This document shows, one piece after another, positions 1 through 51,513 of a stretch of 51,513 nt of DNA; the first letter of the stretch is position 1, and each line of letters begins with the position of its first letter. Source of the DNA: Rhizobium sp. Q54. GTDB lineage: Bacteria; Pseudomonadota; Alphaproteobacteria; UBA828. The notes under the pieces are model-generated. The model worked only from the letters and a program-made list of their open reading frames with translations. It made no database searches and was not told where the DNA came from. Position numbers and translations under genes: made by a program. The DNA is taken from NCBI GenBank assembly GCA_945892755.1, contig CAMDDO010000011.1:1-51513 (forward strand), read 5' to 3'.

Positions 1-331
1 GAAGGGGAGAAGGCTATCGTCATGCATGGCGGGTGTGGCGCTCCATGATCGCGGCATTGACCCTGTCTCGACAACAGAATCATGCTCGCTATCAGCGGCT
101 TACGCCACATCCGCCAGCCCAAAATCGTCGCCGTCATGCATAAGACGGGTTAGAACGCTAAAAGAGAATCGCGCTCGCATCGTGTTTTATGATCAACTCC
201 TTCAGGACGCTGAAAAGACTTACAGCGACTATCTGGAGAAACGCGGCATCGTTGATACCCTGGGCCAAGTCATTGCAGCAATCGACGACTACTCCCGCCC
301 GTCTTCCGCCGTCGAAAAAGCACCGGCCTGA
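1..331 (+). pseudogene. C-terminal remnant of an unrecognised, possibly nuclease-like protein
   Basis: The frame is open from the left edge of the window to a TGA at 329-331. Only the last ~60 codons (from about 150) look like real protein: a basic helix, the segment RARIVFYDQLL, then a charged helix and a short Pro/Ser tail. The earlier part of this frame is Ser/Cys-rich and does not look coding, while another frame reads plausibly at about 61-149, so a frameshift or rearrangement near 110-150 is likely. The motif with 'hydrophobic, Y-D-x-L-L' resembles the end of Shedu/DUF4263-type nuclease domains; this is a recollection of family shape, not a search result. It lies just upstream of a vsr gene, in the same direction, which fits a defence or restriction-modification patch. 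It could instead be an intact gene with its start outside the window. Confidence 0.35.
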
Positions 332-368
332 TTTTCTTGCGGTGCAGGTTCGGTCTCGCTCACAGCAA

Positions 369-818
369 ATGACAAAGAATGACCGGAGCCTTAGTTCGCA
401 GGACGATCCCCCGCCCTCCGCTGCACGGTCTGCTCTCATGGCGCGGGTTCACAGTCGCGATACGAGACCCGAGAAAATTGTAAGGAAGGCCGTGCATGGC
501 CTTGGGTTTAGGTATCGGCTACATCGAAAGGATCTCCCGGGCACACCCGATCTGACGTTTCCCCGTCTGAGAAGGGTTATCTTTGTTCATGGATGTTTTT
601 GGCATCGGCACCAGAATTGCCCGAAGGCAACAACCCCTCGTACGAGGTACGATTTCTGGCAGGGAAAATTTGACGCCAACACCAAGCGAGACCGCCGGGC
701 CATCCGTGCACTCAAAGCGCATGGCTGGAAGCCCTTGGTCGTTTGGGAGTGCGAAACCTCTGCTTCCAAAACCACAAAGCTTCGGCTCAAATTGCAACGT
801 TTCTTGGCCGAAGGTTAG
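369..818 (+). CDS. vsr: Very short patch repair (Vsr) endonuclease
   Basis: Vsr nicks DNA 5' of the T in T:G mismatches that arise when 5-methylcytosine deaminates, and is normally paired with a cytosine-5 methyltransferase. The 149-residue product has the family signature: RPEK (E35), LPGTPD with the catalytic Asp D61, HGCFWHRH (H74, H79, H81) for metal and active-site roles, C84 and the C of WEC (C128) as structural zinc ligands. The frame stays open upstream to 189, but those residues are not Vsr-like, so the ATG at 369 was chosen; it gives the usual family length. No methyltransferase lies in the window; it may be to the left. Base composition is less GC-rich than in the next genes, which suggests transfer together with the broken ORF before it. 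Confidence 0.9.
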   Translation: MTKNDRSLSSQDDPPPSAARSALMARVHSRDTRPEKIVRKAVHGLGFRYRLHRKDLPGTPDLTFPRLRRVIFVHGCFWHRHQNCPKATTPRTRYDFWQGKFDANTKRDRRAIRALKAHGWKPLVVWECETSASKTTKLRLKLQRFLAEG

Positions 819-850
819 TTATCGGCGCAAAAGCTCCCGCCAATAAGCCC

Positions 851-1648
851 TTATCTCTTGAGGAAGCTACTCACGGCTGCCGCGCATTCTGCCCCGTGGC
901 TGAACGCGACGCCGTGGCGGGCGTTGGCGATCACCTGGAGCCGGGCATTGGGCATCGCGCGCAGGCGCTCGACCGCTGATTCGACCGAGACGAACGGGCT
1001 GTCGTCCGGCGCGATGATCAGGGTCGGCGTCGTGATCTCCTTTAGGCGTGCCGTCAGGTCCACTTGCACCAGCATGTCCAAGAGGTCGCCGCAGGCGCGC
1101 GGCTCCGCCTTGCGCTGCACGCCATGGAACCAGCGCCACATTTCGGGGCTGATGCCGCCCTCGTGGAAGCGCTGGGCCATGAGCCGTTCCGACCATTTGT
1201 CCATGCCGAGGGTCGCGATCTCGTCCCTGAGCGCCGTCACCCGCCCGATCGCGCCGCCGCGATGCGCCGCCGAGACGGTGGTGAGCGAGAGGAGCGCCTC
1301 CCTCTGGTGCAGCGCCATATAGAGGCCGACCGTGCCGCCGGTCGATTCGCCGATGAAGTGCACCTTGTCCGCGCCGACCGCCGCCATCACGGCGCGCACA
1401 TCGGCCGCGATCGCGTCCATCGACCAGCCCGCGTGGTCCTTCGGCACGAAGGACCGGCCGAAGCCGCGCAGATCCAGCCGCACGACTCTGTATCGGTCGA
1501 CCAGCGCGGGCAGCCAGGGCGACCAGATGTCGGAATCGATCGCGAGCCCGTGCAGGAAGAGGATGGTCTCGCGGGGCTTGGCCCAAGGCGGCGCGATGTC
1601 GGTCAGGTCGTAATAGAGCGCGCCTTCCGGGCGTTGCAGCGTGGGCAT
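851..1648 (-). CDS. Alpha/beta-hydrolase fold protein
   Basis: A 265-residue single-domain alpha/beta hydrolase without signal peptide. Visible landmarks are the oxyanion-hole HG at 33-34, the nucleophile elbow GESTGG with S102, an acid at D215/D216 (PDDSP) and the catalytic H245 (ARHGV). The order and spacing match esterases and related hydrolases such as 3-oxoadipate enol-lactonase, but the substrate cannot be read from the sequence. A good Shine-Dalgarno sequence (AGGGGAGG) lies 7 nt before the ATG. It follows rpsD on the same strand, but a terminator at 1665-1695 separates them, so it is probably transcribed on its own. Confidence 0.85.
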   Translation of the reverse strand: MPTLQRPEGALYYDLTDIAPPWAKPRETILFLHGLAIDSDIWSPWLPALVDRYRVVRLDLRGFGRSFVPKDHAGWSMDAIAADVRAVMAAVGADKVHFIGESTGGTVGLYMALHQREALLSLTTVSAAHRGGAIGRVTALRDEIATLGMDKWSERLMAQRFHEGGISPEMWRWFHGVQRKAEPRACGDLLDMLVQVDLTARLKEITTPTLIIAPDDSPFVSVESAVERLRAMPNARLQVIANARHGVAFSHGAECAAAVSSFLKR

Positions 1649-1664
1649 GGCCCCGCCTCCCCTT

Positions 1665-1695
1665 CAAAACGAAAAGGCCGCCCGAAGGCGGCCTT
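1665..1695 (-). terminator. Rho-independent terminator of rpsD
   Basis: On the minus strand the sequence forms a perfect 9-bp GC-rich stem (arms 1687-1695 and 1674-1682) closed by the very stable TTCG tetraloop (1683-1686), followed by a T-rich run broken by one CG. It lies 34 bp after the rpsD stop codon. Confidence 0.9.
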
Positions 1696-1728
1696 ATTGG
1701 CGTCATCGAGCCGCTCGCGCCGCACCAC

Positions 1729-2337
1729 TTAGCGCGAGTAGTACTCGACCACCAGGTTCGGCTCCATCTGCACCGGATAGGGCACGTCGGAGAGCTTGGG
1801 CGCGCGAATGAACTTGCCCTCGCCCCGGTTGACGTTGACCTCGAGATAGTCCGGCACCTCACGCTCGGCGGATTCCTGCGCGCCCATGACCAGCGCCATC
1901 TCGCGCGACTTGTCCTTGAGCGAAACCACATCGCCGTCCGAGACCCGGTAGCTCGGAATGGTGACGCGCTTGCCATTGACCCGGACATGGCCGTGATTGA
2001 CGAACTGACGCGCGGCGAACACGGTCGGCACGAACTTCATGCGGTAGATCACGGTATCCAGCCGGCGCTCCAGGAGCCCGATCAGGTTTTCCGAGGTGTC
2101 GCCCTTGGCGTTGGCGGCGATCTCGTAATAGCGGCCGAATTGGCGCTCGGTGATATTGCCGTAATAGCCCTTGAGCTTCTGCTTGGCGAACAGCTGGGTG
2201 CCATAGTCCGACGGCTTCTTGCGCCGCTGGCCATGCTGGCCGGGCGCGTAATCGCGCTTCGGGTTCTTGCCACGGCCCCACAGATTGGCGCCGAGGCGGC
2301 GGCAGATCTTGTATTTCGACTCAGCCCGCTTGGTCAT
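1729..2337 (-). CDS. rpsD: 30S ribosomal protein S4
   Basis: S4 is a primary 16S rRNA-binding protein that starts assembly of the small-subunit body. The 202-residue product begins [16 protein letters not shown] and has the N-terminal S4 domain, then the S4 RNA-binding domain (about 90-155: [26 protein letters not shown]) and the conserved end [15 protein letters not shown]. The frame extends 27 codons upstream to 2418, but those residues are unlike S4 and start at or before the inferred transcription start, so the ATG at 2337 was chosen. The gene stands alone, outside the alpha operon, as is common in alphaproteobacteria. Its own promoter (2408-2435) and terminator (1665-1695) make it monocistronic. 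Confidence 0.97.
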
Positions 2338-2407
2338 CTTCGCGCGACGGCCTTCCACCGGTAAAACAAGGTATTCCCGCGCGCCGGGGGGCCCGCGAGG
2401 CCGGCGT

Positions 2408-2435
2408 ACTATAGCCATGCCGGCCGCCCTGTCAA
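2408..2435 (-). promoter_or_regulatory. Sigma-70-type promoter of rpsD
   Basis: Reading the minus strand, a perfect TTGACA (-35; 2435-2430) is followed after 16 nt by TATAGT (-10; 2413-2408). Transcription should start near 2401, giving a leader of about 64 nt before the rpsD ATG. In E. coli S4 represses its own translation; no matching structure was established here. Confidence 0.75.
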
Positions 2436-2549
2436 CGCGCGCGGGACGGGGGCCGTCCCTGCCCCTGCCCGGCCGGAGCGGCGGATGCTAGGATCGGTTG
2501 CAGCCGGCCGGCCCAGCACAACGCTCCCCGGCCCGGCCCGGAGGCGGCG

Positions 2550-3335
2550 ATGAGATCGCGCCTGGCGACGCTCGGGTTTGGTCTGGTCCTTCTCGCAGCG
2601 GCCTTGGGCCCGGCGCGGCCCGCGCTTGCCGGCGACCTCTTGCCCCCGCCCGAGATCTATCAAGTGCTCTGCCTCGCAGAGCTCGACGTGATCGAGGTGC
2701 GCCGGCTCGATGTCGCGCCCGAGACCGCGCGCGAGGTGGTCGCACGGCATGACGAGGCGCTCGCCGCCGCGAACAACCTCTATGTGCCCGATTGGCACGC
2801 GCATCTCGACCGCGCTCCGAACGAGCCCGGCTACGGCATCGCGCCGACGATCTTCAAATGCAAGTTCAGCGTCGGCCCGGCCGAGCTGGTGCTGCTGCCC
2901 GAGCCGATCGAAGAACATGCCAACAGCATCGCGGTGACGCTCAAGCTCAAGAACAAGGTCATCGTCGACGACGTGCCGTTTCGCCTCTGCGCACATGGCG
3001 GGCCGATCACCCGGCTCATCTATCACGCCGCCGAGGAGTATGTTTTTCTTGAGGGCAGCTTCAGGAGCTACCAATCCGCCTCCCCCGAGGCTCAAGCATC
3101 CCTCGCCACCTATTCTCGTCGCGCCAACATTGATCGCTTCGGCGGCATCTCGCTCCGCAACGAGGCAACAGGCGGCCATTCGATTCGGTTTGGCGGACTG
3201 CGGACGAGCGACCTTGACTATGCCGGGGTGGATTTCGCAAGGATTGCGGCCGGAGCTAGAAAATGCCGCTTCGCCGGCCCGGGCAGTCCCGACGCGCGGC
3301 TGCAATCGCCGGCTGCAAATGATGATCGCCGCTAA
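2550..3335 (+). CDS. Secreted protein of unknown function, paralogue 1
   Basis: Not a family I recognise. The 261-residue product has a classic Sec signal peptide (MRSRLATLGF..., hydrophobic core to ~20, cleavage after ALA at about 27), so the mature protein is periplasmic or exported. Three conserved Cys positions stand out: C41 in YQVLCLAELD, one in FKCKF and one in FRLCAHGG. The pattern YQxxCLxxLDxxEvR, the xxWH segment, FxCxxxxGPxE and the motif around RLxY recur in the next gene, so the two are tandem paralogues. The start has GGAGG 5 nt upstream. It is divergent from rpsD and only 29 bp before paralogue 2, so the two probably form an operon. The last ~40 residues are polar and probably disordered. 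Confidence 0.75.
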   Translation: MRSRLATLGFGLVLLAAALGPARPALAGDLLPPPEIYQVLCLAELDVIEVRRLDVAPETAREVVARHDEALAAANNLYVPDWHAHLDRAPNEPGYGIAPTIFKCKFSVGPAELVLLPEPIEEHANSIAVTLKLKNKVIVDDVPFRLCAHGGPITRLIYHAAEEYVFLEGSFRSYQSASPEAQASLATYSRRANIDRFGGISLRNEATGGHSIRFGGLRTSDLDYAGVDFARIAAGARKCRFAGPGSPDARLQSPAANDDRR

Positions 3336-3364
3336 CGCCGGTCGGCAATGGCAAGGCGGGTAGC

Positions 3365-4063
3365 GTGAAACTCTGGTTGGCCGCATCTATTCTCGTGGGC
3401 GTCGTAACGATCTTCGGTACGTCGCCTCGAACGGCGCAGGCGAGTAACCCGTACGATCTTTACCAGTTCGTCTGCCTGCCTAAGCTCGACCTTGTCGAGT
3501 TGCGCTTGATCGGATTTTTCGGTGAGATCCGGCAAGGCTCGATCGGCATTCGAAACGAACATCTCGAACAAGCCTATGGTATCTTCGGGCCGCACTGGTT
3601 GACCGATCCCAATCCCAATCCCAATCCCAAGGCGGACAGAATGGACCCCGCCAGCGAGCCGGTTCGTTTCACCTGCGCGTTGGCATCAGGGCCAGTGGAG
3701 ATCGAAGTAAAGGCGGTGCCCGATGGCCGCCACAGCCTTGCGATTGCGGTGACGGTCAGCACGTCAGACCGAAAGCTTGTCGAGGAATTATGCTTCTCCT
3801 GTTGCGCGTTCTGCGACAACGAAAACGCGATCAAGCGGTTGAGCTACGATGGTCGCTCAGGATCGCTCACGCTTTACGGAGAATTCCTGCGCGAATCGCG
3901 GAACCTGTCCGTCGCCGGCCCCATCTACGACCCCTATCGCCGTTTCTTCATCGAGAGCGACGGCATTCGCGCGGCGGACCCAGAAGCCACCGGCTGGACC
4001 CGGCAACAAAACGCCTTAACGTCGCACGACATTCCCGTCGCCGATTGGCGGACGGGGGATTGA
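3365..4063 (+). CDS. Secreted protein of unknown function, paralogue 2
   Basis: The 232-residue product starts at a GTG (3365) and carries a signal peptide with probable cleavage after AQA (about 26). It shares with paralogue 1 the mature N-terminal motif YQFVCLPKLDLVELR (C37), the FTCALASGPVE segment, a Cys-rich stretch (ELCFSCCAFC, more Cys than paralogue 1) and a LSYDGRSGSLTLYGEF block. An Asn-Pro repeat (about residues 83-88) comes from an AATCCC hexamer tandem. The paired Cys suggest disulphides and a periplasmic location. It converges on the lysozyme-like gene with only 23 bp between stop codons. GC content is lower than in the core genes around it. Function is unknown; a periplasmic inhibitor or immunity role is only a hypothesis from the neighbour. 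Confidence 0.75.
   Translation: MKLWLAASILVGVVTIFGTSPRTAQASNPYDLYQFVCLPKLDLVELRLIGFFGEIRQGSIGIRNEHLEQAYGIFGPHWLTDPNPNPNPKADRMDPASEPVRFTCALASGPVEIEVKAVPDGRHSLAIAVTVSTSDRKLVEELCFSCCAFCDNENAIKRLSYDGRSGSLTLYGEFLRESRNLSVAGPIYDPYRRFFIESDGIRAADPEATGWTRQQNALTSHDIPVADWRTGD
3605..3630 (+). repeat. Hexamer tandem repeat AATCCC inside paralogue 2
   Basis: GATCCC is followed by three perfect AATCCC units and a partial AA. The repeat unit is in frame (two codons), so slippage would change the number of Asn-Pro pairs and not break the gene. Confidence 0.85.
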
Positions 4064-4086
4064 GCCCGATTGCGCGAGCGACGAAG

Positions 4087-4800
4087 CTACCGCTTCCACC
4101 AAACATCCAAGTACGGCTGGAACCATTCCAAGAACAGAAGCTCGGTCTCCGCGTTTCGGTCGATTCCTACGTCCTCGGTTTCGCGATGGGATTCCGCGCC
4201 AGCAATATCCCAGGCTCGATCTCTCAATGCGGCGGTCAACTTCTTCCAGTTCTCCGTGAACTTGCCCTCACCCGCATTCCACGCGATATCGAACACGGCC
4301 TCCTGAACCTCGGGTGGAAGGTTAGCGAAGTTGATCCACTTCTCTTTGCGTTCCTCCGGGGGCACGTCCGGGTCTTGAAATGCCTCGATGAGGTTTTGAT
4401 ACACTTTGTCGATCTTGCGACCGAACGTATGAATTATCGTGGCTCTCGATAACTCGACCGTAGTAATCGGCAGCGATCCGTAATGCTTCGGTGTGTAGGT
4501 GCGTCCGAACGGTGCCTTACCCAAGTCGGTCCAATTTTTCTGCGCCACAGCCGATGGCGCCGATCTAGAGGTCCCATTATATACCCATGAATACTGACTG
4601 ACCTTGGACGGCCTATCGAGCCAGAAGCCGATTCCGACCGTGATATTGCCTTGGTGGTCGCGATACATGTGGGATGAATATCCCTCGGTCTTTGCCACCC
4701 TGTTTTTTAAGCGAGGCAACGGGCTTTCATGCTCGGTGAATCGCTCCGGCTCAAACTTTGGCTTTTCATATGACAGATCCTCGTCAGCCCTCCCCACCAC
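4087..4800 (-). CDS. T4-lysozyme-like (GH24-type) muramidase without signal peptide
   Basis: Probable peptidoglycan hydrolase of the phage-lysozyme superfamily. With the GTG at 4800 as residue 1, KTEGY gives E39, RDHQG gives D48 and GNITVGIGF gives T54. The spacings E-9-D and D-6-T equal those of the T4 lysozyme triad E11/D20/T26. Later blocks also fit: PPEVQEAVFDIAWNAGEGKF resembles the conserved core helix, and the region before NAETELLFLEW resembles the C-terminal Arg/Glu block. The 237 residues are longer than T4 lysozyme (164), with an inserted ~60-residue stretch after the triad. There is no signal peptide or transmembrane segment, so export would need a holin, a secretion system or lysis. 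DNA is clearly less GC-rich than in the core genes around it. No phage genes lie beside it. The start is uncertain: GTG 4800 has no Shine-Dalgarno and sits close to the predicted transcript start. Confidence 0.75.
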   Translation of the reverse strand: MVGRADEDLSYEKPKFEPERFTEHESPLPRLKNRVAKTEGYSSHMYRDHQGNITVGIGFWLDRPSKVSQYSWVYNGTSRSAPSAVAQKNWTDLGKAPFGRTYTPKHYGSLPITTVELSRATIIHTFGRKIDKVYQNLIEAFQDPDVPPEERKEKWINFANLPPEVQEAVFDIAWNAGEGKFTENWKKLTAALRDRAWDIAGAESHRETEDVGIDRNAETELLFLEWFQPYLDVWWKR

Positions 4801-4814
4801 GTAAACTCATCAAC

Positions 4815-4843
4815 ACTATAACAGGAAATATCCCGTTTGTCAA
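4815..4843 (-). promoter_or_regulatory. Near-consensus sigma-70 promoter of the lysozyme-like gene
   Basis: On the minus strand TTGACA (4843-4838) and TATAGT (4820-4815) are separated by exactly 17 nt. Predicted transcription start is near 4808, only ~8 nt before the GTG at 4800, so the mRNA would be almost leaderless. Such a strong, isolated promoter is unusual for a stray phage gene. Confidence 0.75.
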
Positions 4844-4893
4844 GCGCGTGCCGTTTGGGCGACGAAGCGGTCATGCTTCGGCCCGAATCCTGG

Positions 4894-5688
4894 CTAATCC
4901 GGCTTCGGGCTTCCCCGCCTCGGCCCGGGCGGGCGCTGGAGAACCTTGACGATGCCGAAGAGGGTTTGGATTTCCTGCTGGGTCGGCAATTGGCGCTCGA
5001 AGAGCGCGCGCAGGTTCTGCACCATGGTCGGGCGCATCTCGGGCGTTAGGAAAAATTCCCTTGCGTCCAGCGCGGCCACCAGCGTGCGCTGAAACGCCTC
5101 AAGCTCGGACTTGGTCGCGGGCACGGTCGAGCCCAAGGGCAGGCGCGCCTCGCCCTCGCCCAGTGCCGCGAGCCGCCACTCATAGGCGACGATCAGCACG
5201 GCCTGCGCGAGGTTCAACGAAGCGAAGGCCGGATTGAGCGGCGCCTCGATGATCATGTCCGCGTGGCCGAGCTCGTCATTCGAGAGCCCGGTGCGCTCCG
5301 GCCCGAATAGCACGCCGACCTTCTGCCCCGCCGCGAGCGCCGCGACGATCTCGTTCGAGGCAAGCCTCGGCGTGGTCACCGGCTTCACCACCTCGCGTGG
5401 CCTGGCGGTCGCGGCGAACACGCGGTTGAGATCGCCCACCGCCTCCGCCACGTTCGCGAACACCGTCGCGTCCCCGATCACCTGATCGGCGCCCGAGGCC
5501 GCGTTCAACGCCTTCGGGCTCGGCCAGCCATCGCGCGGATCGACAAGCCTCAATTCGGTGAGCCCGCAATTCAGCATGGCGCGCGCGGCGGTGCCGATAT
5601 TTTCGCCAAGCTGCGGGCGCACCAGGATGACGACCGGCCCGCGCGCCGGCGCCTCGGCCTCGCTCAGGCGTCGATCAGTGCCGGCCAT
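4894..5688 (-). CDS. trmJ: tRNA (cytidine/uridine-2'-O-)-methyltransferase TrmJ family
   Basis: SPOUT-class RNA methyltransferase; TrmJ adds a 2'-O-methyl group to position 32 of certain tRNAs using S-adenosylmethionine. The 264-residue product shows the three SPOUT motifs: NIGTAARAM (motif 1), VLFGPERTGLSN (motif 2) and FASLNLAQAV (motif 3), which build the trefoil knot and cofactor pocket. A C-terminal helical extension of ~90 residues is typical of TrmJ rather than TrmL. The frame is open to 5736 with further ATG codons at 5706 and 5736; 5688 was chosen because it gives a start (MAGTD) close to the conserved domain, but none has a strong ribosome binding site. Confidence 0.88.
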   Translation of the reverse strand: MAGTDRRLSEAEAPARGPVVILVRPQLGENIGTAARAMLNCGLTELRLVDPRDGWPSPKALNAASGADQVIGDATVFANVAEAVGDLNRVFAATARPREVVKPVTTPRLASNEIVAALAAGQKVGVLFGPERTGLSNDELGHADMIIEAPLNPAFASLNLAQAVLIVAYEWRLAALGEGEARLPLGSTVPATKSELEAFQRTLVAALDAREFFLTPEMRPTMVQNLRALFERQLPTQQEIQTLFGIVKVLQRPPGPRRGSPKPD

Positions 5689-5751
5689 TGCGCCGTGTGG
5701 TTTCATACAGATGGATGCGGTCAGACATCGTGGCATCGGCCGACATGCGAC

Positions 5752-5866
5752 GGCCCCACCCCCACCCCGCCCTCCCCCCTCAAGGGGGAGGGGGTAAGAG
5801 GGATGACGCCCAATTTCCGATCCCCTCCCCCCTTGCGGGGGAGGGTCAGGGTGGGGGGTCTCAGGA
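5752..5866. repeat. Pair of inverted GC-rich intergenic palindromes
   Basis: Two copies of a C-run/G-run palindrome lie between trmJ and cysS. Copy 1 has arms CCTCCCCC (5771-5778) and GGGGGAGG (5784-5791); copy 2 has arms CCCTCCCCC (5823-5831) and GGGGGAGGG (5837-5845). The flanking GGTGGGG-type segments show that the copies are in opposite orientation. This is the look of the short palindromic repeats scattered between genes in alphaproteobacteria. It also sits directly downstream of cysS and could protect or end its transcript. Confidence 0.75.
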
Positions 5867-5880
5867 TTTCGTTCAACGCC

Positions 5881-7356
5881 TCACCCCGCGCGACGCCAGG
5901 TGGTGGTGCCGGCCTTGTCCTCGAGCACGATGCCCTGTTCGGCGAGCACCGCCCGAATACGGTCGGCCTCGGCGAAGTCTTTCCGCTGGCGCGCGGCATT
6001 GCGCGCGTCGATCAAGCGTTCGATCTCGCCCTCTTCCATGAACACTGCGCCACTGCCGCTAATCGTCGCCGCTCCCACAGCCAATGCTCCCACGCCCTTC
6101 ACAGTGCTCGTTCCGGATGCCGTTCCGACGGCGGCAACAATCCTCCCTTTGAACCACGCCTCTACATCCTGCTTGAGTATCCCCAACAAATCCCCCGACG
6201 CGAGCAGGCTGGCCTTGAGCCGCGCGCAATCTGACACATTCGTCGCTTTGTTGAGGTCCCCCGCCAAACGATGCAGCGCCTGGAGGGCGAGCGGCGTGTT
6301 GAGGTCGTCGTCGAGCGCGGCATCGACCTCGGGATCGACCGCGCCCGCCACGGCGGGCACATCGGCCGCGTTGCGGAGCGCGGTGTAGAATCGATCAAGT
6401 GAAGAGCGCGCCTGCTTCAGCGCGTCCTCGGTCCAGTCGATCGGCTGGCGGTAGTGCGTGCCCAGCATGAAGACACGGATCACCTCGCCCGGGGCGAGGC
6501 CCGGCGCGAGTTTCAGTGCATCCCGGATCGTGATGAAATTACCGAGCGATTTCGACATCTTCTCGCCATTGACCGAGAGGAAGCCGTTATGCACCCAATA
6601 GCGCGCGAAGGGCGCGCCATGCGCGCACTCGCTCTGCGCCACCTCGTTTTCGTGATGCGGGAAGACCAGATCGACACCGCCGCCATGAATGTCGATGGTC
6701 TGGCCCAGATGCTTCTTGCTCATGGCCGAGCATTCGATGTGCCAGCCCGGCCGGCCGCGCCCCCAGGGGCTCTCCCAGCCCGGCAGGTCGGGGGCCGAGG
6801 GCTTCCACAGCACGAAATCGGCCGGGTCTTTCTTATAGGGCGCGATCTCGACGCGCGCGCCCGCGATCATCTCGTCGCGGCTGCGGTTGGATAATTTGCC
6901 GTAATCCGCGTCGGACGCGACGCTGAACAGTACATGGCCCTGGGCCTCATAGGCGTGGCCGCGCTCGATCAATATCCGGATCATGGCGATCATCTCGCCG
7001 ATGTGCTCGGTGGCGCGCGGCTCAACATCGGGCGGCAGCGCGTTCAACTCGCCTATGTCAGCGTGGAAGGCCTGCGCGGTGCGCGCGGTCAAGGCCGCGA
7101 TCGGCTCGTTATTGGCCTTGGCGGCGGCGTTGATCTTGTCGTCGACGTCGGTGATGTTGCGAACATAGATCACGTTCGGATAGCGCCGCTTCAACAGCCG
7201 ATAGAGCACGTCGAACACGATCACGGGCCGCGCATTGCCGATATGCGCGAAGTCGTAAACGGTCGGCCCGCAGACATACATGCCGACGTGTTTCGGGTCG
7301 CGCGGCACGAAGGGTTCCTTCGCGCGCTTCAGCGTGTTGTAAAGGACGAGGCTCAA
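5881..7356 (-). CDS. cysS: Cysteine--tRNA ligase
   Basis: Class I aminoacyl-tRNA synthetase that charges tRNA-Cys. In the 491-residue product the HIGN signature is at 38-41, KMSKS at 266-270, and the zinc ligands C29, C209, H234 and E238 fall almost exactly at the E. coli CysRS positions (C28, C209, H234, E238). The DALR-type anticodon domain and the final [13 protein letters not shown]...GIVLED...TTWRR block are present. Odd: residues ~405-440, between the EAWFKG segment and the conserved EEGEIERLI helix, are a low-complexity Gly/Ala/Ser/Val/Thr stretch not usual in this family (6037-6144). The reading frame is intact and the enzyme should be functional and essential. Confidence 0.97.
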
Positions 7357-7379
7357 GACCGGCTCCGCGACGCGCTAAG

Positions 7380-8723
7380 CTATGAGGTGTGTCCGGCGAG
7401 ACGAGCCAGCGCCCGCTCGCGGCCGATCAGGGGTAGCAGATCGGCCATGGCCGGTCCATCGCCGCGCCCGGTGAGCGCGAGCCGAAGCGGATGGAACAGC
7501 GCCTTGCCCTTGCGCCCGCTCGCCTCGGCGATGCGCTTGGTCCAGAGGCCCCAGCTCGTGCCATCGAGCCTATCATCGGGCAGGAGCGAGGCCGCGAGCA
7601 TGGCGAACGCCGCGTCTTCGATCACCGGCACAAGCGGGCCGTTGATCACCGGCCACCAGGTTTTGGCGTCGTCCAGGCGTGCGAGATTGCCACGGACCGC
7701 GTTCCAATATGCCGCGTCCGCCGCGCCGAGCCCAAGCGCGCTCAGGCGTGGCCGCGCGCGCTCGAACGACATGGCGTGGATCGTCCGCGCGCTCAGGCTG
7801 CTTAGCTCGGCCGGATCGAAGCGCGCCGGCGCCTTGCCGAAGCGGTCGAGCGCGAAGCCCTTCGCCAGATCACCCAGCGCGTTGATCGGTTCAAGCGGAT
7901 CGCCCGTGCCGAGCTTCGCCAGAAAACTCGCGAGCGCCAGCGTCTCGATACCGTCGGCCCGCAGATTTTTCAGCGCGAGGGATTCGATGCGCTTCGATAA
8001 GGGTGCGCCATCGGCCCCGATCAGGAGCGAGAGGTGACCAAAGCGTGGCGCGCTCGCGCCCAGCGCCTCGAACAGCTCGATCTGTGTGCCGGTATTGGTG
8101 ACGTGATCCTCGCCCCGAATCACATGCGTGATGCCGAGCGCCGCGTCATCGACCACCGAGGCCAGCGTATAGAGCACCGTGCCGTCTTCCTTGATCAGCA
8201 CGGGATCGCTCTGGCTCGCGGTTTCGATCGTGGTCGGCCCGCGCACCAGATCGTCATAGCTGATCGTGCGATGGTCCAAGAGGAAACGGAAATGTGGCCT
8301 CCGCCCCTCGGCCTCAAGCCGCGCGCGCTCATCGGCGGTCAGCTTAAGCCCGGTGCGATCATAGAGCGGCGGCTTGTGCGCGGCGGCCTGGAGCTTGCGC
8401 TTGGCGTCAAGCTCGGCGGCCGTTTCATAACAGGGATAGAGCCGGCCCTGCGCCTTTAGCCGGTTCGCCGCTTCTTGATAAAGCGCGAGCCGCGCCGATT
8501 GACGCACCGGCTCGTCGCGCCAATCAATGCCGAGCCACGCCAAATCCTCGCCAATCGCCGCGACATATTCGGGCTTGACCCGCGCGGCGTCGGTGTCGTC
8601 CAGCCTAAGAATGAAACGCCCGCCATGCGCCTTGGCGTAGAGCCAGTTGATCAACGCGATGCGCGCATTGCCGGCGTGGAGATAGCCGGTCGGGCTTGGC
8701 GCGAAGCGAACGACGACGCTCAT
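7380..8723 (-). CDS. gltX: Glutamate--tRNA ligase (short GltX)
   Basis: Class I synthetase that charges tRNA-Glu; in bacteria without GlnRS such enzymes also load tRNA-Gln for later amidation by GatCAB. The ~447-residue product starts MSVVVRFAPSPTGYLH; the HIGH motif appears as HAGN (16-19) and the KMSKS loop as PLSKR in GADGAPLSKRIESL. The catalytic core signature VIRGEDHVTNT is present. The frame extends to a GTG at 8738, but the ATG at 8723 starts just before the conserved domain and avoids overlap with nadE, whose stop is at 8731. Alphaproteobacteria often carry two GltX; the reduced HIGH motif and 447-residue length fit the second type, but the partner gene is outside the window. Confidence 0.93.
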   Translation of the reverse strand: MSVVVRFAPSPTGYLHAGNARIALINWLYAKAHGGRFILRLDDTDAARVKPEYVAAIGEDLAWLGIDWRDEPVRQSARLALYQEAANRLKAQGRLYPCYETAAELDAKRKLQAAAHKPPLYDRTGLKLTADERARLEAEGRRPHFRFLLDHRTISYDDLVRGPTTIETASQSDPVLIKEDGTVLYTLASVVDDAALGITHVIRGEDHVTNTGTQIELFEALGASAPRFGHLSLLIGADGAPLSKRIESLALKNLRADGIETLALASFLAKLGTGDPLEPINALGDLAKGFALDRFGKAPARFDPAELSSLSARTIHAMSFERARPRLSALGLGAADAAYWNAVRGNLARLDDAKTWWPVINGPLVPVIEDAAFAMLAASLLPDDRLDGTSWGLWTKRIAEASGRKGKALFHPLRLALTGRGDGPAMADLLPLIGRERALARLAGHTS

Positions 8724-8730
8724 CGCGCGC

Positions 8731-10389
8731 TCAACCACGGAAGCGGTTGGTGATCGGATAGCGTCGGTCGCGGCCGAACGAGCGGCGCGTCAGCTTGACG
8801 CCGGGCGGCGCCTGCCGGCGCTTATATTCGGCCATATCGAGCATGCGCCAGACGCGCTGCACCACCGCCGGATCATGGCCACGCGCAATGATGTCGGCGA
8901 TCGGCATTTCGCCCTCGATCAGGCAATTCAACATGTCGTCGAGCGCCTCATAGGGCGGCAGCGAATCCTGATCGGTCTGATTGGCCCTGAGCTCGGCGGT
9001 CGGCGCCTTGGTGAAGATGGCGCCGGGAATCACGCGCCCTCGCGGCCCAAGCAAGCCATCAACCCACTGCTCATTGCGCCAATGGCCGAGCGCATAAACC
9101 GTCATCTTGTAGACGTCCTTCAAGACCGAATAGCCGCCGCACATATCGCCATAGAGCGTGGCATAGCCGACCGACATTTCGGACTTGTTGCCGGTGGTCA
9201 ATACCATGTCACCAAACTTGTTGGACAGCGCCATCATGATCACACCCCTGATGCGCGCCTGAATGTTTTCTTCCGTGGTATCGGCCGCGCGGCCCTCAAA
9301 CGCGGGCCCGAGCGTCTCCAGAAACGCGTTGAATGCTGGCTCGATCGCGATCGTGCGGCAATCCATGCCAAGAGATTTGCAACATTCCGCCGCATCATCG
9401 AGCGAGGCTTGAGATGTGAAGCGAGACGGCATACGCACGCCATGGACGCGTTTGGGTCCGAGCGCATCGACCGCGACCGCCGCGGTCAGCGCCGAATCGA
9501 TGCCGCCCGACATGCCGATCAACACGCCCGGAAAGCCGTTCTTGTTCACATAATCGCGCAGGCCCAACACCATCGCGCGATAGATCGCCTCCTGATCCGA
9601 TAGCTCGGCCGCGCGATCGCCGGCCGTGCAGTCGAACGCGCCATTCGTTCCGCGCTTCCAGCGTGTCGCGATCAACTGCTCAACGAAAGCCGCTCCCTGC
9701 ACCCTTAGACCCCGATCCGCGCCCAACACGAACGACGCGCCATCGAACACCAGCTCATCCTGCCCGCCGACCTGGTTGATATAGATCAGCGGCAGGCCGG
9801 TTTCGGTCACGCGCGCGACCGCATGGCTCAGCCGGTCATCGCGCTTGTCGGTATCGAAGGGCGAGCCATTCAGCACGACGAGCAATTCGGCGCCCGATTC
9901 CTGCAAACACTCCGCGACATCGGGGAACCACATGTCTTCGCACACCATGACGCCGAGGCGCGTGCCCCGAAACGGAATCGGCCCAGGCAGCGGGCCTGGC
10001 GTGAAGACGCGTACCTCGTCGAACACACCATAGTTCGGCAGATTGTGCTTGAAACGTACGCCCGCGACCGCGCCCCCATCGAGCAACAAAGCGGCGTTGT
10101 GGAGCTTGCCGTCCGCGCGCCAAGGCGAGCCCACGATCAACCCGGGGCCGCCATCGGCGGTTGCCTTTGCCAAGGTCTCAACCGCCGCTTCGGCGGCATC
10201 CTGGAACATCGGCTTGAGCACCAGATCTTCCGGCGGATAGCCGGTGACCGACAACTCGGTGGAGATCACCAGATCGGCGCCGAGTTTGGCGGCATCGGCG
10301 CGTGCTTTTCTGAGCCGCTCGATATTGCCGTTGAGGTCGCCCACGATCGGGTCGATCTGGGCGAGCGCGATCGTCAGTCGATCGCTCAT
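8731..10389 (-). CDS. nadE: Glutamine-dependent NAD+ synthetase
   Basis: Makes NAD+ from deamido-NAD+, ATP and glutamine. The 552-residue product is the two-domain form: an N-terminal nitrilase-like glutaminase (triad E45 in STELSVTGYPPED, K114 in FKHNLPNYGVFDE, C150 in VCEDMW) and a C-terminal synthetase with the PP-loop SGGIDSA at 294-300 and TTGNKSEMSVGY. Its ATG overlaps the pncB stop as ATGA (10386-10389), so the two NAD-salvage genes are translationally coupled. It ends 7 bp before the gltX start, suggesting one transcript pncB-nadE-gltX. Confidence 0.97.
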   Translation of the reverse strand: MSDRLTIALAQIDPIVGDLNGNIERLRKARADAAKLGADLVISTELSVTGYPPEDLVLKPMFQDAAEAAVETLAKATADGGPGLIVGSPWRADGKLHNAALLLDGGAVAGVRFKHNLPNYGVFDEVRVFTPGPLPGPIPFRGTRLGVMVCEDMWFPDVAECLQESGAELLVVLNGSPFDTDKRDDRLSHAVARVTETGLPLIYINQVGGQDELVFDGASFVLGADRGLRVQGAAFVEQLIATRWKRGTNGAFDCTAGDRAAELSDQEAIYRAMVLGLRDYVNKNGFPGVLIGMSGGIDSALTAAVAVDALGPKRVHGVRMPSRFTSQASLDDAAECCKSLGMDCRTIAIEPAFNAFLETLGPAFEGRAADTTEENIQARIRGVIMMALSNKFGDMVLTTGNKSEMSVGYATLYGDMCGGYSVLKDVYKMTVYALGHWRNEQWVDGLLGPRGRVIPGAIFTKAPTAELRANQTDQDSLPPYEALDDMLNCLIEGEMPIADIIARGHDPAVVQRVWRMLDMAEYKRRQAPPGVKLTRRSFGRDRRYPITNRFRG

Positions 10390-11561
10390 GCGACGGGATT
10401 CTTGGCGGGCTTGAGCTTGATATTGCGCCCGTCGCGCATCAGGAATTCGCGCCCGACCTTCACGCGCGGCTTGCCGTCATATTCGATGATGTCGGCGGTG
10501 GCAAAGGTCTCGGACCACAATTCGGGCAGATAGGAGCCCGTGCCGATCACGTCGATCGGCGCTTCGACGCTCGCCATCACCTTGCATTTCTCGGGGCTGA
10601 AGCCCGAGCTTGCGATAATCTTGACCCGCTCGAAACCGGCATCGTCGAGCGCGTCGCGCAGGGAAAAGATCGCGGCGGCGCTCACGCCGGTGCCAACCAG
10701 CCAGCGCAATTCGGTTTCGCTACGATATTGCCTGACCGCGCGCGGGTTGTGCCGATCGAGCACATCGTAAGAGCGCGAAACATCGAGCCCCTCGACGAAG
10801 CGTCCGCCATGGGTATCGATCCGCACGTTCATTTTTCCGCTCGACGCCAAATCGGGAAAGCGCCGCGCCACGGCGAGCGCATCGGTGATTTCGCGCGCGA
10901 AATAGTCGATCAACACGGTGAGCGGCTCGTCCGGATAGGCCTCGTGATACATCTCGGCCGCTCGCAGCGTCGACGAGGCATAGCCGATAAAGGCATGCGG
11001 CATGGTGCCGAAGCCACGCTGATTGCCGAAATAGGGCGCGGTCGCGTCATTGGCGTTGCCGATGAAGCCGATGGCGCCGACTTCGCGCTTGGCCGATTCC
11101 GAGCCCACGCTCGCGGCATAGGCCATCATCTCGGCCATTTCCTGGCCGGCGCAGTGGCGCGCATCCATGGCAATGAAGGAAACCTTCGGCATGGTCGCCG
11201 CCATGGTGTAGGCGTTATAGGCGGCGACGCAGGCGGGGCCAAGTTTCTGCAAATAGATCGTCTCGAGATCGACAAGAGCTTCGAACGAGCCCGAGAGATA
11301 GAGCAAGGGCTCGCCGGCGCCGACCCAGTCGCCTTCCTTGTAGCGCGTCTCGACCTCGAATTTCGTATTGCGTTCGGCGGCAACCGCGTCGAGCCAGGTC
11401 TGCATCAAGCGCGGCGCGAAACAGACCGGGCGGCGCATGAAGATCGCGTAGGTCACGCGCTTGTCGCCGAAGCGGCGGACCGTGTCGCGCGTCTTGACGA
11501 AATAGCGATCGGTGACCCGCGCGATCTCGGCGTCGCTCGTCAATGTCGCCTTGTCCGTCAT
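10386..11561 (-). CDS. pncB: Nicotinate phosphoribosyltransferase
   Basis: First step of nicotinate salvage (Preiss-Handler pathway): nicotinate + PRPP + ATP to nicotinate mononucleotide. The 391-residue product has the family blocks SGSFEALVDLETIYLQKLGP, MDARHCAGQE (phosphorylated-His region), GTMPHAFIG and the phosphate-binding VRIDTHGGRF...IIASSGF...DVIGTGSYL. NadE, encoded next and coupled by a 4-nt ATGA overlap, acts two steps later. Length and motifs are regular. Confidence 0.94.
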   Translation of the reverse strand: MTDKATLTSDAEIARVTDRYFVKTRDTVRRFGDKRVTYAIFMRRPVCFAPRLMQTWLDAVAAERNTKFEVETRYKEGDWVGAGEPLLYLSGSFEALVDLETIYLQKLGPACVAAYNAYTMAATMPKVSFIAMDARHCAGQEMAEMMAYAASVGSESAKREVGAIGFIGNANDATAPYFGNQRGFGTMPHAFIGYASSTLRAAEMYHEAYPDEPLTVLIDYFAREITDALAVARRFPDLASSGKMNVRIDTHGGRFVEGLDVSRSYDVLDRHNPRAVRQYRSETELRWLVGTGVSAAAIFSLRDALDDAGFERVKIIASSGFSPEKCKVMASVEAPIDVIGTGSYLPELWSETFATADIIEYDGKPRVKVGREFLMRDGRNIKLKPAKNPVA

Positions 11562-11600
11562 GACGGGGCCGACCCTCTTCGGGGCTTCGACGCTGTGCGC

Positions 11601-12980
11601 CTAGGACGCAGTCTGCAAGCGCCGGTCTTCGGCGCGTTCGGCGTTGAGCTGCTCGGCGACCAGAAACGCGAGCTCGAGCGCCTGCGAGGCGTTGAGCCGG
11701 GGATCGCAATGGGTGTGATAGCGATCGCGCAAGCCTTCCTCGGTGATCGCCTGCGCGCCACCAAGGCATTCGGTCACGTCTTGCCCAGTCATCTCGAAAT
11801 GCACACCGCCCGGATAGGTGCCGAGCGCGCGATGCACCGCGAAAAAGCCCTTGACCTCGGCCAGAATGCGATCGAACACGCGCGTCTTATAGCCGGTCGT
11901 GGATTTGATCGTGTTGCCATGCATCGGGTCGCACGCCCACACGACTGCCCTGCCCTCGCGCTCAACCGCACGCACCAGGGGTGGCAGCGCCGCTTCCACC
12001 TTGTCGGCGCCCATGCGTGCGATGATGGTGAGCCGCCCCGGCTCGTTCTCGGGGTTGAGCGCATCGATCAGGCGGATCAGCTCATCCGGCGCGAGCGAGG
12101 GCCCGGCCTTGAGGCCGATCGGGTTCTTGACGCCGCGCAAATACTCGACATGCGCGCCGCCCGGCTGGCGCGTGCGATCGCCGATCCAGAGCATATGGGC
12201 CGAGCAGGCATACCAATCGCCGCTGGTTGAATCGACGCGGGTCAACGCCTGCTCATATTCGAGAATGAGCGCCTCGTGCGACGTATAGAACTCGGTCTCG
12301 CGCAATTGCGGCGTGCTTTCCGAGGTCAACCCGCACGCCGCCATGAAGTCGAGCGTTTCGGACAGCCGGTTGGCCAGATCCTCATAGCGCGCGGCTTGCG
12401 GGCTCTTGGCGACGAAGCCCAAGTTCCAGCGGTGCACGCGGTGCAAATCGGCGAAGCCGCCTTGGGCGAACGCGCGAATCAGATTGAGCGTCGCGGCCGA
12501 TTGATTATAGGCCTGAGCGAGGCGCTCGGGGTCGGGCTTCCGCGCCGCCGCGTCGAACTCGATGGCGTTCACCATGTCGCCGCGATAGGCCGGCAGGGTG
12601 ACGCCGTTGATGGTTTCGTTATCGCCCGAGCGCGGCTTCGAGAACTGCCCGGCGAGGCGCCCTACCTTCACGGTCGGGCGCTTGGCGCCAAAGGTCAGCA
12701 CCACGGCCATCTGCAACAGCACGCGGAAGGTGTCGCGGATATTGTCGGCGTGGAATTCGGCGAAGCTCTCGGCGCAATCGCCGCCCTGCAAGAGGAACGC
12801 CTTGCCGGCGGCGACCTGGCCAAGGCGCGCCTTAAGGTTCCGCGCCTCGCCGGCGAAGACCAGCGGGGGAAAGCGCTTCAGGCGCGTCTCCACGCGCTCA
12901 AGCGCGCCGCGCTCAGGCCAAACCGGTTGCTGCTGGATCGGCAGGCCGCGCCAGCTCTCGGGGTTCCATTCGCGTGCCAT
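11601..12980 (-). CDS. Class II (plant-type) 3-deoxy-7-phosphoheptulonate synthase
   Basis: First enzyme of the shikimate pathway: condenses phosphoenolpyruvate and erythrose 4-phosphate. The 459-residue product is of the class II family (as in plants and Mycobacterium AroG), starting with WNPESWR and showing QGGDCAESF (metal-binding C69), PAYRGDMVN, the [10 protein letters not shown] segment, [22 protein letters not shown] and the [12 protein letters not shown] block. It is clearly different from the short class I AroF/G/H enzymes. It lies 39 bp upstream of pncB and may be co-transcribed with it, although the two are not in the same pathway. Confidence 0.95.
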
Positions 12981-13087
12981 CGTGCCTCACAAACGCCAGT
13001 CGCGCCCCCGCGGCCCCCGCCCGCCGGCGCGAGAATAGTCATCCTCCCAGAAAAACCCGCGCCTTTCCAGACCTTTGGACGTCGTCC

Positions 13088-14458
13088 CTACTCCGCCGCC
13101 TTGCGGTTCGGCGCAGCGGCGGGTTGGTAGAGCGTTACGAACTCCTCGGCCGAAGTCGGGTGCACCGCCATGGTGGCGTCGAATTGGGCCTTGGTCGCGC
13201 CGCATTTGACCGCGACGCCGAGGATCTGGATCAGCTCGCCCGCGCCGGCGCCGACCATGTGGCAGCCGACCACCTTGTCGCTCGCCTCATCGACCACGAG
13301 CTTCATGAAGACCGTCTCATCGCGGCCCGAGAGCGTGTGCTTCATCGGACGAAAGCGCGTCTTGTAAATCCGGATGGTCTTGAATTTGCGCCTGGCGTCT
13401 TCCTCGCCAAGGCCGACCGTGCCGATCTCGGGCTGGCTGAACACCGCGGTCGGCACGTCATGATGATCAGGCTTCATCGGGTTGTTGTTGTAGAGCGTCT
13501 CGGCCAGGCAGCGTCCTTCATGGATCGCAACCGGCGTCAGATTGATCCGATCCGTGCAATCGCCGATCGCATAGATCGACGGCACCGAACTCCGCGACCA
13601 TTCATCCACGACGACCGCGCCGCGCGCATTGAGCGCGACGCCAGCCTCTTCGAGGCCAAACCCCTTGGTATTCGGTTCACGCCCCGTGGCGAACAGCACG
13701 AGGTCGGCGTTGAGCGCGTCGCCATGCGTGGTCTCGACCTTGAGGCCATGCTGGCCGCGCTCGAGCTTGATTAGATCGGTGCGGAGCCGAAGCGCGATGC
13801 CACGTTTCTGCATCTCATCGCCGATCACCTCGCGCACCTCTTGGTCGAAGCCGCGCAGCAGCGCCTCGCCGCGATAAAGCTGCGTGGTCTGCACGCCGAG
13901 GCCCTGAAGAATGCCGGCGAATTCGCAAGCGATATAGCCGCCGCCAATGACGACCGCGCGCTGCGGCAGGGCCGCCATCTCGAACATATGATCCGAGACA
14001 ACGCCAAGCTCGGCGCCGGGAATTTCGGGCCGCACGGGCCGGCCGCCGGTCGCGATCACGATGGTCTTGGTCTTGTGGTTATCGCCATTGACCTCGACGC
14101 GATGGCCATCGACGAGCCGGGCCCAACCCTTGATCGTCGTGACGCCCGAATTGCTCAGGAGCTTGGCATAGATGCCGTTCAGGCGCGCGATTTCGGCGTC
14201 CTTGTTCGCCATGAGCGCCGCCCAATCGAAGCGCGTCTCGCCGACCGTCCAGCCGAAGCCGCGCGCGTCCTCGAACTCGTCTTTGAAGTGCGCGGCATAG
14301 ACAAAGAGCTTTTTCGGCACGCAGCCAACATTGACGCAGGTGCCACCCAGCCGCGCGGCCTCGATCAGCGCGACCTTGGCGCCATGGCTCGCAGCCCGGC
14401 GCGCGCACGCGACGCCGCCCGAACCGCCGCCAATCACGATGAGATCGAAGTCGGACAT
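13088..14458 (-). CDS. gor: Glutathione-disulfide reductase
   Basis: FAD-dependent NADPH:GSSG oxidoreductase. The 456-residue product has the FAD-binding IGGGSGG near the N-terminus, the redox pair C41/C46 in GGTCVNVGCVPKK, the NAD(P)-binding VVIGGGYIACEFAG, the second FAD segment YAIGDCTDRINLTPVA and the active-site HPTSAEE (H433, E438). The frame is open to 14482, but MSDFDLIVIGGG at 14458 is the normal start. It could be confused with other dithiol reductases, but the VPKK and HPTSAEE contexts fit Gor well. It follows gabD on the same strand, separated by two repeat palindromes. Confidence 0.93.
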   Translation of the reverse strand: MSDFDLIVIGGGSGGVACARRAASHGAKVALIEAARLGGTCVNVGCVPKKLFVYAAHFKDEFEDARGFGWTVGETRFDWAALMANKDAEIARLNGIYAKLLSNSGVTTIKGWARLVDGHRVEVNGDNHKTKTIVIATGGRPVRPEIPGAELGVVSDHMFEMAALPQRAVVIGGGYIACEFAGILQGLGVQTTQLYRGEALLRGFDQEVREVIGDEMQKRGIALRLRTDLIKLERGQHGLKVETTHGDALNADLVLFATGREPNTKGFGLEEAGVALNARGAVVVDEWSRSSVPSIYAIGDCTDRINLTPVAIHEGRCLAETLYNNNPMKPDHHDVPTAVFSQPEIGTVGLGEEDARRKFKTIRIYKTRFRPMKHTLSGRDETVFMKLVVDEASDKVVGCHMVGAGAGELIQILGVAVKCGATKAQFDATMAVHPTSAEEFVTLYQPAAAPNRKAAE

Positions 14459-14482
14459 GAAGCGCGCTTCTCCCCTCGCCAT

Positions 14483-14559
14483 CCCTCATGCTGAGCCCAT
14501 CGAAGCATGAGGGTCAAAATAGAAGGGCCTCATCCTTCGACAAGCTCGGGATGAGGCCC
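14483..14559. repeat. Two REP-like palindromes between gabD and gor
   Basis: First palindrome: 10-bp perfect arms CCCTCATGCT (14483-14492) and AGCATGAGGG (14504-14513). Second: 11-bp perfect arms GGGCCTCATCC (14525-14535) and GGATGAGGCCC (14549-14559). Both loops contain versions of the TTCGACAAGCTC-type core that is frequent in alphaproteobacterial intergenic repeats. The second could act as a transcript end for gabD, but it has no T-run. Confidence 0.8.
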
Positions 14560-14581
14560 CTTGTAGTGTCGCGCGTGACGC

Positions 14582-16072
14582 CTACCTGTCCACGCCGCCC
14601 ATGCACATGTATTTGGTCTCGAGATACTCATCGAGGCCGTATTTGGAGCCCTCGCGGCCGATGCCGGATTCCTTCATGCCGCCGAACGGCGAGACCTCGT
14701 TCGAGATGATGCCGACATTGATGCCGACAATGCCGTATTCGAGCGCCTCGGCGACACGCCAGATGCGCCCGATGTCGCGGCTGTAAAAATAGGCGGCCAG
14801 GCCGAATTCAGTGTCGTTGGCGATCTGGATCGCCTCTTCATCGGTGCTGAAGCGGAACAACGGCGCGAGCGGCCCAAAGGTTTCCTCGCGCGCCACCTTC
14901 ATCTGCGTGTTGACGTTGGCGAGCACGGTCGGCTCGAAATAGGAACCGCCGAGCTCATGGCGCTTGCCGCCCGAAAGCACCTTGGCGCCCTTCTCGACCG
15001 CGTCCTTGATGTGCTCCTCGACCTTGGCGACCGCCGCCATGTCGATCAGCGGGCCCTGATCGGTCTCGCCCTTGAGGCCATTGCCGACCCGCAGCTTCTT
15101 GGTGGTCTCGGCAAGCTTCGAGGCGAACGCGTCGTAGACCTTGTCCTGCACCAGAAAGCGATTGGCGCAGACGCAGGTCTGCCCGGTGTTGCGATATTTC
15201 GAGAGCATCGCGCCCTTGACCGCCTCATCGACATCGGCGTCGTTGAACACGATGAAGGGCGCATTGCCGCCAAGCTCCATCGAGACCTTCTTGACCGTCT
15301 TGGCGCATTGCTCGAGCAGGATTTTGCCGACCTCGGTCGAGCCGGTGAAGGAGAGCTTGCGCACGATCGGGTTGGCAGTCAGCTCGCGACCAACCTCACC
15401 CGAGGGACCGGTCACGATATTGAGCACGCCCTTGGGCAGGCCGGCACGTTCGCCAAGCTCGGCCAGGGCCAGCGCCGAAAATGGCGTCGAGGTCGCGGGC
15501 CGGATCACGATGGTGCAACCGGCGGCCAACGCCGGGCCGGCCTTCCGCGTGATCATCGCGTTCGGGAAGTTCCATGGCGTGATGGCGGCGACCACGCCGA
15601 CTGGCTGCTTGGTCACCACGATGCGCCGGTCATTGGTCGGCGTCGGGATGACATCGCCATAGGCGCGCTTGCCCTCTTCCGCGAACCACTCGATGAAGGA
15701 CGCGCCATAGACCACCTCGCCGCGTGATTCATTCAGCGGCTTGCCCTGCTCCGCGGTCATCAGCAGCGCGAGGTCATCCTGGTTGGCGATTATCAGATCG
15801 AACCAGGCTCTCAGGATTTTGGCGCGCTCCTTGGCGGTCTTGCCGCGCCACGCCGGGAAGGCGCGATTGGCGGCCTCGACGGCCCGGCGCGTGTCCGACG
15901 CGGTCAGTGACGGCACCGTGCCGATCACGCTGTTATCGGCCGGGTTGGTGACGTTGATGGTGCGCTTCGATTCTGAATCGACCCATTGCCCGTCGACATA
16001 GCACTGCTGGCGGAACAGTTTTGGGTCTTTCAGAAAGACGCCTTCGGCAATCTGTGCCTTCGCGGTGGCCAT
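14582..16072 (-). CDS. gabD: NADP-dependent succinate-semialdehyde dehydrogenase
   Basis: Oxidises succinate semialdehyde to succinate, the last step of GABA breakdown. The 496-residue aldehyde dehydrogenase has PWNFPNAMITRK, the glutamate motif MELGGNAPFIVF, the catalytic Cys in NTGQTCVCANR, the typical EETFGPLAPLFRF and the end block SPFGGMKESGIGREGSKYG. The second Cys two residues after the catalytic one is typical of GabD. GGGAG lies 9 nt before the ATG. The class III aminotransferase at 49816 could feed this enzyme, but it is far away. Related aldehyde dehydrogenases (glutarate semialdehyde) cannot be excluded. Confidence 0.9.
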   Translation of the reverse strand: MATAKAQIAEGVFLKDPKLFRQQCYVDGQWVDSESKRTINVTNPADNSVIGTVPSLTASDTRRAVEAANRAFPAWRGKTAKERAKILRAWFDLIIANQDDLALLMTAEQGKPLNESRGEVVYGASFIEWFAEEGKRAYGDVIPTPTNDRRIVVTKQPVGVVAAITPWNFPNAMITRKAGPALAAGCTIVIRPATSTPFSALALAELGERAGLPKGVLNIVTGPSGEVGRELTANPIVRKLSFTGSTEVGKILLEQCAKTVKKVSMELGGNAPFIVFNDADVDEAVKGAMLSKYRNTGQTCVCANRFLVQDKVYDAFASKLAETTKKLRVGNGLKGETDQGPLIDMAAVAKVEEHIKDAVEKGAKVLSGGKRHELGGSYFEPTVLANVNTQMKVAREETFGPLAPLFRFSTDEEAIQIANDTEFGLAAYFYSRDIGRIWRVAEALEYGIVGINVGIISNEVSPFGGMKESGIGREGSKYGLDEYLETKYMCMGGVDR

Positions 16073-16227
16073 GGTTGGATCTCCCGATCTGGTTCAAGGG
16101 GGCCGCGCGTATAGCAGAGGCGCGCGTTGGCCAAAGTATCGGTCAGGCGGCCCCGCGCATCAAGGCGGCGTTGGTGCGCCGCGCGGGCCGGGCTTGGAGC
16201 GTCAAGCGGCCTCGGGCATGATGGGGC

Positions 16228-17091
16228 ATGGCCGGCTTCTTCTCCGATCCCTTGGTGCAGAGCGTGCTCGTGCCGGTCGTCGGCGGCTTTCTGCTCACCG
16301 GCGCCATTCGGATCGCCAACGGCCCGACCCGCGGCCCGCTGGTCGCCGGCGCTTCGGTCGGGCTCGGTTTCCTGGTCGCCCATGGCCTGACACTTGGCGT
16401 TCCGGCTTTGCCGCCGATCGCGCCCGAGCAAGAGCTCGCCTATGTCGTCGCGGCCGGTCTTGTGATCGGTTTCTTGCTCGATTTTTTCCGCCGCGGGCCG
16501 CTTTATCGCGAGACGGTCTATTTGCTGGGTAGCGCGGCTGGGCTCTACTGGATCGCCCAGCCGCTCATCGAGACTGGCGACGCTTGGATCTATCTCGCAC
16601 TCATCGCGCTTTGGCTTGGCGCCATCATCGCCGGCTATAGGCTGGAGAAGAGCCGCGCGGCCGGTCTCGATTCATGCCTGAAACTCCTGGTCGCCTCGCT
16701 CGGGCTCGGCGCGATCGCGATCTTCGGACGTGCCACCGACCTCGGGCAGATCAGCTTCGGCCTCGCGACCGCGCTTGGCGGCTTCGCGCTGTGGAATTGG
16801 CCGGTCAATCGCTACAATTTCGGCGCGGCGCTCTTGCTAGGCGCCGGCGGCGCGTTTATCGCGCTGGCCTATGTGCTCGCGCTCTATAGCGAAACCAGCC
16901 CGATCGCGCTTGCCCTACTGCTGCTGTGCTTTTTTGCCGACGTCGCGGCCAAACGCGTCAAGCTGCCGGCCGGAAAATTCGGCGACGCGCTCCGGCCCTT
17001 CGTGCTTGTCGGCTTGGCGCTGGTGCCCGCACTGGCCGCCATCGCGGCCGCCTATATTCAATCGACCTGGGTCGACAGCACGCCGGTCTAG
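16228..17091 (+). CDS. Polytopic membrane protein of unknown function
   Basis: Not recognised. The 287-residue product is almost all hydrophobic, with about eight or nine membrane segments separated by short loops (for example VQSVLVPVVGGFLLTGAI, AYVVAAGLVIGFLL, WIYLALIALWLGAIIAGY, ALALLLLCFFADVAA, FVLVGLALVPALAAIAAAY). No transport or enzyme motif is visible. It has its own start region divergent from gabD (155 bp) and its TAG overlaps the TAG of the convergent dehalogenase-like gene by 2 bp. An inner-membrane location is clear; function is not. Confidence 0.75.
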   Translation: MAGFFSDPLVQSVLVPVVGGFLLTGAIRIANGPTRGPLVAGASVGLGFLVAHGLTLGVPALPPIAPEQELAYVVAAGLVIGFLLDFFRRGPLYRETVYLLGSAAGLYWIAQPLIETGDAWIYLALIALWLGAIIAGYRLEKSRAAGLDSCLKLLVASLGLGAIAIFGRATDLGQISFGLATALGGFALWNWPVNRYNFGAALLLGAGGAFIALAYVLALYSETSPIALALLLLCFFADVAAKRVKLPAGKFGDALRPFVLVGLALVPALAAIAAAYIQSTWVDSTPV

Positions 17092-17963
17092 GCCGCGAGA
17101 AAGCGGAGCAATTCAGCAATGGTCTCGGCCGGCCGCTCCTCGACCAGAAAGTGACCGGCGTCGAGCGAGCGGCCCGTCACGTTCGTGCAGCGCTCCTGCC
17201 AGCACGCCATGACGTCCCACCATTTGTGCAGCCGGCCGCGAGCGCCCCAGAGCGCGAAGGTCGGGCACGTCACCTGGCGGCCGAGGTCTTCCCGGTCATA
17301 GACCATGTCGATCGAGGCACCGGCGCGATAGTCCTCGCAGCTTGCGTGGATCGCGGCCGGATCGGAGAAGCAACGGACATACTCGGCGAGCGCCGCCTCG
17401 CCGAAATAGTCGAGCCCGCTGCCGCCCCAGCGCTTCAGGCACCATTTGAGCCAAAACGCCGGGTCATTGCCGATCAGGCGCTCGGGCAATCCATCCGGCT
17501 GAATCAGAAAGAACCAGTGCGCGTATGCGGTGGCGCGGTCCTGGTCCATCGCGCCGAAGGCGTCGAGCGTCGGCACGATGTCGAGCACGGCCATCTTCTC
17601 GATGCGTGTCTGATGATCGAGCGCCATGCGATGCGCCACGCGCGCGCCGCGGTCATGCCCGATCACGGTGAAGCGCTCGTGGCCGAGCGCCTGCATGAGT
17701 GCGACTTGATCGGCCGCCATAACGCGCTTTGAATAGGTCTTGTGCTCGGCATCGCCCGGCGGCTTCGAGGACTCGCCATAACCCCGCAAATCAGCCACCA
17801 CCACTTGATGATGTTCGGCGAGCTTTGGGGCGACGTCGTGCCACATCACATGGGTTTGCGGATAGCCGTGCAACAGAAGGACCGGCTTGCCCTTGCCGCC
17901 GATCCGGCAATTGATCGTGACGCCATTGGCGTTGATCTTATGTTGCGCGAAACCTTCGAACAT
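17088..17963 (-). CDS. Haloacetate (fluoroacetate-type) dehalogenase family hydrolase
   Basis: Alpha/beta hydrolase with Asp nucleophile. The 291 residues hold every active-site residue known from the Rhodopseudomonas fluoroacetate dehalogenase: nucleophile D104 and carboxylate-binding R105/R108 in GHDRGARVAHR, acid D128 in VLDIVPT, halide-pocket H149/W150 in YAHWFF and Y212 in DYRAG, and catalytic H271 in DAGHFL. Spacings are conserved to within 0-3 residues. So hydrolysis of 2-haloacids such as fluoroacetate is a reasonable prediction; epoxide hydrolases lack this Arg pair and H/W/Y set. ATG 17963 (with a GGGGG-rich Shine-Dalgarno) was preferred over 17978. Confidence 0.85.
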   Translation of the reverse strand: MFEGFAQHKINANGVTINCRIGGKGKPVLLLHGYPQTHVMWHDVAPKLAEHHQVVVADLRGYGESSKPPGDAEHKTYSKRVMAADQVALMQALGHERFTVIGHDRGARVAHRMALDHQTRIEKMAVLDIVPTLDAFGAMDQDRATAYAHWFFLIQPDGLPERLIGNDPAFWLKWCLKRWGGSGLDYFGEAALAEYVRCFSDPAAIHASCEDYRAGASIDMVYDREDLGRQVTCPTFALWGARGRLHKWWDVMACWQERCTNVTGRSLDAGHFLVEERPAETIAELLRFLAA

Positions 17964-17994
17964 CGCCGCCCCCTGCAAATGCGCCGGCGGGCCT

Positions 17995-19116
17995 TCAGGG
18001 CACGTGGCGTTCGCTGACGTAATCCTCTGATTGCATCTCGGTCAAGCGCGAGGCGGTGCGAGCGAATTCGAAGGCACCCTCGCCGGCCTGATAAAGCTCC
18101 GAGGGCGGCGCGTCGGCCGCACAGATCAGATGCACTTTGTGCTCGTAGAGCACGTCGATCAACGTGACGAAACGCTTGGCCTCGTTGCGCTTCTCCTTGC
18201 CCAGGCGGGGAATGCCGCCGAGCACGATGGTGTGAAAGGCGGTGGCCAGCGTTAGATAATCCGCCGCTCCGAGCGGCTGTTCGCAGAGCTCGGCAAAGCT
18301 GAGCCGCGCGACGCCTTTGGCCGCGCGCGGGATGCTGAGCGCGCGGCCTTGCACGTGCAGCGTGACCGGCTCCAAGGCGCCACCGCCCGATAGCCGCTCG
18401 AACGCGCGGCCAAGCTCGGCCTCGGCGGCGGGCGAAAGCGGCGTGTGATAGAGCCGCGCCTGCTTCAGGAAAAGTTGGCGATAATCTTGCGGTCCGTCGA
18501 GCGACACGACATCGAGCCTGTCATTGATTATCTCGATGAAGGGCAGGAAAAGTTGGCGGTTGAGGCCACCCTTATAGAGCTCGTCCGGGTGCCGGTTCGA
18601 GGTCATCACCGGCACCACGCCCTCGGTGAAAAGCCCCTCGAACAGTCGTCCGAGAATCATCGCGTCGGCGATGTCGGTGACATGGAATTCGTCGAAGCAG
18701 AGCAGGCAGGCCTCCTCGGCGATCTGGCGCGCCAGGACGGGGATGGGATCGTCACTGCCCTCGGTTTCGCGATTGGCGACGTTGATCGCCTTGTGGACCT
18801 CCTGCATGAAGGCGTGGAAATGCACGCGCCGCTTGCGCTCGAGCTGGACCGCGTCGAAAAAGAGATCCATGAGCATGGTTTTGCCGCGACCGACGCCGCC
18901 ATGCAGGTAAACCCCGCGTGGTCCTGCCTCCGCCGCCTTACGCCGGCCGAAAAGGCGAAAGCCTCGCGCGGGCTTCGGCGCGCCACCGGCGAGTGCGCCG
19001 TGAAGCGCCTCAAGCCGCTGGGCGGCCCGTTCCTGCGCCGGATCGAAACTGATGTCGTTCTCGGTGCAGAGCGCGTGATAGGCCGCGAGCGGGCCTCCTG
19101 AATCGTGCTCGAGCAT
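17995..19116 (-). CDS. zapE: Cell division protein ZapE (AFG1-like ATPase)
   Basis: AFG1/LACE1-type AAA+ ATPase; in E. coli ZapE binds FtsZ and affects the Z ring at late division. The 373-residue product shows the Walker A GGVGRGKT at 73-80, a Walker B in LLCFDEFHV, sensor-like VPVMTSNRHP and the family segments RVHFHAFM and YKGGLNRQLFLPFI. The frame extends to 19161, but ATG 19116 (MLEHDSGGPLAAYHAL) is the normal family start. It is in line with the dehalogenase-like gene, 31 bp downstream, without obvious functional link. Confidence 0.92.
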   Translation of the reverse strand: MLEHDSGGPLAAYHALCTENDISFDPAQERAAQRLEALHGALAGGAPKPARGFRLFGRRKAAEAGPRGVYLHGGVGRGKTMLMDLFFDAVQLERKRRVHFHAFMQEVHKAINVANRETEGSDDPIPVLARQIAEEACLLCFDEFHVTDIADAMILGRLFEGLFTEGVVPVMTSNRHPDELYKGGLNRQLFLPFIEIINDRLDVVSLDGPQDYRQLFLKQARLYHTPLSPAAEAELGRAFERLSGGGALEPVTLHVQGRALSIPRAAKGVARLSFAELCEQPLGAADYLTLATAFHTIVLGGIPRLGKEKRNEAKRFVTLIDVLYEHKVHLICAADAPPSELYQAGEGAFEFARTASRLTEMQSEDYVSERHVP

Positions 19117-19197
19117 GGCGGGCGACGATGTTCCTTGAGCAATCCGGCCGCGCCATATCACGCGCCGGGCAGTCGAATCCAGCGCGCCATGCTAGTC

Positions 19198-19213
19198 TTT
19201 GTTCATAAACAAA
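19198..19213. promoter_or_regulatory. Inverted repeat TTTGTT-N4-AACAAA before the DUF1499 gene
   Basis: Perfect 6-bp arms around CATA, 11 bp before the GTG start of the DUF1499 gene and just before its Shine-Dalgarno. It stands out as AT-rich in GC-rich DNA and could be an operator or an mRNA hairpin. Confidence 0.4.
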
Positions 19214-19224
19214 AGGACAGAGCC

Positions 19225-19632
19225 GTGCTCGATCTTCATGCCTTGATACGGCCGGCGAGCCCCAACCATTATTTGATCGCGCCGGACGGCTTCGCCGGAC
19301 CGAAGCGGGACCAACCGGCGCCGGTCTTCGAATTGCCCGCCGAGGCGCTCTATGAGCTGGCGCGTCGTATCGTGCTGGCCGAGCCTAGAACCGATCCGCT
19401 GGACGACGCGCCCAAGGGGCTGGCCTTCGAGGTTCGCCAACGCACATGGCTCTGGCGCTTTCCCGATGACATTACGATCGCGGTTCGGCCGCTCGGCGAA
19501 CACCGCTCCACGCTCGTGCTTTATAGCCGTTCGCGGTGCGGCTATGGCGATTTCGGGGTCAACCGCCGGCGCGCCCGGCGCTGGCTCGGCCGGATCGCTG
19601 CCGGCGCGACGATGCCACAGATTCGGCCGTGA
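19225..19632 (+). CDS. DUF1499 family protein
   Basis: Small protein of unknown function. With the GTG start at 19225 (AAAAGGA Shine-Dalgarno 8 nt upstream) the product is 135 residues. Family landmarks are LIRPASPNHYLIAP near the N-terminus, the APVFELPA segment, FEVRQRTWLWRFPDDITI and the closing STLVLYSRSRCGYGDFGVNRRRARRWL. The frame also opens from 19105 and 19189, but the residues before VLDLHALIRP are not conserved-looking. No signal peptide with this start. It is divergent from zapE and 53 bp before an exported protein on the same strand. Confidence 0.82.
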   Translation: MLDLHALIRPASPNHYLIAPDGFAGPKRDQPAPVFELPAEALYELARRIVLAEPRTDPLDDAPKGLAFEVRQRTWLWRFPDDITIAVRPLGEHRSTLVLYSRSRCGYGDFGVNRRRARRWLGRIAAGATMPQIRP

Positions 19633-19685
19633 CAGGCGCTAGCGGGACGCGCAAAATCGCGCGTCAATTGGTTTGGGAGATTCGA

Positions 19686-20198
19686 ATGACACGATTGGTT
19701 TTCGCGGGGCGCGTGCCGTGCCTCGCGTTAGGCGCGTTGCTTTTGGTTTTCATGTTCGGCGCCCTGGCAATTCCGGCGAGCGCCGAGGATCGCCATGCCG
19801 GCTATTACTACCCGCCGCTGACCAGCGAGGAGACCTATGCCGCCCGCGCCGCGACGCTCTCTGACGCCAATCGAGAGCTGCGGGTCCAATTCATCGTCAA
19901 TCTGACCCAACAGATGCTGGCCAAGCCGTTCGCGCCCGACTACATCATCTATGCCAAGGGCGAGGAAGCCGAAAAGATGATCATCGTCGGCCTCAACGAC
20001 TATGGCGGCATGAGCACGCTGTTCCGCGCCCGCGCCACGCTCGCCATGCTGACCAGCATCGCGCGTGGCTCGAAGCTGTTCCAAGAGTTTGGCGTCGATG
20101 ACTTCTTCACCTTTTTCGATCTCGCCAAGCTGTTTGGCTTCACGCAGATCACCGTGAGCGACGGGAAGGCCTACGCGCATCAGGTCCAGATCCGTTAG
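19686..20198 (+). CDS. Conserved exported protein of unknown function
   Basis: The 170-residue product has a strong signal peptide (hydrophobic LALGALLLVFMFGALAI, cleavage after ASA at about 34). The mature part starts EDRHAGYYYPPLTSEE and ends with FFDLAKLFGFTQITVSDGKAYAHQVQIR. I have seen similar proteins labelled as molybdopterin-guanine dinucleotide biosynthesis protein A, but nothing here resembles the MobA nucleotidyltransferase and I do not support that name. ATG 19686 is preceded by GGGAG. Its last 50 bp overlap the convergent GFA-family gene. Confidence 0.7.
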   Translation: MTRLVFAGRVPCLALGALLLVFMFGALAIPASAEDRHAGYYYPPLTSEETYAARAATLSDANRELRVQFIVNLTQQMLAKPFAPDYIIYAKGEEAEKMIIVGLNDYGGMSTLFRARATLAMLTSIARGSKLFQEFGVDDFFTFFDLAKLFGFTQITVSDGKAYAHQVQIR

Positions 20199-20703
20199 GG
20201 CGGGTCTTCGCTTCCGTCTCGAAAAGCTCGTGCGTCTTGTGCCAGTCCTCGATCGATTGTTCGGGATAGTCCTCGAAACGGGTTTCCTTGCGCCCGGTCG
20301 GAATCGGCACCCAGGACGCGGCCGAGCCGAGCATCAGGTGCACCCGCTCGGGCGCCTTCGGTAGCGGCGTGTCGATCGCCGAGGCGAACGGATGCACCAG
20401 CTCGGGCCAGCTCGGATCCCAGACCCAGAGCGCGGAACCGCAGTGCCCGCAAAAATGCCGCCGCGCCGAACTGAGGCTTCGCCGCCCGCCGCCCGTCGCG
20501 CCGAGCCGCGCGCGATAGACCTTGAGGTGCCGCCGGCCCTTGACCTCGAGCGTCGCCGCCTCGCCCATGATGTTGATGGCATAGCCGCCGCCGCCCGCGG
20601 TCTTGCGGCAGATCGAGCAATAGCAGAGCTGATAAGGATAGGGCGTGCGCGAATTGAGCGAGAAGCGCACCGCGCCGCAATGGCACGAGCCGTCGAGCTG
20701 CAT
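20149..20703 (-). CDS. GFA/CENP-V family zinc protein
   Basis: Member of the glutathione-dependent formaldehyde-activating (GFA) fold family. The 184-residue product starts MQLDGSCHCGAVRF and has the zinc Cys set: C7 and C9 (CHC), C27/C29/C32 (CYCSIC) and C85/C88 (FCGHC). Most members are of unknown reaction; the family name should not be read as proof of formaldehyde chemistry. The frame opens to 20772, but the Cys-rich start at 20703 is the family one. The C-terminal ~20 residues are basic, low-complexity, and antisense to the end of the exported-protein gene; they may not matter for the fold. Confidence 0.85.
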   Translation of the reverse strand: MQLDGSCHCGAVRFSLNSRTPYPYQLCYCSICRKTAGGGGYAINIMGEAATLEVKGRRHLKVYRARLGATGGGRRSLSSARRHFCGHCGSALWVWDPSWPELVHPFASAIDTPLPKAPERVHLMLGSAASWVPIPTGRKETRFEDYPEQSIEDWHKTHELFETEAKTRPNGSGPDARRPSRRSR

Positions 20704-20926
20704 CGTCGCCTCCACGAGCTGAGCGTGCCGCCGCGCATCATGCGGCGGCTGGATCAGGGCCGCAATTCGCATGTCGAGCCTCCGAGTCGGGCCGCCTCGG
20801 CCTCGGCCTCGCTCGGACCGGACCGAGCATCGGCGCGCCTTTAGGGCGCAAGGTTCGACAGAGTCCGCCGCGCCGTATCAGATGGCGCTCCGGCATGAAC
20901 GAAACGCCAGAGCGCCTCGCCACCCG

Positions 20927-22264
20927 ATGAGCGGCATCGTTTACGGCATCGTCCTGGTCGCCTTCGTCGTGGCCGCGATCCGCCATCTCGGCGGTTTTGG
21001 CGACATGGGCGGGCCGGCGCCGATGGAGGCGCTCGGTCAGTCGATGATCGAAGCCGCCGGCAGCGCGGTCACGCTCGCCCTCGGTCTGGTCGGCGTGATG
21101 GCGCTTTTTCTCGGCCTGATGAAAATCGCCGAAAAGGGCGGCCTGCTGCTTGTCATCGCGCGCACGCTGCGCCCCTTGATGGTCCGCCTGTTCCCCGATG
21201 TGCCGGCCGACCATCCGGCGATGGGCGCGATGATCCTCAACATTTCGGCCAACGTACTCGGCCTCGGCAACGCCGCGACGCCGTTCGGCATCCGCGCCAT
21301 GCAGGAGCTTGATCGGCTGAATCCGGTCAAGGGTACGGCGAGCAACGCGATGGCCCTTTTCGTCGCGATCAATACGTCGAGCGTAACGATCCTGCCTACG
21401 GGCGTGGTCGCCGTGCGCGCCGCGCTCGGCTCACACGATCCGGCCGGCGTGGTGCCGACCACCCTCTTCGCCACGATCTGCTCGACCATCGTCGCGATCA
21501 TCGCGGTCAAGCTCTTGGAGAAGCGGTTCAAGGTGATCCCGCCCGATGCAGCGGGCGCCGGCGCGACGGCCGCCCCGGCGCCGGACGACACGATTGGCGA
21601 TCCCACCGACAGCTCATCCGCCACCACGCCCGAGGCCTTGCCCACGGCCGACGCCGCCCAGGGTTATCCCGCTTGGGTCTCGACGGCGGCGCTCGCTTTC
21701 ATCATCGGCTTGATTCCACTCATGATCTTCTTCGGCGCCACGATCGCGCCCTGGATCATTCCTGGCCTGATGCTTGGCCTGATGACGTTCGGCGTCGCCA
21801 AGCGCGTCCGGCTCTACGAGGCGTTCGTCGAAGGCGCGGCCGAGGGTTTCCGCGTCGCGCTCCGCATCATCCCCTATCTGGTCGCGATCCTGGTCGCGGT
21901 CGCGATGTTCCGCTCGAGCGGCGCGCTTGACCTGATCTTCGGGCCGATCGGACGCGTCACCGAAACATTTGGCCTGCCGGCGGAAGGCTTGATCATGGCG
22001 ATCTTGCGCTCGCTTTCAGGCTCGGGCGCCTATGGCTATATGGCTTCCGTGCTACAGGACCCGGCGCTCGGGCCAGACAGTTATGCTGGCTATCTGGTCA
22101 CCACCATCCAGGGCTCGACCGAGACGACGTTCTACGTGCTTGCGGTCTATTTCGGTGCCGTTCAGGTAAGGCGCGTGCGCCATGCCTTGGCCGCTGGCCT
22201 GATCGCCGATCTCGCCGGCCTCGCCGCGGCGGTGCTGATCTGCGCCCTGCTGTTCGGGACTTGA
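20927..22264 (+). CDS. Fused SpmA-SpmB (nucleoside-recognition Gate domain) membrane protein
   Basis: In Bacillus SpmA and SpmB are separate spore maturation proteins. Here one 445-residue protein joins both: the SpmA-like half (SVTLALGLVGVMALFLGLMKIAEKGG, then NISANVLGLGNAATPFGIRAMQEL and TSSVTILPTGVVAVR) and the SpmB-like half (VEGAAEGFRVALRIIPYLVAILVAVAMFR, then SLSGSGAYGYM and TTIQGSTETTFYVLAVYFGAV). The halves are linked by an Ala/Pro/Asp-rich stretch (about residues 205-245). The organism is not expected to sporulate, so the role must be another one; Gate-domain proteins are suspected transporters. The frame opens from 20771, but the first hydrophobic segment fits ATG 20927. Confidence 0.88.
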   Translation: MSGIVYGIVLVAFVVAAIRHLGGFGDMGGPAPMEALGQSMIEAAGSAVTLALGLVGVMALFLGLMKIAEKGGLLLVIARTLRPLMVRLFPDVPADHPAMGAMILNISANVLGLGNAATPFGIRAMQELDRLNPVKGTASNAMALFVAINTSSVTILPTGVVAVRAALGSHDPAGVVPTTLFATICSTIVAIIAVKLLEKRFKVIPPDAAGAGATAAPAPDDTIGDPTDSSSATTPEALPTADAAQGYPAWVSTAALAFIIGLIPLMIFFGATIAPWIIPGLMLGLMTFGVAKRVRLYEAFVEGAAEGFRVALRIIPYLVAILVAVAMFRSSGALDLIFGPIGRVTETFGLPAEGLIMAILRSLSGSGAYGYMASVLQDPALGPDSYAGYLVTTIQGSTETTFYVLAVYFGAVQVRRVRHALAAGLIADLAGLAAAVLICALLFGT

Positions 22265-22328
22265 TATCACGTCCTGTCACGTCGCGATGCGTCGGGCTCT
22301 TCGCGGCTCGGTATTGCCGGCCACCAGC

Positions 22329-22369
22329 AAAAAAAGAAAGGGCGGCAACCCCTTGCGAGATTGCCGCCC
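22329..22369 (-). terminator. Rho-independent terminator of the cold-shock gene
   Basis: Minus strand: 9-bp perfect stem GGGCGGCAA / TTGCCGCCC (22369-22361 and 22348-22340), 12-nt loop, followed by TTTCTTTTTTT. It starts 25 bp after the csp stop codon. Confidence 0.95.
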
Positions 22370-22393
22370 GGCCGTTTTGGCAGTGGAAGCGGT

Positions 22394-22603
22394 TCAACCT
22401 TTGATAACGAGGTTTTCCGCCGAGGCCCGGCCGTCACGTCCGGTCGCGAGGTCGAAGGAAACCTTCTGACCCTCGTTCAGGGAGCGCAACCCCGCGTTTT
22501 GGACGGCACTGACGTGAACAAACACGTCCTTGCCGCCACCGTCCGGCGCGATGAAGCCGAAGCCTTTCGTCGCGTTAAACCACTTCACAGTTCCTGTCGC
22601 CAT
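22394..22603 (-). CDS. Cold-shock domain protein (CspA family)
   Basis: A 69-residue OB-fold single-strand nucleic-acid chaperone. RNP1 is seen as KGFGFI and RNP2 as VFVHVS; the start [10 protein letters not shown] is typical. It has its own strong terminator and a 344-bp upstream gap, as expected for a csp gene with a long regulated leader. Which Csp paralogue it is cannot be told. Confidence 0.96.
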
Positions 22604-22947
22604 AGCAGTCTACCCTCAGATCGTGGAGTATGCCCCGCGTGTTGCCACCCAGGGCGATCGACGAGCTGTACTTCTTCGAGGGAGTAGCCTAAGTCCGACG
22701 CGCGGGCGCCAAGCAGCCAAATGGCCTTGTACGCGAGAGCGGCTAGACGAGATACGCCGTGTCGAATGCGAGCTCGCAGCCCAAGGATGGTTCTGGGTTT
22801 TTGCGAATGCAAGTGATTTGTCCGGGCCTCGCAGGCTGGCCGGCGGTTCCGACCGGCGGCGCACGAAGCGGACACAGGCGTTGCGCAAGGCGTGTGACTA
22901 TATGAGAGTCTGCGCGGGGCCGATGCGGCCCCTGGCAGGAAGGCGCG
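22604..22947. other. Divergent intergenic region between csp and DUF2062 genes
   Basis: No convincing gene was seen in either strand. The sequence must hold the promoter and leader of the cold-shock gene (minus) and the promoter of the DUF2062 gene (plus). Long 5' leaders are typical for cspA-type genes, but no clear -35/-10 pair was found. The DUF2062 Shine-Dalgarno AGGAAGG is at its right end. Confidence 0.5.
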
Positions 22948-23595
22948 ATGGTTCAGGATAGCGACGCGAAGAAGAAACGGAGAGCAATCCGCCGCCGCAA
23001 CGCGACGGCCAAGGGTTTGCCGATGTGGACGCGTTTCCGCCGCCTGTTGCGCTATCGTCTGATCGTGCCGATCCGGCGCAGCTATCACGCGCCGCCCTTT
23101 GCCGCGCGTGGCGTCGCTGTCGGCCTGTTCTGGGGCCTGGCACCGTTCGTCGGCCTGCAAATCGTGCTGGTGCTCGCGACCTGGTTTTTGTTGCGCCCGG
23201 TGTCCCGGCTCAATTTTAGCCTGGTGCTGGGCGTTGCCTGGACCTGGATCTCGAACGCCTTCACGACCATCCCGATGCTCTACGTTTATTACGTGACGGG
23301 CCAGCTCATGTTCGGCCATTGGGACCGCATCTCGGGCTACGACACGTTCACCGAGCTGGTGCATCCGATCGTCGAGGCGCGCTTCTCCGAGATTCTGACA
23401 GTGCTTTACGAGGTCGCGGTCAAGGAACTCGGCGCCTCGATCCTGGCCGGCAGCGTGCCCTACATGGTGCTTTTCGCCTGGGGCGGCTATTGGCTCGCCC
23501 ACCGTATCGCGCGGCGCTATCGCGAGCGACGCCTCGCCAAACTCCGGGAACGTGGAATAACGCCGGGCCGGCGTGCGTTGTCATCGCCGGTCTGA
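22948..23595 (+). CDS. DUF2062 domain membrane protein
   Basis: The 215-residue product begins with a very basic region (KKKRRAIRRRN) and continues with the DUF2062 pattern: FAARGVAVGLFWGLAPFVGLQ, a hydrophobic segment with LLRPVSRLNF, then WISNAFTTIPMLYVYYVTGQ and a last hydrophobic segment (VPYMVLFAWGGYWL). The typical N-P/T-T pair appears as SNAFTTIP. Inner-membrane protein of unknown role. Shine-Dalgarno AGGAAGG is 5 nt before the ATG. Confidence 0.85.
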   Translation: MVQDSDAKKKRRAIRRRNATAKGLPMWTRFRRLLRYRLIVPIRRSYHAPPFAARGVAVGLFWGLAPFVGLQIVLVLATWFLLRPVSRLNFSLVLGVAWTWISNAFTTIPMLYVYYVTGQLMFGHWDRISGYDTFTELVHPIVEARFSEILTVLYEVAVKELGASILAGSVPYMVLFAWGGYWLAHRIARRYRERRLAKLRERGITPGRRALSSPV

Positions 23596-23612
23596 CTCGG
23601 TCCACGCCAAGC

Positions 23613-23638
23613 CTCGATGATCAAGACCGATCATCGAG
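23613..23638 (+). terminator. Stem-loop after the DUF2062 gene
   Basis: Perfect 10-bp inverted repeat CTCGATGATC / GATCATCGAG with a 6-nt loop, 17 bp after the stop codon. It lacks a T-run, so it may be a weak or Rho-assisted terminator or a 3' stabilising hairpin. Confidence 0.45.
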
Positions 23639-23752
23639 ACTCAGGGTAAGTCGATGCGATGGGTGGATCTTGGTCAGGGTTACCCGGCCGGGTTCGCAGA
23701 TTATGGCGGAGCCGCGCCATCCGAACCGGTGCTCTCGCGGCCAATTGAGGTG

Positions 23753-23781
23753 TTCACGTCAGGCCCTAGCTCGGCGATAAT
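23753..23781 (+). promoter_or_regulatory. Candidate promoter of the 23851 gene
   Basis: TTCACG (-35, 23753-23758) and GATAAT (-10, 23776-23781) are separated by 17 nt. Start of transcription would be near 23788, with a leader of ~63 nt. Confidence 0.4.
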
Positions 23782-23850
23782 GCCGGTCGGCGGCCAACCG
23801 GATTGCCGCCGCGCGATTGGTTTCCCTTCAACCATGACGAAGAGACCGCC

Positions 23851-25464
23851 ATGCGACCTGCGCTCAAGCTTGCCGCTGCTTCGTTTTGTCTGATTGGGCT
23901 GGCTGGCACGGCCGCCCTTGCGGCGGATGATGCCGAGCTCGAGCGCATCAGGCTGGCCATCGCCGAGGCGATCACGCCAGGCCCTGACCCGACCGACCCT
24001 CATATTGTTCTTGCCGAGCCGGTCGGCGCCGCGTGGCGCGACGGCCGCGCCATCATCAGCCTCAAGGGCGCCAAGGTCGTCACGCCGGGCGATTCCACGG
24101 CCATCATCGGCGATGTCGAGATCGCCGTGCTGCCGCGCGACGCTGGCTTCTACGATTTCGACGTCACCATGCCGAAGAGCTTCGATATCATCGCGGTCGA
24201 CGGCACGCCCGAAGGCAAGTTCATCTTCGGCGGCTATCGCCTGGCCGGAACATGGGCGCGCGAAGTCGGCTCGTTGACCAATCTCGATGCCGCGTTCGCG
24301 AATATCGAAGTCAAGGACATGAAACCCGACGGCGACGATCTCAACGCCACGCTCGGCAAGCTCGAGGCCCGCATGAACTACACCAAGGGCCCGGATGGGC
24401 TGTGGAGTGGTACGGCCAATGCCGGGTTCTCGGACTTCCATATGCTGGCGGATGGCAGCGAAGACGTTTCGATCGCCCGGCTCGAAATCAAGGGCTCGAC
24501 CGCGGGCTCGGATTGGGCCGCCTGGCAGCAGGTGATGGACAAGATGGGGGCGTTCAGCGAACCCAACGCGACACCGCCAACCGAAGCGGCGCGCAAGGCG
24601 CTCGGTCTGGCCCTCCGCAACGTCAACTGGGGCGCCAATGACGGCTCGCTCAGCATCAGCGGCATTTCCGCCAGCTCCGGCGGGCAACGTATCTTCACGC
24701 TCGGCAACACGACCCTGAAGCTCGCTTTGGACGGCGTCAAGGAAGCCGGGCCGTTCTCCTTTCGGCTCGCGGTCGATGATCTTTCGGTCGAGGAGAACAC
24801 GCTTCCGACCAACCTCGCCCCGACCAAGGGCGCGCTCGACTTTACCTTCGACCCATTCCCGGTGCGCGCCCTGTTCGGCTCGATGTTCGAGCAGATGATG
24901 GACGAACTGATGGCGCCGCCGCCCTCGGCCGAAGACTCGGCGAACGTCATTCCGCCTGATGATGGGACCGAGGCGATGCCTTCAAACGAGAGTCAGGAGG
25001 CCATGCCGCCGGACAACGTGGCGGAAGGCGAAATAGAGCCGCCGCCATCGGAAACGCAGGAAGCGCCAATGATGGGCCCGTTCGCGGCCGACGATCTGTT
25101 CCTGCAACAATTGTTCGCGTTCGGTACCGTGTTCGCGCTCAACGAGTTCTCGATCAACGCGCCAGGCACCGGCGTCAACGCGAGCGGTCGCCTCAAGGTC
25201 GATATGGAAGCCATGGGCATGGGCACCGGCAAGCTCAAGGCGAGTGTGCGCGGCATCGACGCTCTGCTCGCCTACGCCAATGCCGAGGCGCAGAGCGATG
25301 AAGAGATGAAAGACGCCGCGACGTTCCTGATCTTCCTCAAGGGCCTCGGCAAGCCCGAGAGCGGCGCGGGCGGCGAGACCGCCTATGTCTACGAGATCGA
25401 TGTACCGAAGGACGGTCCGCCAACGGTCAACGGCACGCCGCTCGACGGCATCATGGGCCAATAG
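23851..25464 (+). CDS. Large secreted/periplasmic protein of unknown function
   Basis: The 537-residue product has a signal peptide (MRPALKLAAASFCLIGLAGTAALA, cleavage about 24). It is rich in beta-like alternating segments: VTMPKSFDIIAVDGTPEGKF, DGLWSGTANAGFSD, SLSISGISASSGG, GPFSFRLAVDDLSVEEN. An acidic Pro/Glu/Met low-complexity linker (about residues 370-415) separates a C-terminal part with INAPGTGVNASGRLKVDM and a final YEIDVPKDGPPTVNGTPLDG. The overall layout and the final 'x-NG-x-L' turn recall DUF945/YdgA-like or DUF2125-like periplasmic proteins, but I cannot assign it. ATG 23851 was chosen over 23803 because the signal peptide starts there. Confidence 0.72.
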   Translation: MRPALKLAAASFCLIGLAGTAALAADDAELERIRLAIAEAITPGPDPTDPHIVLAEPVGAAWRDGRAIISLKGAKVVTPGDSTAIIGDVEIAVLPRDAGFYDFDVTMPKSFDIIAVDGTPEGKFIFGGYRLAGTWAREVGSLTNLDAAFANIEVKDMKPDGDDLNATLGKLEARMNYTKGPDGLWSGTANAGFSDFHMLADGSEDVSIARLEIKGSTAGSDWAAWQQVMDKMGAFSEPNATPPTEAARKALGLALRNVNWGANDGSLSISGISASSGGQRIFTLGNTTLKLALDGVKEAGPFSFRLAVDDLSVEENTLPTNLAPTKGALDFTFDPFPVRALFGSMFEQMMDELMAPPPSAEDSANVIPPDDGTEAMPSNESQEAMPPDNVAEGEIEPPPSETQEAPMMGPFAADDLFLQQLFAFGTVFALNEFSINAPGTGVNASGRLKVDMEAMGMGTGKLKASVRGIDALLAYANAEAQSDEEMKDAATFLIFLKGLGKPESGAGGETAYVYEIDVPKDGPPTVNGTPLDGIMGQ

Positions 25465-25472
25465 CGGCTTCT

Positions 25473-25928
25473 CTACCCCTCGCTCGCCACCGCGCGCGTC
25501 GCGCTGCGCGCCGCAATCTGTCGGTTCGCGAGCTCGACCGCCGCCATGCCGATCAGCATCGCCGCGATGAAGATCAGCGAGCGTGCCGAGCCGAGCCCGA
25601 GCGAGGCGAGCGCGGGACCCGGGCAGAAACCGACCAGGCCCCAGCCAGCGCCGAAGATCACGCTGCCCGCGACCAGGCGCCAATCGAGCGGCCAGCGCGG
25701 CGGCAAGGCCACCGCTCGCGCGCGGATATCGTGACCCCGGCGTTGAACCCAGAAGAAGGCCGGAAACGCGACCACGATGGCGCCCGCCATGACCAAGATC
25801 AGGCTCGGGTCCCACGCGCCGGCGATGTCGAGAAAACCGAGCACCTTGGCCGGATCGACCATGCGCGAAATGGTCAGCCCGACGCCGAATACCAGGCCCG
25901 AGATCAGGGCAACGACGATCATGATCAT
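25473..25928 (-). CDS. YeeE/YedE-type transporter, second half (DUF6691-like)
   Basis: The 151-residue inner-membrane protein has four hydrophobic segments with the motifs GLVFGVGLTISRMVDPAKVLGFLDI and GAGWGLVGFCPGPALASL. These are the marks of the short partner in split YeeE/YedE transporters, which move thiosulfate or related sulfur species. The conserved Cys is in GFCPGP. It begins 1 bp after the stop of the first half, so the two are co-translated and probably form one transporter. Confidence 0.9.
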   Translation of the reverse strand: MIMIVVALISGLVFGVGLTISRMVDPAKVLGFLDIAGAWDPSLILVMAGAIVVAFPAFFWVQRRGHDIRARAVALPPRWPLDWRLVAGSVIFGAGWGLVGFCPGPALASLGLGSARSLIFIAAMLIGMAAVELANRQIAARSATRAVASEG

Positions 25929-25929
25929 C

Positions 25930-26361
25930 TCAGCCTCCCGCCGCGTGGCGCACGAGATAGGCGATCAACATGGCGGTCGCGAGGAAGCTCACCGTCGCGG
26001 TCATCGACCGCGGCGAAAGGCGCGCCATGCCGCACACGCCATGGCCGCTCGTGCAGCCGCCGCCGAGCCGCGTGCCGATGCCGACCAGGAGCCCGGCGCC
26101 GATCATGAGCCCGACCGAGGCGTCCAGCGTGATCGGCGCGATGCCGCCGGCGATCGCGTTGACGAGCGCCGGTCCGCCGATCAGTCCAGCCAAGAAGGCG
26201 AGCCGCCAGCCCGGCTCGGCGCCGGGCCTGCGAATATTGACCAGGCCGCCGACGATCCCGCTGATGCCGGCGATCCGGCCGCTATAGAGCATGAGGATCG
26301 CGGCCGACAGGCCGATCAACGCGCCGCCGAGCAGCGCGCCGCCCGGTGTGAAGTTTTCCAT
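25930..26361 (-). CDS. YeeE/YedE-type transporter, first half
   Basis: The 143-residue membrane protein starts MENFTPGGALLGGALIG and carries the family signature GTRLGGGCTSGHGVCGMARLSPRS, in which the Cys residues line the sulfur pathway in YeeE structures. Together with the downstream gene it makes up the usual two-gene YeeE/YedE unit. ATG 26361 was preferred to 26370 because GGGAGG lies 11 nt upstream of it and only 2 nt from the other. Confidence 0.9.
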   Translation of the reverse strand: MENFTPGGALLGGALIGLSAAILMLYSGRIAGISGIVGGLVNIRRPGAEPGWRLAFLAGLIGGPALVNAIAGGIAPITLDASVGLMIGAGLLVGIGTRLGGGCTSGHGVCGMARLSPRSMTATVSFLATAMLIAYLVRHAAGG

Positions 26362-26457
26362 GGTAACCATTGCCTCCCGATCGATTCGACTGGGCCTATA
26401 GATGTGCGACGCGGCCGGCAGGGGCAATAGCCGTTTGCCCCCGACGTTTTGTCGCCT

Positions 26458-27426
26458 CTAGATCAGCGCCTTGTCCTTCAGCGCCTTCAGCATGACGCCG
26501 GCGCCGCACTGCTTGGACGGCGCGTTCGGGTCATAGAAATGGTCCCTGGTATAGCGGCCCTTGTCATAGAGATTGGAGAAGCTCCAGAGATAGGGCGTCG
26601 CCACGCCCATGCGGCGATAGCCGAAGCCGTTATAGCGCTCAAGATTGTAAAGCACGCGCGGGATCGACCAATCGGTCTCACGATCGAGCTTCTTCAGCTT
26701 GAGTGCGTCTTGCGCGCTCGCGGCCCAAGTGAACGGCGGGTTGCCCGTCTCCGGCCGACCCTTCGGCACCTGCACGGTCCGTGCGGTCAAAGGATCGCCA
26801 TTATGCAAGTGCGTGGTGAAGTCGAAACCCGCCTCCATGGCGTGAACGATGCCGATGAAGTGCCACGGCACGCCGATCTGGGCGCCGGCCTGCTGATAGG
26901 TGGCGCGGAACTTGGCGAGTCGCTTCAGATAGTAGTCGACATTGCCCTGATATTGCGGCCGTACCTTGCAGGCCTTGAACCAGGCATCGTACTCGGCCTC
27001 CAGCTCGGGGTAGTTGGTGCTCCGCTTGACCGGTGTCGGCGCGGCCGACGTCGCGGCCGCTGAAAAGATACCGGGCTCACCTTCCGCCTCGTCATCTTCG
27101 GCCGGCGGCAAACTATCTTGGGCATGCACCGCGCGCTGCACGGCCTGCAGGCGCTGGAAGGCGTGCTCGAGCGCACCGATCGTGCCATCGAACGGGCCGG
27201 TCTTCGCCGCCGCGATCACGCGCTCAAGCGCGTCCGCCGCCCCGACCACGATATTCGCGGCGGCGAGCAACTCGCCCTGATTGAGCTCGGCGCGCGTGCT
27301 GTTGATGGTCTCGATCGCCTCGTTGATCGCTTGGCGCTCCGCCGGAACCGAGGTTTGGGCGCGCCGTTTGAGCAGCGCGTTCAGCGCGGCGACCAGTTCA
27401 CCACGGGATTGCTCGATGATGCTCAT
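26458..27426 (-). CDS. Lysozyme-family-like protein (COG5526-type) without signal peptide
   Basis: The 322-residue product has an N-terminal helical region of ~100 residues, an Ala/Pro/Glu linker (about 105-135) and a C-terminal domain (140-320). The C-terminal domain contains IGIVHAMEAGFDFTTHLHNGDPLTARTVQVP, the GNPPFTWAASAQDAL segment, the ERYNGFGYR turn and SPYLWS-like TPYLWSFSN; E198 in HAMEAG is at the usual catalytic position of lysozyme-like folds. I recall this pattern from proteins listed as 'lysozyme family protein'. There is no signal peptide. It lies 16 bp after a lipoprotein gene on the same strand, so the two probably form an operon. Confidence 0.72.
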   Translation of the reverse strand: MSIIEQSRGELVAALNALLKRRAQTSVPAERQAINEAIETINSTRAELNQGELLAAANIVVGAADALERVIAAAKTGPFDGTIGALEHAFQRLQAVQRAVHAQDSLPPAEDDEAEGEPGIFSAAATSAAPTPVKRSTNYPELEAEYDAWFKACKVRPQYQGNVDYYLKRLAKFRATYQQAGAQIGVPWHFIGIVHAMEAGFDFTTHLHNGDPLTARTVQVPKGRPETGNPPFTWAASAQDALKLKKLDRETDWSIPRVLYNLERYNGFGYRRMGVATPYLWSFSNLYDKGRYTRDHFYDPNAPSKQCGAGVMLKALKDKALI

Positions 27427-27442
27427 GGCTCGACCCTCTCAA

Positions 27443-28423
27443 CTAAGCCGTCGGACTACCGCCGGTGCGGAGCGCGCTGAGCGCACGGCGTACCGAATCC
27501 GCGAAACTGCGAATTTCTGCGCTGCGCCGGATCAGGTCGCTCTGTCCGCCCCGGCCTTCGGGCTGCTCGACGGCCGCGACGGTCGCCCGCCACGCACCAT
27601 AAAGCTGATCGAGCAACACGACGTAGTCGGAGACGACGCGTCGATAGACGCCGATCTGATTGAGCAGCGGCTCGGCGACCGCGGGGTTCTCGGCTGCCTC
27701 CGAGGTCAGTTTGGTCGCGTGCGCCTCGGTGATCGTATTGAACATCGCCGGCGCCGCGTCGCGCAGCGCGACGATCAAGGCTTCGACCTTGGGGTTGCCG
27801 TCTTGGATCAGCTTGCGCACGGTCTCGACATTGCCCGCCTCGGCGAGCTTGCGCAGGATCGGCTCAAGCTGGCCGACCACGGCGCCGATCGGGCTCATGC
27901 TGCTGGCCAGTCCGACGACCTTGAGCACCGCCCCCGCATCGCCCAGCGCCTGATTGATTTCGGCGATGCCGCCCTCGACGTTTCGATTCTCGGCCAGGGC
28001 GACCAGCACGCTGGCGTAATTGCCGACGATCGACAGCGCGCCACGAAAGATCTTGGTCGCCGGCGGATCGCCGACCGAGGCGAAATAGGGCGCGTCCGGC
28101 AAGCAATAGCCGGCGATGAAGCCGCCGCTGTTGGGCACCTCCTGCCACGGCACGTCGGAGGTCGGACAGAGCGCCGCGCCGAGCGTCGTCTTACCCTGCG
28201 CGCGCCGCGCCGCGATGCCGCGCCCTTGCGCGCGCTCGGCCTGCGAGAGATCGTCGAGCAACGGCTGGCCGACCTGATCGACCGCGACGAAGGCCGCGTT
28301 GAACTGCCTGATCTCGGCCACCGGTGCGGTCGCGCAGCCGGCGACAAACGCCACGGCCAAGCCGACGGCAAGAGCGATCGGGAGCGATCGACGTCGCGGA
28401 CGGCGAATTCGTGCCTGACGCAT
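27443..28423 (-). CDS. Predicted lipoprotein of unknown function
   Basis: The 326-residue product has a basic start, a hydrophobic core (IALAVGLAVAFVAG) and a lipobox VAGC with C30 as lipidated Cys. The rest is helix-rich (IREIRQF-like coiled segments, KLAEAGNVETVRKLIQDGN, NPAVAEPLLNQIGVYRRVVSDY) and looks like an all-alpha periplasmic domain. No known family recognised. The frame opens to 28513, but the lipoprotein signal fits ATG 28423. It is encoded immediately upstream of the lysozyme-like gene and likely helps or restrains it, or both act on the envelope together; this is inference. Confidence 0.75.
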   Translation of the reverse strand: MRQARIRRPRRRSLPIALAVGLAVAFVAGCATAPVAEIRQFNAAFVAVDQVGQPLLDDLSQAERAQGRGIAARRAQGKTTLGAALCPTSDVPWQEVPNSGGFIAGYCLPDAPYFASVGDPPATKIFRGALSIVGNYASVLVALAENRNVEGGIAEINQALGDAGAVLKVVGLASSMSPIGAVVGQLEPILRKLAEAGNVETVRKLIQDGNPKVEALIVALRDAAPAMFNTITEAHATKLTSEAAENPAVAEPLLNQIGVYRRVVSDYVVLLDQLYGAWRATVAAVEQPEGRGGQSDLIRRSAEIRSFADSVRRALSALRTGGSPTA

Positions 28424-28603
28424 GTCTCGCGCTCGACTCGCTGATGATGCGCGCAATCTTGCGACCGCCCCGGTAGGCACGCAAGCCGCGTGATCTTGAT
28501 CGGCCCGTGACATCGTCGTTACCGGACGCTGACGCCATCGTCGATCGAGCGCGCGTCGCGCCGAAATAGCGACAGGAATGACCGACGTTTTGGACTATGC
28601 TGA

Positions 28604-28628
28604 CGCCACGCCACGCCACGCCACGCCA
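28604..28628. repeat. Five tandem copies of CGCCA
   Basis: Perfect pentanucleotide repeat 52 bp before the DUF1993 start, in the divergent gap with the lipoprotein gene. Copy-number slippage could change promoter spacing or leader length. Confidence 0.85.
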
Positions 28629-28680
28629 TGTCGAGTCCGGGCTCCGTCACCCGGATCAACCACGATCAGAGGTCTTCATC

Positions 28681-29196
28681 ATGTACGAATTGGTTGTTCC
28701 TCAATTTGCCAAGATGTTGCGAAACCTGTTGGCAAACTTGGATGAGGCCGGAAAATATGCCGGCGAAAGGAAATTCGAGGTCGACGTCCTCCTGCAATCG
28801 CGGCTAGCGCCCGACCAGTTCAGCCTGATGCGCCAATTGCAGATCGCCTGCGATACGGCGGCGCTCGGAGCCGCCCGGCTAGCCGGCACCGAAAAAGATG
28901 CCCCGGTAAATGCCGATACCGAACAGACGATGGGCGAGATCAAAGCACGGATCGAAAGTGCGATAAGCTATCTGCGCGGCTTCTCACCCGAGAGTTTTGC
29001 AGGCGCGGCGGAGCGGCGGATTTCTCAGCCGCGCTGGAAGGGAAAGACCCTCTCGGGTCAAGAGTTCCTGATCCACCATGTCATCCCGAACTTCTATTTC
29101 CACATCACGACGGCCTACGCGATTCTGCGTCACAACGGCGTCGGACTTGGCAAGAAGAACTACCTGGGCGATATGCCCTATCGCGAGCCGGCCTGA
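28681..29196 (+). CDS. DUF1993 family protein
   Basis: The 171-residue product starts MYELVVPQFAKMLRNL and ends with a long block LIHHVIPNFYFHITTAYAILRHNGVGLGKKNYLGDM, the pattern of the DUF1993 family, which is likely a DinB-like four-helix protein. The His residues in IHHVIPNFYFH could bind metal as in DinB. Cytoplasmic, no signal peptide. GAGG lies 8 nt before ATG 28681; the frame is open to 28597 but those codons cover the CGCCA repeat. Confidence 0.85.
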   Translation: MYELVVPQFAKMLRNLLANLDEAGKYAGERKFEVDVLLQSRLAPDQFSLMRQLQIACDTAALGAARLAGTEKDAPVNADTEQTMGEIKARIESAISYLRGFSPESFAGAAERRISQPRWKGKTLSGQEFLIHHVIPNFYFHITTAYAILRHNGVGLGKKNYLGDMPYREPA

Positions 29197-29282
29197 CAGG
29201 CACCGCTGACGTCCCGCGGCATTGCGCCGGAACCGGCGAGACAACTCGGCCCGACCCGCCGCGACACGGGGATTTATAGAAT

Positions 29283-29358
29283 TGGCGTCCCCAGGGGGAT
29301 TCGAACCCCCGTTTGCGGCGTGAGAGGCCGCCGTCCTGGGCCTCTAGACGATGGGGAC
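29283..29358 (-). tRNA. tRNA-Glu (anticodon CTC)
   Basis: A full cloverleaf: acceptor GTCCCCA pairs with TGGGGAC, anticodon stem GCGGC/GCCGC with loop CTCTCAC (anticodon CTC, reads GAG), T-arm GGGGGTTCGAATCCCCC, discriminator G and encoded CCA. Length 76 nt including CCA. It is a Glu isoacceptor for the GltX enzymes. Confidence 0.97.
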
Positions 29359-29378
29359 GTCGGGCCGTGGGCGCTCGG

Positions 29379-29407
29379 GTGATAGCGCAGCGCAGCGCCA
29401 AATGCAA
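29379..29407 (-). promoter_or_regulatory. Candidate promoter of tRNA-Glu
   Basis: Minus strand TTGCAT (29407-29402), 17-nt spacer, TATCAC (29384-29379). Predicted start near 29372, about 14 nt before the mature tRNA 5' end, a common distance. Confidence 0.5.
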
Positions 29408-29532
29408 TGCGCCGCCTGGTTAACGCCTCGTTTGCCATGTTTTGATCGATCACATTTCACCGATTCTTAGCCGTTCCCCGCCTCTAATCGGGGCCAGGGA
29501 CCGCCCTTTGCGGTCGCGACACACGGCACGCC

Positions 29533-30375
29533 ATGATCAGACATCGCAAAAGGCGCGGCATTTTCGGGCGCGTCGCGCGTATCGCGGCGGCGCTGGTGTG
29601 CGCGCTCAGCGTCTTCCAACTCGCGGGCTGCGTGCTGCAGAAGCTCAACACCGAGATGAAACGCCAGGTCAACGCCGAGGTCGATCAATTCATCGCCGGC
29701 GACGAGATGACCAGCGATCAGCGCCTGGTCGCGCAAGCGGTCGGCGCGATGAATGGCGGCGCCTATTTCGAGGCCGAGGCGTTGCTCGATTCGGCGCTCC
29801 AGATCAACCCAGCGAACCGGGTCGCGTTGCTCAATCTCGGCGCGGTCTATGAGGCGACGCAGCGGCGCAACATGGCCATCCACGTCTATTCGCAGCTCGC
29901 CGACCCGATCGCCCGTCCGGTGGCGGGCACGGCGATCGCCGACAATGACGTGGCGCGGCTGGCGGCCGGCCGCCTTGCCGTGCTGCAAGCCGGCAGCACG
30001 TCGAACAATCTGCGGCAGGCCGTGCTGAAAAAATCCTCTCCTGCCGGCGCGCAAGGCCGGAGCGAAGCGCCGGCCGCCACCGCCAAGACGGCGAAGGTCG
30101 CGCGGTCGGCTCCAAGCAAAGCCGACAAGCCTGTCCTCGTCACGCTGTCGAGCCACAAGAGCGAGGCCGAGGCCAAAGGGGGCTGGGACGCGCTCGTCGC
30201 CAAACACGGTGCCGTGCTTGGCGCGCGCGCGCCGATCATCGCGCCGATCGAGAGCGGCGACGGCGCAAGCGCAGCCTACCGGCTCGCGACCGGGCCGTTC
30301 GCTTCGGCGCGCGAGGCCGCCGCGTTCTGCGACAAATTATTGGCGCGTCGGGTCTATTGCCTGATCGCAGGCTGA
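29533..30375 (+). CDS. Lipoprotein with TPR-like and SPOR-like regions
   Basis: The 280-residue product has a basic start, hydrophobic segment and lipobox LAGC with C33. Residues ~75-115 (GGAYFEAEALLDSALQINPANRVALLNLGAVYEAT) form a TPR pair. After an Ala/Lys linker, residues ~203-279 (VLVTLSSHKSEAEAKGGWDAL...YRLATGPFASAREAAAFCDKLLARRVYCLI) match a SPOR domain, which binds denuded peptidoglycan at division sites. So it is probably an envelope protein at the septum. No ftsN or other division gene is adjacent. Confidence 0.82.
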   Translation: MIRHRKRRGIFGRVARIAAALVCALSVFQLAGCVLQKLNTEMKRQVNAEVDQFIAGDEMTSDQRLVAQAVGAMNGGAYFEAEALLDSALQINPANRVALLNLGAVYEATQRRNMAIHVYSQLADPIARPVAGTAIADNDVARLAAGRLAVLQAGSTSNNLRQAVLKKSSPAGAQGRSEAPAATAKTAKVARSAPSKADKPVLVTLSSHKSEAEAKGGWDALVAKHGAVLGARAPIIAPIESGDGASAAYRLATGPFASAREAAAFCDKLLARRVYCLIAG

Positions 30376-30408
30376 GCGGCTCAGGCTGAGCGGCTCAGGC
30401 CGAGCGGC
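30369..30408. repeat. 14-bp tandem repeat across two convergent stop codons
   Basis: AGGCTGAGCGGCTC occurs twice in a row (30369-30382, 30383-30396), followed by a third, partial and mutated copy. It includes the stop codons of the SPOR lipoprotein (plus) and of the threonine aldolase (minus). Confidence 0.8.
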
Positions 30409-31465
30409 GGACCTGCGTCGCGAGCCGCGCGGCGACCTCGAGCAGCCGATCGACCTCGGCCTCCGCCATGTCGTGGCGCGTGACTAACCGGATGGTCGGT
30501 GAATCGACCCAGGGCTCGGGCCAGCCGAAGAACAGCGCACCCTCGGTCCTCAAGCCGTCAACCATCGAGCGCGGCAGATCGACGAACACCTCGTTCGCTT
30601 CGACCGGCGCGACCAGCGTGGCGCCATCGAGCCTCGCCAATCCTTCGCCCAGCCGCTTGGCCAGGCGATTGGCGTGGCGCGCCAGCTTGAGCCAGAGATC
30701 GTCGGCCACATAGGCCTCGAGTTGCGCCGAAAAGAAGCGCATTTTCGAGGCGAGCTGGCCGGCGCGCTTGTGGCGAAACGCCAGGTCGTCGGCGAGCTCG
30801 GTGCGGAACAGCACGATCGCCTCGACCGCAAGCGCGCCATTCTTGGTCGCGCCGAACGAGAGCGCATCGATGCCGGCGCGCCACGTGATGTCGGCCGGCG
30901 TGCAGCCGAGCCCGGCCACCGCGTTGGCGAAGCGCGCGCCATCCATGTGCACGCCGAGGCCGGCCCTGCGCGCGATGGCCGAAAGCGCCGCGACCTCGGC
31001 CAGGCTATAGACGCGGCCCCATTCGGTCGATTGCGTCAGCGTCAAGGCGGCGGGTTGCGCGCAGTGCACGAAGCCTTTGCCCGACGAGGCAAGCGCGCGC
31101 TCGAGCATGGCAGGCGCGATCTTGCCGCCCTCGCCCTCCAGCCCGACGACACGCGCGCCGCCTGAAAAGAATTCCGGCGCGCCGCATTCCTCGCCGTTCA
31201 CGTGCGAGAGACTATGCGCGTAGATCGCACCATAGGGCGGCGTCATCACCGAGAGCGCGAGAGCGTTCGCGACGGAACCGGTGCTGACCGGAAAGACCCG
31301 CACGCTTTTCTCGAACAGGGCGCTGAACAGCCCATCCAGTCTCTGGCTGATCGCGTCGCCGCCATAGGATGCCACGGTGCCGTGATTGACGCGCTCGAGC
31401 GCGGCCATGATCTCGGGCGCGACGCTCGCGACATTGTCACTTCTGAAATCCATGGTCTGGCTCAT
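30395..31465 (-). CDS. Low-specificity L-threonine aldolase-like PLP enzyme
   Basis: Fold-type I PLP enzyme that splits L-threonine/allo-threonine into glycine and acetaldehyde. The 356-residue product begins MDFRSDNVASVAPEIM (at residue 5) and has GTVASYGGD, the HMDGARFANA aspartate motif and K208 in SFGATKNGA as the Schiff-base lysine. Its ATG overlaps the TGA of the JAMM-protease gene (31462-31465), so the two are coupled. The related substrate beta-hydroxyaspartate or phenylserine cannot be excluded. The last codons are in a tandem repeat. Confidence 0.9.
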   Translation of the reverse strand: MSQTMDFRSDNVASVAPEIMAALERVNHGTVASYGGDAISQRLDGLFSALFEKSVRVFPVSTGSVANALALSVMTPPYGAIYAHSLSHVNGEECGAPEFFSGGARVVGLEGEGGKIAPAMLERALASSGKGFVHCAQPAALTLTQSTEWGRVYSLAEVAALSAIARRAGLGVHMDGARFANAVAGLGCTPADITWRAGIDALSFGATKNGALAVEAIVLFRTELADDLAFRHKRAGQLASKMRFFSAQLEAYVADDLWLKLARHANRLAKRLGEGLARLDGATLVAPVEANEVFVDLPRSMVDGLRTEGALFFGWPEPWVDSPTIRLVTRHDMAEAEVDRLLEVAARLATQVRRSA

Positions 31466-31983
31466 TTCGGCTTCCGTGGCGATCGTGGTGGTTTGGCTTT
31501 GGCGACGGCCTTTGCGTCACCCGCCATTTCAAGCGCGATCGGACGCGCCCGCTTGGTGTCGCGCTCGATTTGAAAGGCGGCGCAAGCGCGCGCCTTCCCG
31601 GCCTCGACCGAGACGATCAGCCAGGCGAGCTCAGGCTCATAGGCCCGATCGAGATCGTGAGCCGATGGCACGGCCGGATGGTCAGGGTGCGAATGATAAT
31701 GCCCGAGCACGGCGCCTCCGCTTTCTCTCAGTTCGCGTTCAAGCTTCAGACGCAACGCTGGATCGACCTCGAAGCGATGGCGTGCATCGCCCGTTGCGAC
31801 ATTGGCGCTCGGCACCACGCGGCTCGCGACGCATCGGCCGCGCACCGGCTTGGCGCCGACGATCAACCCGCAGGCCTCCTCCGGATAGGCGCCTTCGACA
31901 TGGTAGACAATCGCCGCGAGCTCGTGCGGCGACAGCACCAGCGAGCGCGGCAGACTAGGGCGTACCGCCTTCGAGCGCGACAT
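31462..31983 (-). CDS. JAMM/Mov34 (MPN+) metalloprotease-like protein
   Basis: The 173-residue product has the full JAMM zinc motif: E35/E36 in YPEEACG and H97-x-H99-x7-S107-x2-D110 in HYHSHPDHPAVPSAHD. Bacterial relatives remove small ubiquitin-like sulfur-carrier proteins or cysteine from ThiS/CysO-type carriers (Mec), or act on ubiquitin-like tags. No ubiquitin-like, E1-like or ThiS gene is adjacent. It is translationally coupled to threonine aldolase (4-bp ATGA overlap) and overlaps the end of the upstream membrane-protein gene by 29 bp, so three genes form one operon. The Ala/Lys/Pro-rich C-terminal tail looks disordered. Confidence 0.9.
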   Translation of the reverse strand: MSRSKAVRPSLPRSLVLSPHELAAIVYHVEGAYPEEACGLIVGAKPVRGRCVASRVVPSANVATGDARHRFEVDPALRLKLERELRESGGAVLGHYHSHPDHPAVPSAHDLDRAYEPELAWLIVSVEAGKARACAAFQIERDTKRARPIALEMAGDAKAVAKAKPPRSPRKPK

Positions 31984-32326
31984 TGCCGATCACGCCGCCT
32001 TTGCGCAGATCGAGGATGACGATGCGCTCGCCCTGGCCTGGCACGCGCACATTGAGCACCAGCCGGTCGTCGGTCGCGGTCATCTCAGCCACGCGGCTGC
32101 CCGCTGGCAGGCCGAGACTGACCTCGCGCAGCGCGCGCCCGGTCTGTTTGGTGGTCGTCTCGCCCTCGGCCGCGGCCGACGCCCCGGCGAGTTCTTCCGC
32201 CGCCTCGCGCTTTGCCGACTTGTTGTAAAGCATGTAGCCGAGCCCGATCAGGCCGACGAAGATCATCACGCCCATGACGATGACCGCGACTTTGAGATAT
32301 GGAACGAAGCGCATTTGCTCGTTCAT
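31955..32326 (-). CDS. Small single-pass membrane protein
   Basis: The 123-residue product has one membrane helix near the start (VAVIVMGVMIFVGLIGLGYML) and a soluble C-terminal part with beta-like segments (DRLVLNVRVPGQGERIVILDLRKGGVIGNVAL). It looks like the small DUF6476-type proteins of Rhodospirillales, a tentative match from memory. The frame is open to 32848, but MNEQMRFVPYLK at 32326 is the natural start; everything further up is antisense to the pseudouridine synthase. The two divergent starts (32326 and 32345) are only 18 bp apart, so each promoter lies inside the other gene. Confidence 0.78.
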   Translation of the reverse strand: MNEQMRFVPYLKVAVIVMGVMIFVGLIGLGYMLYNKSAKREAAEELAGASAAAEGETTTKQTGRALREVSLGLPAGSRVAEMTATDDRLVLNVRVPGQGERIVILDLRKGGVIGNVALEGGTP

Positions 32327-32344
32327 GGCGGGATAGGACCGATC

Positions 32345-33331
32345 GTGGCTATTCAAGGGGAACGTCATTTCCGATTGAGCGTCGCGCCGGAGCTGCGCGC
32401 GGAGCGCCTCGACCGCTTCCTCGCGGCCGCGCTGCCGGAGTTCTCGCGCAGCCGGCTCAAGCTCTTGATCGAGGCCGGCCGGGTTTCGGCCGGCGGCGCG
32501 ACCATAGCGGAGCCCTCCTATCGGGTCAAACCGGGCCAGCTCATCGAACTCAGCGTACCGCCGGCCGAGACCGTCGGCCTGCCCGAGGCCGAAGCCCATG
32601 CCCTTTCCATTATTTACGAGGACGCTGACGTTATCGTCATCGACAAGCCGCCGGGCATGGCGGCGCATCCGGCCCCAGGCACGCCGTCGGGCACATTGGT
32701 CAACGCCTTGATCGGGCATTGCGGCGCGAGTCTGTCGGGCATTGGCGGCGTGCGCCGCCCGGGCATCGTGCATCGGCTCGACAAGGACACCAGCGGCTTG
32801 ATCGTCGCCGCCAAGCACGACCGGGCGCACGCCGGACTGGCCAGGCAATTCGCGACCCGCTCATTGAGCCGGAGCTATTTGGCGCTGGTCTGGGGCACGC
32901 CGGCACCATCGAGCGGGGAGATCACCGGCAATATCGGGCGCAGCCCCAAGGATCGAAAGAAGATGGCGGTCTTGCGGACTGGCGGGCGGCCGGCGCTGAC
33001 CCGCTACAGAGTGCTGCGCCGGTTTCTTGGTGGCAGGATCGCGCTGGTCGAGTGCACGCTTGCCACGGGGCGGACCCACCAAATCCGCGTCCACATGGCG
33101 CACAAGGGATATCCGCTTCTGGGTGATCCGGCCTATGGACGACGGCGTGGAACGCTCGCCCTGCCGCCCGAATTCGTGGCCGCGCTGGCTGGCTTCAGGC
33201 GCCAAGCCCTGCATGCCTATCGCCTTGGATTCAGCCACCCAATCAGCGGCGTCGCGCTCCAATTTGAGACGCCTTTACCCTATGATTTCAAATCTTTAAT
33301 TGATGTCCTTGAAGATAAGTCGCGGGCTTGA
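32345..33331 (+). CDS. RluD/RluC-family 23S rRNA pseudouridine synthase
   Basis: Converts uridines of 23S rRNA into pseudouridine. The 328-residue product (GTG start at 32345, AGGA 7 nt upstream) has an S4 RNA-binding domain (RLDRFLAAALPEFSRSRLKLLIEAGRV), YEDADVIVIDKPPGMAAHPA, and the catalytic Asp (D146) in the GIVHRLDKDTSGL loop, followed by GRTHQIRVHMAHKGYPLLGDPAYG. RluD and RluC are hard to separate; the frequent alphaproteobacterial position just before rpoH favours RluD. Confidence 0.92.
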   Translation: MAIQGERHFRLSVAPELRAERLDRFLAAALPEFSRSRLKLLIEAGRVSAGGATIAEPSYRVKPGQLIELSVPPAETVGLPEAEAHALSIIYEDADVIVIDKPPGMAAHPAPGTPSGTLVNALIGHCGASLSGIGGVRRPGIVHRLDKDTSGLIVAAKHDRAHAGLARQFATRSLSRSYLALVWGTPAPSSGEITGNIGRSPKDRKKMAVLRTGGRPALTRYRVLRRFLGGRIALVECTLATGRTHQIRVHMAHKGYPLLGDPAYGRRRGTLALPPEFVAALAGFRRQALHAYRLGFSHPISGVALQFETPLPYDFKSLIDVLEDKSRA

Positions 33332-33491
33332 TTCGGGCCCGCTCGCTTGACAGGCCGGTGCCTTAGTCGCGATACTTGCAAATAGTGACTCAGGGTTGTT
33401 CGTTCCTAGCCCACCCCGCCCGGCCAGGTTTTTTGGGCCGGCATGACCGGCGTAGCCGCGCTTTGCCCGGCCGCCAACGAGGCCTTGATCG

Positions 33492-34418
33492 ATGAACGCG
33501 CGGCTGCCTGCCCTAGGCGACGAGCGCAGCGTCGCCCGGTATTTGCGTGAGATCCGCCAGTTCCCCATGCTGGAGGGGAGCGAGGAGTTCATCCTGGCGA
33601 AGCGCTGGCGCGAGCACGGCGACACCGAGGCCGCGCATCGTCTTGTCACCAGTCACTTGCGCCTGGTCGCCAAGATCGCGATGGGTTATCGCGGCTATGG
33701 GCTGCCGGTCAGCGAGCTGATCTCCGAGGGCAATGTCGGCCTCATGCAGGCGGTCAAGCGCTTCGACCCCGACCGTGGCTTCAGGCTGGCGACCTATGCG
33801 ATGTGGTGGATCCGCGCCTCGATCCAGGAGTACGTCCTGCATTCCTGGTCGCTGGTGAAGCTTGGCACCACCGCGGCCCAGAAGAAGCTGTTCTTCAATT
33901 TGCGCAAGGCGAAGCGCCAGATCAAGGCGATCGAGGATGGCGACCTGTCGCCGGATCAGGTCAGGAATCTGTCCGAGGCACTCGGCGTAACCGAGCAGGA
34001 AGTGGTCGATATGAACCGGCGCCTGTCCGGGCCGGACCGCTCGCTCAATGCGCCGCTCAAGGACGAAGCGGGCGGCGAGTGGCAGGACTGGTTGGTCGAT
34101 CCGCGCGACGACCAGGAGACTGTTTCGCTCGAATCCGACGAGCTCGAGCATCGACGGGCTTTGCTGGCCGCCGCGATGGGCGGGCTCAGCGCGCGCGAGC
34201 GCCGCGTGATCGAGGCGCGTCAGCTCGTCGATGAGCCGGCGACGCTTGAAACGCTGAGTGCCGAATTCGGCGTCTCGCGCGAGCGGGTGCGGCAGATCGA
34301 GGCGCGCGCCTTGCAGAAGCTCGGCAAGGCGGTCCGCGGCGCCAGCCTGATCGAGCGCAAGAGCGAGCAGAGTGCTCGGCTCAAGCCATTCGACGCAGCC
34401 GCGAGCGAGCGGGAATAA
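33492..34418 (+). CDS. rpoH: RNA polymerase sigma-32 factor
   Basis: Heat-shock sigma factor. The 308-residue product has region 2 (LVTSHLRLVAKIAMGYRGYG, ISEGNVGLMQAVKRFDPDRGFRLATYAMWWIRASIQEYVL), the RpoH box QKKLFFNLR at 130-138 that marks sigma-32, and region 4 with HTH SAEFGVSRERVRQIEARAL. The start MNARLPALGDERSVARYLREIRQFPML is normal for alphaproteobacterial RpoH. Alphaproteobacteria often have two RpoH; which one this is cannot be told. The stop is directly adjacent to the convergent TGA of the next gene. Confidence 0.96.
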   Translation: MNARLPALGDERSVARYLREIRQFPMLEGSEEFILAKRWREHGDTEAAHRLVTSHLRLVAKIAMGYRGYGLPVSELISEGNVGLMQAVKRFDPDRGFRLATYAMWWIRASIQEYVLHSWSLVKLGTTAAQKKLFFNLRKAKRQIKAIEDGDLSPDQVRNLSEALGVTEQEVVDMNRRLSGPDRSLNAPLKDEAGGEWQDWLVDPRDDQETVSLESDELEHRRALLAAAMGGLSARERRVIEARQLVDEPATLETLSAEFGVSRERVRQIEARALQKLGKAVRGASLIERKSEQSARLKPFDAAASERE

Positions 34419-34997
34419 TCAGGCACTGGTCGAGCGCGATTTCGCGGCCGTCCCGCCACCTTCCGATTTCGTGGTCGGCTGCGTCCCCTCATAGGGTCCG
34501 CGGCGCGATCCGGTCGCGATCGAAGGCCATTGCTTGAGGATCGCGGCACGGGCCTGCTCGATCGTGCGGCACCGTTGGCGGTCGACCAGATCGAGACTCT
34601 GCGAAATGAACAGCGGCACGATCCACGCCAGAACCCAGCCCGCAAGCGCGAAGCCATAGACGAACAGCCAGGTCGTCGGCGTCGAAACGATCTGGTAGGC
34701 CATGGCGTTCGAGAAGGTGACGGAGAACATCGGGCCGAGGCCGGCCATCAGCCCGGCGCCATTGAACGACGCGACGGTGATCGACAAATGTCGGCCCGGG
34801 CGGTCATCCATGACGAATGCGGTCGCCGCCGGCATCAGGCCACCATAAACCAAAAGAAAAATCGGCAGCGCGATCACGGCGAGCACGGCGCCGAGGCCGG
34901 AGAGCGCGATCGCGACCAACATCATGCGCGCGCGCGTGTCGCGGCCCGGCATTGGCTGGACCGGCGCGGGCTGGACCGGTTCGGCGCGACGGGTCAT
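34419..34997 (-). CDS. Membrane protein coupled to the pseudokinase gene
   Basis: The 192-residue product has a Pro-rich, basic start, then three membrane segments (MMLVAIALSGLGAVLAVIALPIFLLVY; FNGAGLMAGLGPMFSVTF; WLFVYGFALAGWVLAWIVPLF) and a soluble C-terminal tail with RQRCRTIEQARAAIL. No known family recognised. Its ATG overlaps the TGA of the pseudokinase gene (34994-34997), so both are made together and probably act together in the inner membrane. Confidence 0.78.
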   Translation of the reverse strand: MTRRAEPVQPAPVQPMPGRDTRARMMLVAIALSGLGAVLAVIALPIFLLVYGGLMPAATAFVMDDRPGRHLSITVASFNGAGLMAGLGPMFSVTFSNAMAYQIVSTPTTWLFVYGFALAGWVLAWIVPLFISQSLDLVDRQRCRTIEQARAAILKQWPSIATGSRRGPYEGTQPTTKSEGGGTAAKSRSTSA

Positions 34998-37036
34998 CCG
35001 AGCACCCCGAGAATGGAAGCGATGCCGGTGCCCGCAAACACGAGGCTACCGATCGTAGCCGCGGTGCGATACCCGGTCAGGGCGGCGGCGGGCGCCCGGC
35101 GGCGGGCATCGCGCATGATCGATTCGAGCTCAAGGCCGAGCGCGTGATAGCGGATTTGAGCCTGCCTATACTCGCTGTCGTCGGTGCGGAACTCGCGTGG
35201 ATCCATCAGGGCGTCGAGCAGCTGGCCGAGATCGCCGGCCAGTGCCACGGTCTTCAGATTGGCGATCAGGCGCTGGCGACGCTGGGTGTTGCGAACCCCA
35301 TCGAAGCCGGCCGAGACCCGTTCGCTCAGCCATCGCGCAAGATGGGGCACGGGTCCGGCATCGAAGTGATCTTGCAGGAACGATAGAGTCGCGAGGTCGC
35401 TGGCCACGTCACCCGCCCGATTGCGCAGCTTGAATCCAAGGGCACGCGCCCGCTTCTGCAAATCGGCCGGCAGACGCGCGATGATATAGGCCTCGCCATG
35501 ACGGTCGATCGGCCTCGGCGAGAAGTCCCCGACCAGCCGGGCATATCGGTCGAGCGCGCGCAAATAGCGGGCCGGGCCGACGGGGAGCTGATCGCGCACC
35601 AGCGGGCTCAGGCACGGCAGCTCGGCGTTGTGTTCATAGAGGGCGCGCTCGAGTCCGGCGTCGCTGTGCTTCGAGCGGATCATGGCGCGCAAAGCGATCT
35701 GGCTGATCTCGGCCTCGGTTTGACCTTCCGGCGCGCCTGGCGAGCGCAGCGCGGTCAGCGGCAGATTGAGATCGATCATGTCGACGACGGTTTTCAGCGC
35801 GGCGGCATCATCCGCCAGAGCCGCCTGAGCGAGCGCCCCGACGAATCCGTCGGCCATGATCGATACGCCTCGATAGCTGACCGGCCCGGTCGGATCGAGC
35901 AGACAGCAAATCCGGCTGACCAGCTCTTCGTCGATGGTGCGCGGCGTGCGGGCCAGCTCATCGGGGCGACCAACCAATTTTTCGATCGCGTCGGCCAGCT
36001 CGCCGCGACTGTGATTCGCGCGCAACCAGCGGGTCAGCAACCCCCTCTGAATGTCTTGACGCGCGGTGTCGACATGGCGCGAATAGAGGCGCGCGATGAT
36101 CGGCGGCTGCGTCACGCTGTGACCCTGGAAGACATAGGGCCGCGTGCTGTCGCGTGCGCGCACCAGCGAGGGCGTGCCGGCGCGCGGATTGAGCAGCCAG
36201 GCGCGCACGTCCTCGATCGTCCACCGATGAGTCGGATCGTCGGCCATGAGGCTGGCGATCAGCTCTCGAATCCGCGCGCTGCATTTTAGGTCGCCGGCGA
36301 TAACCTCGAAAGAGCCGCGCTCCATGCGCGCGATCATGCGCTCGACCGGATCCATCTCGGGCGGGTCACGAGGATCGACCAGGCGGGCCAGCGTAACGCC
36401 GAGCGCATAGAGGTCGCAGGCCGGTGTCCCCTCGCCGCGACCTTCGGGCGACGCGGCGGCCCGCTCGATCGGCTCGAAGTCCGCCGGCTGATCATAACCC
36501 GGCAAGGCGCTCACGCATTCGCCGATCGTCAACGCGTCCTCGCGCCCGCTCAGGAAATGGAGATTGTCCGGGCGCAGCGTGCGATGCGTCACCCGCTTGG
36601 CGTGCAGCGTCTGCAGGCCATCGAGCATGGCGGGCAGCAGCACGTCGCGCAGCAGCTCTTCGCGCAACAAGCCGCGTCGCGTCGAGAGGCGCGCGCCAAG
36701 CGGGCGTTCCAGAACGATCGCGGCTTGGCGCTTAGCCGCGCCGCCAAAGGTCACCGGTCCGACCGCATAGACTTGCAACACCGAAGGGTGGCGGATGGGC
36801 TGTTGCGCCACGACCGTGGCGCCGCGCCATGCGATGCCGGGGTCGATCACGAGCGCAAAGAGCGAGGCGCGCGGGTTTTCCAAGTCGCGTGCCGCGACGG
36901 CCTTGGCGCGTGGTGAATCAAGCGCCGGCAGCCTCGTGCCGACGTCCACCTCGAAGCGCCGGTCGATGCGCTGCAGCGCCGGGGGTGGGCCCTCGGCGAC
37001 CGCGCTTGCGGCGCTATCCGCGTCTTGCTCGCTCAT
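34994..37036 (-). CDS. Tail-anchored pseudokinase-like protein
   Basis: The 680-residue product has a degenerate protein-kinase fold in residues ~60-310. HRD is HRT (HRTLRPDNLHF, 151-161, with the N158 kept), DFG is replaced by IGE (171-173) and the usual ATP-anchoring VAIK is not seen, but the later APE-like SPEG and CDLYALGVTLARL segments are kept. The following ~330 residues are all-helical (several IARL / LSRICCLL / RALDRYARLVGDF segments) and unknown. A single hydrophobic helix at the C-terminus (residues ~656-680) would anchor it in the membrane. ATG 37036 was chosen; upstream codons to 37081 are GC-rich with no Shine-Dalgarno. It ends with an ATGA overlap with the next membrane-protein gene. 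Confidence 0.8.
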   Translation of the reverse strand: MSEQDADSAASAVAEGPPPALQRIDRRFEVDVGTRLPALDSPRAKAVAARDLENPRASLFALVIDPGIAWRGATVVAQQPIRHPSVLQVYAVGPVTFGGAAKRQAAIVLERPLGARLSTRRGLLREELLRDVLLPAMLDGLQTLHAKRVTHRTLRPDNLHFLSGREDALTIGECVSALPGYDQPADFEPIERAAASPEGRGEGTPACDLYALGVTLARLVDPRDPPEMDPVERMIARMERGSFEVIAGDLKCSARIRELIASLMADDPTHRWTIEDVRAWLLNPRAGTPSLVRARDSTRPYVFQGHSVTQPPIIARLYSRHVDTARQDIQRGLLTRWLRANHSRGELADAIEKLVGRPDELARTPRTIDEELVSRICCLLDPTGPVSYRGVSIMADGFVGALAQAALADDAAALKTVVDMIDLNLPLTALRSPGAPEGQTEAEISQIALRAMIRSKHSDAGLERALYEHNAELPCLSPLVRDQLPVGPARYLRALDRYARLVGDFSPRPIDRHGEAYIIARLPADLQKRARALGFKLRNRAGDVASDLATLSFLQDHFDAGPVPHLARWLSERVSAGFDGVRNTQRRQRLIANLKTVALAGDLGQLLDALMDPREFRTDDSEYRQAQIRYHALGLELESIMRDARRRAPAAALTGYRTAATIGSLVFAGTGIASILGVLG

Positions 37037-37141
37037 CATCCCCTGCGGTCGTGACTGAGCCTCGCGGCGCTGAGGCCGCAATAATCCAAGCTCAGTGGTA
37101 GCCGGGGATGGCTAAGCAATCCTTAAGCCAAAGGGTGGATA

Positions 37142-38434
37142 TCAACCGGTAAACGGATCGCGCACCAGAATCGTGTCTTCGCGCTCGGGGCTGGTCGAAA
37201 GCAGCGCGACCGGCGCTTCGATCAGTTCTTCGATCCGGCGGATGTATTTAACCGCCGTCGCCGGCAATTGGGCCCAGGAGCGTGCGCCTCGCGTGCTGTC
37301 GCTCCAACCCTCGAAGGTTTCATAAATTGGTTTGGCCGCCGCCTGATCGGCGACCGAGGGCGGCAGATAATCGACCGTCCGCCCGTTGATCGCGTATCCG
37401 ACGCCGACGCGAATTTCCGCCATGCCGTCGAGCACATCGAGCTTGGTCAATGCGATCCCATCGATGCCGCCGATCTTGATCGCCTGACGCACGAGCGCCG
37501 CGTCAAACCAGCCGCAGCGCCGGCGCCTTCCGGTAACCGTGCCGAATTCCTTGCCGCGCGCGCCGAGGCCCTCGCCGATCGCGTCGCTCAGTTCGGTCGG
37601 AAATGGCCCGCTGCCAACCCGCGTGGTGTAGGCCTTGACGATGCCGAGCACATAGCCGACTTGTCCTGGCCCAACGCCGGAACCGGCCCCCGCTTGACCG
37701 GCCACGGTGTTCGACGACGTTACGAACGGATAGGTGCCGTGGTCGATGTCGAGCATGGCGCCCTGCGCGCCTTCGAACAGCACGCGCTCGCCGCTCCGAC
37801 GCGCCTCGTCGAGCCTGCGCCAAACCGGCGCGGCAAACGGCAGGATGCGCGGCGCGACCTCGAGCAGCGACGCGAGCAACGCGGCGCGGTCGGCGTCGGC
37901 GATGCCAAGGCCGCGACGCAGCGCGTTGTGATGCAAGAGCAGCGCATCGAGGCGCGCTTCGAGCGCGGCGCGCTCGTTCAGATCGCAAAGCCGGATGGCG
38001 CGGCGCCCAACCTTGTCTTCATAGGCCGGACCGATGCCGCGCCCGGTGGTGCCGAGCTTGGCCTCGCCGCGCGCCGCCTCGCGCGCAAGATCGAGTTCGC
38101 GATGAACCGGCAGTATCAGGCAGGCGTTCTCCGCCACGATCAGCCGCTCCGGCGTGACGCGCACGCCCTGCGTCGCGATCTTGTCGATTTCCGCCAGCAG
38201 CGCCCAGGGATCGACCACGACGCCATTGCCGATGATCGAAAGCTTGCTCTGGCGCACCACGCCCGAAGGCAGCAAAGACAGCCGGTATTCGGTGCCGTCG
38301 ATGACCAGCGTATGGCCGGCGTTGTGGCCGCCCTGGAAGCGCACCACGACGTCGGCGCGCTGCGATAGCCAGTCGACGATCTTGCCTTTGCCTTCGTCGC
38401 CCCATTGGGCGCCGACCACCGCGACATTGCCCAT
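37142..38434 (-). CDS. purA: Adenylosuccinate synthetase
   Basis: First committed step from IMP to AMP: IMP + aspartate + GTP. The 430-residue product has [12 protein letters not shown] at the start (catalytic Asp and P-loop), [21 protein letters not shown], the [11 protein letters not shown] segment and [11 protein letters not shown] near IMP-binding residues. It follows hisZ by 11 bp on the same strand. HisZ-PurA is a common neighbour pair in alphaproteobacteria, where histidine synthesis and the purine pathway meet through ATP/AICAR. Confidence 0.97.
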
Positions 38435-38445
38435 CGCGGCCCTCC

Positions 38446-39600
38446 CTAAGATGCCACGGGGGTCGCCGCCCCCGACTTGAAGACGTAGCCGCAGCCGAGC
38501 CGGCGCGCTTCCGCCACGACGTCGTCGACGGGCGCGAGGCCGGCCAGCGTCACGAAACCTTGCGCGCGCAAGCCTCGCCCGGCTTCGGCCGGGCTGCCAT
38601 GCGGCACGAAGACGCGCCGCGGCGGCGCCACGTCGCCAAGCGCGCCGATCAGTGTGTCCATATAGAGCGTGCAGCCGGTGGCGGTTTCCGCTTCGCGGCC
38701 AGCGCCGTCGATGCGATAGCGACCGCCACGACCAAGCTCCGCCTTCACGCCGACACCGAATACGCTGAAGCTGATTCCGGTCTGGTACTCGAAGCCGCGA
38801 TGCTCGACCGGATCGATGGTAAGCAAGAGACCGGGCATCGCCGCATCGAGCAACCGAGCCAAGGCGTGGAGTGCTTCCGCCTCGCGTCGTGCGATGGCTG
38901 GCAATTCGATCTTGGCGAGCCGATCGAAGGCTCGCTCGGCGGGTCCGGTCGCCGCTAATAGCGCGACGAACAGGGCGGCTTTCTTTGCGGCGCGGCGTTC
39001 GACCTCGGCGGCGTCCTTATGGTCGAGCGCGCGGCGCAGTTGGCGCTGGGTCTCGGCGTCGAGACCGAGCGAAGCGATCAGCGAGGTGACCAGTGTCGGC
39101 GCGTTGAGATCGACCGAGAGCGGCCCGATTTCGAGCGCGGCAAGGCCTTCAAGCGCGAGCAGGATGACTTCGGCATCGGCGGCCGGCCCCTCGGCGCCGA
39201 TCAGCTCGTAGCCGACCTGGCCGAACTGACGCTCGGGGCGCAGCTCGCTGCCGCGCACGCGCAGGATGTCTTCGGCATAGCTGAGCCGGAGCGGCCGGGG
39301 GGCGCGCGCAAGACGGCTCTGCGCGATGCGCGCGACTTGCGGCGTGACGTCGCTCCGAACCGCCATCATACGCTGCGAGATCGGGTCCATCAGGCGGAAT
39401 GTCTGGTTGGCGAGCGCCGCGCCGGTGCCGCTCAGCAGGCCTTCCTCGAACTCGACGAGCGGTGGCTTGACCCGCTCATAGCCGTGGCCGGCGAAGACGC
39501 CAAGCAGGCGCACTCCGACCTCGGCCTCGTGCGCCGCGTCGGGCGGCAGCACGTCCTGAAGTCCGGCGGGCAATAGGGATCGGCTGGCGAGCTCGGTCAT
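38446..39600 (-). CDS. hisZ: ATP phosphoribosyltransferase regulatory subunit
   Basis: HisRS-like protein without synthetase activity that activates the short HisG, first enzyme of histidine synthesis. The 384 residues begin [15 protein letters not shown] and contain the class II-like motifs [24 protein letters not shown] and [31 protein letters not shown], plus [13 protein letters not shown]. Lack of an anticodon domain sets it apart from true HisRS. A short hisG should be encoded elsewhere in the genome. Confidence 0.93.
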
Positions 39601-39657
39601 GGCGCGCGGAGTTTACACAGCCCCGCGCGTGAGGCCAGCGGGAACGCGCGGCTTCGG

Positions 39658-41235
39658 TCAAAAGCGGAGCGCGCGGACCTGAACGATGTTGGGCAGCTTG
39701 CGCAGGCGCTCGAGCACCTCGTCGGACACCTGCCCATCCACGCTGACCAGCGCGACCGCGGCACCGCCCGGCTCGGCGCGGCCGAGATGGAACGTCGCGA
39801 TGTTGATCCCGGCGTCGCCGAGCGCCATGCCGAGCCGGCCGATCATGCCGGGTTTATCCTCGTTCGCGACGTAGAGCATGTGGGGCGTCAGCTCGGCCTC
39901 CATGCTGATGCCCTTGATCTCGGTGAGGCGCGGCTTGTCGCCGGCGAACAGCGTGCCGGCGACCGCGCGGGTCTGGCGCTCGGTGGTCACGGTGAGCCGA
40001 ACCAACGTCAAATAGTCCTCGGCCTGGGCGCGCTTGACCTCGCGCACGTCGATCCCGCGCTCGCGCGCGATCAAGGGCGCGTTGACCATGTTGACCGACG
40101 ACATCAGGGGCTTGAGCAGACCCTGCAGCGCGACCGCGGTCAAAGGCCGCGTGTTCACGCCGGCGACGTCGCCCTCATATTCGATGGTGACGGCCTTCAG
40201 CCCGGTCTCGGTCAGCTGGCCGGCGAAGCTGCCGAGCTGGTCGGCGAGCTTCATATAGGGCTTCAGGCGCGGCATCTCCTCGGCGGTGACCGAGGGCATG
40301 TTGAGCGCGTTGGCGACCGCCCCGCTGAGCAGAAAATCACTCATCTGCTCGGCGACCTGCACGGCGACGTTCTCCTGCGCCTCCGAGGTCGAGGCGCCGA
40401 GATGCGGCGTGCAGATCACCTGATCGAGCGCGAAGAGCGGGTTGTCCTTGGCCGGCTCGGCCAAGAACACGTCGAGCGCGGCGCCGGCGACATGGCCGCT
40501 CTCGATCGCGGCCTTGAGCGCCGTCTCGTCGACCAGGCCGCCGCGCGCGCAATTGATGATGCGAACGCCTTTCTTGGTCTGGGCCAGAGCGGCGGCGTCG
40601 AGCACGTTCTTGGTCTCGTCGGTGAGGGGCACATGCAGCGTGATGAAATCGGCGCGCGGCAGCAGCGCCTCGAGAGTCACCTTCTCGACGCCGAGATCGG
40701 CCGCCCGCTCGGGCGACAAATAGGGATCATAGGCGATCACCTTCATGCGGAGCCCGGTGCCGAGCTTGGCCACGATGGAGCCAATGTTCCCGCAGCCGAC
40801 CACGCCGAGCGTCTTGCCGTAGAGCTCGACGCCCATGAATTTGTTCTTCTCCCACTTGCTGGCGCGCGTCGAGCGATCCGCCTCGGGCAGTTGGCGGGCG
40901 AGCGCCATCATCAGCGCGATGGCGTGCTCGGCGGTGGTGATCGAATTGCCGAACGGCGTGTTCATCACGACGATGCCGCGCGCGGTCGCGGCATCGAGAT
41001 CGACATTGTCGATGCCGACACCGGCGCGGCCGACCACGGTCAGCTTGTCGCACGCGGCCATGACATCCTTGGTCACCTTGGTCGCTGAGCGCACGGCGAG
41101 GCCGTCGACGCCCTTGAGCGCGGCCTTGAGCTCGTCGGGCTTCAGGCCCGGACGCTCGATCACCTCGATGCCGCGCGTGCGGAATACCTCGGCCGCGCGC
41201 GGGCTCATCTGATCGGCAATCAAGACTTTCGGCAC
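39658..41235 (-). CDS. serA: D-3-phosphoglycerate dehydrogenase (long form)
   Basis: First step of serine synthesis. The 525-residue product has the NAD-binding GVVGCGNIGSIVAK, the catalytic Arg in NCARGGLVDE, the Glu and the His in CTPHLGAST, then an intervening ASB-type domain and a C-terminal ACT domain (MLYVANEDKPGMIGRLGMALGDAGINIATFHLGR), which allows feedback control by serine. The start is GTG 41235 with AGGAG 8 nt upstream; the frame runs up to 41334 in serC but without family similarity. It is 11 bp downstream of serC, in one operon. Confidence 0.96.
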   Translation of the reverse strand: MPKVLIADQMSPRAAEVFRTRGIEVIERPGLKPDELKAALKGVDGLAVRSATKVTKDVMAACDKLTVVGRAGVGIDNVDLDAATARGIVVMNTPFGNSITTAEHAIALMMALARQLPEADRSTRASKWEKNKFMGVELYGKTLGVVGCGNIGSIVAKLGTGLRMKVIAYDPYLSPERAADLGVEKVTLEALLPRADFITLHVPLTDETKNVLDAAALAQTKKGVRIINCARGGLVDETALKAAIESGHVAGAALDVFLAEPAKDNPLFALDQVICTPHLGASTSEAQENVAVQVAEQMSDFLLSGAVANALNMPSVTAEEMPRLKPYMKLADQLGSFAGQLTETGLKAVTIEYEGDVAGVNTRPLTAVALQGLLKPLMSSVNMVNAPLIARERGIDVREVKRAQAEDYLTLVRLTVTTERQTRAVAGTLFAGDKPRLTEIKGISMEAELTPHMLYVANEDKPGMIGRLGMALGDAGINIATFHLGRAEPGGAAVALVSVDGQVSDEVLERLRKLPNIVQVRALRF

Positions 41236-41246
41236 GGGCTCGGCTC

Positions 41247-42395
41247 CTATCCTTGCTTCACGCTGGCATAGGCCCAGTCGAGCCACGGGAAAACCGCTTC
41301 GAGGTCCTTGGTTTCGACGGTCGTGCCGGCCCATAGCCGGAGGCCGGGCGGCGCGTCGCGATAGGCGCCGAAATCATAGCCGGCGCCCTCCTTCTCGACC
41401 AAGCCGACCAGCTTCTTGGCGGCGTCGGCGCGGCCCTTCTCGTCGAGCGCGGTGAACCAGGGATCGACGATCTTGAGACAGACCGAGGTGCGCGAGCGGC
41501 TCTTCGAATCGCCGGCCAGGAAATCGACCCACGCGGCCTGGGAGACCCAGCGCTCGATCGCCTGATAATTGGCGATGCAACGCGCGCGCACGGCTGGCGC
41601 ACCGCCGATGGTTTCCATCCATTTCAAGGCGTCGAGCGCGTCCTCGACGCAGAGCATGGAGATCGTATTGATCACCTCACCCTCGAAGATGCCCTCGTTG
41701 ATTTTCCCGCCCTTGGTGAGCCGGAAGATTTTCGGAATCGGCCAGGCCGGCGTGTGGCACTCGAGCCGCGCGACCGCGCGCGGCGAGAGCACGATCATGC
41801 CGAAGCCGGCTTCGCCGCCCATGACCTTCTGCCAGGAATAGGTCGTGACATCGAGTTTCGACCACGGCAGCTCATAGGCGAACGCGGCCGAGGTCGCGTC
41901 GCAAATCGTGAGCCCTTGGCGATCGTCGGGAATCCAATCGCCGTCGGGCACGCAGACGCCCGAGGTCGTGCCGTTCCAGACGAACACCACATCGCGCGCG
42001 AAATCGACCGTCGCGAGATCGGGCAGCTTGCCGTAATCGGCCTTGAGCACGCGCGCGTCCTTCAGTTTCAATTCTTTCTGCGCGTCGCTCACCCAGCCTT
42101 CGCCAAAGCTCTCCCAGGTCAGCAGGTCAACCCCGCGCGGGCCGAGCAGCGACCACATGGCGAGCTCGACCGCGCCGGTATCCGAACCCGGCACGATGCC
42201 GACGCGCCAGGCCGCCGGCACGCCCAGAAGCGCGCGCGAGCGGTCGATGACCTCTTTCAGCTTCGCCTTGGCCGGCGTCGCGCGGTGCGAGCGACCGAGC
42301 GTGGCACCAGAGAGCGCGGCCAGCGTCCAGCCCGGACGCTTGGCGCACGGGCCCGGAGAGAAGCATGGATTTTGCGGCCGAACGGTCGGCTTCAT
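41247..42395 (-). CDS. serC: Phosphoserine aminotransferase
   Basis: Second step of serine synthesis: 3-phosphohydroxypyruvate to phosphoserine. The 382-residue PLP enzyme is of the alphaproteobacterial subtype: [23 protein letters not shown] start, [27 protein letters not shown], and Lys in [16 protein letters not shown] as cofactor-binding residue. It leads the serC-serA operon, with a promoter at 42480-42508 and a leader of about 78 nt. Confidence 0.95.
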
Positions 42396-42479
42396 GGCGG
42401 AGGGCTCTCGTTCTGACAGGGCGACGAAGAGGCGATCGCGGACGCCAAGGCTGAGCGGGGAACCGCGCGAGCGGCGCGG

Positions 42480-42508
42480 ATACTAGGAGTCATGCTGCAC
42501 CGCGTCAA
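42480..42508 (-). promoter_or_regulatory. Promoter of serC-serA with palindrome on the -35
   Basis: Minus strand TTGACG (42508-42503), 17-nt spacer, TAGTAT (42485-42480). The -35 lies in the palindrome CGCGTCAAACGCG (42501-42513), which could be an operator. Predicted start is near 42473. Confidence 0.55.
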
Positions 42509-42549
42509 ACGCGACGAAGCGCGCGGATTGTCGCAGCCGGGGGTTAAGA

Positions 42550-42584
42550 GAGAGTTGGTTCGTGCCGGCTCAACCCCAACTCTC
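42550..42584 (-). terminator. Hairpin after the SMP-30 gene
   Basis: Arms GAGAGTTGG and CCAACTCTC (9 bp, perfect) around a 17-nt loop, 12 bp beyond the SMP-30 stop codon; the minus strand continues TCTT. A modest terminator or 3' hairpin between that gene and the serC promoter. Confidence 0.4.
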
Positions 42585-42596
42585 AGTCCGAATCCG

Positions 42597-43496
42597 TCAC
42601 CCCGCGAAGCGAGTCTCGGGCAGGCCGCGCGCACCGGTGCCGGTGACCGCGAAGATGCCGCCGCCATGGGGTTGCGGCTTGGCGGCGTCGCCGAACAGCT
42701 CACGCCCCTTGGGCCCGAGGAAATCGGTCCTGCCCATCGAGGTCATGTAGATCACGTCGAGCTTGTCGCCGCCGAACATCGCGCTGGTGATGGTCTTGCA
42801 CGGAATCGGAATGCGCCGCTCGATCTTGCCCTCCGGCGTGTAGCGCACGAGCTGGCCCGAGATGATCTCGGCATTCCACAGATAGCCCTCGGCATCGACG
42901 GTCGAGCCGTCGGGTATGCCGCGCTGGCCCTCGGTCGAGATGAACAGGCGCTTGTTGCTGATCGCGCCGGTCTCGATGTCGTAGTCGTAGGCGTACATCT
43001 CTTTGCGGAAGCTGTCGGTGTGATAGAAGGTCTTGTTATCGGGGCTCCAGCTCGGCCCGTTATTGCAGATGATGCCGCCTTCGAGCTTGTGCACGCTCAA
43101 GTCCGGGTCGAGCCGGTAGAGGCCGCAGATCGGCGCCTCGGCGATCTGGTCCTCGCCGCCGGCGAAGAAGCGGCCGCGCCGGTCGACCTTTCCGTCATTG
43201 AACTGAATGTCCTTGTCGGCATCGACCAGCGCGATCAGCTCGGTCTTGCCGGTCTTGAGGTCGAAGAAATAGAAGCCGTCCTTCATGGTGATGACGGCGC
43301 CGCCCTTCTGGCGCAGGGCGAACGCGCCGACGATCTTGGGCAATTGCCAGGTCTTGGTGCGGCCGCTCTTCGGCTCGAGCGACCACACCTGCTTCTCGAG
43401 CATGTCGACCCAGTAGAGCAGGCCGTCGACCGGGTCCCACAGCGGTCCCTCGCCGAGACAATTCTTGGCTTCGACAACGCATTCGACCTTGACCAT
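42597..43496 (-). CDS. SMP-30/gluconolactonase-family protein
   Basis: Six-bladed propeller lactonase family. The 299 residues contain LGEGPLWDP (metal-ligand Glu), the FNDGKVDRRGRFFAG segment (Asn), CNNGPSWSPDNKTFYHTDS (Asn) and PDGSTVDAEGYLWNA (Asp), i.e. the four metal ligands. Likely hydrolyses an aldonolactone in sugar catabolism, but no sugar dehydrogenase or dehydratase is adjacent, so the substrate is open. Shine-Dalgarno GGGAGG is 7 nt before the ATG. Confidence 0.9.
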   Translation of the reverse strand: MVKVECVVEAKNCLGEGPLWDPVDGLLYWVDMLEKQVWSLEPKSGRTKTWQLPKIVGAFALRQKGGAVITMKDGFYFFDLKTGKTELIALVDADKDIQFNDGKVDRRGRFFAGGEDQIAEAPICGLYRLDPDLSVHKLEGGIICNNGPSWSPDNKTFYHTDSFRKEMYAYDYDIETGAISNKRLFISTEGQRGIPDGSTVDAEGYLWNAEIISGQLVRYTPEGKIERRIPIPCKTITSAMFGGDKLDVIYMTSMGRTDFLGPKGRELFGDAAKPQPHGGGIFAVTGTGARGLPETRFAG

Positions 43497-43759
43497 GGTC
43501 TGCCTCCCGTCATGGCGCGTGGTGTTGGGTTGCCATGCTACCGCGATCGCCCCGTGCCATCGAGCCTAGGCGTGCCCGCGCTCGGGCAATCGGCCTGCCG
43601 GCATAGTCGGTGCAGTTCTCGGAGCGGCCAGTAAACGGTCGTTAATATGATCAATTGTCCTGATCGCGTAGCGACGCGTTAGCCAACTGATAAACAATTC
43701 AATTTAGGGTGTTAACCGCATCATCAGATTTATAGCCTCCGCGAGTGGGCGACAGCGAC
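43497..43759. other. AT-richer gap before the histidine kinase gene
   Basis: No gene seen. The right half is visibly AT-richer than its surroundings and should hold the kinase promoter. A small inverted repeat CGCGT-N4-ACGCG (about 43666-43679) is present, and a single TTAAC half-site (about 43712), too weak for a CtrA site. No convincing -35/-10 pair was found. Confidence 0.4.
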
Positions 43760-46066
43760 ATGCTTGGCAACAGCGCCTCGAAGTTCGGCCGATTGGCGGC
43801 CCGGTTGGGTTTTCGTGCGCCCAGCCGCCAACTCGCCCTGAGCATAGGCTGTACCACCGCCGCGACAGGCCTGTTCGCCCTAGGCTACGCCCTGCCGCCC
43901 GGAATGGCCGATGGCTTTCCCTATGTGGCGCTCGTGTTCCTGGCGCTGTGGCATCCGCGGCGCCTGGCGCCGTTCGTCCTGGCGGCGGTCGGCACGGCAC
44001 TTGCGATCGCCGACGTTCTGATCGAATTCCACGCGGGGGTGATCGATCGGGCGATGCTGGCCAATGACGGGGGGGCGATCATCCTGATTTGGCTCGTCGC
44101 ACTCGTCATCTTCCGTCACGTCAGCGCCAAGAACCGTCTCGCGTCCCTATTTGAATTTGCGCCCGATGCCCTGGTCTTGGTCGGCCGCGACGGGAAGATC
44201 GCGGACATGAACGCACAGGCCGAGATCCTGTTCGGCTATCGCCGTTCGGAGCTGCGGCAAACGCCCGTGGAACTGTTGATGCCGACGCGCTTCCGAGCAG
44301 ACCACGAGACGCTTTCGAAGAATTTCGTTAGCGCGTCGCGAAGCCGCGCGATGAGCCCCGGCCGAGAGATCGTGGCCTTGACGAAGGACGGGCGGGAAAT
44401 CTCCGTCGAAATCAACCTCTCGCCGATGTCGACCGACCGCGGCCCGATGGTCTATGCCGCCGTGCGCGATATCGCGGCTCGCAAGCGGATCGAGGAGGCC
44501 GGTCGCCAAAACGAGGCGCGTTATCGCGCGCTGTTCGAATCGAGCCAGGACGGCATCGTTTTCTGTACGCTCGACGGGCACATCGAAGACGCGAATCAGG
44601 CCTATCTCGACATGCTCGGCTACGACATCGACACGCTGCGCACCTTGGATTATCGACAGATCACGCCCGAGCGCTGGGCCGCGTCCGAAGCCAAGATCAT
44701 TCAAGAGCAAGTCGTGGCGCGCGGTTATTCCGACGTCTACGAGAAGGAATATGTCCGCCGCGATGGCACCGTGTTTCCGGTGCAGGTCCGTGCCTGGCTG
44801 CTCAAGGACAGGCACGGCCAACCGGTCCACCTGATGGGTTGGGTCCGTGACATCACCACGTTCAAGAAAGCCGAGGAAAGCGAGCGTCGAATCCAGGAGC
44901 GCTACCGCGCCCTGTTCGAATCAAGCCAAGACGGCATCTCGTTCAATACGCTCGACGGGCGCATCGAGGAGGCCAATCAAGCCTATCTCGACATGTTGGG
45001 TTATGACATCACCGAGCTGCGCGCCTTGAATTACCGGCAGATCACGCCGGAGCGCTGGCATCAAGCGGAAGCCGATATCCTTCAGACTCAGATCATGTCG
45101 CGCGGCTTCTCCGAAATCTACGAGAAGGAATACATTCGTCGCGATGGGAGCGTGTTTCCGATCCAGATACGGGCCTGGCTGCTCAAGGACGGGCACGGCC
45201 AACCGGTCCACCTCATGGCGTGCGTGCGCGACATCACCGTGTTCAAGCAGGCCGAGAATGCAATGATCGCGGCGAAAGAAGCCTCCGAGCTCGCCAATCG
45301 CGCCAAATCCGAATTCCTCGCCAATATGAGCCACGAGCTGCGTACGCCGCTCAACGCGATCACCGGCTTCTCAGACCTGATGTTTCGCGAGATCTTTGGC
45401 CCGCTCGGCGATCCGAGATACAAGGAATACGTCAAGGATATCGCTGACTCGGGCAAGCACTTGTTCGACCTAATCAGCGATATCCTGGACTTGTCGAAGA
45501 TCGAGGCGGGGAAGCTCCAGCTTGCGGAAGTCGCGGTCGACGTACGCGAGACGATCAAGGCTTGCGCCATTCTCGTTCAGGAGCGCGCCAGGATCGGAAA
45601 CGTGGCGCTCGTGTCCGAAATCGATGACTCTGTTCCGCTCGAGCTCCGTGCCGACCGGCGCATGCTGAAGCAAATCGTCATCAACCTGCTCTCCAACGCC
45701 GTGAAGTTCACGCCGCCCGGCGGGCGGGTCACGATGCAGGCTTGGGCCAGCGCCGAGAGCGGCTTGGTCTTGCGGATCGTCGATACCGGCATCGGCATGG
45801 CGCCTGAGGCGATCCCGATGGTGTTCAAGCGGTTCGAGCAGCTCGACAGCCGCCTAAACCGCAAATATGAGGGGACGGGGCTTGGCCTGCCACTGGTCAA
45901 GTCCCTGGTCGAGCTGCACGGCGGCGTCGTGAGTCTGCAAAGCGAGGTTGGCGCCGGCACCACCGCCACGGTCTGCTTTCCGGCATCGCGGCTCATTGTC
46001 GCCGACACCAGGCGAGGCGACCGCGATCAATCGACGGTATCGGCGCGCAAGGCCAAGGCGTCCTGA
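43760..46066 (+). CDS. Membrane histidine kinase with three PAS domains
   Basis: Sensor kinase of 768 residues (ATG 43760). Two to four membrane segments at ~27-120, then PAS1 (~129-245), PAS2 (~254-380), PAS3 (~381-507), HisKA with phosphoacceptor H525 in NMSHELRTPLNAI, and HATPase with N-box NLLSNAVKF, G1 DTGIGM and G2 GTGLGLPLV. PAS2 and PAS3 are near copies with a 127-residue period and share whole blocks (ALFESSQDG, ANQAYLDMLGYDI, YRQITPERW, VYEKEY, FPVQVRAWLLKD). No response regulator is adjacent, so it is an orphan kinase. Its signal is unknown. A 7-bp GC stem-loop (46069-46085) follows the stop. Confidence 0.93.
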   Translation: MLGNSASKFGRLAARLGFRAPSRQLALSIGCTTAATGLFALGYALPPGMADGFPYVALVFLALWHPRRLAPFVLAAVGTALAIADVLIEFHAGVIDRAMLANDGGAIILIWLVALVIFRHVSAKNRLASLFEFAPDALVLVGRDGKIADMNAQAEILFGYRRSELRQTPVELLMPTRFRADHETLSKNFVSASRSRAMSPGREIVALTKDGREISVEINLSPMSTDRGPMVYAAVRDIAARKRIEEAGRQNEARYRALFESSQDGIVFCTLDGHIEDANQAYLDMLGYDIDTLRTLDYRQITPERWAASEAKIIQEQVVARGYSDVYEKEYVRRDGTVFPVQVRAWLLKDRHGQPVHLMGWVRDITTFKKAEESERRIQERYRALFESSQDGISFNTLDGRIEEANQAYLDMLGYDITELRALNYRQITPERWHQAEADILQTQIMSRGFSEIYEKEYIRRDGSVFPIQIRAWLLKDGHGQPVHLMACVRDITVFKQAENAMIAAKEASELANRAKSEFLANMSHELRTPLNAITGFSDLMFREIFGPLGDPRYKEYVKDIADSGKHLFDLISDILDLSKIEAGKLQLAEVAVDVRETIKACAILVQERARIGNVALVSEIDDSVPLELRADRRMLKQIVINLLSNAVKFTPPGGRVTMQAWASAESGLVLRIVDTGIGMAPEAIPMVFKRFEQLDSRLNRKYEGTGLGLPLVKSLVELHGGVVSLQSEVGAGTTATVCFPASRLIVADTRRGDRDQSTVSARKAKAS

Positions 46067-46176
46067 GCGCCGCCGCTCCGGCGGCCGCCACGAATGTTCC
46101 AAAACCCAAGACGCCTCGCGGGCGTCCGCGCTGCCGTGCCGTGGCCGGTGACTTATCTGTGATACGCCGGGAGCGC

Positions 46177-46656
46177 TCAATAGGGCGTGCCGTCCTTGTG
46201 GCTGATCTGCCATTTGCCGTCGGCCCCCATGCGCGCGCGAAGGTCATCGCGCGGATAGCTCGCCTCGTCGCCGGGCGTGCGGTCGCCGATTTCGAGAAAC
46301 ACGACATCGCCGCTCGTGCGGTTGACCAAATGATGCGCCGCGCCGCCCGCCGCAAAGCCCGCGCACATACCGGGACGTAGCAGCTCCTCGCCCGTCTCGG
46401 TGACCAAGGTCGGCGTGCCTTGCAAGACATAGACGAACTCATCTTGCTTGGCGTGCCGATGCAGCAGCGCCGATTCCGCGCCGGGCTCGAGCCGGGTCAG
46501 ATTGACGCCGAAATTCTTGAGCCCGAACAGATCGCCGAGCGGGCGCTTCTCGCGCCCCGCCACGCGCGTCGCCAAGGGCGCGGGATAAATCGACTGCCTC
46601 GAGCGCGGCGGCGCTTCGATCGCATTGATCGCGGTCGGTCTGGTGCTGGCGGACAT
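46177..46656 (-). CDS. Cupin-domain protein
   Basis: The 159-residue product has one cupin barrel: GAESALLHRHAKQDEFVYVLQG (motif 1 with His/His/Glu metal ligands) and the PGMCAGFAAGGAAHHLVNRTSGDVVFLEIGDR segment (motif 2 with His). Similar proteins are metal-binding enzymes or sensors, but the substrate is unknown. ATG 46656 has GGAG 8 nt upstream. It is 13 bp after the first PhzF-family gene and probably in one operon with the two PhzF genes. Confidence 0.85.
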   Translation of the reverse strand: MSASTRPTAINAIEAPPRSRQSIYPAPLATRVAGREKRPLGDLFGLKNFGVNLTRLEPGAESALLHRHAKQDEFVYVLQGTPTLVTETGEELLRPGMCAGFAAGGAAHHLVNRTSGDVVFLEIGDRTPGDEASYPRDDLRARMGADGKWQISHKDGTPY

Positions 46657-46669
46657 GGTGCTCACTCCA

Positions 46670-47482
46670 TCACGCTTGAAAAAATTCCTTTGGCGTCAGT
46701 TCGATCACGCCGTCGAGATAAAGCGCGCAACGCCCGGCGATCTCGATCCGATCGCCGACCAGCGCGCAGCTCATCGATCCGCCACGCGCCGAAAGCTGAC
46801 GGACGCTAAGTCGATCCTTGCCCAGCCGCTTCGCCCAGTAGGGCACGAGCGCGGTCTGCGCGTTGCCGGTCACCGGATCCTCGGGCACGGCGTTCTTGGG
46901 CGCGAAGAAGCGCAGCACATAGTCGACCCCGCCCTCGCCCAGCGCGGTCGCGACCACGCCGCGCAGGTCGAGCGTCTCGAGCACGGCGAGATCGGGCTTC
47001 AGCGCCCGCACAATCGCCGCGTTCTCGAACACCGCGATGTGATCAGGACCTGCCCATGCCTCGACAGGCGCGTGGCCGAGGCCCTTCACGAGCGCGGCGG
47101 GCGCGGGATCATTGCGGCGCGGCGGCGTGGCCGGAAAGTTCATCACCAAGAGGCCATCATCGCGCCGCTCGACCGTCAGCGTCCCGCTCTTGGTCTCGAA
47201 ACGCACGACGCGCGCCTTGGGCCGCAGAAAACGAAACACCGCATCACCGGCCGCCAGCGTGGCATGGCCGCACAGAGCGACCTCGACATTCGGCGTGAAC
47301 CAACGCAGGCCAAAGCTTTCGCCCTGGGCCACGAAGAACGCGGTCTCGGATTGGTTGTTCTCCGCGGCGATTTGTTGCATCAGCGCATCGTCGAGCCACA
47401 TGTCGAGCGGCACGATCGCGGCCGGATTGCCGGTCAGCGGCCGCTCGGCGAAAGCGTCGATCTTGAGCAGCCTGAGCTTCAC
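46670..47482 (-). CDS. PhzF-family isomerase, copy A
   Basis: The 270-residue product shows the PhzF pattern: IDAFAERPLTGNPAAIVPL at the start, AENNQSETAFF with the catalytic Glu, RWFTPNVEVALCGHATLAAG, and the second-half EDPVTGNAQTAL...RQLSARGG. PhzF catalyses an isomerisation in phenazine synthesis, but most family members have other, unknown substrates, and no phenazine genes are here. It is 7 bp from copy B, with which it shares layout. Confidence 0.9.
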   Translation of the reverse strand: MKLRLLKIDAFAERPLTGNPAAIVPLDMWLDDALMQQIAAENNQSETAFFVAQGESFGLRWFTPNVEVALCGHATLAAGDAVFRFLRPKARVVRFETKSGTLTVERRDDGLLVMNFPATPPRRNDPAPAALVKGLGHAPVEAWAGPDHIAVFENAAIVRALKPDLAVLETLDLRGVVATALGEGGVDYVLRFFAPKNAVPEDPVTGNAQTALVPYWAKRLGKDRLSVRQLSARGGSMSCALVGDRIEIAGRCALYLDGVIELTPKEFFQA

Positions 47483-47489
47483 GCGAGCC

Positions 47490-48269
47490 TCAGATGGTTA
47501 TCGTGGCCGCGAGATAGGGCGCGACGCGCCCCGCGATCTCGACGCGCGGGCCCCGATCGACGCAGCGCAGCTCGCCGCCCCGCGCGGAGACTTGGTGCGC
47601 CCGTAGCTCTTTCTTGCCAAGCCGCGTGCTCCAATAGGGCGTCAACTGGCAGTGCGCCGAGCCTGTCACCGGATCTTCCGGCACGCCGAGCTTGGGCGCG
47701 AAGAAGCGCGAACAGAAATCGGCCTTGCGTCCGGGTGCGGTGACGATGACGCCGCGCAAGTCAAGCCGTGCCAGCGCGCGCATGTCGGGCTTGAGCGCTC
47801 GCACCTGGTCCTCGCTCCCCAACACGGCCATGTAGTCGGGCCCGGCAAATACCTGCGCGGGCACGAGCCCGAGGCCTTCGATTAGCGCCTGCGGGGCCGC
47901 GCTCGGCGCCGCGCCGACCGCAGGGAAATCCATCACCAGCTGATCGCCATCGCGGCGCACGGTGAGCCGGCCACTGCGCGTCTCGAAGTGAAGCGCGTCG
48001 CCCCTGGCCATGCCCTGACCAAACAGCACATAGGCCGCGCCGAGCGTCGCGTGGCCACAGAGATCGACCTCGGCCGCCGGGGTGAACCAGCGCAGGCGAT
48101 AGCCCGCCCCCTCGGGCACGGCATAGGCCGTCTCCGACAAATTGTTCTCGGTCGCGATCGCCTGCAACGTGGCATCGTCGAGCCAGGCGCCGAGCGGCAC
48201 GACGGCCGCCGGATTGCCCTGGAACACGCGGCTCGCGAAAGCGTCGACCTGGTAGAGCTCAAGCTGCAT
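47490..48269 (-). CDS. PhzF-family isomerase, copy B
   Basis: The 259-residue product is a paralogue of copy A: VDAFASRVFQGNPAAVVPL, ATENNLSETAY with catalytic Glu, RWFTPAAEVDLCGHATLGAA, EDPVTGSAHCQLTPYW and HQVSARGGEL. ATG 48269 was chosen (family start MQLELYQVDAF); the frame opens to 48317. It is upstream of copy A and the cupin gene, giving the order PhzF-B, PhzF-A, cupin on one strand. Confidence 0.9.
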   Translation of the reverse strand: MQLELYQVDAFASRVFQGNPAAVVPLGAWLDDATLQAIATENNLSETAYAVPEGAGYRLRWFTPAAEVDLCGHATLGAAYVLFGQGMARGDALHFETRSGRLTVRRDGDQLVMDFPAVGAAPSAAPQALIEGLGLVPAQVFAGPDYMAVLGSEDQVRALKPDMRALARLDLRGVIVTAPGRKADFCSRFFAPKLGVPEDPVTGSAHCQLTPYWSTRLGKKELRAHQVSARGGELRCVDRGPRVEIAGRVAPYLAATITI

Positions 48270-48328
48270 CGAATAAGTCTCACCGATCGACAAGGGGCGA
48301 GCAAGCCGCCCGGCCATCGATTACAATC

Positions 48329-49678
48329 ATGGCCCCTATGCGATTCTCTCCTGCCCTTTCCCTTCTCGTCGTTCTTTTCGCGCTCGCGGTTTCGAGCCCG
48401 CCGGCCGACGCGGCGGGGGATGCCGCCAAGCCGGAAGGTTTCGTCACCGGCTACGCGGCGTTCCTGAGCGGCGACTATGCGCGCGCGCAGGCGCTCTGGC
48501 AGCCGCTCGCCGAAAAGGGCGACGTCGACGCCGCGTTCAATCTCGGGGCGCTCTACGACAACGGCTATGGCGTGGTCGCCGACCCGGAATCCGCCATGAA
48601 ATGGTACAAGCGCGCGGCTGACAAAAAGCTCGGGCCCGCCGAGGTCGCGCTCTCGCGTCTGGTGAGGGCCAAGGCGGCGGGCACGCCGAACGATCCGAGC
48701 GCCGACGCCGCGCTGCGCCAATTGAAGACCGCGGCCGAGCGCGGCTCGCCCGAAGCCCAGTTCACGCTGGGCGCCGCCTATGACCGCGGCCTCGGGGTGA
48801 TCCCCAATTACGCGACCGCGGCCTCATGGTACCAGCGGGCGGCCGAACAGGGTCTCCCCGAGGCACAGTACAATTTGGCGACCCTTTACGACCAAGGCCT
48901 CGGTACCCAAACCGATCCCGCGCTCGCGCTCTATTGGTATCGCAAGGCGGCGGAGTCCGGCAGCCCGCTCGCGGCGAACAATCTGGGCTTCCTGCACGAG
49001 CGCGGGTTGGGCGTGCCGCAGGATGACGGAGCGGCGCTCGCCTGGTACCGCAAGGCCGCCGAGGCGGGGCTCGATACGGCGCAGACCAATCTCGCGATCA
49101 TGCTTCAGCTGGGCCGGGGCGCCGCGCGCGATTATGGCGAGGCGGCGCACTGGTTCCGCGCCGCCGCGGATCAAGGCGATGCCGAGGCCGCGCTCAATCT
49201 TGGCGTGCTCATGGCCAATGGCCTCGGTCTCGACAAGGACCCGGTCGAAGCCTTGAGCTGGCTGGCGCGGGCCAAGATCTCTAGCGACGCGGCGCTCGCC
49301 ACGCGCGCGACCGCGTTGTTCGACACGCTCGCGGCCAAACTCGACGACCGGCAGGTCGCGGCCGCCGCGGCGCGCGCGGCCGAGCAGGTGCCGCGCCCGA
49401 CGCCGATCACGCTCGCGACGCGGGGCGACGGCCGACCACAACCGCGTCCGCTCGGCACGTTCGGCGACACCGCGCTCGCCGCCCAACGTTATCTCGCTTT
49501 GCTGGGCTTCTATGACGGTCCGGTCGACGGCGCCGGCGGACCAAGAACACGTGCGGCGGTGCTCGCGTTTTGGCGCGCGCGCGACCCAAAAGCGAAGAAC
49601 GGCGACGTCACCCCGCTCCTGCTGGCCACCGTTGCCGCCGCGTATTTCGCTCGGGGCGCCGCCCCGGGAGCGCCGTGA
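48329..49678 (+). CDS. Sel1-repeat protein with C-terminal peptidoglycan-binding domain
   Basis: The 449-residue product has a signal peptide (cleavage about 28, ADA), then about seven Sel1-like repeats (A-x-F-x-L-G-x-x-Y-x-x-G-x-G-V pattern; for example AQFTLGAAYDRGLGVIPNYATAASWYQRAAEQG, ANNLGFLHERGLGVPQDDGAALAWYRKAAEAG) to ~335, a linker, and a PG_binding_1-like domain (QRYLALLGFYDGPVDGAGGPRTRAAVLAF) at ~390-430. It is an exported cell-wall-associated protein. Start could also be ATG 48338. It diverges from the PhzF-B gene with a 59-bp gap. Confidence 0.88.
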   Translation: MAPMRFSPALSLLVVLFALAVSSPPADAAGDAAKPEGFVTGYAAFLSGDYARAQALWQPLAEKGDVDAAFNLGALYDNGYGVVADPESAMKWYKRAADKKLGPAEVALSRLVRAKAAGTPNDPSADAALRQLKTAAERGSPEAQFTLGAAYDRGLGVIPNYATAASWYQRAAEQGLPEAQYNLATLYDQGLGTQTDPALALYWYRKAAESGSPLAANNLGFLHERGLGVPQDDGAALAWYRKAAEAGLDTAQTNLAIMLQLGRGAARDYGEAAHWFRAAADQGDAEAALNLGVLMANGLGLDKDPVEALSWLARAKISSDAALATRATALFDTLAAKLDDRQVAAAAARAAEQVPRPTPITLATRGDGRPQPRPLGTFGDTALAAQRYLALLGFYDGPVDGAGGPRTRAAVLAFWRARDPKAKNGDVTPLLLATVAAAYFARGAAPGAP

Positions 49679-49686
49679 ACCGCGCC

Positions 49687-49700
49687 ACTGTGATCACAGT
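49687..49700. promoter_or_regulatory. Perfect 14-bp palindrome ACTGTGATCACAGT
   Basis: A perfect 14-bp palindrome 115 bp before the aminotransferase start and 8 bp after the Sel1-gene stop. Its TGTGA/TCACA halves are like CRP-type half-sites but without the 6-nt spacer, so another regulator (GntR- or Lrp-like) is more likely. Confidence 0.5.
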
Positions 49701-49815
49701 TTTGGTGGACCGGCGGGCCGAAATGAGCAATAGTCTTGGCTAGGCTGACCAGAAGCGCGTTCGCCTCGATCAGCGTCGGCCGGCATAACCCGCGAACCGA
49801 ATCGGAGACTTCCAA

Positions 49816-51228
49816 ATGAGCGTGCAACCCGCCCACAATCTTTCGCTCGAAGAGATGGATAAGCAGAGTTTCCTGCATCCCTATACCGCGCTGGCCGATC
49901 ACGCCAAGGCGGGGCCGCGCATCATTTCGTCCGCCAAGGGCGTCAAGGTCACCGACATCAAGGGCAAGGAATATATCGACGCACTCGCCGGCCTCTGGTG
50001 CGTCAACATCGGCTGGGGCCGCGACGAGGTCGCCGAGGCGATCTTTGAGCAGGCCAAGAAGCTGGCCTACTACCACTCCTTCGCCTCGATGGCGAACGAG
50101 CCGGCGATTCGCCTGGCCGATCGAGTCCTGCGCCTTGTGCCGAACAACATGAGCAAGATCTTCTTCGGCAATTCGGGCTCGGACGCCAACGACACCAACG
50201 TCAAGCTGGTCTGGTACTACAACAATTTGCGCGGCAAGCCGCAGAAGAAGAAGATCATCGCGCGCCAGCGCGGCTATCACGGCGTGACCGTCGCGGCCGC
50301 CTCGCTGACCGGCATCCCGATGGTGCACACCGCGTTCGACCTGCCCCTGAAGGGCTTCCTCCACACCGAGGCGCCGCACTTTTACTGGAATGCCGAGCCC
50401 GGCCAGACCGAGGAGCAGTTCTCGAAGTCGCTCGCCGAGAAGCTCGAGAAGATGATTCTGGCCGAGGGACCGGAAACGGTCGCCGCCTTCATCGCCGAGC
50501 CGGTGATGGGCGCCGGCGGCGTGATCGTGCCGCCGAAGAACTACTTCCAGGAAATCCAGAAAGTCCTGAAGAAATACGACGTGCTGATGATCGCCGACGA
50601 GGTGATCTGCGGCTTCGGGCGCACCGGCAACTGGTTCGGCTCGCAGACTTATGGCATCGAGCCCGACATCATGACCATCGCCAAGGGTCTGACCTCGGGC
50701 TATCAGCCGCTCTCCGGCTCGATCATCGCACCGAAGATCTGGGACGTGCTGGTCACCGGCACGCCTGAGGTCGGTGCGTTCGCGCATGGCTATACCTATA
50801 GCGCGCACCCGATCGCGGCCGCCGCCGCAATGGCCAATCTCGACATCTTCGAGAAAGAAGACCTGGTCGGCAAGTCGGCCAAGACCGGCGCCTATTTCCA
50901 GAAGATCATGCGCGAGAAGATCGGCAGCCACCCGCTGGTCGGCGAAGTGCGTGGCGTCGCGCTGATGTGCGGCGTCGAGATCGTGGCCGACAAAGCGAAG
51001 AAGACGCCGCTGCCGATGTCGCTCAAGGTGGCGCCACGGCTCGGCAATCTCTGCCTCGAGGAAGGCCTGATCAGCCGCGCGCTGATGGGCGCCAACGCCA
51101 TGGCATTCTCGCCGCCGCTCGTGATCACCGAGAGCGAGTGCGACGAGATCGTGAGCCGCTTCACCCGCGCGCTCAACAAGCTGGCCGATCAGCTGGTCAA
51201 GGACGGCAGTTGGAAGGCCGCCGCCTGA
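49816..51228 (+). CDS. Class III PLP aminotransferase (omega-aminotransferase type)
   Basis: The 470-residue product has LHPYTALADHAKAGPRII at the start, DALAGLWCVNIGWGRDEVA, NSGSDANDTNVKL, ADEVICGFGRTGNWFGS and the cofactor Lys K290 in MTIAKGLTSGYQPLS. This matches omega-transaminases that move the amino group from putrescine, GABA, beta-alanine or taurine-like donors to pyruvate. Products would be semialdehydes; the gabD gene at 14582 could take over, although it is not in the same operon. GGAGA is 7 nt before the ATG. A palindrome operator candidate lies upstream and a GC-rich terminator-like hairpin downstream. Confidence 0.92.
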   Translation: MSVQPAHNLSLEEMDKQSFLHPYTALADHAKAGPRIISSAKGVKVTDIKGKEYIDALAGLWCVNIGWGRDEVAEAIFEQAKKLAYYHSFASMANEPAIRLADRVLRLVPNNMSKIFFGNSGSDANDTNVKLVWYYNNLRGKPQKKKIIARQRGYHGVTVAAASLTGIPMVHTAFDLPLKGFLHTEAPHFYWNAEPGQTEEQFSKSLAEKLEKMILAEGPETVAAFIAEPVMGAGGVIVPPKNYFQEIQKVLKKYDVLMIADEVICGFGRTGNWFGSQTYGIEPDIMTIAKGLTSGYQPLSGSIIAPKIWDVLVTGTPEVGAFAHGYTYSAHPIAAAAAMANLDIFEKEDLVGKSAKTGAYFQKIMREKIGSHPLVGEVRGVALMCGVEIVADKAKKTPLPMSLKVAPRLGNLCLEEGLISRALMGANAMAFSPPLVITESECDEIVSRFTRALNKLADQLVKDGSWKAAA

Positions 51229-51254
51229 GCAAGCGGACCGCGTTCGGATCGTTG

Positions 51255-51280
51255 CGAAGGGGGCCTCCGGGCCCCCTTCG
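51255..51280 (+). terminator. Strong hairpin after the aminotransferase gene
   Basis: Perfect 10-bp stem CGAAGGGGGC / GCCCCCTTCG with a 6-nt loop, 27 bp after the stop. No T-run follows, so it may need Rho or act as a 3' protector. Confidence 0.6.
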
Positions 51281-51322
51281 TGCGACTGGAAGGCGAAGAG
51301 AGGACGGGGCTCTTCTCTTTCT

Positions 51323-51400
51323 CGTCATGCCCGCGCTTGACGCCGGCATCCAGGCCTACTCCGGAAAGTTGGATGGCCGGGTCTTCGCCCGGCCATGACG
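51323..51400. repeat. Imperfect palindromic intergenic repeat
   Basis: Outer arms CGTCATG (51323-51329) and CATGACG (51394-51400) enclose a perfect 9-bp hairpin ATGGCCGGG / CCCGGCCAT (51373-51381 and 51388-51396). Elements with CGTCATGGCCGGG-type arms are widespread between genes in alphaproteobacteria. Confidence 0.75.
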
Positions 51401-51505
51401 ACACGAAATGACGCGGCCGGTCGGCCATAACAACGCCTTGACGGGCCGCGCAATGCCCCCTCAACTCCTCTCACCCGCAACCGCGCCACGCAGAGGAAAC
51501 CCGCC

Positions 51506-51513
51506 ATGACGCT
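51506..51513 (+). CDS. Start of a gene cut by the window edge
   Basis: ATG at 51506 with AGAGGA 8 nt upstream, i.e. a normal ribosome binding site; only the first two codons (Met-Thr) and part of a third are in view. Product unknown. Confidence 0.45.

What the first reader, a model, noticed from the sequence alone, without database searches (positions are those of the whole stretch)
2550..4800. Lysozyme without signal peptide facing two secreted paralogues: a possible toxin/inhibitor module
The GH24-like gene (4087-4800) has the exact E-9-D-6-T spacing of the T4 lysozyme triad, no signal peptide and its own near-consensus promoter, and there are no phage genes next to it. It converges, with 23 bp between stops, on two tandem paralogues that both have signal peptides and conserved Cys, so they would sit in the periplasm where such an enzyme would act. 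Known families: type VI secretion muramidases with periplasmic immunity proteins have this kind of layout, often with multiplied immunity genes. The link here is inference; no secretion genes are in the window, and such pairs are usually codirectional.
Basis: partly seen in the sequence, partly recalled or inferred. Interest (0 to 1): 0.55.

Follow-up and report, generated by a model that had tools for sequence, protein, structure and literature searches.

The report
Wall-cutting toxin with guard proteins
A bacterium carries several copies of a small mobile gene set that makes a cell-wall-cutting enzyme together with exported proteins that very probably protect the producer from it, a bacteriocin-like weapon whose way of reaching its victims is unknown.

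Summary
In detail: a signal-less T4-type lysozyme gene (4087-4800) converges on two tandem exported paralogues. It is not a one-off. The genome has four such lysozymes (32-46% identical), each convergent with one or two members of the same exported family: 4 of 4 lysozymes, 6 of 6 exported genes. All four share one promoter with a palindromic operator, found nowhere else in the genome with up to 3 mismatches. The module is a 2.5-kb insertion between trmJ and rpsD. Elsewhere, lysozymes of this superfamily sit beside unrelated exported families; on small Col plasmids, unannotated relatives form colicin-type operons. A toxin-immunity module is well supported, a prophage endolysin is not. The type VI route is not supported: no TssK, TssC, VirB10, baseplate J or phage portal in the genome. 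Best reading: a chromosomal, multi-copy, bacteriocin-like muramidase with periplasmic immunity. Release and entry are unknown; no activity was tested, no complex modelled.

The parts
4087..4800 (-). toxin: T4-type (GH24-like) lysozyme, 237 aa, no signal peptide, triad E39/D48/T54; start codon uncertain
   Evidence: three further copies in the genome
4815..4843 (-). toxin promoter: -35 TTGACA (4843-4838), 17-bp spacer, -10 TATAGT (4820-4815)
   Evidence: same element upstream of all four lysozymes and nowhere else in the genome at up to 3 mismatches; reversed-pattern control 0
4824..4833 (-). imperfect palindrome GGATATTTCC in the promoter spacer, putative operator
   Evidence: kept in four otherwise diverged upstream regions. 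The regulator is unknown (inference)
3365..4063 (+). exported paralogue B, 232 aa, putative periplasmic immunity protein, convergent with the toxin (23 bp between stops)
2550..3335 (+). exported paralogue A, 261 aa, putative periplasmic immunity protein, in tandem with B (28% identical, mature parts)
2440..4893 (.). approximate extent of the inserted module between the rpsD -35 region and the end of trmJ
   Evidence: trmJ and rpsD within 250 bp in 5 of 9 relatives, the same-genus G013 among them; repeats at the ends were not sought

Best explanation
It is a horizontally acquired toxin-immunity module. The toxin is a muramidase made in the cytoplasm from a regulated promoter. The two convergent genes make Sec-exported proteins that wait in the periplasm and inhibit the enzyme, protecting the producer and its kin. 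It works like a colicin-type bacteriocin (convergent immunity, separately regulated toxin), reduced to little more than the catalytic domain. Shown here: the gene pairing and its recurrence, the shared promoter, the insertion, and colicin-type relatives. Inferred: muramidase activity, inhibition, constitutive expression of the immunity genes, and how the toxin leaves the producer and enters a target, for which no known machinery was found in this genome. The confidence given is for a toxin-immunity module of this enzyme; that it is released like a bacteriocin I put at about 0.5.
For: Four lysozymes and six exported genes in the genome, all paired. One promoter/operator on all four lysozymes and no other site. 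Toxin genes at 50-56% G+C against 65% for the surroundings. Pair absent from the 21 other genomes of the order (one weak lysozyme hit). Module missing between trmJ and rpsD in relatives. Homologous pair convergent in G142 and co-directional in G294. Convergent exported partners at 7 of 15 lysozyme places outside this genome against 11 of 116 control ORFs, Fisher p 9e-4, plus co-directional exported partners in G373, G287 and G294. At least five partner families without detectable relation beside one lysozyme superfamily. Named relatives are on Col plasmids (31 records), with boxes of the LexA type, Gly-rich N-termini, a DGTGWSSE motif in two and, in one, a colicin lysis gene.
Against: No colicin-like translocation or receptor domain and no room for a lysis gene. 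No secretion system, contractile baseplate or phage portal found in the genome. The operator is not the enterobacterial LexA box. Five of 14 strong lysozyme hits elsewhere have no exported neighbour. Three genomes have a weak exported-family match without a lysozyme nearby (G276, G667, G407). Fold models are poor (pLDDT 49 and 51) and fold searches gave nothing. Activity and inhibition are untested.
Confidence: 0.75

Rival explanations
1. A self-directed lysis programme: under the shared operator the four lysozymes lyse part of the population (to release vesicles, DNA or another product), and the exported inhibitors prevent accidental lysis.
For: Four loci share one regulated promoter and no delivery system was found.
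Against: No holin or spanin-like gene fits in the module, so a cytoplasmic lysozyme would not reach the wall. One shared inhibitor would do, yet each locus has its own diverged one or two. Relatives are bacteriocin- or effector-like in other lineages.
Confidence: 0.12
2. A type VI or type IV secretion effector with its immunity protein.
For: Related lysozymes occur in genomes with TssC (G142, G061, G373) or VirB10-like genes (G192 and others), and one beside an RHS gene.
Against: This genome has 0 matches to TssK, TssC and VirB10; the pair is convergent; no trafficking domain was found by Pfam.
Confidence: 0.06
3. A phage endolysin left over from a prophage, with unrelated exported genes beside it by chance.
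For: T4 lysozyme family; some relatives lie in phage gene clusters (L025, L026, G247).
Against: 0 of 50,697 phage records match the protein at E <= 0.01; no portal gene in the genome; chance would hardly give four pairings of the same two families.
Confidence: 0.02
4. An anti-phage suicide module: the lysozyme stays harmless in the cytoplasm until an infecting phage perforates the inner membrane, then lyses the cell early; the exported proteins guard against leakage.
For: Fits a signal-less enzyme with a periplasmic inhibitor, and one relative lies between P2-like tail genes (L026).
Against: No match in PADLOC; a host inhibitor would also blunt the response; no defence genes were noticed beside the module.
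Confidence: 0.05

Closest known systems
Pesticin and pesticin/lysozyme-domain bacteriocins (pesticin with Pim; telocin TelB)
   Same: T4-lysozyme-like muramidase as a bacteriocin with a dedicated immunity protein (TelB: PMC12042878, passages; pesticin and Pim recalled).
   Different: Pesticin has translocation/receptor parts (recalled); the window protein has about 33 residues before the lysozyme domain and scores below the Pfam Pesticin cut-off (12.3 against 25.8 bits).
Lysozyme-type Col plasmids of Enterobacteriaceae (e.g. E. coli 1303 p1303_5, E. coli M8 plasmid, Enterobacter pKAM546_6), annotated 'hypothetical protein'
   Same: Homologous lysozyme domain (window protein tblastn E down to 4e-8); signal-bearing neighbour, convergent in L116, L118, L120 and L121.
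   Different: Plasmid proteins have a Gly-rich N-terminus and boxes of the LexA type; their immunity families are not detectably related to the window's; p1303_5 has a co-directional signal-bearing gene and a lysis gene.
Colicin Z (cza/czi)
   Same: 237 aa, degrades peptidoglycan, immunity gene of opposite polarity (PMC6668396, abstract and passages).
   Different: No lysozyme similarity in the passages seen; the immunity protein is a predicted membrane protein with four segments. Its sequence was not compared here.
Type VI muramidase effectors (Tse3/Tsi3, VgrG3cp/TsiV3cp)
   Same: Cell-wall muramidase plus cognate immunity protein (PMC9927483, passages; PMC3792639, search listing only).
   Different: They need a T6SS, none found here; VgrG3cp is fused to VgrG with TsiV3cp encoded downstream.

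Membership tests
T4-type lysozyme (GH24-like, PF00959) | E-9-D-6-T triad | tested here: met
   E39, D48, T54; invariant in four copies; D48 and T54 invariant and E39 nearly so in 16 relatives
T4-type lysozyme (GH24-like, PF00959) | profile similarity to solved T4 lysozymes | tested here: met
   profile E 8.5e-13; alone 18.4 bits, below the Pfam cut-off of 22.3
T4-type lysozyme (GH24-like, PF00959) | lysozyme fold | tested here: inconclusive
   model pLDDT 48.9, no significant match
colicin-type bacteriocin | immunity gene convergent with the toxin gene | tested here: met
   4 of 4 loci in this genome; that these genes give immunity is inferred
colicin-type bacteriocin | SOS (LexA) control of the toxin gene | tested here: not met
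   no CTGTN8ACAG by eye in the upstream sequence; another palindrome is conserved. The LexA site of this organism is not known to me
colicin-type bacteriocin | N-terminal translocation and receptor domains | tested here: not met
   about 33 residues before the lysozyme domain, no Gly-rich stretch
colicin-type bacteriocin | lysis protein gene | tested here: not met
   intergenic gaps in the window are 131, 29, 23 and 93 bp
colicin-type bacteriocin | kills related cells, immunity protects | not testable with these tools
   needs an experiment
type VI secretion effector | T6SS in the genome | tested here: not met
   TssK 0 and TssC 0
type VI secretion effector | co-directional effector-immunity pair | tested here: not met
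   convergent in 4 of 4 loci
phage endolysin | phage neighbourhood or nearest relatives in phages | tested here: not met
   no phage genes beside it; 0 of 50,697 phage records; no portal gene
pesticin (PF16754) | Pfam Pesticin domain over cut-off | tested here: not met
   12.3 against 25.8 bits

The most novel reading that the evidence does not exclude
A chromosomal regulon of four minimal bacteriocins: stand-alone muramidases with almost no translocation or receptor part, each with its own diverged periplasmic immunity, turned on together by an unknown regulator in a genome without any recognised injection or phage-derived machinery. They would be released and taken up by an undescribed route, and would be one case of a wider superfamily in which a single lysozyme domain is combined with many unrelated immunity families and carried by colicin plasmids, phages, type VI genomes or no known carrier.
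Probability: 0.35. Interest if true: 0.75.

Novelty: new variant of a known kind. Interest (0 to 1): 0.58.

Why it matters
Wall-cutting bacteriocins with lysozyme domains are known from Yersinia and Klebsiella elements (pesticin recalled; TelB in PMC12042878). If it works as read, it gives new periplasmic lysozyme inhibitors, a missing regulator to find, and a test case for how a toxin without a recognisable import domain enters cells. It also suggests that many 'hypothetical proteins' on small Col plasmids are lysozyme bacteriocins.

Tried and rejected
Type VI, type IV, contractile-baseplate and phage-portal routes were sought in the genome and not found. Prophage endolysin: no phage-record match. 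PHROGs, NCBIfam and PADLOC gave no family for the exported proteins. Fold models had too low confidence, and the fold searches gave only noise; I draw nothing from them. No complex could be modelled with the tools. Co-divergence of toxin and immunity within the genome could not be resolved: both trees are largely unresolved. Colicin Z was a lead from memory (237 aa, immunity gene of opposite polarity); on reading passages it differs in activity region and immunity type, and I did not obtain its sequence. Literature searches phrased for lysozyme colicins listed no paper that I recognised as being about these plasmids; this is no proof that they are unpublished.

The association statistic is post hoc. 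The 15 places outside the genome were tallied by me: 14 places with E up to 1.3e-9, plus G294; two further strong places were left out (G071 runs off the contig, G153's second lies in a frame of 24,210 residues). The signal-peptide rule is home-made; it also marked some plainly cytoplasmic proteins, and control ORFs include spurious ones. The weaker hits were examined but not counted. The four loci of the own genome are paralogous, so 4 of 4 is not four independent events.

Full report
What is there. The three ORFs are as described: lysozyme 4087-4800 (-), exported paralogues 2550-3335 and 3365-4063 (+), 23 bp between the convergent stops. The lysozyme keeps E39, D48 and T54; alone it is a weak Pfam match, as a profile with 15 relatives it finds T4 lysozyme at 8.5e-13. 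The exported proteins match no Pfam, PHROGs, NCBIfam, PADLOC or PDB entry convincingly.

It recurs in the same genome. A search of the window's own genome gives four lysozymes and six exported genes. At every locus the lysozyme converges on one or two exported genes: the window contig (two), C2 (two), C8 and C26. So 4 of 4 lysozymes and 6 of 6 exported genes are paired. The lysozymes are 32-46% identical to each other and closer to each other than to any other relative compared (105-159 against at most 88 bits). The lysozyme genes have 50-56% G+C against about 65% around them. Each lies 63-98 bp downstream of a co-directional gene (trmJ, a petC-like gene, an ilvD-like gene, a polysaccharide-deacetylase-like gene; the last three named from memory of their sequences).

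It is an insertion. Of 11 relatives searched with trmJ, nine have it. In five of these nine, the same-genus G013 among them, rpsD lies within 250 bp of trmJ; in two it is 0.9-1.0 kb away; in two it is not in the stretch fetched. In the window the gap is 2.5 kb and holds the module. The 21 other genomes of the order have no exported homologue and one weak lysozyme hit.

Shared control. Upstream of all four lysozymes stands TTGA-N2-A-N3-GGATAWWTCC-N-RTTAT, a sigma-70-type promoter with a 17-bp spacer that holds an imperfect palindrome. The pattern was made from these four; what is informative is that no other site in the 3.27-Mb genome matches it with up to 3 mismatches, and the reversed-pattern control has none. 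This suggests a common regulator, which I could not identify.

Elsewhere. In 385 genomes of the class, 4 have the exported family, the own genome included, and 32 the lysozyme, the own genome included. Both occur together in G142 (convergent) and G294 (co-directional). G276 has a weak exported match without a lysozyme. In 398 genomes of the phylum two more weak exported matches appear, in G667 and G407, without a lysozyme nearby (for G407 only a 3.6-kb contig exists). Other lysozymes of the superfamily stand beside other exported or lipoprotein families: P2 (G247 twice, G373, G245, Pseudoalteromonas THAF3), P3 (G192 twice, G363, G287, G153), and single ones (L026, G186). Convergent exported partners occur at 7 of 15 places outside the own genome against 11 of 116 control ORFs; co-directional exported partners in G373, G287 and G294 come on top; five of the 15 have none (G061, G397, G371, whose lysozyme itself has a signal peptide, G104, G052).

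Named relatives. tblastn of the window lysozyme finds no phage record (0 of 50,697 at E <= 0.01) but 31 of 72,556 plasmid records (E <= 1e-3), mostly small plasmids of Klebsiella and Escherichia, annotated 'hypothetical protein'. Seven regions were read. Four (L116, L118, L120, L121) have a convergent gene whose product begins with a signal peptide by eye; L119 has a co-directional one followed by an annotated colicin release lysis protein; L122 a co-directional one in a neighbourhood with an RHS gene; in L117 a co-directional signal-bearing product related to that of L119 follows across the record start. The enterobacterial lysozymes have Gly-rich N-termini, two (L116, L120) with DGTGWSSE, which I recall as resembling a TolB-binding box; boxes of the LexA type lie upstream (exact CTGTN8ACAG in L117 and L121, near matches by eye in L116, L118, L119 and L120). 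Homologues of the L119 lysozyme are in 75 plasmid records. Immunity families P4 and P5 of these plasmids show no relation to P1-P3.

Reading. A single lysozyme superfamily joined to at least five exported families without detectable relation is the pattern of toxins with cognate immunity. An immunity gene of opposite polarity is typical of colicins acting on the membrane and of colicin M (PMC6668396, passages). The window module therefore most likely works like such a bacteriocin, but is not filed as a colicin: translocation domain, lysis gene and LexA box were tested and not met. Type VI delivery is not supported in this genome, nor type IV, contractile or phage-portal; the assembly is in 117 contigs, so absence is not final.

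Limits. Nothing here shows activity or inhibition. Structure models were poor. Association figures are post hoc and the control is rough.

Noticed in passing
L116-L121 (plasmids of E. coli, Klebsiella, Enterobacter, Salmonella): Unannotated lysozyme genes in colicin-type operons, mostly on small Col plasmids, with signal-bearing neighbours; 75 plasmid records hold a homologue of the p1303_5 protein.
   Followed up: partly
G153:C2:583998-584507 (L060): A lysozyme domain in an open frame of 24,210 residues, as reported by the search.
   Followed up: no
L063, L064 (G192): Several proteins share an N-terminal stretch beginning MSNLIQYIIQEDPE or similar, perhaps a common sorting signal for different toxins; lipoprotein genes face the lysozymes.
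   Followed up: no
L096, L058 (G247): Lysozyme with convergent exported genes inserted inside what looks like a siphophage or gene-transfer-agent tail gene cluster.
   Followed up: partly
L026 (IMG/VR contig): Lysozyme with a convergent exported gene between P2-like tail-fibre and tail-sheath genes (gene names recalled from sequence).
   Followed up: partly
L012:571-2139: Two tandem exported genes 54% identical, a more recent duplication than the 25%-identical pair in the window.
   Followed up: no
window 189-818: A vsr-type mismatch endonuclease gene near the contig end; no methyltransferase partner was looked for.
   Followed up: no
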